From assembly GCF_000340475.1 (NCBI RefSeq), contig NZ_CM001792.1, forward strand, positions 3,248,592 to 3,312,591: a DNA stretch of 64,000 nt, given 5' to 3'. A program made the translations under genes and the position numbers. Every line of letters begins with the position of its first letter. Within the stretch, counting starts at the first letter, position 1. The DNA comes from Oceanobacillus kimchii X50. Its GTDB lineage: Bacteria; Bacillota; Bacilli; Bacillales; Amphibacillaceae. This document shows positions 1 through 64,000 of this stretch, in pieces. The notes beneath the pieces are model-generated. The model had not been told where the DNA came from. It did not search any database and was given only the letters and a program-made list of their open reading frames with translations.

Positions 1-247
1 TTACAATATTTTAAACTAAGATGTCAAATAATTATCAAAATAGAAAGCGAATACATAATATCGTTTACATAACAATCTAATCGCTATTCCGCCGTGATAA
101 CCAAAAATTTTGATATATCTTAATTTTAGAACTTTATTTTTCGACAATAATTTTGAAATTATTGATTTTTGTGTCTGTATTAGGGTTTCTGATACATATT
201 TCCTATTATATTTTTACAAAATTCTTTCTTTCTCAACATTCACCTTA
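1..247. other. Upstream intergenic stretch, no gene seen
   Basis: The start of the window holds no convincing reading frame on either strand. It is very AT rich. The only structure noticed is a 20-bp near-palindrome at 145-164 with 9-bp arms (CAATAATTT and AAATTATTG), followed by a T-rich run. It could be an operator or the terminator of a gene lying to the left of the window; neither can be decided from here. Confidence 0.4.
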
Positions 248-275
248 TTGTAAATCAATTCGTTCATGATATAAT
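248..275 (+). promoter_or_regulatory. Sigma-A promoter of the peptide ABC transporter operon
   Basis: A TTGTAA -35 box (248-253) is separated by 16 bp from a perfect TATAAT -10 box (270-275). Transcription would start near 282, about 40 nt before the first permease gene. No terminator is seen between this point and 4285, so the four transporter genes probably share this promoter. Confidence 0.6.
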
Positions 276-319
276 CATACAGATAGTATACTTATTGATA
301 GAAAGGAAGTTAGCAAACT

Positions 320-1222
320 ATGAGCCAACCAACAGAACACATAGAAACTCCCCAAACTGCTCATAAGCCACCTAATCCTAGGCTGAAAAGTTGGAAAATT
401 GTTTTTAATAAGTTTAAGAAAAATAAATCAGCTATGATTGGTGGATTTTTAATTATTCTTTTATTAATTATTGCAATTGTTGGGCCATTTTTCACTCCAT
501 ATGAACCCTATGAACAAGATATCGTGAACAAGTTACAAAGTCCTTCTGCCGAACATTGGTTTGGAACGGATAACTTTGGAAGAGATATTTTTAGTCGTGT
601 TATTCAAGGGACAGGATTAACACTTACTATTGGATTTTTCTCCATAGCCTTAGGTGCAACCCTTGGCGTTCTTTTTGGTTTAATAGCAGGTTTTTATGGC
701 AAACGAACAGATAGCATTATTATGCGAGTTATGGATATTTTACTTGCTTTCCCTGGTATTCTTTTAGCCTTAGCTATTGTAACTGTACTTGGAGGAAGTA
801 TTGCGAACTTAATCATTGCAGTTGCAGTCTCAAGTATTCCTGTATTTGCACGTATCGTTCGTGGATCTGTTTTATCTGTTAAGAATTTAGAGTATATCGA
901 TGCTATGCGCGCACTTGGCGCTAGTGACACCCGGATTATTTTTAAACACATTTTTCCGAATATTACCTCTCCTATCATCGTTCAGGCAACTCTGAGTATT
1001 GCCACAGCAATTCTATCTGCAAGTGGACTATCTTTCCTCGGTTTAGGCGCACAACCGCCATCCGCTGAATGGGGTGCGATGCTTAGTGATGGAAGAAACT
1101 ACTTATATAATGCAGGACATGTTGCACTCTTCCCTGGTTTAGCTATTGTAGTAGCTGTATTAGCATTTAACCTGTTAGGCGATGGATTACGAGATGCATT
1201 TGATCCAAAAACGAAAGAATAG
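320..1222 (+). CDS. Oligopeptide/dipeptide ABC transporter permease (OppC/DppC type)
   Basis: One of two inner-membrane permeases of a peptide importer, taking up di- or oligopeptides delivered by a lipoprotein receptor. The 300-aa protein has the N-terminal cytoplasmic extension and first membrane helix (about residues 36-58) typical of the C-type permease, then a HWFGTDNFGRDIFSRV motif and a binding-protein-dependent transport domain with the EAA loop (around DAMRALGASDTRIIFKHIFPN). Length is normal. The ATG at 320 follows GAAAGGAAG at a good distance. It is the first gene of a C-B-D-F operon, an inversion of the usual B-C order. Substrate cannot be predicted from sequence. Confidence 0.93.
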   Translation: MSQPTEHIETPQTAHKPPNPRLKSWKIVFNKFKKNKSAMIGGFLIILLLIIAIVGPFFTPYEPYEQDIVNKLQSPSAEHWFGTDNFGRDIFSRVIQGTGLTLTIGFFSIALGATLGVLFGLIAGFYGKRTDSIIMRVMDILLAFPGILLALAIVTVLGGSIANLIIAVAVSSIPVFARIVRGSVLSVKNLEYIDAMRALGASDTRIIFKHIFPNITSPIIVQATLSIATAILSASGLSFLGLGAQPPSAEWGAMLSDGRNYLYNAGHVALFPGLAIVVAVLAFNLLGDGLRDAFDPKTKE

Positions 1223-1238
1223 AAAGAGGTGAACAGCT

Positions 1239-2195
1239 ATGTTTAAATTTATTATTCGAAGATTACTGCAAACCATCCCCGTATTGATTGGGGTATCTAT
1301 ATTAGTATTTAGTATGATGCACTTAATCCCAGGTGATCCAGCTCAAATTCTGGCAGGTGAAAGTGCACCAAAAGAACAAGTCGAAAATATTCGAGAAAGA
1401 CTAGGTTTAAACGAACCCATTCCAATGCAATATTTCTCATATGTTACGGATGCTGTTCAAGGTGACTTAGGCAACTCAATGAGAAGCGGACGACCCGTCG
1501 CAGAAGAAATCGGAGCAAGATTCTGGGTTACCGTTGAATTTTCAATATATGCTACTATTCTAGGAGTATTTTTAGGTTTAATTGCTGGTATTGTATCAGC
1601 AACACGCAAATATTCATTTTTAGATACTTCTTTAATGCTAGTTGCCTTATTCGGACTATCCATGCCAAATTTCTGGCTTGGTTTAATGTTAATTCAATGG
1701 TTCTCTATAGGTATTGATCTACCAGCATGGGTACCGTTCTTTGACAACACGAGTTGGTTTAGTCCTTCAGGATGGGGAAATTTTGATCAATTAGTTCTTC
1801 CCGTTATTACTTTAGGAACAGGTAGTGCAGCTATTATTGCTAGAATGACAAGGTCCAGTATGCTAGATGTTATTGGACAAGATTATATACGTACAGCCCG
1901 TGCAAAAGGGGTGAAAGAAACCATTGTTATTTATCGACATGCATTAAAAAATGCAATGATTCCAGTAGTAACGGTTGTAGGGCTACAGTTTGGTAGTTTA
2001 CTTGGTGGGGCAGTACTTGCTGAATCCGTATTTGCGATTAATGGTATGGGTAAATTAATTATTGATTCTATTACTGCTCGTGACTTTCCAGTTGTACAAG
2101 GTACTATTCTTGTAGTAGCACTATTATTCGTTCTCGTAAATCTATTAGTAGATATTACGTACAATTTCCTTAATAAACGAATCGACCTCGATTAA
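1239..2195 (+). CDS. Oligopeptide/dipeptide ABC transporter permease (OppB/DppB type)
   Basis: Second permease subunit of the importer. The 318-aa protein begins with the family's N-terminal helix (residues about 9-30), continues with the MHLIPGDPAQILAG motif of OppB/DppB proteins and carries the EAA loop near DYIRTARAKGVKETIVIYRHALKN, the coupling site for the ATPases. Six membrane segments are expected. It starts 16 nt after the stop of the C permease with a GAAAGAGGTG ribosome binding site, so the two are co-transcribed and probably coupled. No damage is visible. Confidence 0.93.
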   Translation: MFKFIIRRLLQTIPVLIGVSILVFSMMHLIPGDPAQILAGESAPKEQVENIRERLGLNEPIPMQYFSYVTDAVQGDLGNSMRSGRPVAEEIGARFWVTVEFSIYATILGVFLGLIAGIVSATRKYSFLDTSLMLVALFGLSMPNFWLGLMLIQWFSIGIDLPAWVPFFDNTSWFSPSGWGNFDQLVLPVITLGTGSAAIIARMTRSSMLDVIGQDYIRTARAKGVKETIVIYRHALKNAMIPVVTVVGLQFGSLLGGAVLAESVFAINGMGKLIIDSITARDFPVVQGTILVVALLFVLVNLLVDITYNFLNKRIDLD

Positions 2196-2244
2196 CATTT
2201 TAGTCCTACAAGAAGTATGAAGTAAGAGAAAGGAGCAAAATATA

Positions 2245-3288
2245 ATGACAAGTGCACCAAACACTTATGATAATATATTAGAGATTAATGAGTTACAGAC
2301 TTCCTTTTTCACCAAAGATCTAGAGGTAAAAGCTGTTGATGGTGTATCCTTTAGTATTCCTAAAGGGAAAGTACTAGGTGTTGTTGGTGAGTCTGGTTCC
2401 GGAAAAAGTATTACCTCATTATCAATTCTTCGTCTCATTGAAGAACCGGGAAGGATTAAAGGTGGCGAAATCAAATTTAAAGGTGAGAACCTATTAGATA
2501 AATCAGAAGCTCAAATGCGTAAAATTAGAGGAAATGAAATTTCAATGATTTTCCAAGAGCCGATGACATCGCTAAATCCTACTTTTACAGTAGGTCAACA
2601 GATTGGTGAAGCTTACAAAATTCATCAAGGTTTAAATAAAAAAGAAGCTAAAAAACGTTCAATAGAAATGTTGAAATTAGTAGGTATTCCGTCTCCGGAA
2701 AAACGCGTGGATCAATACCCACATGAACTATCTGGCGGTATGAGACAACGTGTAATGATTGCAATGGCATTAGCATGTAAACCTGAATTATTAATAGCTG
2801 ATGAACCTACTACCGCTCTCGATGTAACTATTCAAGCACAAATACTAGATTTAATTAAAGATTTACAAGAGCAACTCGATATGGGAGTTCTATTAATTAC
2901 ACACGATTTAGGAGTTGTAGCTGAGACATGTGATTATGTAGCTGTAATGTATTGTGGGAAAGTTGTTGAGTATACAGATACAAAAACTCTCTTCTCTTCA
3001 CCTAAACATCCATATACTGTTGGATTAATGCAATCCATACCTCAACATGATAAAGATGTTGAAGGTGATTTATCTGTTATTAAAGGTTCTGTACCAAGTC
3101 CAGCAAACATGCCTAAGGGATGTCGGTTTGCTCCACGCTGTCCGTTTGCTACAGACTTATGTCATGAAAAACTGCCAAATTTAGAAACAGATGAAGATGG
3201 TAATCAAATTCGTTGTTGGATATACTCTGATGAATGGAATGGAGATCCGGAGGTGAGTGTTTATGAACAATCAGAAACAACTTCTTAA
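2245..3288 (+). CDS. Peptide ABC transporter ATP-binding protein (OppD/DppD type)
   Basis: Cytoplasmic ATPase energising peptide import, expected to pair with the following gene product. Visible motifs: Walker A GESGSGKS (48-55), Q-loop in [15 protein letters not shown] signature LSGGMRQR (162-169), Walker B LLIADEP (182-188) and the D/H loops (LITHDLG). The C-terminus has the oligopeptide-transporter extension with a cysteine cluster ([10 protein letters not shown]...LC...RCW) that binds an Fe-S cluster in characterised DppD proteins. The 347 aa are full length. The end overlaps the next gene by about 26 nt. Confidence 0.94.
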
Positions 3289-4285
3289 AGTACGGGATTT
3301 AAAACAACACTTTCCTATTAAAGGTGGAGTTTTCGGTAAAACGGTTAATCATGTTAAAGCGGTGGATGGTGTTTCATTTGATGTATATGAAGGTGAAACA
3401 TTAAGTATCGTTGGGGAATCTGGTTGTGGTAAGTCAACTACAGGAAGAGCTATTTTACGTTTAGATGAACCGACGAGTGGAGAAGTAGAGTTTAATGGTA
3501 CGAATATACTTGAATTAAAGAAAAAAGAAATGAATAAATTCAGGAAAGATATGCAAATTATCTTCCAGGACCCTTATGCCTCTATTAACCCACGTCAAAC
3601 CGTTAGACAGGTGTTAACAGAAGCAATGGAGATTCAAAATTCTTATCCAAAAACGGAGAGAAAAGAGAAAGTATTAGAATTAATGGAACGTGTAGGCCTT
3701 GGCCCACACCAAGCGGATCGTTTCCCACATGAATTTAGTGGAGGACAGCGTCAACGTATTGGGATCGCGCGTGCTCTGACGGTTGATCCCAAACTTATTA
3801 TTGCTGATGAAGCAGTATCTGCATTAGATGTGTCTATACAAGCACAGGTTATTAATCTATTAAAAGAATTACAGCGTGATTATAACCTTACTTATTTATT
3901 TATCTCTCATGATTTAGGGGTTGTTCGTCACATATCTGATCGTATTATCGTTATGTATCTTGGAAAAATCGTAGAAATTGCAGATAAAAAATCATTATTT
4001 GATAATAATATGCATCCATATACAAAAGCATTATTGTCTGCTATCCCAAGTACAGATATGGAGAAAAAACGAGAGCGTATCTTACTAAAAGGAGATGTTC
4101 CTTCTCCAATAGATCCTCCACAAGGTTGTCGGTTCCATACTCGTTGCCCATTTGCAACAGAGTTGTGTCGTACAGAAGTTCCTGAGCTTAGAAATGCAGA
4201 TGGAATGCAAGAAGGTCACTTATCTGCTTGTCACCATATGGAAGCTATTCGTTCTGGTGAACATAAACAAACCGTAAATGCTTAA
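3263..4285 (+). CDS. Peptide ABC transporter ATP-binding protein (OppF/DppF type)
   Basis: Second ATPase of the importer. Walker A GESGCGKS (51-58), signature FSGGQRQRIGIARAL, Walker B LIIADEAVSALD (Ala replaces the usual Pro after DE, common in OppF) and the C-terminal CRFHTRCPFA cysteine region are present. The frame is open from a GTG at 3257, but GGAGG at 3249-3253 lies only 3 nt from that codon and 9 nt from the ATG at 3263, so the ATG is preferred (340 aa). The gene overlaps the preceding ATPase, indicating translational coupling. A strong terminator follows, closing the operon. Confidence 0.94.
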   Translation: MNNQKQLLKVRDLKQHFPIKGGVFGKTVNHVKAVDGVSFDVYEGETLSIVGESGCGKSTTGRAILRLDEPTSGEVEFNGTNILELKKKEMNKFRKDMQIIFQDPYASINPRQTVRQVLTEAMEIQNSYPKTERKEKVLELMERVGLGPHQADRFPHEFSGGQRQRIGIARALTVDPKLIIADEAVSALDVSIQAQVINLLKELQRDYNLTYLFISHDLGVVRHISDRIIVMYLGKIVEIADKKSLFDNNMHPYTKALLSAIPSTDMEKKRERILLKGDVPSPIDPPQGCRFHTRCPFATELCRTEVPELRNADGMQEGHLSACHHMEAIRSGEHKQTVNA

Positions 4286-4292
4286 AACTATT

Positions 4293-4336
4293 AGACGCCT
4301 GAGACAAAAATCCTTTATCTCAAGGCGTCTTTTATT
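4293..4336 (+). terminator. Terminator of the peptide transporter operon
   Basis: Inverted repeat AGACGCC-T-GAGA / TCTC-AA-GGCGTCT followed by TTTTATTA, 8 nt after the last stop codon of the operon. Confidence 0.85.
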
Positions 4337-4440
4337 ATGTGAATTAATTTGATAATAAGTCTTTTGTTTAATTTTCTGCTTATATAACCCTCTACGATAC
4401 CATCTTAATAGATAGAGATAGATTTTCTTTCTTGCAAACA

Positions 4441-4482
4441 AAAAAGAACTATTGTACGCGTTAACGTACAATAGTTCTTTTT
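4441..4482 (-). terminator. Terminator of the peptide-binding lipoprotein gene
   Basis: A perfect 18-bp stem (4441-4458 with 4465-4482) around a 6-nt loop. The outer arms are runs of A and T, so it could work in both directions, but its main client is the leftward lipoprotein gene ending at 4492. Confidence 0.88.
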
Positions 4483-4491
4483 CATTACATA

Positions 4492-6117
4492 TTATTGTTC
4501 TAAAGATACATCTTTTAACTGAAGAATCTGTGTTGGTAATTGTGTTAAACCTTGTACTTTATCACTTACTCCTAGTAAGAAATCTTGGTGATGAATGTAT
4601 AGCATCGGAGCTACTTCTGTTAGCTTTTCTTGAATTTGGCTATAAAGCTCTTGACGAGCCTCTGGATCTGGCTCTTGACGTGCTTCATCTAGAAGTGCAT
4701 CAAGTTCTTCATCTTTGGTAAACGTACGGTTACCAGGATCTCCTACATTATTAGAATGGAATAATGGATATAATCCATAATCCGCATCACCAGTAACAGT
4801 GGACCAACCTAGTACAAACATATCATGTTCTCCTTGTGCAGTCTGCTCTAAATAAGCACCCCACTCAAGCACTTGTACATCTACATCAATATTGAACTCT
4901 TTTAATTGAGCTTGGATATTTGTTGCGGCATCTACACGCTCTTGGTTATCGTTTGTCCAAAGTGTAGTAGAGAAACCATCTTCTAACCCTGCTTCCGCAA
5001 GTAATTCTTTTGCTTGTTCCGGATCATACTCCAATCCTGGAGCATTTTCGTCATACCCAAATACATCTGGAGCTAATGGCCCAATTGCTGGAGTACCTAC
5101 TCCATTATAAATACCGTCAATAATTTGACTCTTATCAATCGCCATATTGATTGCCTTACGTACGTTCGGATCATCAAAAGGCTCTTTTTCCATGTTAAAA
5201 CCAACATAAGATAAACTTACACTACCTTGTTGTTGTACACTAACTCCATCCATTGCTTCCACTTGTTCTACGTCATTTGGACTAAGCGGATCAGAAATAT
5301 GTGATTCACCAGTTTGTAATTCTGCTACTCTTGTAAGACCTTCACTTACTACCTTAAATACTACAGAATCAAGTTTTGCAGGCTCATCCCAATATTCTTC
5401 ATTCTTAACTAAGCGAATTTGTGAACCTGGATCCCATTTATCAAACTTGAAAAATCCGGTACCAACTGGATTACTACTAATTACACTACCAGGATCTTCT
5501 CCATTTTCCATAGCTGCATAATCTTCATTAATAACTTCTAAAGATACCATTGCTCCCCCATTATGCGCTAAGTGAGCTGGAAGTGGTGAAAATGGATACT
5601 CTGTTGTAAAACGAATTGTATAGTCATCTACAACTTCAATTTCTTCGATCATTTCATATAAGAATAAACGTGGAGACCCTACATCTGGATCTAAGATACG
5701 TTCGATATTTGCTTTAACAACTTCTGCGTTAAAGTCTGATCCATCGTGGAATTTAACACCTTCACGAAGTTTGAATTCCCATGTAGTATCATCAATTGCT
5801 TCCCATTCTGTTGCCAGACTTGGTTGCACTTCCATATTTGCATCTTGTTTGGTCAAAGATTCAAATATGTTTGCTTGTACATTACTAGAAGGTACGTCAT
5901 TGGAACCAGCTGGATCCAACGATACAGCATCTGATAGATTTGCTATAATAAGTTCTCCACCTTCTGCACCTTCAGTAGTTTCTTCTGCGTCTGCATCAGA
6001 ATCACCAGAAGAATCTGTGTCACCACCTTCATCAGGTTCACTAGCACATGCTACTAGTACAACACTGAGAAGTAAACCAAAAACTAGTAATAATAAAGAC
6101 TTTTTTGACAATTTCAC
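4492..6117 (-). CDS. Peptide-binding lipoprotein of an ABC transporter (SBP family 5)
   Basis: Extracellular receptor that captures peptides for the importer next door. The 541-aa protein has a lipoprotein signal peptide with lipobox LVAC and lipidation at Cys24, an acidic low-complexity linker (about 27-50) and an SBP_bac_5 domain to the end (for example LATEWEAIDDTTWEFKLREGVKFHDG). The start is a GTG at 6117, supported by AGGGGGGA upstream on the minus strand. It is convergent with the permease/ATPase operon rather than inside it, so receptor and translocator can be expressed separately. Length and motifs are normal; the ligand is unknown. Confidence 0.94.
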   Translation of the reverse strand: MKLSKKSLLLLVFGLLLSVVLVACASEPDEGGDTDSSGDSDADAEETTEGAEGGELIIANLSDAVSLDPAGSNDVPSSNVQANIFESLTKQDANMEVQPSLATEWEAIDDTTWEFKLREGVKFHDGSDFNAEVVKANIERILDPDVGSPRLFLYEMIEEIEVVDDYTIRFTTEYPFSPLPAHLAHNGGAMVSLEVINEDYAAMENGEDPGSVISSNPVGTGFFKFDKWDPGSQIRLVKNEEYWDEPAKLDSVVFKVVSEGLTRVAELQTGESHISDPLSPNDVEQVEAMDGVSVQQQGSVSLSYVGFNMEKEPFDDPNVRKAINMAIDKSQIIDGIYNGVGTPAIGPLAPDVFGYDENAPGLEYDPEQAKELLAEAGLEDGFSTTLWTNDNQERVDAATNIQAQLKEFNIDVDVQVLEWGAYLEQTAQGEHDMFVLGWSTVTGDADYGLYPLFHSNNVGDPGNRTFTKDEELDALLDEARQEPDPEARQELYSQIQEKLTEVAPMLYIHHQDFLLGVSDKVQGLTQLPTQILQLKDVSLEQ

Positions 6118-6284
6118 GTAAATCCCCCCTAAGTTGCTAATTTAAAATCTTTTTTTATTTCGGAAAACTGTCTATTATATATTAATCTATTTTTTGCAAA
6201 ATTTCAATGATATAATCATTTTAGTCTAAATTTTAATTGGTAATTAGGTCATAATGCATATATTCAATTATTATCTCTGTTTTC

Positions 6285-6313
6285 TTGACAATATTCCGAA
6301 AATTCAATATGAT
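6285..6313 (+). promoter_or_regulatory. Sigma-A promoter of the serine hydrolase/regulator operon
   Basis: A consensus TTGACA -35 box (6285-6290), a 17-bp spacer and TATGAT (6308-6313). It is one of the best promoter matches in the window and lies about 40 nt before the serine hydrolase start. Confidence 0.75.
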
Positions 6314-6350
6314 AATTGCATATGTATTTTAATTGGAAGGGTGTATCGTC

Positions 6351-7145
6351 TTGTCATTAAAATATATTGAGAGATCTTTATCAGCTATTAAGCCTGCTCC
6401 CCCAGTTTCCGTTAGCGTAATACTTAAGACCAATACCGGAATAATTTGTTCAAAAGAAACAAAACAAATGCAATCAGCCAGCATAATTAAATTGTTTATT
6501 TTGGCATCAGCATATCATTTCAAAGAAATAGGCAAATTATCTTTAACGGAAAAAATACGAATATCTACTAATGGTCATGTTAAAGGGTCTGGCGTTATTT
6601 CTTACTTAACTGATGTTCCATTTCTAACGTATCAACAATTACTAGAATTAATGATTATTGTATCGGATAATACCGCAAGTAATTATCTTATAGACAGATT
6701 AGGAATCTCAAATATTCAAGCATTTATTGAGAGTTTGGGTTGTCAACAGACAAGATTAGAACGGAAGTTTATGGATGTGGAGGCACAAAAATTAGGTAAA
6801 GAAAATGTAACTTCAGCATTGGATGTATTACGATTATTTGATATATTTACAGAGAAGAATAATTTTTTAGGGGAAAATTCCCAACAACACATACTACACA
6901 TATTAAATAATCAACAGTTTAATAGTAAATTAACTGCTTTTACAGAATATAACCCTCTCGTTACGTCATATCACAAAACTGGTGAATTAAAAGGTGTAGA
7001 ACATGACGCAGCTATCTTTCTACAAAATAATAAATTCCTTAAAGTAGTAGTACTTACAGAGGGTTGGGAAAACAACGGAGATGGTCAAGCGTTTATAGCT
7101 TCATTCGGAAAAGTACTTCATAGATTCTTACAACAAGATGTTTAA
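6351..7145 (+). CDS. Beta-lactamase-like serine hydrolase
   Basis: A 264-aa member of the class A beta-lactamase/penicillin-recognising fold (Beta-lactamase2 type). The three hallmark motifs are present: SIIK (44-47, nucleophile Ser44), SDN (105-107) and KTG (209-211). No signal peptide or lipobox is visible, which is odd for a beta-lactamase and suggests a cytoplasmic or unconventionally exported hydrolase; it may act on amino-acid amides or peptides rather than antibiotics (inference). The frame extends to a TTG at 6333, but GGAAGGG at 6335-6341 is placed correctly for the TTG at 6351. It precedes a regulator gene by 27 nt and adjoins a peptide importer. Confidence 0.8.
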   Translation: MSLKYIERSLSAIKPAPPVSVSVILKTNTGIICSKETKQMQSASIIKLFILASAYHFKEIGKLSLTEKIRISTNGHVKGSGVISYLTDVPFLTYQQLLELMIIVSDNTASNYLIDRLGISNIQAFIESLGCQQTRLERKFMDVEAQKLGKENVTSALDVLRLFDIFTEKNNFLGENSQQHILHILNNQQFNSKLTAFTEYNPLVTSYHKTGELKGVEHDAAIFLQNNKFLKVVVLTEGWENNGDGQAFIASFGKVLHRFLQQDV

Positions 7146-7172
7146 AAATATGTGTAATAAGGAGTGCTTCAT

Positions 7173-8432
7173 ATGAAGACGAAAATCGGTGTTTTTGGTG
7201 ATACAAAAACTGTCCACCGTGTACGTAACCTTGCTGAACACTACTCACAAATGGAATTATTACCGTTTATCTATGACTCAGTAACTGAGGTTGCGGACAA
7301 AATTGAAAGGGCTTTCATGTGTGACATGCTTTTATTTACTGATTACTGCTCTTACCAACACGCGTCTGAAAAAATCAAAAAAAAACAGACTCTTATTTAT
7401 GTAGATTATGATGAATACACATTTTTGTCGTCTATATTAAGACTAAAAAAGTTTTATTCATTAAATCGTATTTCTATCGATGTACCAAAAAAAATACACA
7501 TTAATGAATTACTTCAAGACATGCAAATGACTGACTTACAAATACATGCTTATGAATATGAAAAGAATCAAATCATTCCAGAAAGCGAGATCGCTTTCTA
7601 TCATTTAAAACTATACAACGAAGGAAAGATAGATGGTGTTCTTACATCTAAAATAGCTGTTCGTGATTATCTTAAAGCAGAAAATGTACCCGTATACCAA
7701 TTACAGCTCCCTAATAAAAATATCATGGATGCTCTTGATAAAACACAAGAACTAATAGAGTTATCAGAACACCATAGCACACAATTGGTAACAGGAATTA
7801 TTTCAGTTAAAGAAGGAGCTAAAATTACTCAAGATCAAATAAACGACTTAACCCATTGCCTAAATAATTTTTCTGAGGAAACGGATGCAATGCTAATACC
7901 TTGCAAAAATAATCAGTTTCTCTTAGTAGGAACGAAAAAATTATTACAGAACTTAAAAAATCATTATCGTGATTTTCCACTTATACAAGACATTGAAGGA
8001 ATTGTTGCTAGTCCAGTGAATATAGGATTTGGGTTTGGACTAAGTCCTCGTTCTTCTTTGAAACACGCACAACAAGCACATTCACAATGTAATGCGGAGA
8101 CGCATAGCATCAGCTACATTGTTAACGAACGACAAGAGACAATTGGTCCAATTGGAATAAAGCGTGATATTGATACTTCAAAGCTTTTTCATGCACTTAT
8201 CCACAAGGCTAGATTAAATAATGAACTATCCTATAATTTTATAGATTTCATTATAGAACGGAATAACGAACCTTTTTCGTCAAATGATATTGCTGACTTT
8301 TATAAAGTGACAAAACGGAGTGCAGAGCGTACGGTAAATAAATTATTAACTGGGGATGTTATTAGGATAGCTGGAGAAGAACGTCCATATTTAAAAGGAC
8401 GACCACGAAAATTGTTCTCACTAAAACAATAA
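7173..8432 (+). CDS. Putative transcriptional regulator with C-terminal winged helix
   Basis: A 419-aa protein not assigned to a named gene. The N-terminal third (MKTKIGVFGDTKTVHRVRNLAE...) looks like a nucleotide- or ligand-binding alpha/beta domain. A middle region (about 200-330, with NIGFGFGLSPRSSLKHAQQA) resembles degenerate GGDEF/GTP-cyclohydrolase-III-like domains found in some bacterial regulators. The last 60 residues (SSNDIADFYKVTKRSAERTVNKLL...GRPRKLF) read as a helix-turn-helix/winged-helix domain. AAGGAG at 7159-7164 is 8 nt from the ATG at 7173, which is preferred over the GTG at 7164. Co-transcribed with the serine hydrolase, it may control peptide uptake or hydrolysis. Confidence 0.62.
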   Translation: MKTKIGVFGDTKTVHRVRNLAEHYSQMELLPFIYDSVTEVADKIERAFMCDMLLFTDYCSYQHASEKIKKKQTLIYVDYDEYTFLSSILRLKKFYSLNRISIDVPKKIHINELLQDMQMTDLQIHAYEYEKNQIIPESEIAFYHLKLYNEGKIDGVLTSKIAVRDYLKAENVPVYQLQLPNKNIMDALDKTQELIELSEHHSTQLVTGIISVKEGAKITQDQINDLTHCLNNFSEETDAMLIPCKNNQFLLVGTKKLLQNLKNHYRDFPLIQDIEGIVASPVNIGFGFGLSPRSSLKHAQQAHSQCNAETHSISYIVNERQETIGPIGIKRDIDTSKLFHALIHKARLNNELSYNFIDFIIERNNEPFSSNDIADFYKVTKRSAERTVNKLLTGDVIRIAGEERPYLKGRPRKLFSLKQ

Positions 8433-8475
8433 ATATATAGATCGATTAATGCTCCCTAATTACAACTATGTCACA

Positions 8476-8555
8476 GGTTGAAATAGGAATGCTTCCACGA
8501 GCTTTAATCTTCATTTGAAGGTTATAAATATCGCTGAAGTCCACCTATTTCAACC
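8476..8555. repeat. 80-bp element bounded by 12-bp perfect inverted repeats
   Basis: GGTTGAAATAGG at 8476-8487 and its exact complement at 8544-8555 enclose 56 bp that themselves contain short complementary segments. No T run follows either arm, so it is not a standard terminator. It sits between convergent genes. Confidence 0.55.
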
Positions 8556-8599
8556 GCTAATAAAATACATTATGCAAATCCTGTTTGTTAATAATGACT

Positions 8600-8929
8600 T
8601 TATTTTCTACTCAAGCGATAACCATTGTGATTCGATATAATCGTTGCTGCTTTTTCAATGTCATCTTCAATTATTTGCGCCTCTAATAAATGTGTCATTG
8701 ATTGTTCGTTTTCTTTATTATCTTCATTATCTTTTTCCTGTATGGCAACATCTTGAATTAATCCCCAATGTGGACCATACGGTATTACCGGAATAAATAT
8801 TTCATTTTCAAATCCTGTTGGAATCTCATCAATAAATAGATGCTGACTTCGTACGGAGGCTAAAGAAGATTTTGCAGATACAGCATCATTCTCACTTTGA
8901 AAATATGCTCTTAATGTTTTCATTTCCAT
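8600..8929 (-). CDS. Small acidic protein of unknown function
   Basis: A 109-aa hypothetical protein starting at an ATG 8 nt after AAGGAGAG. The opening KTLRAYFQSENDAVSAKSSL and the closing EDDIEKAATIISNHNGYRLSR have the spacing of two beta-alpha units, like small stress-protein domains that detect or bind something through a ferredoxin-like fold (inference only). The middle is charged (KDNEDNKENE). No membrane segment, signal peptide or cysteine is present. It is a single gene with no obvious partner, converging on the regulator gene. Confidence 0.6.
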   Translation of the reverse strand: MEMKTLRAYFQSENDAVSAKSSLASVRSQHLFIDEIPTGFENEIFIPVIPYGPHWGLIQDVAIQEKDNEDNKENEQSMTHLLEAQIIEDDIEKAATIISNHNGYRLSRK

Positions 8930-8992
8930 ATACTTCTCTCTCCTTTATCGTTTGCTACTATCATTCCCCCTCCCCCATAAAAACAAACACTA

Positions 8993-9024
8993 TAAAAAAG
9001 CTTTCTACCAGAGGACTGGTAGAA
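8993..9024 (-). terminator. Terminator of the SNF2 helicase gene
   Basis: Read on the minus strand: 10-bp stem TTTCTACCAG / CTGGTAGAAA with a 4-nt loop, followed by GCTTTTTTATA. It lies just after the helicase stop codon at 9029. Confidence 0.88.
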
Positions 9025-9028
9025 AACC

Positions 9029-12000
9029 TTATAAACTTAGCAATTCTTTTATATCATCCTCATTTAATGAAGAAAGCATTGTTTCTCCTGGTTGAATGAC
9101 TTGATCTATCAATTCTCTTTTCCTTTGCTGTAGATCATATATTTTTTCTTCAATTGTTCCTTCTGTTACTAATCGAATCACTTGTACAACCTTTTTTTGT
9201 CCGAAACGATGAGCTCTTCCAGTTGCTTGGTCCTCTACTGCAGGATTCCACCATAAGTCAAACAAAATAACCGTATCTGCACCAGTTAGGTTTAGACCTG
9301 TACCACCTGCTTTAAGTGAAATAAGAAAGATATCATTTTCGCCATTATTAAATCGTTCACTCATTTCGACTCTTTCTTTGGAAGACGTCTGACCATGAAG
9401 ATAAAAGTATCCATAACCTTCTCTGTTCAACCGCTGCTGAATAATTTCATGCATACTTGTAAATTGAGAAAAAATCAACAATCGCTTGCCGTTATCTAAT
9501 GCAGTCTGGATTGTTTCCATTAATTGCTCGAGCTTTCCAGACGCTCCTTCATAGTTTTCAATAAACATGGAAGGATGACAACATATTTGTCTTAGACGAG
9601 TTAATCCAGCAAGAATTTTCATTCTGTTTTGTTGGAATCCATTTTCTTTAAATGATTGGACTGCATCCTGCTGAACCTGTCGTAAATAGCCAACGTATAG
9701 ATCTTTTTGTTCCCTCGTTAATTCAGAGACATGTACAGATTCAATTTTCTCAGGTAACTCTTTTAAAACATCTTGCTTTAATCTTCGTAAGATAAAAGGT
9801 CGAGTTATTGCGGCAATTTTTTTAGGATCTAGCTGTTTAAACGACCGTTGATCGGGCATCAACCCTGGTAGTACAACTTGAAATATGGACCATAGCTCTT
9901 CTATCGAGTTCTCAATAGGGGTACCACTTAATGCAAATCGTCTTGTTGCTTTAATTTGTCGAATAGCCCGAGAAGTTTTTGTTTGATAATTTTTTATATA
10001 TTGTGCCTCATCCAGTAATAATGTCTGGAACGTTATTTCCTTATAAAATTCAATATCCTGACGTAATGTTGCATAGGATGTTATCCATATGTCCTTATTG
10101 GTTGACTCTGACATAACTTGATGACGTTCGACAGGGTTTCCTGTCAACACTGCTACCTGTAAGTGAGGGGCAAACTTCTCTAATTCATTTTTCCAATTAT
10201 AAACTACGGATGATGGAACAACAATCAAGTGTGGCCCAATTGTTTCCCCTGCTGATTCAGATACCAAATACGTAATACTTTGTAATGTCTTACCTAATCC
10301 CATATCATCTGCTAATATACCACCTAAATGATACTGACTCAAAGACTTAAACCACTGATAGCCTACTTTTTGATAACTTCGTAAGGTTGCTTGAACGTTT
10401 TCAGGGATCTCATATACCTGCTCTTCGGGTGAATGGAGGTGACTTAATAATTCTCGAAAATGTGGATCATAATGTTTTTTTGTTTCAATTAAATCATCTA
10501 ACTGCGAACCACGGTATGCGGGCATATGAATCGTACCATCTAATAACTCGTCTTTTGAAATCCTCATATCATTAAACAAGCGCTGCATCGAACTAAATTC
10601 TTCCGTCTCCAGATTCATCATCTGACCTGATTGCAGTCGAAAAAACCGCTTCCGTTCAATTACAGCTTGCAGTATCTTATTTACTTCATTATCGTTTATT
10701 CCATCAATATTAAAACCGATTTCTAATAAGTTCGATTGCCCTTCCATTCGAACACTAGTATATGGTTCTGGCTCATTTTCTATAAACAATCCTCTGAATT
10801 CGGATGATAAAAATAACTCAACATAGTTATCTAGATACGGTAAGACATGATAAAGAAAATTATATAAATCTTCTTCCCCCGCATCCATATACAGTTCTTT
10901 TCCGTTATATCTAAAGTTTGCATCTTCAATATATTTCATGATTAATTTTTCCTGCGGTACATCTCGAATAATCATGACCTGATGATCTTTTTTCCCTTGG
11001 AAAGGGTCAATACTATGAGAACCATAATGGTATTCTAACTTCCCAATTATCAATCCCTCTCTTAATTCCAAGTGACATTTTGCTCGTAATGGAGCTTTGA
11101 TAAGTTCATCAGATAGTTGCTCATCCATATCAATATCACCAACGCGTTGAAGTGAAGGCATAACTTCAGATAGGAATGTATCAGTTTGTTCTTTTGGTAC
11201 ATCAAAATTCATATCTTCAAATCGGAACTTTTCCATCTGTTGTAAAACTGGAATTTGCTCATAGGTTGGAAAATAAAAGATTCCTTGCTGAAACAGAATA
11301 TTATATAAAGGAAAAAAGATAGTCTCTTTTAATTCAGACATAGACAGAACAACATGCTCATCTTGTTTTGTTATATAAAATTGAAAGGGAAGTTCAGCCT
11401 CTTGCAATTGTATATCCTTATACTGGCTCACATTATCAACAATATAAAAATTACGATCTACAAGCTTAAATAATAAATCTTTCACTACATAAGGTGGAAT
11501 AGTTACATACCTTCTATCTGTACTTTTCCCCCCAAATGTATAGCTATCATACAATTCTTCGTTCTTACAAAGATCATGCAATATACGAAGGATCTCCATA
11601 TCCGCTTCAGCAAAAGAATGTATGGACGGTTCATAAGTAAACTTCTTCGTAAATGAAAACGGTTCTTGATCCTGTACCGCATCTAAAAAAGAAGCTACAT
11701 TTCGAACGACATAACGATGTTGTTCTCCCGTTTTTATTTCTAACTGTAATCGTCGATCATACGTCCAGCTTCCTATATACTCTACCGACATTTCTGATTT
11801 AGAATAATTCTCTTCTTCTACAGCATCTAACGGGGTTAAAATATTACTCATCGCTTCAATAAACCTGCTCGAGCGATAAAAATTTGGTTGTCTTATGGAC
11901 GTACCTCCATTTTTTTCTATAGCTGTTATAGCAATTAATGTTGCTACAATATGCTTACAAGAACCAAATGTTTCAAAAGCAGGACAATCACAAAATGTAT

Positions 12001-12199
12001 CAATGGAACCTTTCTCCATATCAGTTAAACCAATTTCAACAAAATAATCCTCTGAACCTTGTACTGTCGCAGTCCAAACATTATGGTTACGATCAAATAC
12101 AACGTCTTTTACTTGGTCATTTTTATAATAGGTTAATCCCCGCTTATAAAATGCAGAAGGAAATAGTTTTTGAATATCAATATCTTTAATACTTTTCAA
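9029..12199 (-). CDS. SWIM zinc-finger SNF2 family helicase
   Basis: A 1056-aa SWI2/SNF2 ATPase that would translocate on duplex DNA or remodel protein-DNA complexes. A SWIM zinc finger of the CxCx(n)CxH type is at residues 70-83 (C70, C72, C81, H83). A long middle region (about 100-600) has no recognised motif. The SNF2 core follows: DDMGLGKT Walker A (631-638), DEAQ box (730-733), SGTPIENS, then the helicase C domain with LHGQTSSKERVE and ATGRAHRFGQ. This matches the larger Bacillus YwqA/HepA-like proteins. The start is a TTG with AAAGGTGGG upstream. No frameshift is seen. Confidence 0.92.
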   Translation of the reverse strand: MKSIKDIDIQKLFPSAFYKRGLTYYKNDQVKDVVFDRNHNVWTATVQGSEDYFVEIGLTDMEKGSIDTFCDCPAFETFGSCKHIVATLIAITAIEKNGGTSIRQPNFYRSSRFIEAMSNILTPLDAVEEENYSKSEMSVEYIGSWTYDRRLQLEIKTGEQHRYVVRNVASFLDAVQDQEPFSFTKKFTYEPSIHSFAEADMEILRILHDLCKNEELYDSYTFGGKSTDRRYVTIPPYVVKDLLFKLVDRNFYIVDNVSQYKDIQLQEAELPFQFYITKQDEHVVLSMSELKETIFFPLYNILFQQGIFYFPTYEQIPVLQQMEKFRFEDMNFDVPKEQTDTFLSEVMPSLQRVGDIDMDEQLSDELIKAPLRAKCHLELREGLIIGKLEYHYGSHSIDPFQGKKDHQVMIIRDVPQEKLIMKYIEDANFRYNGKELYMDAGEEDLYNFLYHVLPYLDNYVELFLSSEFRGLFIENEPEPYTSVRMEGQSNLLEIGFNIDGINDNEVNKILQAVIERKRFFRLQSGQMMNLETEEFSSMQRLFNDMRISKDELLDGTIHMPAYRGSQLDDLIETKKHYDPHFRELLSHLHSPEEQVYEIPENVQATLRSYQKVGYQWFKSLSQYHLGGILADDMGLGKTLQSITYLVSESAGETIGPHLIVVPSSVVYNWKNELEKFAPHLQVAVLTGNPVERHQVMSESTNKDIWITSYATLRQDIEFYKEITFQTLLLDEAQYIKNYQTKTSRAIRQIKATRRFALSGTPIENSIEELWSIFQVVLPGLMPDQRSFKQLDPKKIAAITRPFILRRLKQDVLKELPEKIESVHVSELTREQKDLYVGYLRQVQQDAVQSFKENGFQQNRMKILAGLTRLRQICCHPSMFIENYEGASGKLEQLMETIQTALDNGKRLLIFSQFTSMHEIIQQRLNREGYGYFYLHGQTSSKERVEMSERFNNGENDIFLISLKAGGTGLNLTGADTVILFDLWWNPAVEDQATGRAHRFGQKKVVQVIRLVTEGTIEEKIYDLQQRKRELIDQVIQPGETMLSSLNEDDIKELLSL

Positions 12200-12268
12200 A
12201 GCTTATTAACCCACCTTTTTTGACCGATTTCTTCTATTATATAGTAAAAATACCCATTTTTATACGAA

Positions 12269-13459
12269 TTACGCAAGTTTCTCTTTCGATTTAAGCACTA
12301 TGAAAATATAAATAAGCATTGAAATTACAATTGATCCTGCTGCAGTTAAGTAAATCGAAGCATAGTTAAACCAGGAAGCAATTTGTCCAAACAAAATTGC
12401 GCCAATCCCTACTCCCAAATCAAATGAAGAGAAAAACGTTGCATTAGCCATTCCTTTCCGATCATTAGGTGCTTTATTTACAGCCCATGCTTGTAAAGCT
12501 GGTTGGACCGCTCCGAATCCTAATCCAAAACATCCAGCTGCCGTCAATAGAATAGCCGTACTAGGTAACCAAGATAACAGCAACATGGAAACAAAAATCA
12601 ATACTGCTGCTGGTAAAAATATATATTTATGTCCTTTCCGGTCATAAATTCGACCAGAAAATGTACGAGATATCATAATAAAAATAGCAAAAATCAAGAA
12701 ATACAAATGAATGCCTTCTACTCCTTTTTCCATTGCATGTAAGGGTAAGAATGTAGCAATTCCTCCAAATGCAAATGTAATAAAAAATAAGAGAATGGAA
12801 GGTTGTATAGCAGATTTTTCAAACACATCAAATCGAGCTACTTGTGTTTTATGCGGTGATAAATTCACTTTTTTATAGTGAATTTTCAAGGCAAATAATA
12901 ATGCAATTAAACCAAATACTGCACAAAATAAAAATAACTGACTAAACGAAATAATACCAGCTAATGTTAATCCTAGGGATGGACCAAATGCTAATGCAAT
13001 ATTTCCTGATAAACCAAAATAACCCATACCTTCGCCTCGACGCTTTGGCGGTATAAGATCAGTTGCAACAGTTCCACCGGCAGTTGTAGAAAATCCCCAG
13101 CCGATTCCTTGGACAATACGAATAATGACAAGTAATACAAGACTTGCTGTAAATGCATAAGCTCCCACAGATATGACAAAAATGCCTAAGCCTAACAAAT
13201 AAACAAATCCTCTTCCCTTCGATTCTAAAGCATGCCCTGCATAGGGACGAATCAGTAATGCTGAAAATGTAAATATACCAACAATAATACCGACCATTTG
13301 ATCACTACCGCCAAGTTCTTTTACAAATAATGGAATCGTTGGTAATGTCATCTGGAATCCTAGGAAAATAAAAAAATTCGCTATCCAAATAAATAGAAAG
13401 TCCCTAGACCAAATTTTCTCTTTACCCAAGTCAGTTTTAGTATTTACTTCTTGCACCAT
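12269..13459 (-). CDS. Major facilitator superfamily transporter
   Basis: A 396-aa integral membrane protein with 12 predicted helices and MFS motifs: the loop 2-3 signature appears as RPYAGHALESKGRG, and PxxRRGEGMGYFGL follows helix 5. It most resembles small-molecule/drug efflux MFS proteins of the YwoG/YfkF kind. A short N-terminal tail precedes the first helix at about residue 22. ATG at 13459 follows AGAGGGAAG. It is upstream of, and in the same orientation as, the SNF2 gene with a 69-nt gap containing a possible TATAAT, so the two may or may not be co-transcribed. The substrate is unknown. Confidence 0.85.
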   Translation of the reverse strand: MVQEVNTKTDLGKEKIWSRDFLFIWIANFFIFLGFQMTLPTIPLFVKELGGSDQMVGIIVGIFTFSALLIRPYAGHALESKGRGFVYLLGLGIFVISVGAYAFTASLVLLVIIRIVQGIGWGFSTTAGGTVATDLIPPKRRGEGMGYFGLSGNIALAFGPSLGLTLAGIISFSQLFLFCAVFGLIALLFALKIHYKKVNLSPHKTQVARFDVFEKSAIQPSILLFFITFAFGGIATFLPLHAMEKGVEGIHLYFLIFAIFIMISRTFSGRIYDRKGHKYIFLPAAVLIFVSMLLLSWLPSTAILLTAAGCFGLGFGAVQPALQAWAVNKAPNDRKGMANATFFSSFDLGVGIGAILFGQIASWFNYASIYLTAAGSIVISMLIYIFIVLKSKEKLA

Positions 13460-13584
13460 AAAAAAACTTCCCTCTATGTTTAGTTAGATTACGATGTTAT
13501 TATACAAGAATTTTTTAATAATTAAAATCAATCGACTCTCCTAATTTTAGAGTTACTAATTATTCGGTTTATGAAATATCTAAC

Positions 13585-13638
13585 AAAAAAACGAGCAATC
13601 ATTTTGTCTTGTTACCAAGATCCAAATCATTGCTCGTT
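13585..13638 (-). terminator. Terminator of the monooxygenase/ATP-grasp operon
   Basis: Inverted repeat ACGAGCAATCATTTTG / CAAATCATTGCTCGT with one mismatch, ending on the minus strand in a run of T (complement of the A run at 13585-13590). It lies right after the ATP-grasp stop codon. Confidence 0.85.
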
Positions 13639-13659
13639 ATCTCTACATCTTCTCTTTTA

Positions 13660-14604
13660 CTACTTAACTTTTAGTTGTTCTAATTCTCTTTCTAAAAATT
13701 TCGCAACTTCTAACATTCCGTAAGTTCCATAGTTTTCTTCTGCTTCTGAATTATAATTTGTGTTGGTATTAATATCGTACGTAAAAATATTTCCATTCGC
13801 ATCTTCTATAAATTCGATTCCAGCGATTTGAATATCATTTGCTGCTAAAACTTTCTCGTATTGTTCTATTATTGGGTGATTAAATCCTTCCCGAACTTGA
13901 AATTTTGCAGGTTTTTCAGGTTCTTCTCCAGCTGGACAAAATAAGTCTTCCACAGAACAAGCATCTGCTGGACATAGCTCAAATCCTTCTGAAGTATCCA
14001 CCTTCACAGCATATACAAATTTCCCATCTACAAACTCACAACGTGTAATATAAGATTCTGGAGATACAATATATTCTTGCAATAACGTTATACCATCTAT
14101 CGGTTCTTCAAAATTACTACTATTCACATACGATTGAAGAGCTTGCGTTGATCGGAATAATTGTACACCTAATCCCTTTCCTGCTCGGTTATGCTTGGTA
14201 ATAAAACTTTTTCCTTCAAATTGTTCTGCTGCTTTTAAGATATTCTCTTTTCCAACTGCTGCAGCTGTTTTTGGCGTTTTTACACCAAACCTCTCAAGTT
14301 CCAAGTATTGTTGAACTTTACTTACTTCCAATTGTAGGGCACGGCTACCATTAATAACCTTTCTTCCATGAAACTCTAACCACGCTAACACAGCATTTGT
14401 AAACTCTGGCGCAAAACGATTTCCTCTTGTATGAGAGGATGCGCTCATGCGATTATAAAATATTCCCTCTGGTGGTTCACTCAGTAAATCTATATGTCCT
14501 TCTTGAAGTAACCAATCTTCATAAGGAAGTTCTAAATCATTAAATCGTTTTATAAGATGTTCTGTCCATTCCATATTTTCATGTAAAACATAAATTTTAC
14601 TCAT
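13660..14604 (-). CDS. RimK-like ATP-grasp ligase in a SAM-riboswitch operon
   Basis: A 314-aa ATP-grasp protein of the RimK/alpha-L-glutamate ligase type, forming a carboxylate-amine or similar bond through an acyl phosphate. Visible: a pre-ATP-grasp N-terminal domain (1-110), the lysine loop FITKHNRAGKGLGVQLFR, and Mg-binding residues in IAGIEFIEDANGNIFTYDINTNTNYN. AAAGGAGT is too close to the first ATG (14610) and 8 nt from the ATG at 14604, which is chosen. It follows the monooxygenase by 13 nt and is therefore under the same SAM-I riboswitch. An ATP-grasp enzyme in such an operon is unusual; the substrate may be a sulfur-containing amino acid or peptide (inference). Confidence 0.85.
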   Translation of the reverse strand: MSKIYVLHENMEWTEHLIKRFNDLELPYEDWLLQEGHIDLLSEPPEGIFYNRMSASSHTRGNRFAPEFTNAVLAWLEFHGRKVINGSRALQLEVSKVQQYLELERFGVKTPKTAAAVGKENILKAAEQFEGKSFITKHNRAGKGLGVQLFRSTQALQSYVNSSNFEEPIDGITLLQEYIVSPESYITRCEFVDGKFVYAVKVDTSEGFELCPADACSVEDLFCPAGEEPEKPAKFQVREGFNHPIIEQYEKVLAANDIQIAGIEFIEDANGNIFTYDINTNTNYNSEAEENYGTYGMLEVAKFLERELEQLKVK

Positions 14605-14617
14605 TATCATGACTCCT

Positions 14618-15673
14618 TTAGTGTAACGTAGATGTCTTCTTTCTTAATTCTTCTACTTTCGGCATCACTTGCTTAGCAAATCGTTCCAACTCTTCCAATT
14701 GAGGGGAGCATTGTAGTAATAGCTGATCCAAACCAACTTTCTCATATTCTATTATTCTTTCTGCAATTTGTTCAGGTGTTCCTACAAGATTCGGACGTAA
14801 CCCTCTGTTCGAAACAGAATAATCTTTTATTTGTAATTGTTGTTCTAATTGGGATTTAGAAGTAAAATCTTTCATTCCTGCATATCCTTTTTCGTCTTTT
14901 ATTGATGTAATTCTTTCCAACTCTTGTAATGCTTCTTCCTCAGAGTCTCTACATATCACGTAGGCAGCCATACTAAATGATTGCAATGCTTCCTTATCGA
15001 GATTATTTCTCCGATTTTTCATATTACCTATTTTTTCTTGAATTTCTTCTACTGTTCCACCATGCATCACATATGCATCGCATAAAGTAGAAATTACTTG
15101 CTTCCCTTTTTCACTTTCTCCCCCAGCATATAGAATTGGATTCGGTTGTTGAATAGGTTTTGGTGCTAACTTCGTATTCTCTACCTGATAAAATTTCCCG
15201 TAGTAAGAGAAGGTACCTTCCGACCAAAGTCCTTTTAAAACCTCTAGGAATTCGATTGTTCTATCGTACCGCTCATCATGTTCAGTGAAGTCTCCACCAT
15301 ATTGTTTCGCTTCTTCTGACCACCATCCAGAAACAACATTTAGCGTGAATCTTCCTCCACTTAATTGGTCAATATTAGCAGCCATTTTCGCAATTACTGC
15401 TGGATTGTGATATATCGGTCTAACCGCTGTCATAATTTCAATTTTATTTGTTACAGCAGCTAACCCAGCTGCTGTTGTCCAAGCTTCTAAAGAATTCGCT
15501 TCTATCCCTTTAATATCATTTAAATATAATTCAGCAATTAATGTCGTATCATAGCCCCATTCCTCAGCATGCTGAATTACCTGTTTCGCATATTCAAACG
15601 TAGGAGGCATCTGCTCATCTTCTACATTACGAAGCCAACCTCCAAAAATCGGCAACCAAAAACCATACTTCAT
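14618..15673 (-). CDS. Flavin-dependent monooxygenase, sulfonate/sulfone type (LLM class)
   Basis: A 351-aa luciferase-like monooxygenase of the SsuD/SfnG group, which use FMNH2 and O2 to cleave C-S bonds of alkanesulfonates or sulfones, releasing sulfite or sulfinate for sulfur assimilation. Visible: MKYGFWLPIFGGWLRN, EIMTAVRPIYHNPAVIAKMAANID, GRFTLNVVSGWW and LYAGGESEKGK. The GGGGG ribosome binding site touches the upstream ATG at 15679 but is 6 nt from that at 15673. Control by a SAM-I riboswitch and a divergent FMN reductase support the role. The exact substrate is not predictable. Confidence 0.88.
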   Translation of the reverse strand: MKYGFWLPIFGGWLRNVEDEQMPPTFEYAKQVIQHAEEWGYDTTLIAELYLNDIKGIEANSLEAWTTAAGLAAVTNKIEIMTAVRPIYHNPAVIAKMAANIDQLSGGRFTLNVVSGWWSEEAKQYGGDFTEHDERYDRTIEFLEVLKGLWSEGTFSYYGKFYQVENTKLAPKPIQQPNPILYAGGESEKGKQVISTLCDAYVMHGGTVEEIQEKIGNMKNRRNNLDKEALQSFSMAAYVICRDSEEEALQELERITSIKDEKGYAGMKDFTSKSQLEQQLQIKDYSVSNRGLRPNLVGTPEQIAERIIEYEKVGLDQLLLQCSPQLEELERFAKQVMPKVEELRKKTSTLH

Positions 15674-15707
15674 TTTCATCCCCCATGTCTATAGTTGTAA
15701 TAATACT

Positions 15708-15861
15708 AAAAAAGCCCTTTCCTTAGATAAGAAAAGAGCTCTGTCACCGTCTTCTCTTATCTACCAAGCATAAAAATGCTTGATGGATTTGGCACAGTAT
15801 TCAAACTAGAACCTGTTGCCGAGGCTTCTGTGGGCCATGTCCCTCCACCTCTCAGGATAAG
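15708..15861 (-). promoter_or_regulatory. SAM-I (S-box) riboswitch upstream of the monooxygenase
   Basis: On the minus strand the aptamer (complement of 15756-15861) shows the S-box landmarks: CTTATCCTGAGAGGTGGAGG at the 5' end, then GGGACATGGCCC, then GCCTCGGCAAC, and a closing GATAAG. An expression platform follows: the terminator AGCTCTTTTC / GGAAAGGGCT with a U run (complement of 15708-15740), and an overlapping antiterminator pairing of AGATAAGA with TCTTATCT. SAM binding should form P1 and release the terminator, so the operon is expressed when methionine/SAM is low. Confidence 0.93.
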
Positions 15862-15889
15862 ATATTTCATTATTTAGTTTGTTTCAACG

Positions 15890-15918
15890 ATAATAATACA
15901 AGCTGATAGAATTGTCAA
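15890..15918 (-). promoter_or_regulatory. Promoter of the leftward SAM-riboswitch operon
   Basis: Minus-strand TTGACA (complement of 15913-15918), 17-bp spacer and TATTAT (complement of 15890-15895). It is placed immediately upstream of the S-box leader and is only 24 bp from the divergent promoter. Confidence 0.75.
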
Positions 15919-15941
15919 TTAAATTTCCTCACAAAACAAAG

Positions 15942-15970
15942 TTGACTTATCGGGATTGATATATTAGAAT
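15942..15970 (+). promoter_or_regulatory. Promoter of the rightward SAM-riboswitch transcript
   Basis: TTGACT (15942-15947), 17-bp spacer, TAGAAT (15965-15970), about 20 nt before the start of the second S-box aptamer. Confidence 0.72.
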
Positions 15971-15989
15971 ATATAAAAAATTAATACAT

Positions 15990-16152
15990 CTTATCAAGAG
16001 AAGCCGAGGGACCTGGCCCGTTGACGCTTCAGCAACCTCTAATTTCATTAGAAAGGTGCTACCTCCAGCAAGTTATATTTCTTGAAAGATAAGAGCCCAG
16101 ATTAAAAAAAATCCGCGACGCTCTTATTTGTTAAGCTTATCGCGGGTTTTCT
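15990..16152 (+). promoter_or_regulatory. SAM-I (S-box) riboswitch upstream of the FMN reductase
   Basis: The aptamer runs 15990-16093: CTTATCAAGAGAAGCCGAGG, GGGACCTGGCCC, CTTCAGCAACC, AAAGGTGCTACCTCCAGC and a closing GATAAG. A terminator with outer stem CCGCGA / TCGCGG and a T run spans 16112-16152. ATAAGAGC at the 3' end of the aptamer can pair with GCTCTTAT inside the terminator stem, giving the expected antiterminator. This is the second S-box in 450 bp, on the opposite strand from the first. Confidence 0.93.
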
Positions 16153-16187
16153 TATATTCTAATTTATTTTCAAAGGAGATAGGTAAA

Positions 16188-16739
16188 ATGAACAACATTG
16201 TGACATTGTCCGGCAGCCCCTCCGAACTATCTAGGTCAGAAAAGGTCTTACATTATTTAGGTGATCAACTAATCCAACAGAAATTTTCTGTAACCCATAT
16301 TTCTGTTAAAGATGTGCCGTATGAAGATTTATTTACAGGGAATTTTCAAAGTGCGGCTATTAAGAATATAACCCAAAAAATCCAAGTGGCAGATGGTGTC
16401 ATCGTTGGTTCTCCTGTCTATAAAGGAGCATATTCGGGTGTTTTGAAAGCTTTAATTGATCTATTGCCCCAGGATGCACTTAAACACACACCAGTCTTAC
16501 CAATTATGACAGGGGGCAGCCCTGCACATTTATTAGCGGTTGAGTACACATTAAAACCTGTTCTCGCAACTTTAAAAGCACATAACCTCAAAGGATTATA
16601 TTTTTTAGATGAACAAATAGATAAACAACACGAAATCCCTATTATCGATAATAATATCTTACAACGAGCAAAGAAACAGGTGGACTATTTTGCACAAATG
16701 GTTGAAGGAACTTCGACACAAGCATTAACAACTTATTGA
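16188..16739 (+). CDS. ssuE: NAD(P)H-dependent FMN reductase (SsuE type)
   Basis: A 183-aa flavodoxin-like reductase supplying FMNH2 to flavin-dependent monooxygenases. Family marks: N-terminal LSGSPSELSRSEKVL, the VGSPVYKGAYSGVLKALIDLLP motif that binds flavin and includes the tetramer interface, and IMTGGSPAHLLA. Length is as usual for SsuE/MsuE. ATG 16188 follows AAAGGAGATAGG; the longer frame from 16128 would run through the riboswitch terminator and is rejected. It is divergent from the LLM monooxygenase and both arms carry SAM-I riboswitches, so they probably form one two-component sulfur-scavenging enzyme. Confidence 0.9.
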   Translation: MNNIVTLSGSPSELSRSEKVLHYLGDQLIQQKFSVTHISVKDVPYEDLFTGNFQSAAIKNITQKIQVADGVIVGSPVYKGAYSGVLKALIDLLPQDALKHTPVLPIMTGGSPAHLLAVEYTLKPVLATLKAHNLKGLYFLDEQIDKQHEIPIIDNNILQRAKKQVDYFAQMVEGTSTQALTTY

Positions 16740-16753
16740 GGAGACTTTAATCA

Positions 16754-16879
16754 ATGAATAAACGAATTTCTTTAACGTTTTTGATACGATGTATCAATAC
16801 TGGTCTATGGAGACATACCCAGGACCAATCTCATATATACAAATACAGTCTTCCACCAAACACAATTATAATAAAGTAG
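16754..16879 (+). pseudogene. Remnant of an NtaA/SnaA/DszA-type monooxygenase gene
   Basis: A 41-codon frame with a good ribosome binding site (GAGGAGA) sits 14 nt after the FMN reductase stop. It reads TGLWRHTQDQSHIYK, close to the conserved N-terminal GLWRHPEDQSHxYK of NtaA/SnaA/DszA-family flavin monooxygenases (about 440 aa). The upstream family motif LNAFDMN is also recognisable as NVFDTM, but in a different frame, so at least one indel has occurred; the frame then ends at TAG. The rest of the gene is absent. The intact position suggests the FMN reductase once had a second co-transcribed partner. Confidence 0.7.
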
Positions 16880-16922
16880 AAAAGAGACTAGGAACATTTA
16901 TTCTTTGTCCTAGTCTCTTAAA
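16880..16922. terminator. Bidirectional terminator between sulfur locus and sodC-like gene
   Basis: Perfect 12-bp inverted repeat AAGAGACTAGGA / TCCTAGTCTCTT (16882-16893 with 16908-16919) between convergent genes, flanked by short A and T tracts. Confidence 0.78.
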
Positions 16923-16940
16923 GTTTAAGAATGGAATTAA

Positions 16941-17525
16941 TTATTCTCCTATTACACCACACGCAATACGATCTCCTGCGTCACCAGATGGTTGAGACCT
17001 ATAATCATCTGGACCGGAATGAATCATTAATGAGGTTCCTTGCTCTGTATACAATGTATTCTCCGTATCAGCTTGTAAAGTCACCATTGGAGCATCAACT
17101 TCTGCCTGAACGGTTCCGTCTTCATTTACGGTGATGTTCTCTAAATCACCTGCATGAGGTCCTTCTGGATGATTAAATCCGTGCTTAGCATTTGTTGGGT
17201 TATAATGCGAGCCAGCTGATTCAAAATCTGGCAATTCACATTTACCTACTTCATGAATATGAAAACCATGTTCTCCTGCTGGTAAATCTTCACCCTCTAA
17301 TGAAATATGAACTCCTTCTTCACCTTCTGTTAATGTAGCTGTTCCAACAACTTGTCCTTCGTTATTTTCTAGTGAGACTAAAACCTCTTCCTCTGCAGTT
17401 GCATTCGATTCTACTGCTTCCTCACCCTTATCCTGATTTTCTTGCCCTGTTTGATCATCGTTACATGCTATCAGTAACAGGGTAATTAACATAAACGACA
17501 ATACATATACCCATTGTTTTTTCAC
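16941..17525 (-). CDS. sodC: Cu/Zn superoxide dismutase-like lipoprotein
   Basis: A 194-aa exported superoxide dismutase. The GTG at 17525 with AAAGGAG upstream gives a lipoprotein signal peptide ending LLLIAC (Cys21); longer frames lack a start signal. The mature part begins with a Glu-rich linker, then the SOD domain. All metal ligands appear present: FHIH (two Cu His), SHYNP (bridging His), KHG and HAGD (Zn His/Asp) and LMIHSG (last Cu His), plus DRIACGVI with the active-site Arg. Some Bacillus homologues (YojM) lack Cu ligands; this one does not, so it may be active. It would detoxify extracytoplasmic superoxide. Confidence 0.92.
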   Translation of the reverse strand: MKKQWVYVLSFMLITLLLIACNDDQTGQENQDKGEEAVESNATAEEEVLVSLENNEGQVVGTATLTEGEEGVHISLEGEDLPAGEHGFHIHEVGKCELPDFESAGSHYNPTNAKHGFNHPEGPHAGDLENITVNEDGTVQAEVDAPMVTLQADTENTLYTEQGTSLMIHSGPDDYRSQPSGDAGDRIACGVIGE

Positions 17526-17652
17526 TATGTTTACTCCTTTCGTTGAAGATATGAATATATAATTATTACCTATATCTATCATTCACAACTTAGCTTAGAT
17601 TTAAACGCGAAATTTGGCATAATATGTAATTGTAAAATCCATTATAATTATT

Positions 17653-17687
17653 TAAAAAACTCCCAAACTATTCGTTTGGGAGTTTTA
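17653..17687 (-). terminator. Terminator of the DoxX gene
   Basis: Inverted repeat AAAACTCCCAAAC / GTTTGGGAGTTTT around a 5-nt loop, immediately after the DoxX stop codon; the minus-strand 3' side is U rich. Confidence 0.88.
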
Positions 17688-17697
17688 GATTCCTATT

Positions 17698-18210
17698 TTA
17701 AGCAGCTACTGTTGTTTTATTTTGTTTCTGTTTTCTATTTTTCCAAGTTTGTTTCATATATGGCATTACCCAACGATCTAATCCGTATTTACCAGCATTT
17801 GCTCCAGCTACGATGATGAAGATTGTCAGTAACACCATCTGTGCATTGGTGCTGACTGTTCCACTAAATAAGAATGCGAAGTTCATGGTGATACCCATTA
17901 AAGCAGCGAAGTTTGTGAATAATCCAAGAATTAATGCTATACCTACTAATACTTCTCCCCACATTACTAAAACTGTAAATAAATCGGCATTTGGTAGAGC
18001 AACTGCTTCTAAAAAGGCACCCCACCAAGCTTGAACTGTTGGATGTTCACCACCAGTTTGAGCAACAGCTCCTTGCAAGAATCCACTCGCATCAAATTCT
18101 CCCCCCATTAATTTACCTAAACCACTGGTTAACCAAACATAACCTATATACACTCGAATAATTGTCCATAACCCTGCAGCTACTTTATGATTTCTAATAA
18201 AATTCATCAT
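17698..18210 (-). CDS. DoxX family membrane protein
   Basis: A 170-aa protein with four membrane segments and the DoxX pattern: RVYIGYVWLTSGLGKLM in the first helix, a loop with WWGAFLE, then VMWGEVLVGIALILGLFTNFAA. DoxX-type proteins occur as subunits of thiosulfate:quinone oxidoreductase and as redox-linked membrane proteins; the precise role here is unknown. The C-terminal tail is basic and cytoplasmic. The upstream region contains a palindrome matching the Rex operator, which would fit a respiratory or redox role. Either of the first two adjacent ATG codons could be the start. Confidence 0.82.
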   Translation of the reverse strand: MMNFIRNHKVAAGLWTIIRVYIGYVWLTSGLGKLMGGEFDASGFLQGAVAQTGGEHPTVQAWWGAFLEAVALPNADLFTVLVMWGEVLVGIALILGLFTNFAALMGITMNFAFLFSGTVSTNAQMVLLTIFIIVAGANAGKYGLDRWVMPYMKQTWKNRKQKQNKTTVAA

Positions 18211-18254
18211 TGCCTTTTCACTCCTTATTTGGAATTAAATGAATTAATAACATT

Positions 18255-18270
18255 TGTTCAACATTTCACA
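18255..18270 (-). promoter_or_regulatory. Weak Rex-like half site near the DoxX start
   Basis: On the minus strand TGTGAAATGTTGAACA: one perfect TGTGAA half and a degenerate second half (4 of 6). It is 45-60 bp upstream of the DoxX start codon and may be an auxiliary site to the stronger palindrome at 18338. Confidence 0.35.
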
Positions 18271-18337
18271 TATTGTTTTATAGGATATCCTTATCACACT
18301 TTTATAATAGCACCTTCTTGTTATTGGAACCACATTT

Positions 18338-18353
18338 TGTGAATGTTTTCACA
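18338..18353. promoter_or_regulatory. Rex-like operator TGTGAA-N4-TTCACA
   Basis: A perfect 6+4+6 palindrome, TGTGAATGTTTTCACA, in the divergent region between the DoxX and ABC exporter genes. It fits the consensus of Rex, the NADH/NAD+-sensing repressor of Gram-positive bacteria. It is 128 bp from the DoxX start and 117 bp from the exporter start, so either or both could be controlled. Confidence 0.5.
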
Positions 18354-18413
18354 TATTAGTAACAAAGTAGTGAATACTTTTTGAACAATTAAAATTAAAT
18401 TGAAACTTTTCAC

Positions 18414-18432
18414 ATAAGTAAAGCGTACTTAT
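18414..18432 (+). promoter_or_regulatory. Inverted repeat ATAAGTA-N5-TACTTAT before the ABC exporter
   Basis: A perfect 7-bp inverted repeat with a 5-bp spacer that overlaps a possible -10 box TATACT (18430-18435). Its position, 38 bp before the ATPase start codon, suits a repressor site. It directly follows another TTCACA half site (18409-18414). Confidence 0.4.
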
Positions 18433-18469
18433 ACTATCGATGAATAAATTCAATCAAGGAGGTAATTGA

Positions 18470-19402
18470 ATGGAGCCTTTATTACATGTTCATAACTTGA
18501 AAAAGTCTTTTAAAGATAAACAAGCTTTAAAAGGAATTTCATTCGAAGTTCACCGTGGTGAAATCATGGCTATTCTTGGTCCTAATGGTGCAGGAAAATC
18601 TACTACAATTCGTAATATTATGGGAATTATGTACCCTGATAGTGGAACTGTTCAGTTTAATTATAATGGGAAAGGAATACCTAAAAATAAAATCGGATAT
18701 TTACCTGAAGAGAGAGGATTGTACAAAAATGTAAAAGTCATGGATATTCTATTATATTTAGCAGATTTAAAGGATTATCCAATTCAACAAGCAAAAGAAA
18801 GAGTACTTTATTACTTAAAAAAATTTGATTTAGAAGGAAAAGAAAATGTATCTATAGAAGAATTGTCCAAGGGGATGGGACAAAAAGTACAATTCATTGG
18901 TTCAATTATCCATGAACCTGATTTATTAATTTTAGATGAACCTTTTTCAGGATTGGATCCGGTCAGTCAGGACATTTTTAAAGACGAGATCTCACAACTT
19001 GCCGCTAACGGAACAGCAATCTTACTTTCCTCTCACCAAATGAATTTGGTAGAAGAAATGTGTGATCGATTGTTTATGATCCAAAACGGACAAAAAGTAA
19101 TATATGGTACATTAGATGATGTGAAAAAACAATATGCTAACTTTAAATGTACAATTTCAGGGAAAAATAGCACTGAACAGCTACAAACAATTCCTAACGT
19201 TGACCGAATTGAACAAAATGGAGATACGACTATTCTCCATCTTAATCAAGATGTAAATCCACCTCTTTGGTTACGTCAATTACCTGAGGATTTACATATT
19301 TCAGAACTGAAGCTTAATCGTATCTCACTCCACGAGATATTTATTGATATCGCTACCAACCAACATCTAATAAAGAAAGGAGAAGGTGAGATTTATGTAT
19401 AA
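18470..19402 (+). CDS. ABC exporter ATP-binding protein (NatA/YhaQ type)
   Basis: A 310-aa ATPase of a NatAB-type ABC exporter (Na+ extrusion or stress-related efflux in characterised relatives). Walker A is LGPNGAGKST, the Q-loop lies near GYLPEERGLYKNVKV, the signature is the variant LSKGMGQKVQ rather than LSGGQ, Walker B is LLILDEPFSGLDP and the H-loop LLSSHQ. A C-terminal DUF4162-like domain follows (about 225-305). The variant signature is typical of YhaQ-like proteins. ATG 18470 follows AAGGAGG. It overlaps the permease gene, so the two are coupled. Confidence 0.9.
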   Translation: MEPLLHVHNLKKSFKDKQALKGISFEVHRGEIMAILGPNGAGKSTTIRNIMGIMYPDSGTVQFNYNGKGIPKNKIGYLPEERGLYKNVKVMDILLYLADLKDYPIQQAKERVLYYLKKFDLEGKENVSIEELSKGMGQKVQFIGSIIHEPDLLILDEPFSGLDPVSQDIFKDEISQLAANGTAILLSSHQMNLVEEMCDRLFMIQNGQKVIYGTLDDVKKQYANFKCTISGKNSTEQLQTIPNVDRIEQNGDTTILHLNQDVNPPLWLRQLPEDLHISELKLNRISLHEIFIDIATNQHLIKKGEGEIYV

Positions 19403-20606
19403 TGCTTGGAAAGTTGCCAAATGGGAAATAAAACGTAATCTAAAGAATAAAACATTTGTGATTGGTCTATTTATCTCTCCTCTTTTACTTCTTTTATTTT
19501 ATTTCATCGGTAGTCTATTTTCAGATTCAAATGAATCCGAACAAATGACAGTATATGTAAATGATCAAATGGAAGTATTTTCAGAGTTTGAAAACATTGT
19601 AGATCAGCAAGGATTGGATTGGCAGATAGAATCTACAGATGTAAGTCAAGCAGAACTAGATGAAGTCGAAGAGGATAATACTGCATATCTGTTTATTTTT
19701 GAAGATGCAATACAGTCAGGTTTTGTCCCAATGCATTTAAGCGAAGATATTGATCCTGCTTTTATTGGCCAAGTCCAATCGTTAAGTGCTCCGCTCCAAG
19801 CAATGAGAGCTACAGACTCTGGACTCTCTAATCAAGAAGCTGAGCAGTTATTACAACCAGTTGTCTTTATAGATGAGACAACGATTGATGCAAATGAAGA
19901 ATCGGAAGCAATGGCGGATACCCTTCAACAAATCGTACCAGGTATTTTCGCAGGAGTAATTATGCTTTCCATTGTGTTTACTGGAATGGCGATTTTCCAA
20001 AGCGCTTCGCAAGAAAAGAAGGATAAAATCGCAGAAATCATTTTATCTTCATTAACTCCATCAGAACTTATGCAAGGAAAAATTATTGGTTACTTTGTAC
20101 TTGGATTAATTCAAGTTGTCGTATTTATTGGTATCATTCTTCCAGTTGCTGTATGGCAACTCGATATTCCTCTTTTGGAGTATATATTCGTACCTGAAAC
20201 CATCCTATTAGTATTTATTGCTCTATTAAGCTATTTAATGTTTGCTGCTATTTTTGTAGGAATTGGTGCAACAATGGCTGATGTCTCTACCGCTGGAAAC
20301 TTCCAGGGCATGGTAATGATGCTTCCATTCTTACCATTCATTTTAGCCGGTCCAGTCATCAGTGATCCAAATGGGATTGTCGCAACTGTAAGTACGTATA
20401 TACCTTTTACTTCTCCTGGGGTACTACTGTTACGGCTTACCTTTTTAGAAGAGTGGCCATGGATAGAAATTATAATTGCATTAGCCATTTTAATTGTGAG
20501 CATTATTATATTTATGAAGCTAGCAGGTAAAATCTTTCAAGTTGGTATTCTTATGTATGGTAAGAATGCAACGCCTAAAGAAATTTGGAAATGGATACGA
20601 GCGTAA
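19395..20606 (+). CDS. ABC exporter permease (NatB/YhaP type)
   Basis: A 403-aa membrane partner of the preceding ATPase. It shows the ABC2-type permease plan: one N-terminal helix (about 22-42), a large extracytoplasmic domain (about 45-170, acidic), then five or six helices beginning near IVPGIFAGVIMLSIVFTGMA, with the cytoplasmic coupling segment ASQEKKDKIAEIILSSLTPSELMQGKI. The frame is open from a GTG at 19386, but the ATG at 19395 is better spaced from AAGGAG/AAGGTGAG. It overlaps the ATPase gene by 8 nt. In an organism with an Mrp antiporter, sodium extrusion is a plausible but unproven role. Confidence 0.88.
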   Translation: MYNAWKVAKWEIKRNLKNKTFVIGLFISPLLLLLFYFIGSLFSDSNESEQMTVYVNDQMEVFSEFENIVDQQGLDWQIESTDVSQAELDEVEEDNTAYLFIFEDAIQSGFVPMHLSEDIDPAFIGQVQSLSAPLQAMRATDSGLSNQEAEQLLQPVVFIDETTIDANEESEAMADTLQQIVPGIFAGVIMLSIVFTGMAIFQSASQEKKDKIAEIILSSLTPSELMQGKIIGYFVLGLIQVVVFIGIILPVAVWQLDIPLLEYIFVPETILLVFIALLSYLMFAAIFVGIGATMADVSTAGNFQGMVMMLPFLPFILAGPVISDPNGIVATVSTYIPFTSPGVLLLRLTFLEEWPWIEIIIALAILIVSIIIFMKLAGKIFQVGILMYGKNATPKEIWKWIRA

Positions 20607-20609
20607 AAT

Positions 20610-20674
20610 AAAAAGTGTGAGTGATTTCCATAGGGACAGTCTCATCTATTCCCTGCTGGATTCACTCACATTTA
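20610..20674 (+). terminator. Terminator of the ABC exporter operon
   Basis: A long hairpin, outer stem TGTGAGTGA / TCACTCACA and inner stem TAGGGA / TCCCTG, followed by TTTACATTTT, just after the permease stop. Confidence 0.7.
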
Positions 20675-20723
20675 CATTTTCATAGTAATGAATTTTAAAA
20701 GTGCAAGATATAGATAGTAAAAA

Positions 20724-21011
20724 TTATTCTGAATGATCAACAAATAGTTCTCCTATTTGCTCGCGTTTTTCTTGTGCTTTAGCGTGGAGAGGTGAATTGC
20801 GGATATTTGATTCAATTTCCTGATACTGTTCCTTCGACGTATAAGCTCAAATAGCTGTTATTTCTGTTTGCTTTTCATTCACCCACCTACCGATTAACTT
20901 ACTTCCGTGTTCTAACTGATTAGGCAGTAAATATTTGTGAAAAAAATTATTAAAAACAGCTAAATTTTCGGATTTGATTTTGTATGTTTTCTTACGATAA
21001 ATTATTTCCAT
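20724..21011 (-). pseudogene. NIPSNAP-like gene interrupted by an in-frame TGA
   Basis: The minus strand holds a 95-codon frame starting at an ATG (21011) 5 nt after AAAGGTG and ending at TAA. It reads like a small NIPSNAP/ferredoxin-fold protein: MEIIYRKKTYKI, LLPNQLEHGSKLIGRWV, then EITAI, a TGA at codon 55 (complement of 20847-20849), and AYTSKEQYQEIESNIRNS. Homologous proteins usually have Trp at this place (the pattern AIWxY), so TGG to TGA is the simplest explanation. Both halves are otherwise intact, so the mutation is recent, or it is a sequencing error. Confidence 0.65.
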
Positions 21012-21353
21012 TCACCTTTCTTTCATTTTATATGGAGTCGATACATATACTGCATATAAGAAAAATTAGAGCAAACCTTGCTAGCTAAGACTTTTCCTTG
21101 AAGCAACAAGGCTGAGACAAAAGTATAGATACGAGATCAGTAGGAGCAATTAACATTTTCCACAAGCATAAGTTTATCTAAGTCTTTGTCTGTTGACGCC
21201 TTGCCAATCGCTCACAATTCTTTTAAAACAGAATTATACGATGTTAACTTAGGTACGAGGTGCTTAAAACTGGACAAAGATATTACTCTAAAACAGCAGT
21301 CTATTTACACAAATTTATACCAAAAGACATTTCCCTTAATGAGGAGGATATAC
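21012..21353. other. Intergenic stretch without a supported gene
   Basis: A reading frame is open upstream of the flavodoxin-like gene from 21186, but no ribosome binding site or conserved sequence supports it. GGCTGAGACAAAAGTA at about 21110 resembles the edge of the Bacillaceae repeat seen at 46550 (GGTTGGCACAAAAGTA), so this may be a decayed repeat. Confidence 0.3.
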
Positions 21354-21893
21354 ATGAGTGTAATTGTTTTTCACGGTTCAACAAGGGAGCATGGAAATAC
21401 AGAATTATTAACCTATCGTGCTGTCCCAAAGGAAGTAGGTACACATATATATTTACGAGAGTACCAAATCGAGCCAATTGTTGATCAGCGCCATGATGAA
21501 GAAGGATTTGATAAAATAGAAGACGATCATCAATTACTGATTGATCAATTGTTGCAACACGATACGATTGTTTTTGCTACCCCTATTTATTGGTATAGTA
21601 TGTCAACACCAATGAAGCTTTTTATTGATCGTTGGTCGCAAATATTAAGACATCCTAATTATGCGCATTTCAGAGAAGCTTTATCTAAAAAGGACGTATA
21701 TGCAATAATTGTTGGTGGAGATACTCCACAGATTAAAGGTTTACCTTTAGTACAACAATTTCAATATATTTGTCAGTTTTATCAGATGAATTTTAAAGGA
21801 TACGTTATTGGAAAAGCAAGTAAACCAGGGGAGATCACAATTGATCATCAGGCATTACAAGCTGCCTCCCACCTTTTACCTTCAATCAAATAA
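21354..21893 (+). CDS. Flavodoxin-like NAD(P)H oxidoreductase
   Basis: A 179-aa flavodoxin-fold protein of the NADPH-dependent FMN reductase / NAD(P)H dehydrogenase group. It opens with VIVFHGSTREHGNTE (FMN phosphate loop), and has FATPIYWYSMSTPMKLFIDRW, the characteristic flavin-ring contact motif. The last third (YVIGKASKPGEITIDHQAL) is typical for the family. ATG 21354 follows GAGGAGGATATAC; the frame extends to 21186, but no start signal supports that. It is a single gene; the electron acceptor is unknown. Confidence 0.85.
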   Translation: MSVIVFHGSTREHGNTELLTYRAVPKEVGTHIYLREYQIEPIVDQRHDEEGFDKIEDDHQLLIDQLLQHDTIVFATPIYWYSMSTPMKLFIDRWSQILRHPNYAHFREALSKKDVYAIIVGGDTPQIKGLPLVQQFQYICQFYQMNFKGYVIGKASKPGEITIDHQALQAASHLLPSIK

Positions 21894-21990
21894 TTTTTAT
21901 TGATTTTTCTAAAGAACAATCCCCTATCCGTCGATAATAAGAGATGATTCTAAAATTGCTGGGACCTAAGTGAGAATCTAATTTCCTATA

Positions 21991-22021
21991 AGAGGGAAAA
22001 ATGTAAGCTAATATTCCCTCT
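21991..22021 (+). repeat. Hairpin upstream of the amidase gene
   Basis: AGAGGGAA (21991-21998) and TTCCCTCT (22014-22021) form an 8-bp stem with a 15-nt loop. No T run follows, so a terminator is doubtful; an mRNA leader structure or remnant is as likely. Confidence 0.3.
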
Positions 22022-22141
22022 CTCGCGTTACTTTAAATAGGATGTTGTATTTGTTTTTTTATAATTATGTTTATTCTCATTATTTTTAGGTTATCCTAAG
22101 ACTATCATAGAATCTAGTAATCTCAAAAAGGGGAGGAACCG

Positions 22142-23278
22142 ATGAATAAGAAAACATCTATTACAACATTATTTTGCATGGCATTGATGATTGTCATGTT
22201 TAGCTATTTAGTATCACCTGTTATCACTTATGCTAATGATACAGAAACATATGAAGTTAGCTCTTCTACTTTAAATATTCGTAGTGCTCCTTCTAATGAT
22301 TCTAGAATTGTAGGTCAGTTTGTCAAAGGCAATCAGCTTACGACTTTTAAAGAGCAATATGGATGGGTTCAAACTTATTATGGTGGAAAAGAAGTTTGGG
22401 TAGCGAAGCATCATTTAACGCCAGTTTCTACTTCTAGCTCAGCTTCTACTTCGCCTGAAATGAAAGAGAACTTAACTGTAACTGTTGCAGCAGAAAGTGT
22501 AATGATTCGTGCTGGAGCTGGTACGAATTATAAAAATACACACTCTGTCTATCAAGGTGATGAATTTGATGTGATTTCTTCTGAGGGTGATTGGTACCAA
22601 ATTAAGTTACAAAATGGAGAAACAGGTTGGATTGCTTCTTGGTTAACTACAGAAGTTGGAGGAGTTGTTAGCGAGGAGACTTCGAGTAGTAGTCAAGAGA
22701 ACATTAGTAATCCTCCACAACAACAACCAGCAAGTTCAGGTTCTCTAGCTGGTTATACCATTGTTATCGACCCTGGGCATGGTGGTAAGGATCCTGGGGC
22801 AATTGGTATTGGAGATGTTCAGGAGAAAGATATCGTGTATAGCACTTCCAACCATGTAGTGAATCAATTAAAAGAAGCTGGAGCGAATGTAATTACTACT
22901 AGAAGTGGCGATTATTTTGTTTCTTTAGAAGAACGTGTACGGATTAGTAATGACTATCAAACAGATGCATTTATAAGTATACATTTTGATTCATTCCCAT
23001 TGCTATCTGTTAGCGGAACAACAGCTTATTATGCTCATAAGGATGATCAGCCTTTAGCAGCTGATATTCAGTCTTCTATTGCTTCTTCTGTAGAACTTAC
23101 TAACCGTGGTTCGATGCATGCAAACTATAAGGTGTTAAGAGACACAAACGCCCCGTCTGTATTAGTTGAACTTGGTTTTATTAGTAATCAATATGATGTT
23201 TCAATTGTGCAAACAAATGATTATCAACAGAGAGTAGCAACAGCAATTACTAATGGACTCATTCAATACTTCAAGTAA
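22142..23278 (+). CDS. Secreted N-acetylmuramoyl-L-alanine amidase with two SH3b domains
   Basis: A 378-aa cell-wall hydrolase cutting the bond between muramic acid and L-alanine. Order: signal peptide (1-31, ends around VITYA), SH3b domain 1 (about 35-97, STLNIRSAPSNDSRIVGQF), SH3b 2 (about 108-170, SVMIRAGAGTNYKN), a Ser/Gln-rich linker, then an Amidase_3 domain (about 203-377). The zinc and catalytic residues are visible in VIDPGHGGKDPGA, LEERVRISN, ISIHFDS and VLVELGFISN. The SH3b domains would bind the wall. GGGAGGA precedes the ATG. It is a single gene with its own terminator. Confidence 0.94.
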   Translation: MNKKTSITTLFCMALMIVMFSYLVSPVITYANDTETYEVSSSTLNIRSAPSNDSRIVGQFVKGNQLTTFKEQYGWVQTYYGGKEVWVAKHHLTPVSTSSSASTSPEMKENLTVTVAAESVMIRAGAGTNYKNTHSVYQGDEFDVISSEGDWYQIKLQNGETGWIASWLTTEVGGVVSEETSSSSQENISNPPQQQPASSGSLAGYTIVIDPGHGGKDPGAIGIGDVQEKDIVYSTSNHVVNQLKEAGANVITTRSGDYFVSLEERVRISNDYQTDAFISIHFDSFPLLSVSGTTAYYAHKDDQPLAADIQSSIASSVELTNRGSMHANYKVLRDTNAPSVLVELGFISNQYDVSIVQTNDYQQRVATAITNGLIQYFK

Positions 23279-23294
23279 TAATATAATGTTTACT

Positions 23295-23328
23295 GAACTA
23301 TCATCTCCGGAGGGTAGTTCATTTTTTA
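23295..23328 (+). terminator. Terminator of the amidase gene
   Basis: Stem GAACTATC / GGTAGTTC followed by ATTTTTTATT, 17 nt after the stop codon. Confidence 0.82.
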
Positions 23329-23420
23329 TTGTACTAAGAATTCGGCTTTGGCTTTACTTTTGTAGTACACGAAAACAATGCTATACTGTGGTTAAGCTAT
23401 AATATGAATTGAGGGTAAAT

Positions 23421-24698
23421 ATGAATAAAAAAGTGAAACAACTTATTGAAGATACGAAGAATAAGTGGCTTCTATCGAATTATACTTTAGAATCACATTC
23501 ATTTTTCCAAGAAAAATTGGACTCACACAAACCAGGATTCGTATTGTCGATGACTTGGAAACCTAGCAGTTCTGCAACTAATGATAATACAGAAGAAGTT
23601 GCTGAATTAAGTACGATTAACATTGATTTAAATTTAGATTCCGGCAATGTTCGTCGTATGTTATTTACTAATTATAATAACAATTTAGAAGAGAATCTCT
23701 TTCCAAATCAAGAGGATACAGAAACTATTATTGAGTGGGTTGAGATACAATCTGGATTAGAATTTGGAAGACAATTTACATTAATCGATCAAAGTGAAAC
23801 AGAATTAACATTCCAAGCATCTGTGGATAACATTTCCGTTTTCCCTTCTGGATCAATACAAATTAAATTTAATGAAGAAGGAAAGCTAGTTCAATTTACA
23901 ACAGACGGCGTATTCCCAGATGAATCACAACTCAACTGGGAGCCGTTTGCTTTAACAAGCGATATCATCAACCCAATTGCAGAAGAACAAATTCAATTAA
24001 TAGAGATCCCATCTGAAGAGAAAGAAGCTTGGATCCCTATCTTTGTTGTTTCATCTGTATTTATAACAAATGATGGTAATAAAGCATTATCTTATAATGA
24101 GGTGGAACGGCCAAACTCCTATATTGGAAAAGATACAGTTTTACGTTGGACAGAGCCAAAAGAAGGGACGTTACAAACCGTTAATCTGGAACCAAAATTA
24201 GAATTTTCAGAAGCAGAAGTATTTAGCCAAGCAGACATAATTAATAATGATCTACCTATTTCCAAAGAGTATCAACTTACCATTACCGAGAAGATTATTC
24301 ATTTTTTACAAATGAATTATCCACAAGATAGCGGAAAATGGAGACTAACCGGATTATGGCGAGATGCTGGTTATATTATCGGTCAATTATTACCTGTGGA
24401 AAAAGATAGTAAAGTAATAGAACATAAGATAAATGTTGTTATTGATTCTGAAAAGTTAGATGTACTAAATTATGTTGATACCGAGTCTTTATTAAATATG
24501 TATGATTTTCTTAGCCCAGCAAACACTCCAACGTTAACAGAAACCGAAGCTATAGAAAAATTATTACCTGATGTTGATATTTCACCGGTCTATGTATATG
24601 ACAAATCTACCTCACGTTATCGCCTTTGTGGAAAACTAGATTCTAATTTCGGTATACATGCTGTTACAGGCGAGATAGTATCGCTTGATGTTTTATAG
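23421..24698 (+). CDS. Protein of unknown function, possibly DUF4901 (YcdB/YcdC-like)
   Basis: A 425-aa protein that I do not recognise with certainty. No signal peptide or membrane helix is visible. Two similar stretches, SFFQEKLDSHKPGFVLSMTWKP early and WRLTGLWRDAGYIIGQL late, resemble the repeat of PepSY-like YcdB/YcdC domains. The protein is acidic and contains one Cys (RLCGK) near the end. GAGGGT precedes the ATG at 23421; the frame extends to a TTG at 23409, but that would overlap the binding site. It stands alone between two terminators. Confidence 0.6.
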   Translation: MNKKVKQLIEDTKNKWLLSNYTLESHSFFQEKLDSHKPGFVLSMTWKPSSSATNDNTEEVAELSTINIDLNLDSGNVRRMLFTNYNNNLEENLFPNQEDTETIIEWVEIQSGLEFGRQFTLIDQSETELTFQASVDNISVFPSGSIQIKFNEEGKLVQFTTDGVFPDESQLNWEPFALTSDIINPIAEEQIQLIEIPSEEKEAWIPIFVVSSVFITNDGNKALSYNEVERPNSYIGKDTVLRWTEPKEGTLQTVNLEPKLEFSEAEVFSQADIINNDLPISKEYQLTITEKIIHFLQMNYPQDSGKWRLTGLWRDAGYIIGQLLPVEKDSKVIEHKINVVIDSEKLDVLNYVDTESLLNMYDFLSPANTPTLTETEAIEKLLPDVDISPVYVYDKSTSRYRLCGKLDSNFGIHAVTGEIVSLDVL

Positions 24699-24736
24699 TT
24701 TTAAACAAAACTGTACTGAAAGAGTAGAACTTTAAA

Positions 24737-24792
24737 AGCCGAACTACATGATAGTTGTATCTAACCTCCATCTAATCATGTAGTTCGGTTAT
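24737..24792 (+). terminator. Terminator of the unknown protein gene
   Basis: Long stem GCCGAACTACATGAT / ATCATGTAGTTCGGT, then TATTTG. It separates this gene from the convergent nrd operon. Confidence 0.75.
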
Positions 24793-24907
24793 TTGTAATT
24801 CGCTCTAATATATGTATTACTGTGGATAATTTATTAAGAAAAATCTGTAGCTGCGATAAATCACAGTCTATTTTAACTATATAAAATTACATAGATATCC
24901 ACAAATT

Positions 24908-24938
24908 AAAAAAGCGGATTATTAATGTCCGCTTTTTT
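24908..24938 (-). terminator. Terminator of the nrd operon
   Basis: Stem AAAAAAGCGGA / TCCGCTTTTTT around a 9-nt loop. Its 5' arm on the minus strand overlaps the nrdF stop codon. Confidence 0.88.
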
Positions 24939-25980
24939 ATAAATCATCAAATCCATTTAAATCACTTGTTTTCGTATACTGACGAGATTTTTGTTCAAAG
25001 AAATCTGTTTTCGTACCATCAAAGTTATCCACATATGCACGGACCCACTTCATAGGGTTTTCCACATGTTGTGGATATAATTCTTCTAGTCCCATCATTC
25101 TCAACATTTTGTTAGCTCGATACTTGATATAACCATCCATGTCATCCATGTCAATACCTTCTAAATTATTTAACACGTAGTGAGACCATTCTATCTCTAA
25201 CTCAACAGATTGCTGGAAGCGATCATAGATCCAATCAATAAATTCAGCATTATTGTAAGATGGGTTTTCTGCTAAAGTAGCTCGAAATAGTTCGGTTATA
25301 AATCGTCCATGTTCTAACTCATCACGATTAATATAACTAATCATTGTAGAAGTTCCTACCATTTTATTTTGTCTTGCTAAATGGTAGAAGAACGCAAAAC
25401 CTGAGTAGAAAAACATTCCTTCTAATAGAGAAGTATACACAAGCGTCTTTAACATATTTTCCATACTTGGGTTATCCACAAACGCATTGTATTGTTCTGT
25501 TAACTGTTCATTTCTTTTTAATAATAAATCATCTGTTCTTCCTAACTGGAATGCTTCATTTTGTTCATTCCAAGAAACAACGGAAGACAATACATAAGAA
25601 TAACTTTCATTATGAACTGCCTCTTGTTGGGCTATTACCGCCATAATAGACTGAACAGAAGGATCGGTTGCGTATAAAGAAATTAATAATGCTGTTCTTG
25701 TCTGTGGTGCATCCAATGTGGATAACAATCCAATTATTTTTAGGTATGCATCTTGTTCTTCTTTACTTAATGTGGAAAACTGCTTAACATCGCTAGACAT
25801 ATTTACTTCATCTGCTTGCCAATAGTTTCCTACTAATCGTTTGTACATTTTATACCAGTGTGGATAAGCAATATCATTCCAATTTAGGATTCCACTTGAT
25901 TCTCCACCAAACAGCTTTGTGGATTTATTAGGATTTCTAGGCTCTAATGTTTTTGCTTTCTCAAGCATAACTTTTTGCAT
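24937..25980 (-). CDS. nrdF: Ribonucleotide reductase small subunit
   Basis: The 347-aa radical-bearing beta subunit. It assembles a dinuclear metal-tyrosyl radical cofactor that starts reduction of ribonucleotides in the alpha subunit. Metal ligands and radical neighbourhood are visible in QQEAVHNESYSYV, and later in LEGMFFYSGFAFFYHLARQ and NRDELEHGRFITELF. Association with nrdI suggests the manganese class Ib type. ATG 25980 follows AAGGAG by 9 nt, and the gene overlaps nrdI by 20 nt. The coding sequence holds an unusual number of DnaA-box 9-mers. Confidence 0.95.
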   Translation of the reverse strand: MQKVMLEKAKTLEPRNPNKSTKLFGGESSGILNWNDIAYPHWYKMYKRLVGNYWQADEVNMSSDVKQFSTLSKEEQDAYLKIIGLLSTLDAPQTRTALLISLYATDPSVQSIMAVIAQQEAVHNESYSYVLSSVVSWNEQNEAFQLGRTDDLLLKRNEQLTEQYNAFVDNPSMENMLKTLVYTSLLEGMFFYSGFAFFYHLARQNKMVGTSTMISYINRDELEHGRFITELFRATLAENPSYNNAEFIDWIYDRFQQSVELEIEWSHYVLNNLEGIDMDDMDGYIKYRANKMLRMMGLEELYPQHVENPMKWVRAYVDNFDGTKTDFFEQKSRQYTKTSDLNGFDDL

Positions 25981-26389
25981 GATGTAACACTCCTTCTAGC
26001 CAATCATATACAGCTCGTTGCTGATATCCTCTTGGCGACTGCTCAATTTTTAGTACAGGATGAGAGCTTCCATAAAAAACAGATAACTTATCCACAGCTT
26101 TACAGAATAAATCGTCACCACCAAATTGCGTATCTCCCGTTCCGAAGATTACCATATTTGATGGTTTATACCCAATTTCCCAGACAAAGTCTTTTACTTC
26201 ATCTGGTGTTGCTCCTTTCTCCCAAGTAAACGTACCTAGGAACACCAAATCATACGTTTCTGGATGGAAGGGAGCATCGATACCGATTCGATGCAAATCC
26301 ACTTCAATTCCATCCTTTTGTAAATAATCTCGGATCATCAAAGCAACTTCTTCTGTATTACCACTATAAGTTAGATAGGCTATTATCAT
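25961..26389 (-). CDS. nrdI: NrdI flavodoxin-like activator of ribonucleotide reductase
   Basis: A 142-aa flavodoxin-like protein that supplies oxidant for assembling the Mn2-tyrosyl radical in class Ib reductases. It begins MIIAYLTYSGNTEEVA (FMN phosphate loop) and contains LGTFTWEKGATPDEV and IFGTGDTQFGGDDLFC, the glycine-rich 90s loop. The frame extends upstream to 26407 inside nrdE, but the ATG at 26389 starts 2 nt after the nrdE stop and gives the normal NrdI N-terminus; no strong ribosome binding site is seen, so translation is probably coupled to nrdE. The E-I-F order differs from the I-E-F order of B. subtilis. Confidence 0.9.
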   Translation of the reverse strand: MIIAYLTYSGNTEEVALMIRDYLQKDGIEVDLHRIGIDAPFHPETYDLVFLGTFTWEKGATPDEVKDFVWEIGYKPSNMVIFGTGDTQFGGDDLFCKAVDKLSVFYGSSHPVLKIEQSPRGYQQRAVYDWLEGVLHHAKSYA

Positions 26390-26391
26390 CC

Positions 26392-28626
26392 TCAACTTGA
26401 ACACCACTCACATTCTTCAATATCATTGGATGTAGAACGTACATAATAGGTAGTTTTTAAACCCTCTCTCCATGCTTGTTTATGGAGATCTAACAATACT
26501 GATGCTTTTATTGTGTTTGGAACATAGAAGTTAAAAGAGATACTTTGGTCAATGTGTTTCTGCCGTTTCGCATTTTGTTTTACGGAAAAGCGTTGATCCA
26601 CAATATACGCAGATCGACGATAAACATTATACGTACGATGATCTAACTCAGGTGCTGTTACAGGAATCTTGAAGTCTTTCTTCTCTTCGTAATAGAATAC
26701 CTGAAAGATTGGATCGATACTAGCTGTTGAACCAGCAATCATTGCAGTAGTGGAATTTGGAGCTACTGCCATAAGATATCCATTACGCATCCCATGTTGT
26801 TTGACATCAGCTTTTAATTCATCCCACTTACTTCCTGTATATCCTTTTTGGTCAAAGTACTCTCCGGTTTGCCATTTGCTTCCTTCATAGACTGGATAAT
26901 GACCTTTTTCCTTACTTAATTCCATGCTGCTTTGAATAGTTAAATATGCAATTTGTTCATATAATTCATCTGCATACGCAACGGCTTGATCTGACTCCCA
27001 AGCAATACCTTTTAGTGCCAATAAATGATGCCAGCCAAACGTTCCTAATCCAATTGCACGATATTTTCTATTTGTAATTTCTGCTTGTTTAATTGGTAAT
27101 GTATTTATATCAATCACATTATCCAACATACGAACTTGAATTGGAATAAGTCTTTCTAGTACTTCGTTTTTCACTGCTCTACCTAAATTAACAGAACTTA
27201 AGTTACAAACCACATAGTCTCCAGACTTAAATTTCTTTACAATTGTATTCTCATTTTCTAAGAACTCTTCTACGAACTCGGTTGGAGATTGATTTTGTGT
27301 AATCTCTGTACATAGATTAGAACAATAGATTAAGCCTTCATGGGAATTTGCATTTTGACGATTCACTTCATCACGGTAAAACATAAACGGTGTTCCTGAT
27401 TCTAATTGTGATTTCATCAAACGTTTCATAATCTCAATAGCAGGCACTTTACGTTTCGATAACGCTTCATTTGCAATACATTCTTCATATTTTCTTCTAA
27501 AGCTTCCGCTACCTTTTTGTTCATCATAGAAATCTTCTAGAGAATATCCCATTACTTGTCTTACTTCATGTGGATCAAACAGGTACCAATCTCCGCGATT
27601 TTCTACTTGTTCCATAAAGTAATCCGGTAAGCATACACCAGTAAAGATATCGTGAGCACGCATACGATCGTCACCGTTGTTTAACTTTAAATCAAGGAAT
27701 GACTCAATATCTTGATGCCAAACATCTAAATAAATGGCAATTGCACCTTTTCGAGTACCAAGTTGATCAACACTTACCGCTGTATTATTCAGTTGTTTAA
27801 TCCATGGTACAACGCCACTCGACATTCCTTTGAATCCTTTAATAGAACTACCTCTTGCACGGATTTTCCCCATATAAACACCAATACCGCCACCGTTTTT
27901 AGAGAGCTTAGCAATATCGGTATTGCTATCATAAATAGATTGTAAGCTATCATCGACAGTATCTATGAAACAACTAGATAATTGACCATGTGTCTTTCCA
28001 GCATTTGTGAGCGTTGGTGTAGCTACTGTCATATATAAATTACTTAGCGCCCAATATGCTTCTAAAACGTACTCTTGACGTTTGTCTGCTGGTTCATCTT
28101 GCATAATATGCATAGCAATGACCATCCATCTTTCTTGAGGTAATTCATACACATTTTTTTCATGATCGGTAGCCAAATAACGAGTCGCTACAGTGTATAT
28201 TCCGAGATAATTAAATAATTGGTCCCGTTCAGGTTGAATAGCTTTTCCGAACGCTTCAATATCATCTTTAGCATATTTTTGTAAAAGGTTAGGCGTATAA
28301 ATACCTTTTTCCGTTAATTGTTCTAACAATGCGTAGAAAGAGCCGTAAGACCCTTCTGTATAACCTCTATTTTTGCTAGCTTCACGATATAATTTTTCTA
28401 CATAGATACGCGCAGCCGCAAAACCCCAATTAGGACTAGCTTCATCCATGTTTTCTAAAGCAACATTAATAAGCGCATCCTCTAACTTAGCTTCTGAACT
28501 ATTTGTATGAATAATTTTCTCTGCTTTCTCATACCATTCATCTTTGTTTATATTCAGATTTTGACTTGCTTTTTCTACCTTTTGCCAAGCTGATGCTTCC
28601 AACGTTGTTCCAATGTCCATTGTCAT
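26392..28626 (-). CDS. nrdE: Ribonucleotide reductase large subunit
   Basis: The 744-aa catalytic alpha subunit reducing NDPs to dNDPs. Active-site cysteines are visible in LSSCFIDTVDDS, SNLCTEIT and VVCNLSSVNL, the radical-transfer tyrosines in the NSTTAMIAGSTASIDPIF region, and the thioredoxin-reducible C-terminal pair in ECEWCSS. No complete ATP-cone is evident, only a short N-terminal segment (about 1-60), so dATP activity control may be absent, as in class Ib. ATG 28626 is preceded by AGGAGGG. Regulation: tandem NrdR boxes and a long structured leader with an internal terminator. Confidence 0.95.
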   Translation of the reverse strand: MTMDIGTTLEASAWQKVEKASQNLNINKDEWYEKAEKIIHTNSSEAKLEDALINVALENMDEASPNWGFAAARIYVEKLYREASKNRGYTEGSYGSFYALLEQLTEKGIYTPNLLQKYAKDDIEAFGKAIQPERDQLFNYLGIYTVATRYLATDHEKNVYELPQERWMVIAMHIMQDEPADKRQEYVLEAYWALSNLYMTVATPTLTNAGKTHGQLSSCFIDTVDDSLQSIYDSNTDIAKLSKNGGGIGVYMGKIRARGSSIKGFKGMSSGVVPWIKQLNNTAVSVDQLGTRKGAIAIYLDVWHQDIESFLDLKLNNGDDRMRAHDIFTGVCLPDYFMEQVENRGDWYLFDPHEVRQVMGYSLEDFYDEQKGSGSFRRKYEECIANEALSKRKVPAIEIMKRLMKSQLESGTPFMFYRDEVNRQNANSHEGLIYCSNLCTEITQNQSPTEFVEEFLENENTIVKKFKSGDYVVCNLSSVNLGRAVKNEVLERLIPIQVRMLDNVIDINTLPIKQAEITNRKYRAIGLGTFGWHHLLALKGIAWESDQAVAYADELYEQIAYLTIQSSMELSKEKGHYPVYEGSKWQTGEYFDQKGYTGSKWDELKADVKQHGMRNGYLMAVAPNSTTAMIAGSTASIDPIFQVFYYEEKKDFKIPVTAPELDHRTYNVYRRSAYIVDQRFSVKQNAKRQKHIDQSISFNFYVPNTIKASVLLDLHKQAWREGLKTTYYVRSTSNDIEECEWCSS

Positions 28627-28663
28627 ATTTACGCCCTCCTAAAAATCAAAAATTATGTATAAA

Positions 28664-28696
28664 TAAAAAAACCAATCTCCCTATCTAGAGATCGGT
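28664..28696 (-). terminator. Terminator hairpin inside the nrdE leader
   Basis: On the minus strand CCGATCTC / GAGATTGG (with G-U pairs) followed by TTTTTTTAT, 38 nt before the nrdE start codon and downstream of the promoter region. Its location upstream of the gene it shares a strand with means it can only act as an attenuator. Confidence 0.75.
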
Positions 28697-28922
28697 TGTT
28701 AATGACAGATAATTTACTCTATCTTCACCATCTCTTCACGAGGAGATATCAAACTACTTCTTGTTAGGTAGTCTCTTAACTTTTTCAGCTTTTGTTAGAC
28801 CTTCTTAACTTACCATTTGAACATCTAGAAATTCTCGTTCTTCCAGCTAAAAGTTTATTGGAATATTCACTTTATTCCTTTGAAAACCAATGAAACACCA
28901 TTGTGGCATTGCCTCAACAAGA
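28697..28922 (-). ncRNA. Structured nrdE leader RNA of unknown class
   Basis: Between the NrdR boxes and the leader terminator the minus strand can form several stems: GGAATA / TATTCC (28860-28878); a long-range stem of AAACTTTTAGCT (complement of 28845-28856) with AGCTGAAAAAGTT (complement of 28778-28790); GACTAC / GTAGTT (28752-28774); and ATCTC / GAGAT (28730-28747). The last stem's GAGAT can instead pair with ATCTC of the terminator, giving an antiterminator. No known riboswitch consensus was recognised. Confidence 0.5.
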
Positions 28923-28970
28923 ACACAATATATAGTATTGTTGTTAGTTATCGATTTCTATATCTTGTAT
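28923..28970 (-). promoter_or_regulatory. Tandem NrdR boxes of the nrd operon
   Basis: The box at 28923-28938 (ACACAATATATAGTAT) matches the NrdR consensus acaCwAtATaTwGtgt at 15 of 16 positions on the minus strand. A weaker box at 28955-28970 keeps the core CTATATCTTG. Their centres are 32 bp apart, the helical-phase spacing known for NrdR pairs. NrdR represses ribonucleotide reductase genes when (d)ATP is high. Confidence 0.8.
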
Positions 28971-29447
28971 TAAACTCTAGCACATAACAATTTTATAATC
29001 AATAGATATTAATAATTATATTAAATCATTTTCCAGTAACGAAAACTAATTTTTTACCACTTTTCTATTATGACAAATCAAGCTCAAGAAGGAAACTAAT
29101 CTGATGATAATGAAACTTTTCTGATATTTTATTTTGCTGATCTATCCTAATAGAACCAACAATACTTGGTTTGTATTTGTTAAATTTTAATATTTTTAAT
29201 TAATTCGTCATATGACATTCCGATTTAGAGGACTAGCCAGCTCTGATTATAATAGACGGCATCCTCCTACTCAAAATAGCAGATCTTGAAACTTCCATTC
29301 AGAAATTATGTATTTTTTTTCAAGCTAGCTAAACAACACTGTTTGCAATGGAAATCAAACAGTGTAACATTCAGATTTCTTATTAATTAAGGTTTATACC
29401 TCTTTCATTGCTAGGGAAGCGTTTATTTAATTAGTACAAAAATAAAT
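28971..29447. other. Non-coding stretch upstream of the nrd operon
   Basis: About 480 bp with no supported gene. It contains a perfect 10-bp inverted repeat, ACACTGTTTG (29336-29345) and CAAACAGTGT (29356-29365), without a T run. It may belong to the nrd control region or be the 3' region of the YetF-like gene, whose transcript ends here. Confidence 0.4.
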
Positions 29448-30041
29448 TTAACGCAAATGTTTGGGAGGACTTGTCTTATGTTCTTTTTGACGTACCTCAA
29501 CAAATAGTTCATCAGAGAAATCAGCTTGTTTTTCTCTCGGTATATAGTGAAAAAGCATTTGTTTCAATTCTTCAATATCTTTCTTTGTAGCTGGCTTTGC
29601 TTCCTCTTTTAATATAAAACCAATTCTTCCATTAGATTCTAACGTTGCCCAGCGAATATCTTTTATGCTAGAAACATTTTGTTGTCGTAAGTTCATTTCC
29701 AATTGATCAACAGTTAATCGAAGTTTACGAAGATTTGTTTCATTAAGTAGTCCATCTTCAATCACAACAATAGATTTTCCAGTTAAAAATTTCTCTAACT
29801 TATCACTTTTTATTTGTATAAATTCCATAACAATTAAAGTTAATATTAAAATTAGTCCTACACCAATAGTAACCCAAACACTTTTTCCTGCAATAGGTTG
29901 TATTAATAATGAGCCAATCCCAATCATAATCACTGTTTGAGCAAGTGTCATTTGTGAGATTGATTTTCGTCCTGCTATACGCAATAGTAAGGTTCCTGCA
30001 ACTACAATTAATACTGCTTTCCAAATCCAATCCCATTCCAT
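29448..30041 (-). CDS. DUF421 / YetF-like membrane protein
   Basis: A 197-aa protein of the YetF/YcaP family. Three N-terminal helices (about 5-80) are followed by the cytoplasmic DUF421 domain with the typical opening LEKFLTGKSIVVIEDGLL and the motif LRKLRLTVDQLEMNLRQQNVSSIKDI. The last 30 residues are charged and not conserved. Family members sit in the membrane of sporulating bacteria and some affect spore germination, but the activity is unknown. GAAAGGA is too close to the ATG at 30050 and well spaced from the ATG at 30041. It is monocistronic. Confidence 0.85.
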   Translation of the reverse strand: MEWDWIWKAVLIVVAGTLLLRIAGRKSISQMTLAQTVIMIGIGSLLIQPIAGKSVWVTIGVGLILILTLIVMEFIQIKSDKLEKFLTGKSIVVIEDGLLNETNLRKLRLTVDQLEMNLRQQNVSSIKDIRWATLESNGRIGFILKEEAKPATKKDIEELKQMLFHYIPREKQADFSDELFVEVRQKEHKTSPPKHLR

Positions 30042-30050
30042 CAATATCAT

Positions 30051-30387
30051 TCCTTTCGGTAATTAGCTTGACTCTGTTGTTTATTTTTATTCATCTAATA
30101 AGTCAACTTACGCTACAAACTATTTAAAGTAATTTATTTAAGAAGATTCCTTTTCCCATAGAAAAATCGGTACCTTAACTGTCACACCACATCTTATAAA
30201 ACTTTTACGTGAAGTTATTTATTTGCATCAAGAAAGGTAAAAATTGATAAAATATATTTATTTTTTGGATATGTAATAAAATAATTAAGTGAAACTTCGT
30301 TCTGTGGGAGTGTCGTTCCCACTTACCCACTTTCGCTACTCCTCATTGTCTCAAAGTGGAGATACTCTATTCAGTTACATGCAGGAT
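30051..30387. other. Intergenic stretch, hairpin but no gene
   Basis: No supported reading frame. A hairpin GTGGGA / TCCCAC with a 7-nt loop lies near 30304-30323, followed by sequence with further short repeats (CCCACTTTC, CAAAGTGGAG). It could be a decayed repeat or a small RNA; nothing decides between them. Confidence 0.3.
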
Positions 30388-30421
30388 AAAAAGGAACCTT
30401 TTGAATATCTTAGGTCCCTTC
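30388..30421 (-). terminator. Terminator of the catalase gene
   Basis: AAGGAACC / GGTCCCTT stem with one mismatch; the minus-strand 3' side is TTTTTAT. It follows the catalase stop at 30430. Confidence 0.7.
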
Positions 30422-30429
30422 TTAAACAC

Positions 30430-32487
30430 TTATGATATTGTTCTATTCCAAAAGCGATGTGCGGCAACTGCGTCTATGAATTGCTTCGAAAAATGCTCCG
30501 GTTGGTGAGTACTTATAATGACACCTAATTTACTTGGAAATTGTTTTTGATTAAACCATTGTTCTCCTTCATTAGAGACTCCAATTGGTTTATAGTGATC
30601 GAATGCTTCCTGCATAAACATTTTAGCATTTTTCTCAAACATTTTATCCGCTTTGGTTCCTCCTGCAATATACACAGCATCAAACACTACCGATGAATCT
30701 GTAACAAACGTATGCATAGATGCTAGTTGACTATTATCATCTGCTAAAATCGGACCTAATTTATCACTTAATATCGCTACTTGAATCCCTGCTGCTTGTA
30801 TATTTTCAATAATTCTTTTTACTTCGACTCCATTAAATCCTTCTGAAATAATGACAGCAATTTTTCGAGTATTTGGTAACTTAGGTGTGTTTTCTTGACT
30901 TAATGCTGGGGAGGATTTTGTCACCTTACTTTGAACATCTGCTGAAGGTACATTTACATCAATTTTTTCTGCAATTGCATTGGCTAGCTCATAATCAACT
31001 TTAGCAAACATATCAACCACCTTTTGTTGGATTGGTTTATGTTGCACTTTCCCTAGTTCGAATCGAAAAGCATCAATAATATGTTGTTTTTCAGCATCAC
31101 TCATACTATTCCAAAATAACTTTGATTGACTAAAATGATCTTCAAAACTTTTGCTTCTTGCCCTAATTTTACGTCCATCGATTTTTTCTTGATAATGAGC
31201 AAAACCACCATTCTCTTCATCTACAGTATGGGGTGAATTATTAGCTAGAGAATTATTTCTATAGGAAACCTGTCCTTTATTAATCGTTTGCCGATGAAAT
31301 CCATCACGTTGATTATTATGGAATGGACATACTGGTCGATTAATTGGTATCTCATGAAAATTCGGACCTCCTAATCGAAGTAATTGTGTATCCGTATAGG
31401 AAAACAAACGCGTTTGAAGCAGTGGATCATTTGTAAAATCAATTCCAGACACCACATTACCTACATGAAAAGCGACTTGTTCAGTCTCTGCAAAAACATT
31501 ATCTACATTTCTGTTTAAAGTCATTTTACCAATAATTCGCACTGGAACATCCTCTTCTGGCCATATTTTAGTTGCATCAAGGATATCAAAATCAAATGCA
31601 AATTCGTCTTTTTCTTCTAAAATTTGTACCCCAAGCTCATATTCAGGGTAGTTTCCCATGTTAATCGACTCCCAAAGATCACGACGATTATAATCAGGAT
31701 CCTTCCCTCCAAGTTTTTGGGCTTCATCCCAAACTAGCGAATGAGTGCCTAGTACTGGTTTCCAATGAAACTTAATAAAATGAGCTTTTCCTTCATCATT
31801 AACAAATCGAAATGTGTGTACACCAAAACCTTCCATCATTCGGAAACTCCGAGGAATAGCTCTATCACTCATAAGCCACATAACCATATGGGCAGTCTCC
31901 TGGTTTTGAGAAACCCAATCCCAGAATGTATCATGAGCAGCACTTGCTTGAGGCATTTCATTATGTGGTTCTGGCTTTATGGCATGAACTACATCTGGAA
32001 ATTTTATACCATCTTGAATAAAAAATACTGGAATATTATTCGCCACTAAATCAAAGTTTCCTTCTTCTGTATAGAATTTCGTGGCAAACCCTCTAGCATC
32101 TCTAGGTGTATCCATCGATCCTCTAGAACCGACAACGGTAGAAAATCGAACAAAGACAGGTGTTTTTATACTTGGATCTTGTAGAAATTTTGCTTTTGTG
32201 TAAGGTTTCATTGACTCATATACTTGAAATTCCCCATGAGCAGCAAAACCACGCGCATGTACAACACGTTCTGGTATACGCTCGTGATCAAAGTGAGTCA
32301 TTTTCTCACGGAAATGGAAATCTTCTATTAAGGTGGGTCCTCTTTCACCGGCTGTTAAAGATAATTCATCTTCGGTTAACTTAACTCCTTGATTAGTGGT
32401 GAGCTCTTTGTCCTCACTATCAGCACTTCGATAATATTCTAACTGATCGTTTTTACTATTTGAATTAATTTCTTTATCTTCATTCAT
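30430..32487 (-). CDS. katE: Large-subunit catalase with C-terminal DJ-1/GATase-like domain
   Basis: A 685-aa clade-2 catalase (HPII/KatE type, the length of B. subtilis KatE), converting hydrogen peroxide to water and oxygen. Visible: catalytic His in [12 protein letters not shown], the Asn region [13 protein letters not shown], the heme-ligand Tyr in [18 protein letters not shown], and [14 protein letters not shown]. The C-terminal flavodoxin/class-I amidotransferase-like domain (about 540-685) begins at [13 protein letters not shown]. The first 45 residues are a variable polar extension. AAAGGAG lies 11 nt before the ATG. In B. subtilis this enzyme belongs to the sigma-B stress regulon; no sigma-B promoter was identified here. 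Confidence 0.95.
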
Positions 32488-32539
32488 GATCTGAGCAGCT
32501 CCTTTCTAAGTACTGTTATTTCAATTGACTAAAAAAGAA

Positions 32540-32572
32540 AATCTTAAAGCCCCTTCAAAAGAGAAGAGGCAT
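32540..32572 (-). terminator. Terminator of the coat protein gene
   Basis: Stem GCCTCTTC / GAAGGGGC on the minus strand, then TTTAAGATTTTCTTTTTT. Confidence 0.75.
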
Positions 32573-32578
32573 ACTCTT

Positions 32579-33214
32579 TTAATGTAAAGGTGGCTTGTTA
32601 GGGTTTTGTGATTGAACATTAGTAGGTGCATATCCTTCCTGCATCTGCATCATATCTTGCGGTGTAAGTTGTGGTACTTGGTAATAACCATGTTTGTTTT
32701 GATACAAAGAAATTTCATAAGCCATTTCAATACAGTTTGGAAGTGAATCCGCAAGAACTCTACGTACAACGGGGTTCGTGGTTTCTAATGCTGCTCCAGC
32801 TTTGACTGGTACACTTGCTTTAACAGCACTTAACATACCAAGAGCTATTGTTTCATCATTTACTTCTGCTGTTGCTTGCATTGGTTTTTTTGGTTGAGAC
32901 GCTTTTAATCCATAGGTAAATTGATTATCTTGATTCATTTTATAACTTTGGGTGGGCATTGAAGGATCCTGACCAGTTTTAAAACATTCTAAAGTAATAT
33001 TATATTCCTCTTTCATAAACGATTTTTGTCGCTCAAGTATATCTCGAAGTTCCGGGTCTCTAATTTGTTCACTCAGAAGTGTATATGTGTTTATAGTATT
33101 AATCGAACCTGATAAGACTTCATGAACATCAAACATTTCATGTCCCCCATGATTCATTTGGGGTGGAACAGCACTACTATTCATTTGTTCGTTTTGTTTT
33201 TGATTATTTTCCAT
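32579..33214 (-). CDS. CotF-like spore coat protein
   Basis: A 211-aa member of the CotF family, alpha-helical ferritin-like coat or spore-associated proteins. The core DVHEVLSGSINTINTYTLLSEQIRDPELRDILERQ and a second helical pair (LADSLPNCIEMAYEISLYQNKHGYY) are characteristic. The N-terminus is Gln/Asn/His rich and the C-terminus is Pro/Asn/Gln rich, as common for coat proteins. GAGGAGG lies 6 nt before the ATG at 33214, which is preferred to an upstream codon at 33229. Its presence indicates a spore former. A mother-cell sigma factor is expected, but no promoter was defined. Confidence 0.87.
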   Translation of the reverse strand: MENNQKQNEQMNSSAVPPQMNHGGHEMFDVHEVLSGSINTINTYTLLSEQIRDPELRDILERQKSFMKEEYNITLECFKTGQDPSMPTQSYKMNQDNQFTYGLKASQPKKPMQATAEVNDETIALGMLSAVKASVPVKAGAALETTNPVVRRVLADSLPNCIEMAYEISLYQNKHGYYQVPQLTPQDMMQMQEGYAPTNVQSQNPNKPPLH

Positions 33215-33447
33215 AATAATCCTCCTCATTAATTTAGTCTTACAATATATGTTGACTACATAAAGAAAAAATATGTATGTTATTTTCTTGTTAATGAAGT
33301 TTTAATTAGATAATAAGATTAATTCTGAACTGCTTCGAGCAGTTTTCTTCTCCCTATCTGCCAAATTATTGCCTCTTTTTCACTTCTTCATTTACTATTG
33401 TTACCCAATTGATAACAGAAAAGTTTAGGTTTTATTATATTTATCAT

Positions 33448-33486
33448 CAAAAAAGCTGCCGGAAATAAATAATTCCCGACAGCTTT
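33448..33486 (-). terminator. Terminator of the ParM/ParR-like operon
   Basis: AAAAAAGCTGCCGG / CCCGACAGCTTTTT, a strong stem with a T-rich minus-strand tail, right after the ParR-like stop codon. Confidence 0.85.
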
Positions 33487-33488
33487 TT

Positions 33489-34016
33489 CTATTTATTCAT
33501 ACTAGAGAAGAAATCTCCAAGCGGATCCTCTTCCTCTGCTTCTTCCTCTGTAGTTTCTTCGTTGTTATGAACATCTAACTCTCCAATATCGAAGTCATCT
33601 ATACGAAATTCAGTCGCAGCTGCAGATTCATGAAATTCTACAGGCGGGTCTTCTACGTGCCCTAGGTATTGATCAGCTTCTTCAATATCTTTGTTTAACG
33701 TTGTCATTATAGATGTAACTCTTTTTGGGTCTGTTAGAAGCTGATACAAAATAGAGCCAATCATAGCTTCTGAATGCTCATGCTTTAACCAGCTTTTCTG
33801 CTCTCTTGTTAATGGTTTAGGCAAAGGAACTGTTACAGTCTCTCTTTCTCGAACTACCGTCTCATGAATACCCTTTAAAACAAAATGTGCTATTTTACTC
33901 GAAAAGTTTCTTCTTTCTATATCTTTCAACTGTTGCAATTGTTTTAACAAATAATCTGGGGTGTCAGAGGGTACTCGAAATGTTATCGTTTGACCTCTTT
34001 CAATTTTCTTTACCAT
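33489..34016 (-). CDS. ParR-like DNA-binding adaptor
   Basis: A 175-aa protein 9 nt downstream of a ParM-like actin gene. Residues 8-50 (GQTITFRVPSDTPDYLLKQLQQLKDIERRNFSSKI) look like a ribbon-helix-helix DNA-binding domain. The last 40 residues are strongly acidic and end in DPLGDFFSSMNK, the kind of C-terminal motif by which ParR proteins cap ParM filaments. By analogy it would bind a centromere and attach it to the filament. The assignment rests on context and overall plan; no close family was recognised. AAGGTGATTAA precedes the ATG. Confidence 0.7.
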   Translation of the reverse strand: MVKKIERGQTITFRVPSDTPDYLLKQLQQLKDIERRNFSSKIAHFVLKGIHETVVRERETVTVPLPKPLTREQKSWLKHEHSEAMIGSILYQLLTDPKRVTSIMTTLNKDIEEADQYLGHVEDPPVEFHESAAATEFRIDDFDIGELDVHNNEETTEEEAEEEDPLGDFFSSMNK

Positions 34017-34025
34017 TTAATCACC

Positions 34026-35198
34026 TTATTTTGATTTCGTAGTCTTTTTTTCTTTATCTACTTGTGGAGTAGATTTTCGCACAAAGTCGGTGATTAGCTT
34101 ATAATATGCATTCGCCATCATCCAAATGCTCTCATTTTCATCTTCAAAGAATTCAATATTGTAGCCATCTAATTTATTGTTTAATGCTTTAAGATAATCT
34201 TTTAATACAGCCGATCCGCCACCCACAAAGTAGCAAATTTCTGATTGAGAATTTTTCGCCCATACATTTCTTAAATAACGATACTCTTTCTTCGCTAATT
34301 CTAACAGTATATGGTCTGTAATATCATGGACATTCGTACGACTTCCTTTTACCATAATATGATTCCGATCATTTTTCCTGGTTATAATGTCTACTACATC
34401 TCGACGACTGTCTAATTCTACTCCGTGTTTAGTCCGGATTTCTTCTCGTATTTGTTCCAACGATTCAGACACACCTAAATTAAATCCTTGTGCTTTATCA
34501 TCATCCACATTCCGATTTCGAATAACAGCAATATCTGTGGATAAACCACCGATATCTTGAATAAGAATTTGTTTATCTATTAAATCTTTGTTGATAACTT
34601 TTAAATCATTATCCATTATTAAATTCACATAAGCAGCGAATCCTTCTGGATATACTTTAACTTCATCAAACTTTATATTGACTTTTTTACCTTGATATTT
34701 TGGTGTTACAAGAAATTCAACTTGATGAACTGAACTTAATAAGTGGGAACGATAAGCTACGTCTTTTCCTTCTTTTACTTCACGAAGTGGTAAGCCGGTA
34801 CCTAATGTATAGTTTGCATCAGTTACTCCATTTTTCTCTTCAAAATCACTGGTACTTACAGCATCTAGTGCCAATGAAGTTAACAACATAATCAATGTTT
34901 GGTCCTCTTCTGATTTACTACTGCCTTGATCTAACTCTTGTGAATTAGTTGTCTTTGTCGCCAAGCTCCCTACTCTATAAATAAGGTTATTCTCTGATAG
35001 GGCAGGAGAGTGAATTCGGATATGTATATTCTCTAGTATCTCCTTATCATCCAACTCTTCAATTCCAATTACTGGTCTTTCTTCTAAATCTGGAGCAATA
35101 ACATTCGGAATATATAATTCATTTTCTAACTTTCCATAGTTTCCTTTTAAAGCATCATTTCCTACATCTACTGCAGCAATTCTTGATTTTGTCATCAT
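34026..35198 (-). CDS. parM: ParM/StbA-like actin homologue
   Basis: A 390-aa member of the actin/Hsp70 ATPase superfamily of the ParM/StbA type, which forms dynamic filaments that push DNA apart. Visible: phosphate 1 loop AAVDVGNDALKGNYG, phosphate 2 loop ILIQDIGGLSTDIAVI, and the adenosine loop YFVGGGSAVLKDYL. The C-terminal tail is Lys/Thr rich. It is co-transcribed with a ParR-like gene. Such pairs are usually plasmid borne, but the neighbours here are core chromosomal genes. Start is at one of two adjacent ATGs (35198 or 35195) after GAGAGGAG; the second is better spaced. Confidence 0.85.
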   Translation of the reverse strand: MMTKSRIAAVDVGNDALKGNYGKLENELYIPNVIAPDLEERPVIGIEELDDKEILENIHIRIHSPALSENNLIYRVGSLATKTTNSQELDQGSSKSEEDQTLIMLLTSLALDAVSTSDFEEKNGVTDANYTLGTGLPLREVKEGKDVAYRSHLLSSVHQVEFLVTPKYQGKKVNIKFDEVKVYPEGFAAYVNLIMDNDLKVINKDLIDKQILIQDIGGLSTDIAVIRNRNVDDDKAQGFNLGVSESLEQIREEIRTKHGVELDSRRDVVDIITRKNDRNHIMVKGSRTNVHDITDHILLELAKKEYRYLRNVWAKNSQSEICYFVGGGSAVLKDYLKALNNKLDGYNIEFFEDENESIWMMANAYYKLITDFVRKSTPQVDKEKKTTKSK

Positions 35199-35286
35199 AT
35201 TACTCCTCTCTTCTATTAACCTACGAATCTAGCATAGCTTTTTTAAATGAAAACCTCAAGTACTAATTTCATAAAGTTTATATTGT

Positions 35287-35402
35287 TGTATACTTGTAAT
35301 CTTTTTGAAAACATTGGCGTGTCAATATGTTTTCTTATTTGTTTACATGTATACATTATAAGTTTACTTTTGTTTACTTATTTTGTATACATGTATACAA
35401 AA
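35287..35402. promoter_or_regulatory. Palindrome cluster, candidate centromere/operator of the ParM locus
   Basis: Within 116 bp upstream of the actin gene are TTGTATACTTGTAA (35287-35300), TTTACATGTATAC (35342-35354), two GTTTACTT copies (35362 and 35372) and a perfect 22-bp palindrome at 35381-35402 centred on ATGTATACAT-like half sites (TTTTGTATACA each side). The shared GTATAC/GTTTAC unit suggests several sites for one DNA-binding protein, for example the ParR-like protein. They also lie between the divergent actin and GGDEF genes and could control both. Confidence 0.5.
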
Positions 35403-35575
35403 AGCAATGTTGATTACTACCAATTAAAATGAACTTTTTATCCTTTAAAATTAAATTGTTAAATTTTACAATAATTTCTTACAATTACGGTCTTTATGTG
35501 CTATTATATTTAAACATAGGTAGAATAGCCTATTATCTATCTACTAAAAAATCAACTTTGGAAAGGATTAATTCT

Positions 35576-36853
35576 ATGTACCGGTTACGCTTTTTTATAC
35601 TATTTATTTTCGCTTCCGCAATAACTGTTGCATTTATATCTGGACCAATTGATGTTAATATTTCTACTTATCTACTCATCTTTTTAGTATATTTCTTGTT
35701 TACAGCTTTATATTCCAATCTGAAAACAATTGTGAGAACTGGGAATGTAAATGTAGACTACAGTATCTCATATAATTTATCTTTAGTTTTATATACTGGA
35801 CCGCTAGGATTATTTATTTTTGAAGTATTTAGCAGATTTTATGTGTATTTTATTCGTAAGAAAAATGGCACAGCAGATGAAGATGAATTTCTTCATACTT
35901 TTTATAACATCGGTGGACCTACTCTTCTTAACGTATTTGGATACTATTGCTTTTTTACTGTCTATCCATATCTTGAACATCTTAAATTTGGTTTCTGGTT
36001 TTTATTAATACCTATAGTTATTATGATTGATATTTTATCTTCTATTCTATTACTTATAATATTCCATTTTGCAGGCAATATTAGTACTGGCCAAGATGCA
36101 TGGGCGTTTATAAAAGGAAAAAGCATGTTAGACACGTTAAAAGGTGCTATTTCCAATGGTTTACTTTTTTTATTTTTAACACAACAACATTGGGAAGCAC
36201 TTATTGGATTGTTTATACTAAACTACTTAGTAAGCCGATCAGCAGTTCTTCAATCTCGAACTCTACAACATAAGATAGAAAGAGATCGATTTGAACAAAT
36301 GGCGTATACTGATTTCCTTACAAAACTACATAATCGCACCTATATGAATAAGATAATGAACGAACTCAATGAATCTGAACAGTATGTAGGCATAGTTGTA
36401 ACCGATATTGATACCTTCAAACGAATTAACGACACGTATAACCACAACGTGGGTGATAAGGTAATTCAACACTTTGCCAACCATATTAAAAGTAAACTTA
36501 ATCACCATGATTATGTATTTCGTAGTGGTGGAGAAGAATTTACAATTATACTAACAAATAGAACATATGAGGAGTGTCAAAAACTTGTTATGCTTCTAAA
36601 AGAAGAAGTAGAACGAACTAGTGCACCAGCAGAATACAGGGGAAATACTATTGATGTAGACTACACTGCTACATTTGGTTTAAATTACTATCGTAGCGAA
36701 GAAAACAATGATATTCGAAAAGCCTATATCCAAGCTGACGAACTATTAATCAAGGCGAAAAATAATGGGAAAAATAGAGTACACTTATTCAATAGTACGA
36801 GCTCTACCGACCAAGAGGAAATACTAACTATTGAAAATGAAAATCCAACGTAG
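35576..36853 (+). CDS. Membrane-bound diguanylate cyclase (GGDEF domain)
   Basis: A 425-aa protein. Residues 1 to about 225 contain some seven membrane helices of a sensory type not assigned to a named domain; the rest is a GGDEF domain (from about YTDFLTKLHNRTYMNK), with the active-site loop RSGGEEF intact, so synthesis of cyclic di-GMP is expected. The inhibitory RxxD site is not conserved (NHHD occupies it), so product inhibition may be absent. The frame extends to 35429, but GGAAAGG 7 nt before the ATG at 35576 fixes the start. It is divergent from the ParM-like operon. Confidence 0.88.
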   Translation: MYRLRFFILFIFASAITVAFISGPIDVNISTYLLIFLVYFLFTALYSNLKTIVRTGNVNVDYSISYNLSLVLYTGPLGLFIFEVFSRFYVYFIRKKNGTADEDEFLHTFYNIGGPTLLNVFGYYCFFTVYPYLEHLKFGFWFLLIPIVIMIDILSSILLLIIFHFAGNISTGQDAWAFIKGKSMLDTLKGAISNGLLFLFLTQQHWEALIGLFILNYLVSRSAVLQSRTLQHKIERDRFEQMAYTDFLTKLHNRTYMNKIMNELNESEQYVGIVVTDIDTFKRINDTYNHNVGDKVIQHFANHIKSKLNHHDYVFRSGGEEFTIILTNRTYEECQKLVMLLKEEVERTSAPAEYRGNTIDVDYTATFGLNYYRSEENNDIRKAYIQADELLIKAKNNGKNRVHLFNSTSSTDQEEILTIENENPT

Positions 36854-36857
36854 CAAT

Positions 36858-36902
36858 TAAATAGTCCAGATTTAATTAAAACATTACTCTGGACTATTTA
36901 AT
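36858..36902 (+). terminator. Terminator of the GGDEF gene
   Basis: Perfect 11-bp stem AATAGTCCAGA / TCTGGACTATT (36860-36870 with 36888-36898), 6 nt after the stop codon. Confidence 0.8.
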
Positions 36903-36956
36903 ATAAACTAATATCAAAATTTGCTTCATATGATACTCTCTGAGAAGAATATAATA

Positions 36957-37430
36957 CTATAGTTCAATTATGTACCAACGATCCATAAATGAATGTTCTG
37001 AGCCTTCTATTGGACTCGATAATAAAGCAAAGCCATTTTGTTCGTATAATTTATTGGCTTGTATTAGCTCATGTCTGGTTTCTAAGTAACATTGATTATA
37101 TTTCTTTTTAGCAAAGTCCAAAGCAGTATTTAACAACCTTCTACCAACTCCTTTACCTTGTTGATCTTGGCGGACGTAAAATTTTTGTAATTCACATACA
37201 CCTTTCTCTATTACATACGGGGCAATACCAATTCCCCCAATTATTTCTTCACCTTCACACGCTACCCAGTACGAAGCATCTTTAATTGAATTATAGTAAG
37301 TAGATAAACGGGGTAATTCCGGATCATAATAAGCCGTCCCTTCTCGATCAAGATCTAGCGATTCCAATGAATCTTTTATTAGGTTTTCAATTTGATAATT
37401 ATCTTTTTCCTCAATTTCTCTAATGAACAT
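36957..37430 (-). CDS. GNAT family N-acetyltransferase
   Basis: A 157-aa acetyl-CoA-dependent acetyltransferase. The acetyl-CoA-binding motif A is clear: LQKFYVRQDQQGKGVGRRLLNTALDFAKK (Q/RxxGxG/A as QQGKGVG), with motif B around CYLETRHELIQANKLYEQNGF. The substrate is unknown. GGAGGAG precedes the ATG at 37430 by 9 nt; a further in-frame ATG at 37448 coincides with the binding site and is rejected. It follows rlmN with a terminator between them, so it is probably transcribed separately. Confidence 0.87.
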   Translation of the reverse strand: MFIREIEEKDNYQIENLIKDSLESLDLDREGTAYYDPELPRLSTYYNSIKDASYWVACEGEEIIGGIGIAPYVIEKGVCELQKFYVRQDQQGKGVGRRLLNTALDFAKKKYNQCYLETRHELIQANKLYEQNGFALLSSPIEGSEHSFMDRWYIIEL

Positions 37431-37451
37431 GCACCATCTCTCCTCCATATA

Positions 37452-37483
37452 TAAAAAGCTCCCTTATCGAAAAGGAAGCTTTC
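37452..37483 (-). terminator. Terminator of rlmN
   Basis: AAAGCTCCCTT / AAGGAAGCTTT stem with one mismatch and a TTTTTATA tail on the minus strand. Confidence 0.75.
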
Positions 37484-37492
37484 TTATTAAAC

Positions 37493-38560
37493 TTAGACTG
37501 CTTTTGATTTCTTAATTTGTTTACTTCGTAGTTGTCCACATGCTGCGTCAATATCTGCGCCATTTTCCCAACGAACACCGCAGTTAATACCCTGTTCCGT
37601 TAATGTTTCATAAAAAGCTTGAATATTTTCTGATTTACTACGACGATAGTCAATATGTTCATCTACCGTATTATATGGAATTAAGTTAACATAAGCAAGA
37701 TGACGATGATTTTTAATTAAATTCGCTAGTTCTATCGCTTCTTTCTTATGATCATTTACGTCATCTAACATAATGTATTCATACGTAATTCGGCGATTTT
37801 TCTTCTGTAAGTAATATTCAACAGATTTCATCAACTTATCTATTGGAAAAGCTCGGTTGATCTTCATTATTTTCGTGCGTAGCTCATCATTAGGTGCATG
37901 TAATGAGATAGCCAAGTTTACTTGAATTGGATCGTCTGCAAACTCATAGATTTTATGTGCTAATCCACTAGTAGATACCGTTATATGCCTTGCACCAATA
38001 TTTAGCCCTCGGTCATCATTGACTGTGTACAAGAAGTCCATGAGATTTTTATAATTATCAAATGGTTCGCCAATCCCCATTACAACAATGTGACTTACTC
38101 GTTCCTTTTCACCACGTTCATCGAGATGTTTTTGTACATTCATAATTTGCTCTACAACTTCTCCACTAGAGAGATCCCTACTTTTCCTCAAAAGACCACT
38201 AGCACAGAAGGTACAGCCAATATTACAACCGACCTGGGTAGTTACACAAACCGATAAGCCATAATGGAATCGCATCAATACAGTCTCAATTAAGTTCCCA
38301 TCTTCCAGCTTAAATAAAAACTTTATAGTGCCATCTTGAGATTCTTGGCGTATCTCCTCACCCATTGTATGTAACACAAAGTTATCTTTTAACAATTGAA
38401 TTGCTGATTGATTCACATTATTCATTTCATCAAAATTATTAATTCTCTTTTTATAAAGCCAATTCCATACTTGTTCTGCACGGAAACGCTTCTCACCGTG
38501 TTCCATTAGCCAATCTTTCAACTTTTCATACGTTAAGCCATATATAGATGATTTACTCAT
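37493..38560 (-). CDS. rlmN: Radical SAM rRNA adenine-C2 methyltransferase
   Basis: A 355-aa radical SAM enzyme methylating A2503 of 23S rRNA (and often A37 of some tRNAs). The Fe-S motif is CNIGCTFC (CxxxCxxC); [17 protein letters not shown] and the C-terminal [15 protein letters not shown] with the resolving cysteine are present. The mechanism uses two cysteines, of which the second is in AACGQL. No features specific to the resistance enzyme Cfr were noted. The ATG at 38560 follows GAGGG at 6 nt; an adjacent TTG codon upstream is unlikely. It is not in the usual Bacillus yloN context, so it could be a second paralogue. Confidence 0.9.
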
Positions 38561-38563
38561 CAA

Positions 38564-38885
38564 TAACCCTCATTTCCATTTTTACTCCTACACTATATTA
38601 CTTGATATAGATTTGTATATCAAATAGTTTTTCAAGAATTTAGCTAATTGAGTCTTTGTTTAATTTCCATTACAGACAGACGAATTCCGTAGACACAGCT
38701 TCAATATACTTGAAAAGAAGAACACTTTTAAATGGATCTTCAGCTCGCGCTATTCTGAGCAGAGATAGCCGTCTTTTATTACAATAAACGCCAAAGTTAA
38801 TGCTATAATTCAAACATTATTATATAACCATCACAAAAGGTTCGTTTTTTAACTTAGCAATTATGAAATTGATTCAATTAAAAAT
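38564..38885. repeat. Intergenic stretch with a degenerate Bacillaceae repeat
   Basis: No gene is supported. On the minus strand 38690-38778 reads AGACGGCTATCTCTGCTCAG then AATAGCGCGAGCTGAAGATCC, which follows the well-known Bacillaceae intergenic repeat (AGACGGCGACTCCTGCGGGA, AGCGCGAGCTGAAGATCC) with many substitutions. A related, differently decayed copy is at about 57484-57580. Confidence 0.45.
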
Positions 38886-38930
38886 ATAAAAGCACTCCCT
38901 GTTAATTTTGACTAACAGGAGTGCTTTTAG
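38886..38930 (-). terminator. Terminator of the glutamate synthase operon
   Basis: AAAAGCACTCC(C)TGTTA / TAACAGGAGTGCTTTT around an 8-nt loop; very stable, U-rich tail on the minus strand. Confidence 0.9.
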
Positions 38931-38948
38931 ACATTTTATAATAAATAT

Positions 38949-40433
38949 TTATGGAAGCATCGTATCTCCCATCAAGAAACGATCACACTCCCGTGCCGCT
39001 CCTCGACCTTCATTGATCGCCCAAACGATTAGACTTTGTCCTCGTCGCATATCTCCGGCTGCAAAAACACCTTCAATATTCGTTTGAAATTCGCCGTATT
39101 TTGCTTTTACAGTAGTACGAGTTGTAGTTTCTACATCTAGAGATTCTATTAGCCCTTGATCTGGACCTTGGAAACCAATAGCAACTAATACTAAATCTGC
39201 TGGCCAAACCTTTTCTGTTCCTGGTATTTCTTCACGTATTTTTTTTCCACCTTCATAACGTGTTTTTACATTAATCGTGTGTACTTCTTTAACATGACCA
39301 TTTTCATCGCCAACAAACTTTGTAGTCTGAACTGCAAAAGCACGTGGATCATCACCAAATTGCGCTTCAGCTTCTTTATGACCATACTCCACACGATGAA
39401 TTTTCGGATATTGGGGCCATGGATTAGCTTCTTCATCACGTAAGAGATTACGTTTTTCATAGATATCAAATTGTGTAAGACTTTTACAATTATGACGAAC
39501 TGAGGTAGCAAGACAATCCGTTCCTGTATCACCACCACCAATGACGATAACATCCTTATCTTTTGCAGATATATAATTCCCATCTTCCAAATTAGAATCT
39601 AGTAAACTTTCAACATTTGCATGTAAAAAGTCCATAGCAGGATGTACTCCTTTAAGATGACTACCTTCCACTGGCATGTCACGATGTAAGCTTGCTCCGC
39701 CACAGAGTACAACAGAATCATATATCTCTTGTAACTCTTCATTGGTAATATCTTTACCAACTTCCGTATTCGTAATAAACTCAATGCCCTCTTGTTCTAA
39801 AATGGACACACGCCTGATTACAATATCATAAGATAGTTTCATTTCTGGAATCCCATATGTTAAAAGTCCACCAACGCGCTTGTCTCTCTCATAAACTGTA
39901 ACAGAATGTCCTGCTTTGTTTAACTGATCGGCTGCAGCTAAACCGGCAGGACCAGACCCAACGATTGCTACACGTTTACCGGTACGGATTTTTGGTGGGT
40001 TTGGTACAACCCATCCTTCCTCAAATCCTTTTTCAATAATTGATCTTTCCACCGTACGAATAGCTACCGCAGGTTCATTAATTCCTAACACACACGCGCC
40101 TTCGCAAGGCGCCGGACATGCAATCCCAGTGAACTCAGGAAAATTATTCATCTGATGTTCCTTATCTAGTGCTTCTCGCCATTTCCCCTCGTACACTAGG
40201 TTATTCCACTCTGGAATTAAGTGATAGACAGGGCAACCTGATGTTACCCCTGCTATCTCAATTCCTTGATGACATGTAGGAACACCACAATCCATACAAC
40301 GAGCACCTTGTTTTTGCACTTCCTCATCTGACATCGGAGCCGTATAATCGTTCCAGTCTTTAACACGCTCTTGTGGATTTCTGCCAGGACGTGCTTGCCT
40401 TTCATACTCCATAAAACCTGTTTGTTTTCCCAT
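38949..40433 (-). CDS. gltB: Glutamate synthase small subunit
   Basis: The 494-aa NADPH-oxidising subunit of glutamate synthase (GltB in Bacillus, GltD in E. coli), passing electrons to the large subunit. The N-terminal cysteine-rich region for the 4Fe-4S clusters is visible ([28 protein letters not shown]), followed by the FAD motif [13 protein letters not shown] and the NADPH motif [17 protein letters not shown] lies 6 nt before the ATG at 40433. The gene follows the large subunit after 34 nt and forms an operon with it. Confidence 0.96.
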
Positions 40434-40467
40434 CAAAAGCCTCCCTTTCTGCTGACATGAATCATAC

Positions 40468-43400
40468 TTATACGTTCACCTTATCTTTTTGTACTTTAAT
40501 TTGATTGGTTTCCTCAAAAGCTTGTAGTTCTGCTTGATATTTAGTTAATCCTGTATTCATTAACATGGATATACGTTCTCTCATTGCTAAATATGCTTTT
40601 GGAATTACACGAATAAATGATGTTGAATATTTTTCCCAATACGAAAGGATTCTTGCAGCATGACCACTATCTGTATATTCCACATGCTTTTCAATTGAAT
40701 TGTATAAGTCTACCAATTCTTTTTCATCCGTAACACGTTCAACATGAACGAGAGAATTATTTACCATATTATTAAATTCGTCTTTTTCATCAAATACATA
40801 AGCAACTCCACCTGACATACCAGCAGCAAAGTTTCTACCGGTTTTTCCAAGGACGATTACTTGGCCACCAGTCATATATTCACAGCCATGATCACCGATA
40901 CCTTCTACAACAATCGACGCTCCACTATTTCGAACTGCAAAACGTTCTCCTGCTATGCCTCGAATGTATGCTTCACCTGCAGATGCACCATAAAATGCGA
41001 CGTTTCCTATGATAATATTCTTTTCGGGCTCAAATGTAACCGTTGAAGATGGTCTAACGATTATTTTTCCACCAGACAATCCTTTACCAACAAAGTCATT
41101 GGCATCTCCTATTAATTTTAGAGACATTCCTTTTGGAATAAATGCACCGAAACTTTGTCCTGCGGAACCATTAAAGTTTAGTTTAATCGTATCTTCAGGT
41201 AAACCATGTTCACCATATTTTTCTGTAATCGCGTGACCTAATAAAGTCCCTGTTACACGGTTAATATTTCGAATGGCAACTGAAAATTCTATAGGTGTTC
41301 CATCTTCTATTGTCGATTCACAAATCGGTAGTAACTCCTGATAATCCAATGTTTTATCAATACCATGATCCTGCTGTTGCGTTGCATACTGATCTATTTT
41401 AAAAGGTAGCTCCGGTCTATATAATAATGCAGATAAATCAATATCTTTCGCTTTCCAATGATCCAGCTGTTTTGCCTCTAGCACATCGGAGCGTCCAATC
41501 ATTTCATTAATCGTACGGAAGCCAAGTGATGCCATAATCTCTCTGGCTTCTTGAGCGATAAATTGCATGAAATTAACGACATGATCCGGGTCACCAGAAA
41601 ACTTTTCTCTTAAAGCAGGATTTTGTGTTGCAATTCCAACTGGGCAAGTGTCTAAGTGACAAACACGCATCATTACACAGCCTAATGCTACCAATGGCGC
41701 TGTAGAGAAGCCGTACTCTTCTGCTCCTAATAAAGCAGCAACAACTACATCTCTACCAGTCATCATCTTACCGTCTGTTTCCACAGTAATACGGTCACGT
41801 AATCCGTTTAATAATAATGTTTGATGTGTTTCAGCCAAACCAATTTCCCAAGGAAGTCCAGTATGCTTCAAGCTAGTACGAGGTGCTGCACCTGTACCGC
41901 CATCATAACCACTAATCACAACATGGTCCGCTCTTCCTTTCGCTACACCTGCTGCAATTGTTCCAACTCCTACAGCTGCCACTAGTTTTACACTAATACG
42001 CGCATTAGGATTGGCATTTTTCAAGTTATAGATTAATTCCGCAAGATCTTCGATGGAATAAATATCGTGGTGAGGTGGTGGAGAGATTAATTCAACTCCA
42101 GGAGTTGATCCACGCACTTCCGCTACCCATGGGTATACTTTTTTGCCAGGGAGCTGGCCACCTTCACCTGGTTTGGCTCCTTGTGCTACTTTTATTTGAA
42201 TCTCATCTGCATTTACTAAATAATTACTAGTTACACCAAAACGTCCAGAGGCAACTTGTTTTACGGCACTTCTTCTTAAGTCACCATTTTCATCTGGTAT
42301 AAACCGATCGATGGACTCACCACCTTCTCCAGTATTACTGCGTCCACCTAATCGATTCATTGCGATCGCTAAAGCTTCATGTGCTTCTTTACTAATCGAT
42401 CCAAAAGACATTGCTCCTGTTTTAAATCGTTTTACAATATTTTCTACAGGCTCTACTTCTTCAATTGGTACCGGCGTCCTGTCTTTAAAATCTACTAATC
42501 CACGCAAGGATTGTAAGTTTAATGCATCATCGGTAAGCATATTAGAATACTCTTTAAAGAGCTCGTAGTTATTGGATCTTACAGAATGTTGCAATGTTTG
42601 AATCGTCTGTGGATTATATTGATGATCTTCACCATTAACTCTGTATTGGAACTCATCACCAGGTATTAAATTACGTTTTCCATCTCGAGCTTCTGCAAAT
42701 GCTAGCTGATGTCTCATCATTGCTTCTTTTTCGATAGTATCAAGCTTAATGCCCCCTAATCGAGAAGCTGTTCCAGTAAAGTAATAATCGGTAACATCCT
42801 GATGTATACCTACCGCCTCAAAAATTTGAGCACCACGATAACTTTGAATTGTAGAAATGCCCATTTTAGATAATATTTTGATAATTCCGTCAGTTACAGC
42901 AGTAATATATCTCGTATACGCCTCATCTACTGAATCTACCTTTATTTCATCCGCTTGGAATAAATTAAAATACGTATCGAAAGCAAGATAAGGGTTAATC
43001 GCTTCTGCTCCATATCCTAATAAAGCTGCAAAATGATGTACCTCTCTAGGCTCTCCTGACTCAACTAATAAACTAACTTTCGTACGAACTCCCTTACGAA
43101 TCAAATGATGATGCAAACCAGAAACTGCTAACAAGGCTGGAATTGCTGCTTGTTTCTCATTTACTCCCCTGTCTGACAGGATAAGTAAACTGACGCCTCT
43201 CTTCATTGCTCTATCCGCCTGTACAAATAGTGTATCAAGCGCTTCTTTCATATTTCCTTCTTTTTCAGTATCAAACAATGTAGATAGCGTTTCTACGGAT
43301 AGCCTTTCTAAGCGCTGATGTCGTATTGCTTCTAACTCTTCATTACGTAAAACGGGTGTCTCTAGACGAATATGTCTACAATTATCCGCTGTAGGCTTCG

Positions 43401-45060
43401 TTAAGTTCCCTTCAGCTCCGATTGTCGTCTCCACCATTGTAATTATCTTCTCTCGAATCGCATCCAAAGGTGGATTAGTTACTTGAGCAAACAGTTGTTT
43501 AAAGTAATTATATAGCAGTTGAGGGCGTTTCGATAAGACTGCTAAAGGCGAATCATACCCCATCGAACCTACTGGATCTTTTCCATCTGAAACTAATGGT
43601 TTCATAATTTTATTTAATTCTTCTTGTGTATAACCAAAAGCTAACTGCTGTTCTAACAATTTATCACCGTGGTTAACAGGATAATCACTTGTCGGTTTCG
43701 GAAGGTCTTGCAAATCAACTTTATTTTTTAGCCATTCTTTGTAAGGTTTTTCAGAGGATATTTGCATTTTTATCGTTTCATCAGGAACGATAACTCCTTT
43801 TTCTAAATCAACAAGTAACATTTTTCCTGGTGCTAAACGATCTTTATACAAGATATCATCAGCAAAAATATCTAATGCCCCTACTTCAGATCCTAAAACA
43901 ACCATTCCATCCTTTGTAACATAATATCTTGCTGGTCTTAATCCATTCCGGTCTAAACATGCTCCGATTTGGCTTCCATTCGTAAACACTAGTGCAGCTG
44001 GACCGTCCCATGGTTCCATTAATGTACTATGATATTCATAAAAATCACGCTTTTCATCTTTAATATTGTCATCATTCGACCAAGGTTCTGGAACCATCAT
44101 CATTGCCGTATGAGCTAATGATCTTCCTGAAAGATGTAAAAATTCAAATGTATTATCAAATATAGAGGAATCACTTCCATCTGTATCCATAACTGGTAAT
44201 ATTTTTTCCAAATCTTCTTCACTAAAATGATCAGATACACAGAGTTGTTCTCTGGCTTGCATCCAATTTACATTACCGCGTAACGTATTAAATTCTCCAT
44301 TATGGATGGTATATCGATTAGGGTGAGATCTTTTCCAACTTGGGAATGTGTTGGTACTAAAGCGTGAGTGAACGAGTGCTAACGCAGATTTAAAATCTGG
44401 ATGGTTGAGGTCAATATAGTAGGCATCTAATTGTTCCGGTACTAACATACCTTTATAAACAATTGTTCTTGTAGATAAACTACAAATGTATACATCCTCA
44501 TATTCTGGTTGACCTGCAACAATATTTTCGATGCATTTACGTATCACAAATAATCTACGTTCAAATTCCATCTGATCCTTAATGCTATCCGAGCATTGAA
44601 TAAAAAATTGTCGAACCGATGGAGCACTCTTAGATGCAACTTTCCCTATAAAAGATTCATTCGTTGGTACAGGCCTCCAGCCTAGAAATGTTTGTCCTTC
44701 ATCTTCAACAATTTGTTCTATCATTTTTCTACAAGTCATTCTTAATTGACGATCTCTAGGTAAGAAAATCATCCCTACGCCATAGTCACCTTCACGAGGT
44801 AAGTGAATATTCTCTTTCACACATTGAAGTTGAAAGAAACGATCGGGTATTTGGGTCATAATACCAGCCCCATCACCCGTGCTTGTATCTGCTGATTGTC
44901 CACCTCGATGTTCTAGGTTACACAATATATTAATCGCATTTTGTACTATATTGTGAGTTTTCTTACCATTTATATTGGCAATCATCCCTATTCCACATGC
45001 TTCATGTTCAAAGTCTGGATGATATAGTCCCTGTTGATCAGGATATCCTTGTTTACTCAT
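40468..45060 (-). CDS. gltA: Glutamate synthase large subunit
   Basis: The 1530-aa catalytic subunit, transferring the amide of glutamine to 2-oxoglutarate. A short propeptide precedes the nucleophile Cys22 (EHEACGIGM) of the class-II amidotransferase domain (to about residue 430). The central and FMN-binding synthase domains follow, with the 3Fe-4S cysteines in CVMMRVCHLDTCPVG, and the beta-helical C-terminal domain (GxxGE/GGxxxV repeats, e.g. YMTGGQVIVLGKTGRNFAAG). The frame is open to 45120, but GAGAGGAG 8 nt upstream fixes the ATG at 45060, and family members start there. No GltC-type regulator gene is adjacent. Confidence 0.97.
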   Translation of the reverse strand: MSKQGYPDQQGLYHPDFEHEACGIGMIANINGKKTHNIVQNAINILCNLEHRGGQSADTSTGDGAGIMTQIPDRFFQLQCVKENIHLPREGDYGVGMIFLPRDRQLRMTCRKMIEQIVEDEGQTFLGWRPVPTNESFIGKVASKSAPSVRQFFIQCSDSIKDQMEFERRLFVIRKCIENIVAGQPEYEDVYICSLSTRTIVYKGMLVPEQLDAYYIDLNHPDFKSALALVHSRFSTNTFPSWKRSHPNRYTIHNGEFNTLRGNVNWMQAREQLCVSDHFSEEDLEKILPVMDTDGSDSSIFDNTFEFLHLSGRSLAHTAMMMVPEPWSNDDNIKDEKRDFYEYHSTLMEPWDGPAALVFTNGSQIGACLDRNGLRPARYYVTKDGMVVLGSEVGALDIFADDILYKDRLAPGKMLLVDLEKGVIVPDETIKMQISSEKPYKEWLKNKVDLQDLPKPTSDYPVNHGDKLLEQQLAFGYTQEELNKIMKPLVSDGKDPVGSMGYDSPLAVLSKRPQLLYNYFKQLFAQVTNPPLDAIREKIITMVETTIGAEGNLTKPTADNCRHIRLETPVLRNEELEAIRHQRLERLSVETLSTLFDTEKEGNMKEALDTLFVQADRAMKRGVSLLILSDRGVNEKQAAIPALLAVSGLHHHLIRKGVRTKVSLLVESGEPREVHHFAALLGYGAEAINPYLAFDTYFNLFQADEIKVDSVDEAYTRYITAVTDGIIKILSKMGISTIQSYRGAQIFEAVGIHQDVTDYYFTGTASRLGGIKLDTIEKEAMMRHQLAFAEARDGKRNLIPGDEFQYRVNGEDHQYNPQTIQTLQHSVRSNNYELFKEYSNMLTDDALNLQSLRGLVDFKDRTPVPIEEVEPVENIVKRFKTGAMSFGSISKEAHEALAIAMNRLGGRSNTGEGGESIDRFIPDENGDLRRSAVKQVASGRFGVTSNYLVNADEIQIKVAQGAKPGEGGQLPGKKVYPWVAEVRGSTPGVELISPPPHHDIYSIEDLAELIYNLKNANPNARISVKLVAAVGVGTIAAGVAKGRADHVVISGYDGGTGAAPRTSLKHTGLPWEIGLAETHQTLLLNGLRDRITVETDGKMMTGRDVVVAALLGAEEYGFSTAPLVALGCVMMRVCHLDTCPVGIATQNPALREKFSGDPDHVVNFMQFIAQEAREIMASLGFRTINEMIGRSDVLEAKQLDHWKAKDIDLSALLYRPELPFKIDQYATQQQDHGIDKTLDYQELLPICESTIEDGTPIEFSVAIRNINRVTGTLLGHAITEKYGEHGLPEDTIKLNFNGSAGQSFGAFIPKGMSLKLIGDANDFVGKGLSGGKIIVRPSSTVTFEPEKNIIIGNVAFYGASAGEAYIRGIAGERFAVRNSGASIVVEGIGDHGCEYMTGGQVIVLGKTGRNFAAGMSGGVAYVFDEKDEFNNMVNNSLVHVERVTDEKELVDLYNSIEKHVEYTDSGHAARILSYWEKYSTSFIRVIPKAYLAMRERISMLMNTGLTKYQAELQAFEETNQIKVQKDKVNV

Positions 45061-45136
45061 CACAACAGCTCCTCTCTTGTATAGTTTCCGTTTTAAATCA
45101 ATCTGTTTTTTGAAGGACAACGCATGTTGTTTTGTT

Positions 45137-45165
45137 ATTATATCATAAATTCAATTTAGACATAA
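45137..45165 (-). promoter_or_regulatory. Likely promoter of the glutamate synthase operon
   Basis: Minus-strand TATAAT (complement of 45137-45142), 17 bp, and a poor -35 TTATGT (complement of 45160-45165). A weak -35 with a perfect -10 would suit an activator-dependent promoter, as gltAB is in B. subtilis (GltC). Confidence 0.42.
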
Positions 45166-45510
45166 AATTCTGATTACATGTTTTTATTGATTTATTCTTG
45201 CTTCTCAAAATGTAATCGCTACCATCGTTAACATATTAACTTTTAAATTTTTAAAATTTTTTATGCTAAAAATCGATTTCGAATCAGATATGGCGTAATT
45301 GAGCCTGAATACTACTATTCTTATTACTGATTTATCAAACAGTCGTTTTCTTTTTCAATTTTTAAGAACATTCTTTTTTCGTAAGTTAGTTGATTTTTCC
45401 TATTATTCCGTTATATTGGTAACTCTCATAATCCCAAACAAATAAGTAGACTCTAAAAGAAGAAACACTTATCATTGTTCTCATAACCTAGAAAGCAAGG
45501 AGGTTACTTG
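45166..45510. other. Divergent control region of gltA and the luciferase-like gene
   Basis: About 340 bp, AT rich, with no reading frame or conserved RNA recognised. A run of alternating T and A tracts at 45238-45275 may bend the DNA. The rightward gene's ribosome binding site is at its end. Confidence 0.35.
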
Positions 45511-46530
45511 ATGTTAACAAACAACGAACACAAAACATTTCAAGATATACCACTCTCTGTATTAGATTTAGCACCTATTGTTCAAGGTTCTAATGCCAAA
45601 CAAGCTTTCCAAGACAGTGTGCGATTAGCACAACATGTAGAAAAGTTAGGTTTCAATCGTTATTGGCTAGCAGAGCATCACAATATGCAGGGTATTGGTA
45701 GTTCTGCAACGTCGGTTCTAATAGGACATATAGCTGGTCATACTAATCATATGCGTATTGGATCCGGCGGAGTAATGTTGCCGAATCATGCTACTCTTGT
45801 GATTGCAGAGCAATTTGGAACATTGGAATCTCTATATCCAGGACGAATTGATCTTGGTCTGGGTAGAGCTCCTGGAAGCGACCAAGCTACTGCCTACGCA
45901 TTAAGAAGAACGTTACATGCAGGATCTGAAGAGTTCCCAATGCAAGTAAACGAACTTCAAGATTATTTTTCTAATGATCCTGTATCACAAGTAAAAGCAG
46001 TTCCTGGTCAGGGCTTGGATATTCCCATATGGTTACTAGGATCTAGTGACTTTAGCGCTCGATTAGCAGCTGAAAAAGGACTTCCTTTCTCATTTGCTTC
46101 TCATTTCGCACCACAGTATACAGTACCAGCGATACAGTTATATCGAAGAAATTTCCAGCCATCTACAATAATGGATAAGCCTTATGCAATGGTGGGGATA
46201 AATGTTATTGCCGCAGATACGGATGAAGAAGCAGATTACTTAGCTAACTCCCACCGTATTCAATTTCTTAATTTACGTAGAGGAAAAGAATCGAAGCTTC
46301 AGCCACCTGTAGAGAATATGGACACCATATGGTCTCCAATGGAGAAAGCTGCTGTCGAAGAATCTCTTGATCCTCGTACAACGATAGTCGGCAGTAAAGA
46401 AACAATCAAAAAAGGAATCGAAGCATTTCGTAAAGAAACAGATGCTGACGAGATGATTATTACCTCCCAAATATATGATATGAAGGCACGTCTTCGCTCT
46501 TATGAGATTATTGGAGAGATTATGGATTAA
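45511..46530 (+). CDS. Luciferase-like (LLM) flavin-dependent oxidoreductase
   Basis: A 339-aa TIM-barrel protein of the bacterial luciferase superfamily, in the group annotated as luciferase-like monooxygenases (B. subtilis YceB-like). Landmarks: [15 protein letters not shown] at the N-terminus, [67 protein letters not shown] and [23 protein letters not shown]420-type cofactor binding is expected; the substrate is unknown. AAGGAGG is 7 nt from the ATG at 45511, preferred over the adjacent TTG. It is divergent from gltA and monocistronic. Confidence 0.88.
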
Positions 46531-46536
46531 CATTAA

Positions 46537-46840
46537 AATATCCGAACCATCCTAGGTTGGCACAAAAGTATTTACTCAAAAGATAATCTGAATGAACTGG
46601 TTATGATACTCGTTTCAGAAATGTACTCTGCTTATCCTAAGGCGGCCGGTGAGCCTCCGAATGCCTATGCATCGGGGCCTCACTCCCACAGGACAAGGAA
46701 GACCTAGGCAGCATTGCAACACACGGAAAATCGTCTTTTGATTTCAAGGAGTCTCCGTATATTTCTTACGCTTATTTTAGCTATCATTCGTCTTTTGACC
46801 AAAATCTTTTGTTATAACTTATTCTCTTGGTTCGGATATT
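46537..46840. repeat. 304-bp repeat-type element with 13-bp terminal inverted repeats
   Basis: AATATCCGAACCA (46537-46549) is exactly complementary to TGGTTCGGATATT (46828-46840). The interior contains GGCGGCCGGTGAGCCTCC followed by ATGCCTATGCATCGGGGCC, a GC-rich block typical of Bacillaceae intergenic repeats, and two copies of CGTCTTTTGA. There is no coding capacity. No target-site duplication was found. It resembles a small non-autonomous element or a long palindromic terminator. Confidence 0.5.
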
Positions 46841-47018
46841 ATATATATATATTTGAATCAATTTTGTAACTGCTATGTCTATTTAAAAAAACGACTATTT
46901 GGTAATAGTTTTATTTCATGTTCGGAATATAGGAAAAAACAATGACTTCTATTATACTGGAAACCGCGACTCTTCTAAAGCCAAAAAAACTCATTATGGG
47001 ACTGACTCGTTTTTTTGA

Positions 47019-48266
47019 TTATCCTTTATTCCGTATATTTTGCAATCTAATTTTACTAGGTTGAGCAGGGATTTGATTGAGCTTAAAATTCAAGTCTTGA
47101 TCAGGCAAATCATAATCTAATTGCAACAAGTACTCCAAGCTTATTCGCATCATTTGTGTTGTTATCTCCTCTCCCACACAACGGTGACCGAACTCTAAGT
47201 CACCCGCCCCTTGTGGAATAAGTCTGTAACGGTCTTTTTCATCTAAAAATTGAAACCGTTCAGGTACAAAATTTTCTGGTTCATCCCACGTATCTGGATG
47301 ATGATTAGATCCGTATAAATCTAGCAAGACAAGTCTGTTTTTTGGAAAATAGATATCTTCCCAAATAAAACTCTCTCGTGCCTTTGCTATAACAAAAGGA
47401 ACTGCAGGATAAAATCTCTTCACTTCTTGAATAAACCAGCTGACATATTGTGAATCTTTACGAAGTCTTTGCCTTACATTTGGATTTTCTAGTAATGCTA
47501 ATTGACTAAAACAAGCATATCTTGTAATTGCAACAAACGGACGTATTATATTTAATACCTCTTCCGCAGCATTTGGAATAGATAATAATTTACCGTTAGA
47601 ACGTTCATACCAAGCTAATTGATACAAGGGAGATTGCTCTTGTGGGTGGATTCTACCTGTTCGTACTTGTCTAATAATGTAAGATATCCATTTAAGCGCC
47701 CGCTTTTTCGCTTGATTTCCCTGGAAATAATTTAATCCTTTGTTTGTAAAAGCCGTCAGCATGGAACGAATATCTTTTGTACGTAAGGAAACATTTTTGG
47801 CATACAAAGGAATGCCTATCCAATTACAAACAATAATGGTGAATAATTGTTCCAATTCATCTAACAATACTACTTCACCAGTTTGTTCCCAACGTTCTAT
47901 AGCAATTTTCCATTGATTCCTGCTAATTTGTTCTAGTTTTATTCGCTGTTCTTCATTCATTACATTTATCAGCATTTGTTTTCGTTTATGATGTTGTCCA
48001 TCATCGAATTGAAATACACTATTCTTTCCAATGATTACATCTGCTACATTTTTGGGAATTGCACCATAACGAATAAAACGGGATGAATCGTAGAATAACT
48101 CAGCCGCTTTAGGTCCACGCATTGCTATAAACTTTTTTCCAAGTATCTTCGTTTCTACAACATCTGAGTTAAATTGATTCATACGATTGGAGAGAAATAA
48201 ATACCCTTCATTCATCCAAGCAACTGTATGATCAAGACCTTCTTCTTTTGGTATTGGTTTTACCAT
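47019..48266 (-). CDS. CYP152-type cytochrome P450 (fatty-acid peroxygenase)
   Basis: A 415-aa P450 of the CYP152 group, which hydroxylate or decarboxylate fatty acids using hydrogen peroxide instead of a reductase. The heme-thiolate motif is FGHRCVGEE, preceded by IPQGAGDLE as in YbdT/CypC. Instead of the usual Ala-Gly-x-Asp-Thr I-helix motif it has IIRPFVAITRY, including the Arg-Pro pair that binds the fatty-acid carboxylate in peroxygenases. This makes the assignment secure. AGGAGG precedes the ATG at 48266. A P450 needing peroxide coexists with a catalase gene in the window. Precise product (alpha- or beta-hydroxylation, decarboxylation) is not predictable. Confidence 0.92.
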   Translation of the reverse strand: MVKPIPKEEGLDHTVAWMNEGYLFLSNRMNQFNSDVVETKILGKKFIAMRGPKAAELFYDSSRFIRYGAIPKNVADVIIGKNSVFQFDDGQHHKRKQMLINVMNEEQRIKLEQISRNQWKIAIERWEQTGEVVLLDELEQLFTIIVCNWIGIPLYAKNVSLRTKDIRSMLTAFTNKGLNYFQGNQAKKRALKWISYIIRQVRTGRIHPQEQSPLYQLAWYERSNGKLLSIPNAAEEVLNIIRPFVAITRYACFSQLALLENPNVRQRLRKDSQYVSWFIQEVKRFYPAVPFVIAKARESFIWEDIYFPKNRLVLLDLYGSNHHPDTWDEPENFVPERFQFLDEKDRYRLIPQGAGDLEFGHRCVGEEITTQMMRISLEYLLQLDYDLPDQDLNFKLNQIPAQPSKIRLQNIRNKG

Positions 48267-48318
48267 GGCAATATCCTCCTACTATTTGTAGCATTCCCTT
48301 ATCCAATATATTAAAACG

Positions 48319-48357
48319 AAAAAAAGAGCTTATCAACGTTTAACGCTAATCAGCTCT
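48319..48357 (-). terminator. Terminator of the wrbA-like gene
   Basis: AGAGCT...AGCTCT hairpin with a TTTTTTTCG tail on the minus strand, just after the stop codon at 48365. Confidence 0.75.
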
Positions 48358-48364
48358 ACAAACA

Positions 48365-48964
48365 TTACTCTGAAATTATTTTTTTAGTTATTTCAATTAA
48401 TCTTTTTGTCTGTACAGAAACTGCAGGTTGAACATCCTTTGTAAAGTTCCCATCTTGATCTACCGTAGCACTTGCTCCATATGGATTACCACCTGTGGTG
48501 AAAAGTACTGGGTCAGTATATCCAGGAGGAACAATAATCGCTCCCCAGTGCATTAATGAAGTATAAAAACTTAAGATACTTGCCTCTTGTCCTCCATGGT
48601 CATTTTGAGCAGAAGACATTGCACTGACAGTCTTATTTATTAAAGCGCCTTTTGCCCAAAGCCCTCCCTGTATATCTAAGAATTGTTTCATTTGCGACGC
48701 ATAGCCTCCAAACCGAGTAGCCGTGCTAAAAAGTATTGCATCCGCCCATTCTAGTTCATCCGAAGAAGCCACTGGTATATCCTTTGTTTCTTCTACGTTC
48801 TTTTTCCAAGCTGGATTAGATTCGATTGCTTGATGTGGAGCCAGTTCTTGAACTTTTAAAACTTTCACTTCAGCTCCTGCTTCTTTCCCGGCTTCTTCTG
48901 CCCACTTTGCCATCTGATAATTTGTTCCAGTTGCACTATAATATATAATCGCTAATTTAACCAC
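48365..48964 (-). CDS. wrbA: NAD(P)H:quinone oxidoreductase, WrbA type
   Basis: A 199-aa flavodoxin-fold quinone reductase. It carries the FMN-binding IIYYSATGTNYQMAKW loop, the type IV motif ILFSTATRFGGYASQMKQFLD and the HGGQEASILSFYTSLMHWGAIIVPPGYTDP segment diagnostic of WrbA. Two-electron quinone reduction protects against redox cycling. The start is a GTG at 48964, 7 nt after AAAGGGG. It precedes the P450 gene in the same direction, but a terminator separates them. Confidence 0.93.
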   Translation of the reverse strand: MVKLAIIYYSATGTNYQMAKWAEEAGKEAGAEVKVLKVQELAPHQAIESNPAWKKNVEETKDIPVASSDELEWADAILFSTATRFGGYASQMKQFLDIQGGLWAKGALINKTVSAMSSAQNDHGGQEASILSFYTSLMHWGAIIVPPGYTDPVLFTTGGNPYGASATVDQDGNFTKDVQPAVSVQTKRLIEITKKIISE

Positions 48965-49333
48965 TTTATAACCCCTTTAAAACTTATTTTCTATATTTAC
49001 TTTCTCCATCTATGTGAGGAACTATACGAAGATAAAGGTGAAAGCGATCGTTTAGCAACGCAGCGAGTGATTCGACAGTAGTAGAACTTCCTTTTCCTTT
49101 GAGATAAAGGTATCACGATGAGGTGCTCACCCAAGGGTATAAGTGCGACTAAGCCTCATATAATACATTCGGCAGTCTTCTTTTCACCGCAAGGGTATAA
49201 GTGCGACTAAGCCTCATATAATACATTCGGCAGTCTTCTTTATCGTAGGGCGATTCGTGAAGTCACCTAGTTGATGGACGATGGAGTCAAAAGTGGCTAT
49301 TTAATTATTTCGTTATCCACAAGTACCTAATTT
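48965..49333. repeat. Repeat-bearing gap with a 52-bp tandem duplication
   Basis: No gene is supported. A 52-bp unit starting CAAGGGTATAAGTGCGACTA and ending GGCAGTCTTCTTT occurs at 49132-49183 and 49190-49241, a 58-bp period with no mismatch. Flanking sequence (GCGATCGTTTAGCAACGCAG, GTAGGGCGATTCGTGAAGTC) looks like a degenerate Bacillaceae intergenic repeat. A single perfect DnaA box lies at 49313-49321. Confidence 0.75.
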
Positions 49334-49362
49334 AAAAACTCCACCCAAGGAATGGATGGAGT
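49334..49362 (-). terminator. Terminator of the mrp operon
   Basis: ACTCCACCC / GGATGGAGT stem, minus-strand tail TTTTTAAA, directly after mrpG. Confidence 0.75.
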
Positions 49363-49363
49363 C

Positions 49364-49834
49364 TCAACTATTCACGTTTCTCTCTGCGTTCGAATCATTT
49401 TTGTCTATTTTTTCAACATTTACTTCATCTGTATTTTCTTTAAATTCCTCTATACTTTTCTTTTCTTCTTGCGTTTCTTCTTGGACTTCCTTGATAACAT
49501 CCTTTAATTCGTCTTCTATTGTTGTATCAGCCATTTTCACACTCGCACGGTAAGCCGCTCTTGTTATTAAATGTCCAGCCACTGGAGCAGTTAAGAATAC
49601 AAAAGCTATACCTAATAAAAGACGTACACTATAAAACCCTTGTTCAGAAGCAAAGTAAATAAAAGCGCCTAATAAAGTCATCAAGACTGCTAAAGTAGAA
49701 CTTTTTGTACCAGCATGAGAGCGAGTATATACATCGGGGAAGCGAATTATTCCGATTGCACTAATTACTGCCATAATTGCTCCACCTAACATAAATAGTG
49801 CTGCAACAAATTCAATCATTTCGTTTCCGCTCAA
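49364..49834 (-). CDS. mrpG: Na+/H+ antiporter subunit MrpG
   Basis: Last gene of the Mrp multisubunit cation/proton antiporter. Three helices and the family motif GIIRFPDVYTRSHAGTKSSTLAVL identify MrpG. The C-terminal 55-60 residues are an acidic, probably coiled tail (EDELKDVIKEVQEETQEEKKSIEEF) beyond the usual length. The start is uncertain: a TTG at 49834 has a strong AGGGGGG site 6 nt upstream, while the ATG at 49819 gives the more typical N-terminus MIEFVAALF but a weak site. Either overlaps the end of mrpF. Confidence 0.88.
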   Translation of the reverse strand: MSGNEMIEFVAALFMLGGAIMAVISAIGIIRFPDVYTRSHAGTKSSTLAVLMTLLGAFIYFASEQGFYSVRLLLGIAFVFLTAPVAGHLITRAAYRASVKMADTTIEDELKDVIKEVQEETQEEKKSIEEFKENTDEVNVEKIDKNDSNAERNVNS

Positions 49835-50096
49835 TGATAACCCCCCTCTCAATATATTTCGAGAAGGCAATCGTACTTATAAAAGCAAGAATTGCAAGTA
49901 TTAAAATAACCTCTAGATAAGCTTTTGTTCCCTGAAGCACAGATATTATTGCTATGGATGATACAAGCATAACACCGATCATATCTAAAGCCACAACACG
50001 ATCAGGTAGGCTAGGCCCAATAATAATGCGGTATGCACTTATCGCTATTCCAATACCATACAAAGTTAGTGCTGCAATTAACATACCTTGAATCAT
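49812..50096 (-). CDS. mrpF: Na+/H+ antiporter subunit MrpF
   Basis: A 94-aa subunit with three membrane helices and the signature YRIIIGPSLPDRVVALDMIG. The ATG at 50096 overlaps the mrpE stop by one nucleotide, implying coupled translation; the GTG just upstream is less likely. It is needed for Mrp complex assembly in characterised Bacillus systems, where MrpF loss abolishes Na+/H+ antiport. Confidence 0.92.
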   Translation of the reverse strand: MIQGMLIAALTLYGIGIAISAYRIIIGPSLPDRVVALDMIGVMLVSSIAIISVLQGTKAYLEVILILAILAFISTIAFSKYIERGVIIERKRND

Positions 50097-50578
50097 CACC
50101 TAGTCACCCCCATAATCGCTTTCTCAAATTTATTTAATGACCGTAACAACATATCTTTTGATTCTTCTACATCCATCGCATGAATATAAAATGCATCTCC
50201 TTCTTGCGTTACCTCTATAACTACAGAACCGGGAGTCAGCATTAATAATAGTGCTAGAGCGGTTATTTCCCAGTCCCCACGAAGTACTGTTTCATATTTA
50301 AACAACCCTGGTTTAATTTTAATTTTCGGGCTTAAAATATGCCTTAAAACTAGTTTCGTTGATAAAACTAATTCTCGGATATAGATAAATATCAACTTAA
50401 TCAAGGCAAAGAATCTACCTAAGTAGAAACGTTCACCAAAAAATCGATGCATTAAAAATACGATCACGATACCTACTAGATATCCTGCAACAAACGTTGT
50501 AAATCTTAACTCATCTTCATCACTTATTAATGTCCACAAAACTGCTATAAACACATTTAATAAAAACTGGGCGGGCAT
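50096..50578 (-). CDS. mrpE: Na+/H+ antiporter subunit MrpE
   Basis: A 160-aa subunit with two N-terminal helices, the AGYLVGIVIVFLMHRFFG segment, a further amphipathic region, and the conserved LTPGSVVIEVTQEGDAFYIHAMDV motif in a cytoplasmic C-terminal domain. The length is usual. GAGGAGG precedes the ATG at 50578. It lies 27 nt downstream of mrpD. Confidence 0.93.
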   Translation of the reverse strand: MPAQFLLNVFIAVLWTLISDEDELRFTTFVAGYLVGIVIVFLMHRFFGERFYLGRFFALIKLIFIYIRELVLSTKLVLRHILSPKIKIKPGLFKYETVLRGDWEITALALLLMLTPGSVVIEVTQEGDAFYIHAMDVEESKDMLLRSLNKFEKAIMGVTR

Positions 50579-50605
50579 TTATATCCACCTCCTCTAAGAC
50601 AATCC

Positions 50606-52087
50606 TTAGTTATCATATAAAACCGCATCAATGTAAATTTGTGGATTTGCTAGGACCTCAGCTGCATCTTTTACATAAACAGTTAAAGGTTCAACCCCTA
50701 TTCCAAGAATAAATGATCCTGCTGCTAATATCACACAAGGGATGATCCAGCCTTTTTTCATTGGAATTTTGTCTTCTTTACTTATAATCGTCTCTCCCCA
50801 AAAACTAGTAAGGAAGACACGCATTAAAGAATATAGAACAAAAATGCTGGAAATAAACGCTAATGCAAGTAGAATATATGCCCCGCCCTCAACAGCTCCT
50901 TGTCCTACCAAGACTTTTCCAATAAATCCACTTAACGGTGGAATACCTGCTAACGCAAGTGTAACAATGAAGAAAATCCAACCAAATAACGGATAATTTC
51001 GGATTAGTCCACTCATATAATCAATTCTCGTCTCTCTTGTCACAGCAATCATCGTTCCAGCAAGTAAGAATAAGAGTGCTTTTACAATCATGTCATGGAT
51101 TAAATAAAATATAGATCCTTCCAACGCAGTAGGTGTTGCAACAGCTAACCCTACCAATATAAATCCGACCGCTATAACCACATTGTAAGAAGCGATTAAC
51201 CGCACATCTTTATATGCTACCGCCCCAATACTTCCTAGTATCAATGTAACACCTGCAAGTATTCCAATAAATGTATGAGTAATATGTGGTTCATGATAAA
51301 ACATCAATGTAAACACACGGAACATAGCATAGATACCAACTTTTGTTAGCAATGCACCAAATAGTGCGGCAATTGCTGTTGAAGGTACACTATACGAACC
51401 TGGCAACCAGAAAAATAGTAACAATCCTGCTTTCAAAGCAAAGACGATTAAAAATACAATGCTAACAACAGTCAGCATTGGTGTCTGTCCTTGTTCAGCA
51501 ATTCGCTCTGAAAGATGAGCAAAATTAAGGGTTCCTAATCCTCCATACGTGTAAGCAATTGCAATTAAGAATATCCAAGACGACACAACATTTATAATGA
51601 CATATTTAATCGATTCCCTTAATTGACCCTTACGACCGCCAAACGCAATTAACACATAAGAAGCTAAGAGCATAATTTCAAAACAAACAAAAAGGTTAAA
51701 TAAATCACCAGTTAGGAAAGAACCATTTACACCTGCCACAAGAAAATTAATAAAAGGGTAGAAAAACATGTGCTCATAAGACTTTTCTGTGGAAGAAAAA
51801 GCATAAACAAGACATATTGCAGCAACAATACTTGTCGTTAATACAAGTAGCATTGAAAATGAATCAGCCACAAATAATATTCCAAATGGTGGTTCCCATC
51901 CACCGAAATCGAGACGGAGAATTCCATTTTGTTGAATCTGATGCAAAATATATGCACTGATTCCGATATTGACAATCATCACAGAAAAACTACCCCATCG
52001 TTGTAGTTTTAAATTATGACGGAAAAATATTAAAAGAATTCCAGCAAGTATAGGGATCATCATAGGCATAGCAATAATATTATTCAT
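50606..52087 (-). CDS. mrpD: Na+/H+ antiporter subunit MrpD
   Basis: A 493-aa membrane protein homologous to complex I subunit NuoN/NuoM, forming one of the two proton/cation channels. The conserved membrane lysine and glutamate residues lie in the FEIMLLASYVLIAFGG and LKAGLLLFFWLPGSYSVPSTAIAALFGALLTKVGIY segments; the latter is the family hallmark. About 14 helices are expected. The ATG at 52087 overlaps mrpC by 8 nt and follows GGGGGGAT. Confidence 0.94.
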   Translation of the reverse strand: MNNIIAMPMMIPILAGILLIFFRHNLKLQRWGSFSVMIVNIGISAYILHQIQQNGILRLDFGGWEPPFGILFVADSFSMLLVLTTSIVAAICLVYAFSSTEKSYEHMFFYPFINFLVAGVNGSFLTGDLFNLFVCFEIMLLASYVLIAFGGRKGQLRESIKYVIINVVSSWIFLIAIAYTYGGLGTLNFAHLSERIAEQGQTPMLTVVSIVFLIVFALKAGLLLFFWLPGSYSVPSTAIAALFGALLTKVGIYAMFRVFTLMFYHEPHITHTFIGILAGVTLILGSIGAVAYKDVRLIASYNVVIAVGFILVGLAVATPTALEGSIFYLIHDMIVKALLFLLAGTMIAVTRETRIDYMSGLIRNYPLFGWIFFIVTLALAGIPPLSGFIGKVLVGQGAVEGGAYILLALAFISSIFVLYSLMRVFLTSFWGETIISKEDKIPMKKGWIIPCVILAAGSFILGIGVEPLTVYVKDAAEVLANPQIYIDAVLYDN

Positions 52088-52418
52088 TTCGATCCCCCCG
52101 TAACTCGTCTAGTTTATCTGTTCCTGTTTCCTGATACGTACGGTAAGCTAACACTAGGGACACTGCTGTAACAGCAAAGCTAATAACAATAGAAGTTAAT
52201 ATTAGCGCCTGCGGCAATGGATCCACCGGAATTGCATCTCCTTCACCAATAATTGGTACGCTCCCGTTTTTTAGCCCAGCCATTGTGATGATCAATAAGT
52301 GGGCAGCATGAGATAAAATAGCAGTCCCTAAGATTACTCTAATTAAACTTTTAGATAAAATTAGATACGTAGCTACCGTTACTAATATACCTGCTAGGAT
52401 GGTTATTAATGTTTCCAT
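52080..52418 (-). CDS. mrpC: Na+/H+ antiporter subunit MrpC
   Basis: A 112-aa NuoK-like subunit with three helices, the segment HAAHLLIITMAGLKNGSVPI and the conserved DPLPQALILTSIVISFAVTA. Length is normal. It is separated from mrpB by 2 nt and overlaps mrpD. Confidence 0.94.
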   Translation of the reverse strand: METLITILAGILVTVATYLILSKSLIRVILGTAILSHAAHLLIITMAGLKNGSVPIIGEGDAIPVDPLPQALILTSIVISFAVTAVSLVLAYRTYQETGTDKLDELRGDRNE

Positions 52419-52420
52419 AG

Positions 52421-52843
52421 TTATACATCCTCACTAATACTTAAAATAATCGTAACTACGACGCCTACAACAGCCAATGCAACTCCTGCTTCAAATAACA
52501 TCACTGTTGCAAGCTCTGTCTCACCAAAGAAAGGCAAATCAAAATATGAAAATGTTTGACTTAAAAATTCCTCTCCAAATATAAGTGCTCCTAAGCCTGT
52601 TCCGACCGAAAGAAATGCTCCAAACGCGGCCACCTTTTTAAAATCAAATGGTAGAGCGTTTCGAATTGTCTCGATATCATAAACGATAAATAACAATACG
52701 AGTGCTGAAGCTAATACAAGTCCTCCGATGAAACCTCCTCCTGGACTATGGTGTCCAGAAAGAAACAAATAAACTGCAAGGGTGAGTATGATAAATGAAA
52801 CTAGCTTTGCAACGGTACGAAGAATAACATTATTTATCTTCAT
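52421..52843 (-). CDS. mrpB: Na+/H+ antiporter subunit MrpB
   Basis: A 140-aa subunit with four helices and the signature SGHHSPGGGFIGGLVLASALVL. AAGGAGG is 9 nt from the ATG at 52843; the GTG at 52852 would directly touch the binding site and is rejected. It overlaps the end of mrpA by 14 nt. A separate MrpB, beside an MrpA with its own C-terminal MrpB-like part, is the normal group 1 arrangement. Confidence 0.93.
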   Translation of the reverse strand: MKINNVILRTVAKLVSFIILTLAVYLFLSGHHSPGGGFIGGLVLASALVLLFIVYDIETIRNALPFDFKKVAAFGAFLSVGTGLGALIFGEEFLSQTFSYFDLPFFGETELATVMLFEAGVALAVVGVVVTIILSISEDV

Positions 52844-55247
52844 ACTGCTCACCCTCCTTATTGTTATTCTTTAATTTAATAAATACATAGACACCTATTC
52901 CGGCAATGAGTAGAACCACTACCTCTAACATGGTATCTAATGCGCGAAAATCACCGAGGATGGAATTAACCATATTCTTTCCACCAGCAAGCTCATAAGA
53001 ATTCTCGAAGAATTTCGAGATGGATTCAAATGTTTTTCCACTTTGGACCATTAATGCGACGACCGTAAATACCACTCCGACACAAATGGAAATTACCAAA
53101 TTAGTGTTGCGCGTTTTCTTTGGAGCGTCTTCCTTCTTCCATTCAGGAAGGAAATAGTAAGCTGCTAAAAATAGTACAGTTGTAACAGATTCTACGATGG
53201 TTTGCGTTAGAGCTAAATCTGGTGCTCTAAATAATACAAAGAATATCGCTACTCCAAACCCTAAAATACTATTTAAAAGAATTGCAGTAAGTCTTGATTT
53301 GGCAAATAATATAGCAATTGCCGCTGACATCATCACCAAAGCAGTAATTAGCTCAAAATTAGAAATAGCAGCATTTGTTGGCAATTCAAACTGATAAGCA
53401 CCTGTATATAAGAGCATTCCACCTATAGAAATAATAAAGAATAAATAAATATATACTAAATAGTCTCTTAAGTTTTGTGTCATATACGAATTAGTAAATC
53501 CAGTCGATTTCTCTTCTATTTGATCTAGAATGAAGCCATAAAATACATTAATTGACCACTTTTCTGGAAATAGTCTATATACTCCCGTCCAGTACTTCCT
53601 TGTATAGAATAATGCTAAACCAAGAAGTACCACTCCGATGGTCATAAATAATTCAAGTTCAAATCCATGCCACGCATAGATAGATTCGCCAAGTTCTACA
53701 CCTTCAGCAGCAAGAGTTGGAAATATTCCAGACATAGCTGGTGTAATTAAATTCTTTCCAATAATATTCGGGAAGAAAAAAACACCAATAACTAACAAAG
53801 CTAAAATAATTGGAGAAACAAGCATCCCTGGTTTTGGTTCATGGGCAGGATGTTCTAATTTTTCTTCTTGATATGGACCTAGGAAAGTCTTTACAACTAT
53901 TATTGCGGAATACACAAAAGTAAATACACTTGCAACCCAGGCAACTATCGGTAGAAGGATTCCCCAAGTTTCTAAAGCAAAGAATCCTGCTTCACTTATA
54001 TTAACAACCGCCATGAAGAACATTTCTTTACTTAAGAACCCATTAAATGGTGGTAAACCTGCCATAGACAAGCTTCCAATTAACGCAATAGAGAAAGTCA
54101 CAGGCATCAAGGTAATCAATCCACCAAGTCGACGTATATCTCGAGTCCCTACACTATGGTCGACGATACCTACCACCATAAATAGCGCACCTTTAAACGT
54201 AGAGTGATTTACAAGATGGAATAGAGCGGCAAAAGAAGCACTTGTAAATGCGACAGATTCTGTGGAGTATCCTAAATTTAGTGCGGCTGAACCAATACCA
54301 AACATACTCATAATCATACCAAGCTGGCTAATTGTTGAATATGCGAGTAACGCCTTCAAATCGATTTGACGTACTGCATTAAAAGAACCCCAGAATAGCG
54401 TGAATAGCCCTACACCTGTAACTGCCCAGAACCAGGTAGCTTCTCCACCAAAAACAGGTGTAAATCTAGCAACAAGGTAGATACCTGCTTTTACCATGGT
54501 AGCTGAATGCAAATAAGCACTAACTGGAGTAGGTGCTTCCATCGCATCAGGTAACCATATATGAAATGGGAATTGAGCAGATTTTGTAAATGCTCCAAGC
54601 AGTACTAATATCATTGCTGCAATAAACAGATAATGATCATTAAAGGAACTAACATTACCAATTACTTCACGTATAGACCATGTGCCTGCCATTTGACCGA
54701 GCATAATAAAACCGACTAACATGGCTATACCACCTGTGACGGTAATTAGTAATGATTTTTTCGCACCATCTCTTGAACGTTTCCTTTGGTACCAGAAGGC
54801 GATTAGAAGGAACGAAGAAATACTTGTCAGCTCCCAAAAGACATATAAAACAAGCATATTATCGGATGTTACTACTCCTAACATTGCCCCCATAAATAAC
54901 ATCAGGTATGTATAGAAGTGTCCAAGCGATTCTTTAGAAGAAAGGTAGTAAATCGAATATAAAATAACAAGTGCACCAATACCAGATATTAATAGGGAAA
55001 AAGTCAAGCTTAATCCATCTAAATATGAAGTAATGTTAATACCGTAAGACGGTATCCAGTTTAAGGTGAGGGTAATAACATCTCCACTAGCTATAATAGG
55101 GATAAATTGAGCGAAATAGATAAATAAAGCAGTAGATACGAATAATGCGAACCAACCAACATGAATTCGCCGTACATATTTGTAAAGGAAAGGTATAATT
55201 GCTGCTGCAATAAAAGGAAACATTATTGCAATAATCAATGTTGTCAA
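52830..55247 (-). CDS. mrpA: Na+/H+ antiporter subunit MrpA
   Basis: The largest subunit, 805 aa and about 20 helices, NuoL-like with a C-terminal MbhE/MrpB-like extension. Hallmarks: SSISSFLLIAFWYQRKRSRDGAKKSLLIT, SAQFPFHIWLPDAMEAPTPVSAYLHSATMVKAGIYL and LALTQTIVESVTTVLFLAAYYFLPEW in the extension. The complex exchanges cytoplasmic Na+ for H+, enabling alkaline and saline growth. The frame is open from 55265, but GGAGG lies 7 nt before the TTG at 55247, which gives the typical MrpA N-terminus. It is the first gene of mrpABCDEFG. Confidence 0.95.
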   Translation of the reverse strand: MTTLIIAIMFPFIAAAIIPFLYKYVRRIHVGWFALFVSTALFIYFAQFIPIIASGDVITLTLNWIPSYGINITSYLDGLSLTFSLLISGIGALVILYSIYYLSSKESLGHFYTYLMLFMGAMLGVVTSDNMLVLYVFWELTSISSFLLIAFWYQRKRSRDGAKKSLLITVTGGIAMLVGFIMLGQMAGTWSIREVIGNVSSFNDHYLFIAAMILVLLGAFTKSAQFPFHIWLPDAMEAPTPVSAYLHSATMVKAGIYLVARFTPVFGGEATWFWAVTGVGLFTLFWGSFNAVRQIDLKALLAYSTISQLGMIMSMFGIGSAALNLGYSTESVAFTSASFAALFHLVNHSTFKGALFMVVGIVDHSVGTRDIRRLGGLITLMPVTFSIALIGSLSMAGLPPFNGFLSKEMFFMAVVNISEAGFFALETWGILLPIVAWVASVFTFVYSAIIVVKTFLGPYQEEKLEHPAHEPKPGMLVSPIILALLVIGVFFFPNIIGKNLITPAMSGIFPTLAAEGVELGESIYAWHGFELELFMTIGVVLLGLALFYTRKYWTGVYRLFPEKWSINVFYGFILDQIEEKSTGFTNSYMTQNLRDYLVYIYLFFIISIGGMLLYTGAYQFELPTNAAISNFELITALVMMSAAIAILFAKSRLTAILLNSILGFGVAIFFVLFRAPDLALTQTIVESVTTVLFLAAYYFLPEWKKEDAPKKTRNTNLVISICVGVVFTVVALMVQSGKTFESISKFFENSYELAGGKNMVNSILGDFRALDTMLEVVVLLIAGIGVYVFIKLKNNNKEGEQYEDK

Positions 55248-55818
55248 ACTGTAACCTCCAATCAATATAGGTTAACGTTACTGTTATCACACAATAGAGA
55301 TAACAGGATATACTATTTAATGAATATCTAAGACACCCATCTGTTGCAAAAATAGGTGGAAGAATTGTTCACAAATGGAAAGGCATGATAAAAGTGGATG
55401 TGCATCCATTTATTTGAATGTAACGTGGTATAAAAAGTGTTATTTTATTTACTCTATAGATGTACCCTGCTTCGAAGTTATTCCGCAATTTACATTAGTA
55501 ATTATACAGGAATTCATTAACAAGTGCACGCTTGAACACTTTACCACGATATAGACTAGAATTTCTTATTCTTTTCAAGTATGCTAGTAGAAAGAATGAC
55601 TCCATGTATAAATCGTCTTAAAAAATAGAAATAAGGTATATACGAATAGATAAATACATGTTAGAATAATACAGTTTCATGGAAAAATAAAATAAAATTA
55701 ATATTTATTATAAACAAAATAAACGTTACCATCCGGTTATTCAAAAACAACTAAAGGATGTATCTACTAACCGGATAAACATCGTTAAATGAATATATTA
55801 AAGAGGTGAGTTGCCGTT
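55248..55818. other. Divergent control region of mrp and the KdpD-type USP gene
   Basis: About 570 bp without a supported gene but rich in inverted repeats: CTGTTATC / GATAACAG (55281-55306, in the mrp leader), GGATG-TG-CATCC (about 55395-55406), and ATCCGGTTA (55731-55739) with TAACCGGAT (55768-55776), the last with outer AACG / CGTT arms upstream of the rightward gene. None is followed by a T run. They may be protein-binding sites or leader RNA stems. Confidence 0.45.
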
Positions 55819-56508
55819 ATGAAAAAAATTAGAGGCCGCATGGACGAAAGCATCCTTGTCTGCGTATACTATGGTCCAAATGGAGAGCGTTTAATACAAC
55901 GAGGACATAAGCTTGCGCGAATCATGGACTGTCCTTTATATGTATTAACTGTAGATGCTTTACCTTACGATGAATTCGATGCAGATAAATCCGGTTACGT
56001 AGAACGCTGGAAAGAGCTATGTGATGAACTTGATGTTGAAGACTTCATTATTCGAGATAATGAAAGGCGCTCATCTGTAAAAGCGATTAAAGAGGTAGCA
56101 CATCAACATAATATTACACAAATTATTATTGGACAGAGTGCACAAAATCGATGGGAAGAAATCACAAAAGGATCATTTGTCAATGTATTACTACGTGAGA
56201 TTACTTTTATCGACCTTCATATCGTTTCTGTGGATCGTACATTGAAAAGTACAGATGATACGATCTATGAAAAAGGTGTCCGTGGATTCTTGCAAAAAGA
56301 TGAAGAAAAAGAGGCTTATCGCTTAAGTTTTGCTCGCTCGAAGCATAATTTATATGAAGGTATTTTTTATAAAGAGATCGGCACAGATTTTAATAACGGT
56401 ATTTTTAAATTCGTCAATAGTAAAGGTAAAACCTGCCAGGTTCATGTAACCGAAGATATTTGTACAGGAAAATTGACCGATCCACCAAACGTAAAAAATA
56501 ACAATTAA
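55819..56508 (+). CDS. Stand-alone KdpD-type universal stress domain protein
   Basis: A 229-aa cytoplasmic protein. Residues 9-140 match the universal-stress-protein (UspA-like) domain found in the potassium sensor KdpD: ESILVCVYYGPNGERLIQRGHKLA, then TQIIIGQSAQNRWEEITKGSFVNVLLRE with the nucleotide-binding GxS...G-S motif, then IDLHIVSVD. The remaining 90 residues, basic and then NGIFKFVNSKGKTCQVHV, are not recognised. No kinase domain follows. Divergence from the mrp operon suggests a role in cation or pH sensing (inference). GAGGTGAG precedes the ATG at a workable distance. Confidence 0.75.
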   Translation: MKKIRGRMDESILVCVYYGPNGERLIQRGHKLARIMDCPLYVLTVDALPYDEFDADKSGYVERWKELCDELDVEDFIIRDNERRSSVKAIKEVAHQHNITQIIIGQSAQNRWEEITKGSFVNVLLREITFIDLHIVSVDRTLKSTDDTIYEKGVRGFLQKDEEKEAYRLSFARSKHNLYEGIFYKEIGTDFNNGIFKFVNSKGKTCQVHVTEDICTGKLTDPPNVKNNN

Positions 56509-56514
56509 TTATAA

Positions 56515-56572
56515 AAGATCCAAACCATTAATCGTTAAAATCGATAATAATAGTTTGGATCTTTATTTTTTT
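56515..56572 (+). terminator. Terminator of the USP-domain gene
   Basis: AAAGATCCAAAC / GTTTGGATCTTT, with an inner ATCG / CGAT pairing, then TATTTTTTTT. Confidence 0.88.
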
Positions 56573-56595
56573 TGAAAAATGTTCCCTTTTTTAGT

Positions 56596-57381
56596 TTAAT
56601 AAAGCTTCGGAACCCTACTTTCAAAAATAGGTACATTCTTTCTTGCTTCACTTACTTTCTGTAGATCAATACTATCAATAATCGTTTCCTCGTGATGATC
56701 CGAACCTAATGTTTGAATCTCTCCCCAAGGATTAATCACCGAAGATAGTCCACAAAACTCCACGTTGTTATATATGCCTACTCTATTCGCTGAAATAATA
56801 TAACACTGGTTTTCAATCGCTCTTGCTAGTTGTAATGCTTTCCAATGATCTTTTCTTGCAGATGGCCATTCTGCCACAATATAAATCACTTCGGCTCCTG
56901 ATACCGCTAATGAACGGGTAAGCTCTGGAAAACGAAGGTCATAACAAATAATAAGTCCCATTTTTACACCGTCTAATTCAAATGTACACACCTTCTCTTC
57001 CCCACCATCCAAATAGGTTGGTTCATCTAACATAGGAACGAGATGGATTTTATCGTACTTATATACTTTTTCTCCGTTGCTATTTACAACAATTGCAGTG
57101 TTATTTATTTTTCCATTCCGCTTATTCGCTATCGATCCTCCTATAATGTGGACCTGATTATCCCGAGCTAACTGTTGTAAAAATGAACAAGTCGGTTCTT
57201 CTTCCTCATCTGCAACTTCATTTAACTCAGCAAGTGTATATCCAGTTGTCCACATTTCAGGAAGTACTATTATATCAATATCGTTCATGGAAACTGTTTT
57301 TTCTATCCATGTTTTCACCTTTAATCGATTTGCCTCTGGATTCCCCGGCACAATATCCATTTGATATATCGCATAGCGCAT
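56596..57381 (-). CDS. Nitrilase-family carbon-nitrogen hydrolase (omega-amidase-like)
   Basis: A 261-aa C-N hydrolase with the Glu-Lys-Cys triad: Glu in IVLPEMWTTGYT, Lys in YKYDKIHLVPM, Cys in GLIICYDLRFPELTRSLA. It is closest in plan to omega-amidases (YafV/MtnU type), which hydrolyse 2-oxoglutaramate or 2-oxosuccinamate formed by transamination of glutamine or asparagine, as in methionine salvage. AAAGGGGGG touches the first ATG (57390) but is 9 nt from the ATG at 57381, which is chosen. It stands alone on this strand. Confidence 0.88.
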   Translation of the reverse strand: MRYAIYQMDIVPGNPEANRLKVKTWIEKTVSMNDIDIIVLPEMWTTGYTLAELNEVADEEEEPTCSFLQQLARDNQVHIIGGSIANKRNGKINNTAIVVNSNGEKVYKYDKIHLVPMLDEPTYLDGGEEKVCTFELDGVKMGLIICYDLRFPELTRSLAVSGAEVIYIVAEWPSARKDHWKALQLARAIENQCYIISANRVGIYNNVEFCGLSSVINPWGEIQTLGSDHHEETIIDSIDLQKVSEARKNVPIFESRVPKLY

Positions 57382-57390
57382 TCTACCCAT

Positions 57391-57732
57391 CCCCCCTTTA
57401 TTTATTTTATTGTATCAAAGTTGAATTTCAAAATCAGATGCGTCGTTAATAAATTCGAATGTTGCTTTTTTGATTCTCATTTCAGACGGTCGCTTTTTAA
57501 TAGAAACGGCTTGAACTAACTAGAAGAAGATAGCCACGTGTATTTTCAGGTCGTACTTTCCTGCAGAAGTCGCCGTCTTCCACAATCAAACCAAATTGTT
57601 CCTAAAATCCTACATATATAATGTATAAAGGAATTAGTTAAAATAATTCCTCTCAAGTGACAGTCAACAGAAACAATTATAAAATGAAAGTATGGATATC
57701 ATTAAATCCATGTTTTTACAGGAGGTAATGTA
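57391..57732. repeat. Intergenic stretch with a degenerate Bacillaceae repeat
   Basis: No gene. On the minus strand the segment around 57484-57580 begins GTGGAAGACGGCGACTTCTG and continues GTACGACCTGAAAATACACG, a decayed copy of the AGACGGCGACTCCTGCGGGA repeat family also seen near 38690. AGACGG and CCGTCT at its two ends are complementary. The last 50 bp should hold the promoter of the Nudix gene. Confidence 0.4.
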
Positions 57733-58362
57733 ATGAATATTCAAGAAATATTTAAACAGCTTCATGGTCGAACTCCATCCCTTATGGGGCATGAACATTT
57801 TAAAGAATCCTCTGTAATCATTCCACTAATCGAAATTGATGGTGAAACCCACATATTATTTGAAGTGCGTTCCATGCAAATGCGTAGTCAGCCAGGAGAT
57901 ATATGCTTTCCAGGTGGCCGAGTTGATTCTACGGATAAGGACCCTTCTCACTGTGCCATTAGAGAAACAATGGAAGAACTTGGGCTTTCGAAACAAGATA
58001 TTACTGACCCAATTCCCCTGGACTACATCGTGAATGACCTTGGAAGGATTATCTATCCGTTTGTAGGTAGGATTATTCAACCTGACAAAATAAAACCCAA
58101 TCCAGATGAAGTCGATCATACATTTACCGTACCCCTATCTTTCTTCTTGGAAACAGAGCCAAAGAGATATAACGTACATTTACATGTAAAACCGGAAGAT
58201 AACTTTCCTTATCATTTAATTGTCGGGGGCGAAAATTACGATTGGCGTATGCGTCATGTCGAGGAATTGTTCTATCAATATAACGATCAGACAATCTGGG
58301 GATTAACAGCCAAAATATTAACTCATTTTATTGAACTTATTAAAACAAACGAAAGGAGCTAG
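57733..58362 (+). CDS. Nudix hydrolase, CoA pyrophosphatase (NudL/YeaB type)
   Basis: A 209-aa Nudix protein. The UPF0035 signature of CoA pyrophosphatases (LFEVRSMQMRSQPGDICFPGG) leads into a Nudix box, ending AIRETMEELGL, with the longer CoAse-type spacing between the GG and REx2EE parts. It would cleave CoA or related dinucleotides into 3',5'-ADP and 4'-phosphopantetheine. AGGAGG precedes the ATG at 57733. The stop codon lies inside the terminator stem. It is convergent with the DUF2207 gene. Confidence 0.88.
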   Translation: MNIQEIFKQLHGRTPSLMGHEHFKESSVIIPLIEIDGETHILFEVRSMQMRSQPGDICFPGGRVDSTDKDPSHCAIRETMEELGLSKQDITDPIPLDYIVNDLGRIIYPFVGRIIQPDKIKPNPDEVDHTFTVPLSFFLETEPKRYNVHLHVKPEDNFPYHLIVGGENYDWRMRHVEELFYQYNDQTIWGLTAKILTHFIELIKTNERS

Positions 58363-58384
58363 CACGATAACTAGCTCCTTTTCT
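58351..58384. terminator. Bidirectional terminator overlapping the Nudix stop codon
   Basis: AAGGAGCTAG / CTAGCTCCTT perfect stem with an 8-nt loop and T-rich flanks; serves the Nudix gene on the plus strand and possibly the DUF2207 gene on the minus strand. Confidence 0.85.
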
Positions 58385-58389
58385 ATACA

Positions 58390-60249
58390 TTAAAACGCTC
58401 CTGCACCTCCACCACCTGTACTGCTAGTTGTATTACTACTACTTGAGCTACTACCGTATACGGCGGGATTTATCATCATATAATTTGTATTAAATGTATT
58501 GACTGTGGCAGAAGGATAATAAAGTAAGGGGAAAGCACTCTTAAGATCCTCAGAAAGATTTAAATCTTTACATGTTTTTGCGAATTTATCTTCTGCTCCA
58601 ATGACAATCGCATATTCTAATCGTTGTTCCAACTTATCCGGTTCTGAAGAAGTTGGGTAACGATTTGTTGCAAATAAATGATAAGCATGTCGTACTGCAT
58701 ATTTCCGCTTACGAATATCCTTTATCCAATAGCTAGCAGGAGTAATCAATACGACTAAACCTGTAATTCCATAAAATACTAAAGATACAATAGTACCTGT
58801 ATTTATTGTAAAGAATAAAGTAGGGAAAATTAAAAGATAGAAATACAGTACCCCTAATATCCATTTCTGTCTTCGGAACCAAATACATAGAATCGTGATA
58901 ACACCTAGGATTATAGTTAGTATCCATTGTTCCATTTGAGAAATAGGTTGAATCGTTAGAAGATAATAACACAAAGCACTTACAGCAATCGTTGAGAGAA
59001 TTGATAGTACAGTATATCCAGCAAAAGGACGACGTAAATTTTGAAATCTATCTTGTTCCATTACAATTTCTTTCCATTGTTGGAATTTATTATGAAATAT
59101 CTCTGCTTGTTTTTCTTTTTCTTTATCGGAAAGATCCTTATCTTCTTGTATCGATTCAAGAAGAAAGTAGGCACCCTTCTCATCACTATTTGCAAACAAC
59201 CATTTCTTTAAATACTGATCTGATTCATTTATATGGGATCCTGAATTTCCCCATGAAAATCGATATGTATATTCTCCTTCTGTTCTCTCAGAAGGTACTC
59301 GCGACATGGTAATGATGCCTCTTTGTTTTAATGAGAATAGCGCAGCAATGAAACTTTCCGGCATCAGTGAGCCTTTTTTCAAGAAGCTATTCATTAAAGG
59401 GTCCGTCTCTTCAAAAACCCGTATCAAATAATCAGAACCTTTATTTCCCCGATATCGATTCGGGTGCACAAAAAATAGATAAGTCCCCGCTAATAGTACT
59501 ACTCCAATACCTCCCCAAATCATTGGAGTAATTACACTCGTTGCTGCATCTAAATGCTGAATACGATTTTCGAGTTCTTCTTCCGTTTGTAATATAGCTA
59601 ATTCCATTTCTTTATGTTTATCAATATCCTTACCGGAGAGTTGTTCAGATGGAAACAACAATCGAATTTCCGAATCCTTCCCTGCCGGTAAAGTCGAATT
59701 GGTGTACTGAATACCACTATCAATGGTACTTAGCTGTCCACTTGCATCATCATGTAAAAAGAAATGTATATTTTCATCTTTTTGATGTGGTGTGTGGATA
59801 GAAATCGATACATTATCAAGATCTGTTTCATTATCACTATCAAAAAATGAATACGTTAATTCAGCAACATCTTCATACTTCGTGATGGAACCATGGACAT
59901 CATAGCTGTACAATACTTTTTTCGTCTCATTATTTGATTCAGTATAGATTTTCCACATATCATCCTCTTCTTCGGTTGTTAACTTCTCTAGACCTTCCGT
60001 AGATATAGTGGGATCATCACTTGTCGTTAAAAACGCTTCAAAATCTTTCGCATCTGAATGAATAGACCTGGTTGTACCTTCATATGCACCTTCAAAGGTA
60101 TATGTATATAGTTCTTGTACAGTGATCGTACCGTCTTCTTGTATTTGAGCATCAATTTGTACTTCATCGATTGTAAACGAATGATCATCGGAACAACCGG
60201 TAATAATAAATACCATGGATAACATCATTATAATAAAATATTTTTTCAT
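58390..60249 (-). CDS. DUF2207 membrane lipoprotein
   Basis: A 619-aa membrane protein of the DUF2207 (YciQ-like) family, function unknown. Lipoprotein signal with lipobox ITGC (Cys19); an extracellular beta-rich domain (about 20-230, opening FTIDEVQIDAQIQEDGTITV); a helix near 240-260; a cytoplasmic region (about 275-400, with winged-helix-like LIRVFEETDPLMNSFLKKGSL); a helical cluster (about 410-510); and a C-terminal Ser/Gly tail ending SSTGGGGAGAF, as typical of the family. AAAGGTGGAG precedes the ATG. It is alone in its transcription unit. Confidence 0.87.
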   Translation of the reverse strand: MKKYFIIMMLSMVFIITGCSDDHSFTIDEVQIDAQIQEDGTITVQELYTYTFEGAYEGTTRSIHSDAKDFEAFLTTSDDPTISTEGLEKLTTEEEDDMWKIYTESNNETKKVLYSYDVHGSITKYEDVAELTYSFFDSDNETDLDNVSISIHTPHQKDENIHFFLHDDASGQLSTIDSGIQYTNSTLPAGKDSEIRLLFPSEQLSGKDIDKHKEMELAILQTEEELENRIQHLDAATSVITPMIWGGIGVVLLAGTYLFFVHPNRYRGNKGSDYLIRVFEETDPLMNSFLKKGSLMPESFIAALFSLKQRGIITMSRVPSERTEGEYTYRFSWGNSGSHINESDQYLKKWLFANSDEKGAYFLLESIQEDKDLSDKEKEKQAEIFHNKFQQWKEIVMEQDRFQNLRRPFAGYTVLSILSTIAVSALCYYLLTIQPISQMEQWILTIILGVITILCIWFRRQKWILGVLYFYLLIFPTLFFTINTGTIVSLVFYGITGLVVLITPASYWIKDIRKRKYAVRHAYHLFATNRYPTSSEPDKLEQRLEYAIVIGAEDKFAKTCKDLNLSEDLKSAFPLLYYPSATVNTFNTNYMMINPAVYGSSSSSSNTTSSTGGGGAGAF

Positions 60250-60299
60250 CGTATCACTCCACCTTTATATGAGTAATACGTACATCTGTTAAAAAAGTT

Positions 60300-60336
60300 T
60301 CAAAAACTCGAGCAATGCAGTCATCACTCGAGTTTA
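60300..60336 (-). terminator. Terminator of the DinG-like helicase gene
   Basis: AAACTCGAG / CTCGAGTTT perfect 9-bp stem and a TTGAAACTTTTTT tail on the minus strand. Confidence 0.78.
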
Positions 60337-60341
60337 CCTCA

Positions 60342-62246
60342 TCAACTATTTAATAATGAATCTAGCACTGTTGTATCCGTAGCATGTTGCCAAATACGGA
60401 CGACTCCTGAATCACTTTCAGTACGAATAAGTCGACCAACCCCTTGTTTCATCCGTAACATCATGTACGGTATGTCAATTTCTTGTGAAGAATTTTTGGC
60501 GTGTTTTCGCTTTGCCTTAAATACAGGATCATTCGGCGGGTATGGTAAGGATGCAATAATAACTTGGCTAAGTGCTTTACCCGGGATATCTAATCCCTCC
60601 CATAAATGGTAGGCACATAAAATAGATGGTATATCATACTGAAACCTGCGGACAATTTCACTGATTTCTTGATCTCCTTCATAAAGCATCGCATATTCCC
60701 AACTCTGCTTCTTAGCCCATTGGCGAAAATCATTCATATCTCCTTCTGAACGGAACAGGACTAGGCTATGCCCCTGATTGTCATTTAACTGTTCCTTGAT
60801 TCCTTTGAATCGCTCATCTGAATCCTGATAAGAATGAAATGATATTTCTCGATTCGATTCATAATCAAACGGAGAGTCCACCGAAAAAGAATCGTACTGT
60901 CCTATACCTAAACTCTTTTGCAGATAGGAAAAGTCATTGTCCTGTGACAAAGTAGCAGAAGAAAATATAAATGGAATATTTTGTGAAAATACCTCTTCTC
61001 TTAATACGTTCTCAACCAATCTCGGCATAATAACAAGACTACTATTCATTTCATCTTGTTCTAACCAGTAAATTCCTTCATCATCATTTAATAGAATGGA
61101 TAATCCATATGAAAAAAACTCTAGATATTCTTCAATAATCTTGGTGTGGTAAGCATCAATTGTAAAAAGCTCAGCATCAAATACAAGCTGTTCTAATAAT
61201 TCCTCCACCATTCCATTTAATCGTTGAGCCATTTCTAACAATGGTTCACTACGAGGAATTTCTAATCGATCAGACCCTTCAATTCTTACTGCACTGCTTG
61301 TAATAACGTCAAACCATTCATCATGCAAGGATAAAATATCCTCTGCTAATTGTAACGATTCTTCTCGAACATCTTGACCAGTATATCCAGTCAAAACACT
61401 TGTAATATTATTGAAGTTAAAACGATAGGTAAGTCCTTTTTGTGCTGCAAACTCTAATAAATGTCCTTCATCAAAAATAACAGAACTCGCTTCCGGAAGC
61501 AGAGGCAATTGACCTTCACGTTTACGTGATTCTTTTGTCCAGACATGTTCCATATAAAAATCATGAGAACAAATAATAATATCTTGTGCATGACGGTAAT
61601 ATTCACGGTTTAAGGTTTGCGCACTTCGATGCCTCCAGTCACATGTCGCACATTGTTTTAATGGATCCCAACCAATGCGCTCCCATTGTTGATCAGACAC
61701 CCATGGGTACTCTTTACGATCTCCATATCGGTAGAAAGTTTGCATAGATACTCCTTGATCAAATACAAAATCAGGAATTTGATCATGTACAGCTAGTATA
61801 TCTTCATCATTGGTTTTCTCAACTAAAGGATCTAATTTTTTCATACAAACGTAGTTTTCTCTTGCTTTTGCAAGTCTAACATCTACTTCTAGGTCTAGTG
61901 CTTGCTCCAATTTATCAATATCTCCGCCTTCTTTAACAAGCTGTTCAATAAGTGTTTCATCAGCGCATGAAATAATTACAGGTTTTCCCATGTAACGGGC
62001 GTAACAAATCGCATATAGTAAATAAACGATTGTTTTACCAGTACCTACACCAGCTTCTGCAAACATCGTTCTTTTATGTTTAAAAGCTTGCTCCAGTTGA
62101 AAAGCCATAAATATTTGCTCATCACGGAGTTCAAATCCTTTTTCAGGCAATATATCATAGAAGACATCGCCAATATAATCTCCTAATCGATCAAAAAATT
62201 TTTCGTTTTTTGAAATAGTAAATGGTAATGTTTTTTTTCCAGTCAT
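60342..62246 (-). CDS. DinG/XPD-like Fe-S ATP-dependent helicase
   Basis: A 634-aa superfamily 2 helicase of the DinG/XPD group (similar in size to B. subtilis YpvA). Walker A: AGVGTGKT; the DEAH box is DEGH (VIFDEGHLLE). Four cysteines of the Fe-S domain lie between motifs I and II (NYVCMKKLD, QCATCDWR, IIICSHDF). C-terminal helicase motifs: SLVLFRSEGDM, AYHLWEGLDIPG and MKQGVGRLIRTESDSG. Such enzymes unwind DNA with 5'-3' polarity and can resolve R-loops or structured DNA. AAGGAG precedes the ATG at 62246. Confidence 0.9.
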   Translation of the reverse strand: MTGKKTLPFTISKNEKFFDRLGDYIGDVFYDILPEKGFELRDEQIFMAFQLEQAFKHKRTMFAEAGVGTGKTIVYLLYAICYARYMGKPVIISCADETLIEQLVKEGGDIDKLEQALDLEVDVRLAKARENYVCMKKLDPLVEKTNDEDILAVHDQIPDFVFDQGVSMQTFYRYGDRKEYPWVSDQQWERIGWDPLKQCATCDWRHRSAQTLNREYYRHAQDIIICSHDFYMEHVWTKESRKREGQLPLLPEASSVIFDEGHLLEFAAQKGLTYRFNFNNITSVLTGYTGQDVREESLQLAEDILSLHDEWFDVITSSAVRIEGSDRLEIPRSEPLLEMAQRLNGMVEELLEQLVFDAELFTIDAYHTKIIEEYLEFFSYGLSILLNDDEGIYWLEQDEMNSSLVIMPRLVENVLREEVFSQNIPFIFSSATLSQDNDFSYLQKSLGIGQYDSFSVDSPFDYESNREISFHSYQDSDERFKGIKEQLNDNQGHSLVLFRSEGDMNDFRQWAKKQSWEYAMLYEGDQEISEIVRRFQYDIPSILCAYHLWEGLDIPGKALSQVIIASLPYPPNDPVFKAKRKHAKNSSQEIDIPYMMLRMKQGVGRLIRTESDSGVVRIWQHATDTTVLDSLLNS

Positions 62247-62280
62247 TATAGACTCCTTCAGCTAACGTATTTAAATGCGA

Positions 62281-62316
62281 GTTCAAAAATGTATGATCAC
62301 ACCGGACTTTTTGAAC
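62281..62316. repeat. 9-bp perfect inverted repeat upstream of the helicase gene
   Basis: GTTCAAAAA (62281-62289) and TTTTTGAAC (62308-62316), separated by 18 bp including CCGGAC. It is in the helicase leader on the minus strand, about 35 bp before the start codon. It could be an operator or RNA stem. Confidence 0.4.
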
Positions 62317-62398
62317 ATCATCATTAAGCAACCCTCATCGTACCATTATAGTCAATTTTCTAGCAAGTTATCATACTTTTTCTATTAAGTTCGTTTTT

Positions 62399-62442
62399 TT
62401 TATAAAAAAACACATGAACAGCCTGCCCGCTACTCATGTGTC
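62399..62442 (-). terminator. Terminator of the CoA-transferase gene
   Basis: ACACATGA / TCATGTGT stem (62410-62417 with 62434-62441), minus-strand tail TTTTTTTATA. Confidence 0.82.
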
Positions 62443-62467
62443 TTCTAATATAATATCCCCTTTTGTC

Positions 62468-63982
62468 TTACACTTGTGGCACTGCTGGACGCATCGTACC
62501 ATGTTCTCGAAAGCTAGAATGCCAAGAAAAAGCTTTTTCTAGTATATGCGGAGTCTGCCCACCCCGTTCTAATGCTTCTTGGTAATACTCCCATAGCGCT
62601 TCCTTATATAAAGGGTGCGCACAATTTTCAATAATTTGTGGCACGCGTTCTCGAGGTGCCAATCCACGAAGATCTGCGTATCCTTGTTCCGTTACAATTA
62701 CATCCACATCGTGTTCTGTATGATCGGTATGCGATACATATGGAACAATACTAGATATATCCCCGTTTTTTGCAATTGACTTTGTTACAAAAATTCCTAA
62801 TCTAGCATTTCGAGCAAAATCTCCCGACCCTCCAATACCATTCATCATCTTCGTTCCACCTACATGAGTGGAATTAACATTACCGTAGATATCAAATTCT
62901 AATGCTGTATTAATTGCAATTAGACCCAGTCTGCGAATAATTTCTGGATGATTAGAGATTTCTTGCGGACGTAAGACAAGCTTATTCTGATAGTCCGCTA
63001 GATTATTAAACACATGATTCATCTTTTCTTCCGATAATGTAATGGAACATGCAGACGCAAAACTCACCTTGCCTGCATCAATCAAATCGAAGACAGCATC
63101 TTGAAGCACTTCTGAATAAACCGTTAAATCTTTAAACTCAGAGTCTAGCATTCCGTGTAATACCGCATTAGCAACAGAACCTATTCCGGATTGCAAAGGC
63201 ATAAGTTTCTCTGTTAATCGTTCCGCCTTAATTTCTTCCCTAAAAAAATTCAGTAGATGATTCGCAATGTTTTGCGTCTCCTCATCTGGCGGAACAATCG
63301 TCGAAGGTGAATCAGGTTGATGCGTAAAAACTATCCCCTTAATTTTATCCATATCAACCTGAATACCAATCTTTCCAATACGCTGATCAACTTCTTTTAA
63401 AGGAATTGGATCACGATCTCCTTGTTTCCCAGGGCTATAAATATCATGCATCCCTTCTAATTCCATCGGTTGAGCAGTATTGAGTTCAATAATAATGTTC
63501 TTTGCAGTCTCAGCAAACGCTACTGAGTTACCTACAGATGTACTTGGTATTATATATCCATTTTCTGTGATAGAAATCGCTTCCAAGATGGCATAATCCA
63601 CTGCTTCCATCGCATCACCACGAAGCATTTCTGACGTATGAGACAGATGTTGATCGACAAATAAATGTTCCCCAGCATTTATCGCCTTTCGCATAGATGG
63701 CTCAGCCTGAAAAGGAATTCGTTTATTCACAATCCCTGCTTCAGCAAACAGCTTATCGATATTAGACCCTAAAGATGCCCCTGTGTATACATTGACTTTG
63801 ATGGATTCTCCTTCCTCTGCTCTTTTTACTAATGCCGTCGGAACTGCCTTTGCATCTCCCGCACGTGTAAATCCACTAAGTCCTAATGTCATACCATCTT
63901 GAATCCAAGCAGCTGCTTCTTCTGCAGTTACCACTTTTTGTTGCATACCTTTGTTTTGTATGCGCTTTAATTTTTCTCCCAT
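62468..63982 (-). CDS. Acetyl-CoA hydrolase / succinate CoA-transferase family protein
   Basis: A 504-aa class I CoA-transferase of the Cat1/Ach1 type. These enzymes move CoA between succinyl-CoA and acetate (or hydrolyse acetyl-CoA in vitro). The catalytic Glu lies in TVYSEVLQDAVFDLIDAGKV; further marks are LSGFTRAGDAKAVPTAL, SVGNSVAFAETAKNIIIELN, GGSGDFARNA and TEQGYADLRGLAPRER. The length is that of full enzymes. GGGGGAGGAG precedes the ATG at 63982. It may help the cell use or detoxify acetate; nothing else of that pathway is in view. Confidence 0.92.
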   Translation of the reverse strand: MGEKLKRIQNKGMQQKVVTAEEAAAWIQDGMTLGLSGFTRAGDAKAVPTALVKRAEEGESIKVNVYTGASLGSNIDKLFAEAGIVNKRIPFQAEPSMRKAINAGEHLFVDQHLSHTSEMLRGDAMEAVDYAILEAISITENGYIIPSTSVGNSVAFAETAKNIIIELNTAQPMELEGMHDIYSPGKQGDRDPIPLKEVDQRIGKIGIQVDMDKIKGIVFTHQPDSPSTIVPPDEETQNIANHLLNFFREEIKAERLTEKLMPLQSGIGSVANAVLHGMLDSEFKDLTVYSEVLQDAVFDLIDAGKVSFASACSITLSEEKMNHVFNNLADYQNKLVLRPQEISNHPEIIRRLGLIAINTALEFDIYGNVNSTHVGGTKMMNGIGGSGDFARNARLGIFVTKSIAKNGDISSIVPYVSHTDHTEHDVDVIVTEQGYADLRGLAPRERVPQIIENCAHPLYKEALWEYYQEALERGGQTPHILEKAFSWHSSFREHGTMRPAVPQV

Positions 63983-64000
63983 CCTACTCCTCCCCCCTTT

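Follow-up and report, generated by a model that had tools for sequence, protein, structure and literature searches.

The class I ribonucleotide reductase leader of Oceanobacillus kimchii, a probable cobalamin riboswitch descendant without its ligand-binding core

In our judgement, the leader in front of the class I ribonucleotide reductase (RNR) operon of Oceanobacillus kimchii X50 is probably a former cobalamin riboswitch whose ligand-binding core is gone, whose expression platform persists and which acts as a ligand-blind attenuator. The leader is homologous to the cobalamin riboswitch, has lost the core of the aptamer and has kept a strong terminator, and it stands in a genome in which neither NrdJ nor NrdD was detected. 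It would not be expected to respond to B12 and may cause a partial, ligand-independent termination below the level of NrdR control.

Operon, promoter and folding of the leader

The window, i.e. the whole stretch of 64,000 nucleotides that was analysed, belongs to a genome of 3.83 Mb in a single contig (G000) and carries on its minus strand an operon-like run of three genes that were assigned by NCBIfam profile matches, namely those for the class I RNR alpha subunit (nrdE/nrdA; PRK09209; 26392..28626), which is the controlled gene, an RNR-associated flavodoxin (TIGR01754; 25961..26407) and the class I RNR beta subunit (PRK09614; 24937..25980). The three genes fit these profiles better than they fit canonical class Ib NrdE, for which the TIGR04170 score is 400 bits and the cut-off 750. 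The NrdE protein of the nearest relative (G010) is 97% identical to that of G000, and in each of the two genomes the class I alpha protein was found with one match, while no match was obtained for NrdJ (class II RNR, at E <= 1e-60) or NrdD (class III RNR). The class I enzyme is hence the only RNR detected in both species, and its shut-off by B12 would consequently be harmful.

A promoter is predicted from the sequence pattern at 28974..29002 (minus strand), consisting of a -35 element TTGATT (29002-28997), a 17-nt spacer with an extended TG and a -10 element TAGAGT (28979-28974). NrdR boxes occur in pairs at promoters, about 32 bp apart. With ACACWATATATWGTGT, which we take to be the box consensus, box 2 (28923..28938, minus strand) was called with one mismatch, and no other site in the window comes within three mismatches, a looseness at which 2.08 matches are expected by chance; box 1 (28955..28970, minus strand), 32 bp from box 2, is a weaker match that the pattern search missed. 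Both boxes are free of substitutions between G000 and G010 (0 in 34 sites). With two boxes spaced by about 32 bp and NrdR encoded in G000, the promoter fits NrdR regulation. The pattern of promoter plus box was matched in 43 of 84 nrdE loci (duplicates counted), with the matches in L026 and L061 being misplaced, as they begin within the box region. Box 2 lies 296 nt from the start codon, not the approximately 270 nt from boxes to nrdE that a sequence-only reading of this DNA had given, and transcription is not predicted to start downstream of the terminator, which that reading had named as a reason to abandon its proposal, since the TTGATT-17-TAGAGT promoter lies upstream.

The predicted leader of about 340 nt comprises several stems and an intrinsic terminator, and it folds better than its dinucleotide shuffles, with z -2.16 for 28664-28922 (3/200 as good) and z -3.01 for 28664-28960 (1/200 as good). 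The terminator (28665..28697, minus strand) had already been claimed to lie 38 nt before the start codon and proved to be real: the arms AACCGATCTC and GAGATTGGTT flank TAGATAGG (28697-28670), seven T follow at 28671-28665, the hairpin has a dG of -13.9 and ends 43 nt before the ATG, and the T run ends 38 nt before it. The window leader thus has the stable hairpin and U tract directly before the gene by which an attenuator is recognised, and G010 has a longer version of the hairpin that extends into the T tract (dG -18.6). A long-range stem, with its 5' strand at 28845..28855 (minus strand) and its partner at 28790-28778, is likewise present in the MFE as had been claimed; its pair 28850-28785 breaks in G010, leaving an uncompensated mismatch.

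An alternative upstream pairing of the terminator 5' arm had been proposed too, and it does exist (GAGAUGG, 28734-28728), with the possible antiterminator strand GAGAUGGU (28727..28734, minus strand) pairing with 28697-28688, but the energy of the duplex lies within the range of shuffles (53/500 as good in the window, 29/500 in G010), a test that four of five intact riboswitch leaders likewise fail. In nascent-transcript folding, the arm is paired upstream with a mean P of 0.77 in both the window and G010, and with P 0.55-0.82 in the five intact leaders folded in the same way. The predicted equilibrium folds of the two species differ, with a terminator P of 0.04 in the window versus 0.96 in G010. 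Two small ORFs (9 and 7 codons, found with a ribosome-site filter) have no counterpart in G010, and a leader peptide with translation-coupled attenuation was therefore set aside.

Homology to the cobalamin riboswitch and decay of the aptamer

By Rfam, no family was found at the cut-off in the leader, either with gathering or with permissive thresholds, the G010 leader being searched for RF00174. A weak match to the PyrR binding site RF00515 (19.7 bits versus a cut-off of 54, E 2.7) resembles the leader in its antiterminator/terminator layout but stays far under the cut-off, and we claim no similarity of the binding site. For the cobalamin riboswitch RF00174 (gathering cut-off 31.5 bits), there is no match in the window leader even at E <= 10, none in the G010 leader and none anywhere in G000 at E <= 1, the latter with the stricter filters that were used for more than 40 genomes. 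At the same position in relatives, RF00174 is present in 34 of 52 genomes, a count from a match list chosen by contig relevance and made after excluding six of 58 genomes without a close copy of the RNR gene; in the 34 genomes it lies 151-782 nt upstream of the RNR gene match, in four of them more than 700 nt away.

The 84 loci gave 70 after merging of identical last 300 nt, of which 43 were riboswitch-bearing and 27 not by pattern, and among the 27, L071 and L046 (truncated) were later found to be riboswitch-bearing by HMM or covariance model (CM). From the intact leaders we built a CM that runs from the 3' half of the aptamer through P13 and the downstream stem to the terminator (R1), a CM of the riboswitch 5' half (R2) and a sequence-only HMM. 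R1, like R2, has 27 rows (L029, L030 and L070 (distant) and L080, a near copy of L069, were excluded, and L071 was added) and was made without the window and G010. The HMM has 30 rows, the number of the 44 candidates that passed a spacing filter, and L082, L083, L084, L086 and L087 were excluded from its targets.

R1 matches the window leader at 28807-28666 (feature 28666..28807, minus strand) with 42.9 bits and E 7e-9 over 64 kb, in an alignment that spans positions 1-157 and hence includes the 3' aptamer part beyond the terminator, and it matches the G010 leader with E 2.5e-7. Of 1420 first-look candidates in the G000 genome, 107 were scored with R1, and the leader (E 4.2e-7) is the sole match reported at E <= 1. 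Across the genus (28 genomes), 50 of the 52 matches at E <= 1e-3 overlap RF00174, and the remaining two are the leaders before nrdE in G000 and G010. The HMM gives the window leader 15.6 bits, with a best score of 1.7 in 400 dinucleotide shuffles; it missed the L002 leader with a stretch of 300 nt and gave it 5.4 bits with 430 nt, a leader that is clear by CM. On account of the R1 match, the genus-wide R1 matches and the HMM results, the leader is a probable cobalamin riboswitch descendant, and common descent with RF00174 appears most likely. The statement of the sequence-only reading that no known riboswitch class is recognisable is thus correct by Rfam score, but it does not hold for the 3' half, which is homologous to the cobalamin riboswitch by R1; for the deoxynucleotide or metal ligand that it suggested, no support was found. 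At the DNA level, a search of 58 relatives found the leader in full length only in G010, plus a 25-base NrdR-box match in G012, and the 28 genus genomes gave the same outcome, i.e. two species with this form; no similarity to the leader was found in plasmid and phage records.

The aptamer has not been retained evenly. Whereas the 30 intact leaders keep 104-114 of 114 near-invariant columns, the window leader keeps 65 and the G010 leader 69, and in the window the 5' part of P3-P6 accounts for 16 of 41, the stretch from P13 to the antiterminator for 17 of 23 and the terminator for 11 of 12. The 3' core motif AGUCAGGAxACCUGCC, presumably the "B12 box", is left as a putative remnant (28767..28785, minus strand, here AAGUUAAGAGACUACC) with 8 of 14 columns kept, and 7 of 14 in G010. 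The near-invariant RF00174 core of GGGAA, CCCCGCAACUG and AGUCAGGAxACCUGCC was not found in the window leader. In the former 5' half of the aptamer (28821..28929, minus strand), which appears decayed, R2 reaches 5.9 bits and E 0.36 over 701 nt, which is at the right place but second-best and not significant, and in G010 it stands at E 1.2.

A P1/P2-like closing helix can be drawn from pairing between the 5' strand UUCUUGUU-g-AGG (28912..28923) and the 3' strand CCU-AACAAGAA (28758..28768), both on the minus strand. Both species are able to form this P1-like helix, which is part of the MFE of G010 but not of that of the window, and its strands (28912-28924 and 28757-28768) differ by one substitution in 25 sites. 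A P13-like hairpin (AUCUC-CUCGUGAA-GAGAU; 28729..28748, minus strand) follows from the R1 alignment. The L5-L13 kissing loop of cobalamin riboswitches, as described in a passage of PMC9600662, was not found in the window leader, the L13-like loop being CUCGUGAA versus the CCGGGG type in relatives.

Relatives, gene content and known systems

Cobalamin riboswitches before class I RNR operons are already known, as passages of PMC4342826 and PMC3848588 indicate. In Propionibacterium acnes, nrdAB is under such a riboswitch and much of the transcription stops before the first gene, as described in part of PMC3848588; nrdAB of Bacillus methanolicus is placed under one in a section of PMC4342826, and nrdABS of Streptomyces coelicolor is cited in this literature as another cobalamin-riboswitch class I RNR operon. 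Compared with RF00174 in these positions, the window leader is alike in the kind of gene, in its place between an NrdR-box promoter and the start codon, in the P13/terminator layout and in a detectable homology of the 3' half. It is unlike them in that the ligand-binding core and the kissing-loop sequence are lost, in that the leader has no Rfam match and in that the genome has no detected NrdJ. A search of open-licence literature on the B12 riboswitch, RNR, Oceanobacillus and riboswitch loss gave no paper on this decayed leader among the matches listed.

According to passages of PMC545781 and PMC2211319, a B12-independent isozyme is repressed by B12 in cases where its place can be taken by a B12-dependent one. 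Our counts fit this logic of isozyme replacement, as NrdJ is present in all 34 riboswitch-bearing genomes and absent in 6 of the 18 that lack it (Fisher P 9e-4 for all 52, with kinship ignored). The loss of NrdJ as the sole cause of riboswitch loss was rejected, however, since the other 12 riboswitch-free genomes still have NrdJ, and it is hence not the whole story. On a NrdE tree that covers 30 of the 52 genomes, the label of riboswitch loss needs four changes, at least three of which are forced by well-supported branches. The B12-binding domain gave no match in G000 and one weak match (2.0e-4) in G010. Cobalamin adenosyltransferase was found in 57 of 58 genomes, including G000, and its retention indicates that B12 is not entirely absent from the biology of the cell. 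As a separate observation, nrdJ was matched in pieces in G005, G006, G007, G011, G014, G022, G023 and G024 and likewise in G036, G037 and G041; the breaks fall near residues 267 and/or 482, and some pieces have a stop codon at their edge, as if introns or other insertions had entered the gene repeatedly at the same sites. An insertion is also suggested in nrdE of a Pseudogracilibacillus MAG (L081, 4001-7300), where the match extends over 3300 bases versus about 2200.

A comparable case is the metE riboswitch of Mycobacterium tuberculosis, where B12 selected riboswitch mutations in cultures that were MetH-negative (reported by Warner et al. 2007, as cited in a passage of PMC4428469). Both cases have in common that a B12 off-switch before the remaining isozyme is harmful once the B12-dependent isozyme is gone. 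They differ in that the mycobacterial example concerns selection in culture, with none in clinical isolates according to that passage, whereas the window leader represents long-term decay in which the platform has been retained.

On the NrdE tree, the pair of G000 and G010 is sister to a clade of seven genomes. R1 found none of the seven sister-clade leaders at E <= 10, while R2 matched L007 (6.8e-6), L005 (0.003) and L003 (0.008); L004, L008 and L006 stand at E 0.24 to 1.2, and L009 was not listed. Three of the seven leaders thus still show the 5' half of the riboswitch, i.e. the half opposite to the 3' half of the window. No strong terminator was found in the three sister-clade leaders that were tested (L003, L007 and L009), nor in the riboswitch-free L010, L011 and L035. 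In L025, L026 and L027, the stretch from promoter to start codon is much shorter, and L025 and L026 have a terminator-like hairpin.

Some further features of decayed leaders were noted in passing. L063, from a Bacillales MAG, has a half-decayed cobalamin riboswitch before nrdE (R2 3.7e-7, R1 weak at 0.031). By eye, L003, L004, L005, L007 and L009 contain a CTACTATATATAGTAC-like palindrome that resembles a third NrdR box and lies in a possible hairpin, and the L006 leader has an extra block of about 150 nt compared with its relatives, which resembles an intergenic repeat.

Divergence of the leader and its possible explanations

Between G000 and G010, four-fold sites have changed at 1960 of 6125 positions (0.32). 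The leader as a whole (44/336) has diverged as much as the remaining intergenic DNA that could be aligned (685/5173), a comparison that excludes 2599 bases of unaligned intergenic DNA, but its parts differ. The former aptamer has changed at 32 of 138 sites. By comparison, P1, P13 and the antiterminator region together have changed at 6 of 84 (Fisher P 0.0017), and adding the terminator to them gives 10 of 119 (P 0.0013); both P values are optimistic because the segments were picked after viewing the alignment. In the most decayed parts (28858-28911 and 28767-28785), 24 of 73 sites have changed, which equals the four-fold rate, and the B12-box homolog at 28767-28785 alone differs at 6 of 19. 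The P13 stretch (28756-28724) has three substitutions in 33 sites and the terminator (28663-28697) four in 35. Simple decay does not account for two segments of the former aptamer, namely 28857-28830 with only one substitution in 27 sites and 28829-28786, which is intermediate with 7 of 40. Of the two intact SAM riboswitches of the window, one has changed at 5 of 109 sites and the other at 11 of 108; they stand back to back at 15754-15863 (minus strand) and 15988-16095 (plus strand), each well above the Rfam cut-off.

From our point of view, these data can be brought together as follows. In the ancestor, transcription would have begun at the NrdR-controlled promoter and, when B12 was plentiful, the riboswitch would have let the terminator form, so that class I RNR was switched off and the B12-dependent NrdJ was favoured; homology and the published precedents point to both steps. 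The lineage of the window has no NrdJ, and its riboswitch core is decayed. What is left of the riboswitch, namely P1, P13 and the terminator, would then most likely work as a ligand-independent partial attenuator that sets the share of NrdR-controlled transcription reaching nrdE. The earlier idea that NrdR control at the promoter is backed by attenuation would thus have the architecture right, but this architecture is, judging from the 34 of 52 genomes and the R1 homology, inherited from the cobalamin riboswitch.

One could instead regard the leader as a pure relic, i.e. a riboswitch fossil without a regulatory role whose terminator is bypassed or inefficient and whose remaining conservation reflects the promoter, the NrdR boxes and slow decay. 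Such a fossil would agree with the average overall divergence of the leader and with the several riboswitch-free relatives that do without a strong terminator (L003, L007, L009, L010, L011 and L035), and an efficient constitutive termination before the only detected RNR would indeed be costly. However, the hairpin is stable in both species (dG -13.9 in the window and -18.6 in G010), and P1, P13 and the antiterminator region have changed at far fewer sites (6/84) than the four-fold rate of 0.32 would give, and we therefore consider a pure relic unlikely, albeit worth serious thought.

More doubtful still is a re-purposed switch, in which the scaffold of the cobalamin riboswitch was rebuilt for a different signal, for example the nucleotide or redox state. 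The new sensor would then include the long-range stem (28855-28845/28790-28778) together with the conserved segment 28857-28830. Such a switch would account for the single substitution in the 27 sites of this former aptamer segment and for the MFEs being kept between the species: the window MFE is retained in G010 above relocated substitutions (P 0.015), and for the G010 MFE in the window 0 of 2000 relocations broke as few pairs, with three compensatory pairs. Against a rebuilt sensor speak the nascent window fold, the retention of which is not significant (P 0.14), the uncompensated mismatch of the long-range stem in G010 and the fact that the comparison comprises just two sequences and three compensatory pairs.

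That the leader is a still-working, highly divergent cobalamin riboswitch is very improbable: its homology to intact riboswitches and the presence of the adenosyltransferase would suit such a switch, but it has no RF00174 score, the cell has no NrdJ to replace the repressed enzyme, and the B12-box homolog and the P2-P3 region are broken and change at about the four-fold rate. Just as little credence can be given to an unrelated new leader RNA that resembles cobalamin leaders by chance or in the terminator only, for although R2 found nothing significant in the 5' half and the HMM without the terminator end (the last 85 nt) gave the window only 1.6 bits and shuffles of another leader reached 8.2, the R1 alignment covers the 3' aptamer part beyond the terminator, the leader without these 85 nt still scores above the best of its own 400 shuffles (-1.1), and its position relative to the promoter and the start codon is the same.

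Overall, the leaders of this genus and its neighbours form a series of riboswitch death before one and the same gene, from intact riboswitches over decayed ones with opposite halves left in sister clades to near-deletions. The series suggests that the sensing core is lost first and that a terminator before an essential gene can persist. It further calls for caution, as a structured leader that Rfam fails to match may belong, in degenerate form, to a known class and not to a new one. The nrdE leader offers a testable case on the question of whether the platform of a riboswitch may survive its aptamer or grow beyond it, and if the re-purposing were true, a cobalamin riboswitch would have changed its ligand while guarding the only detected RNR of the cell.
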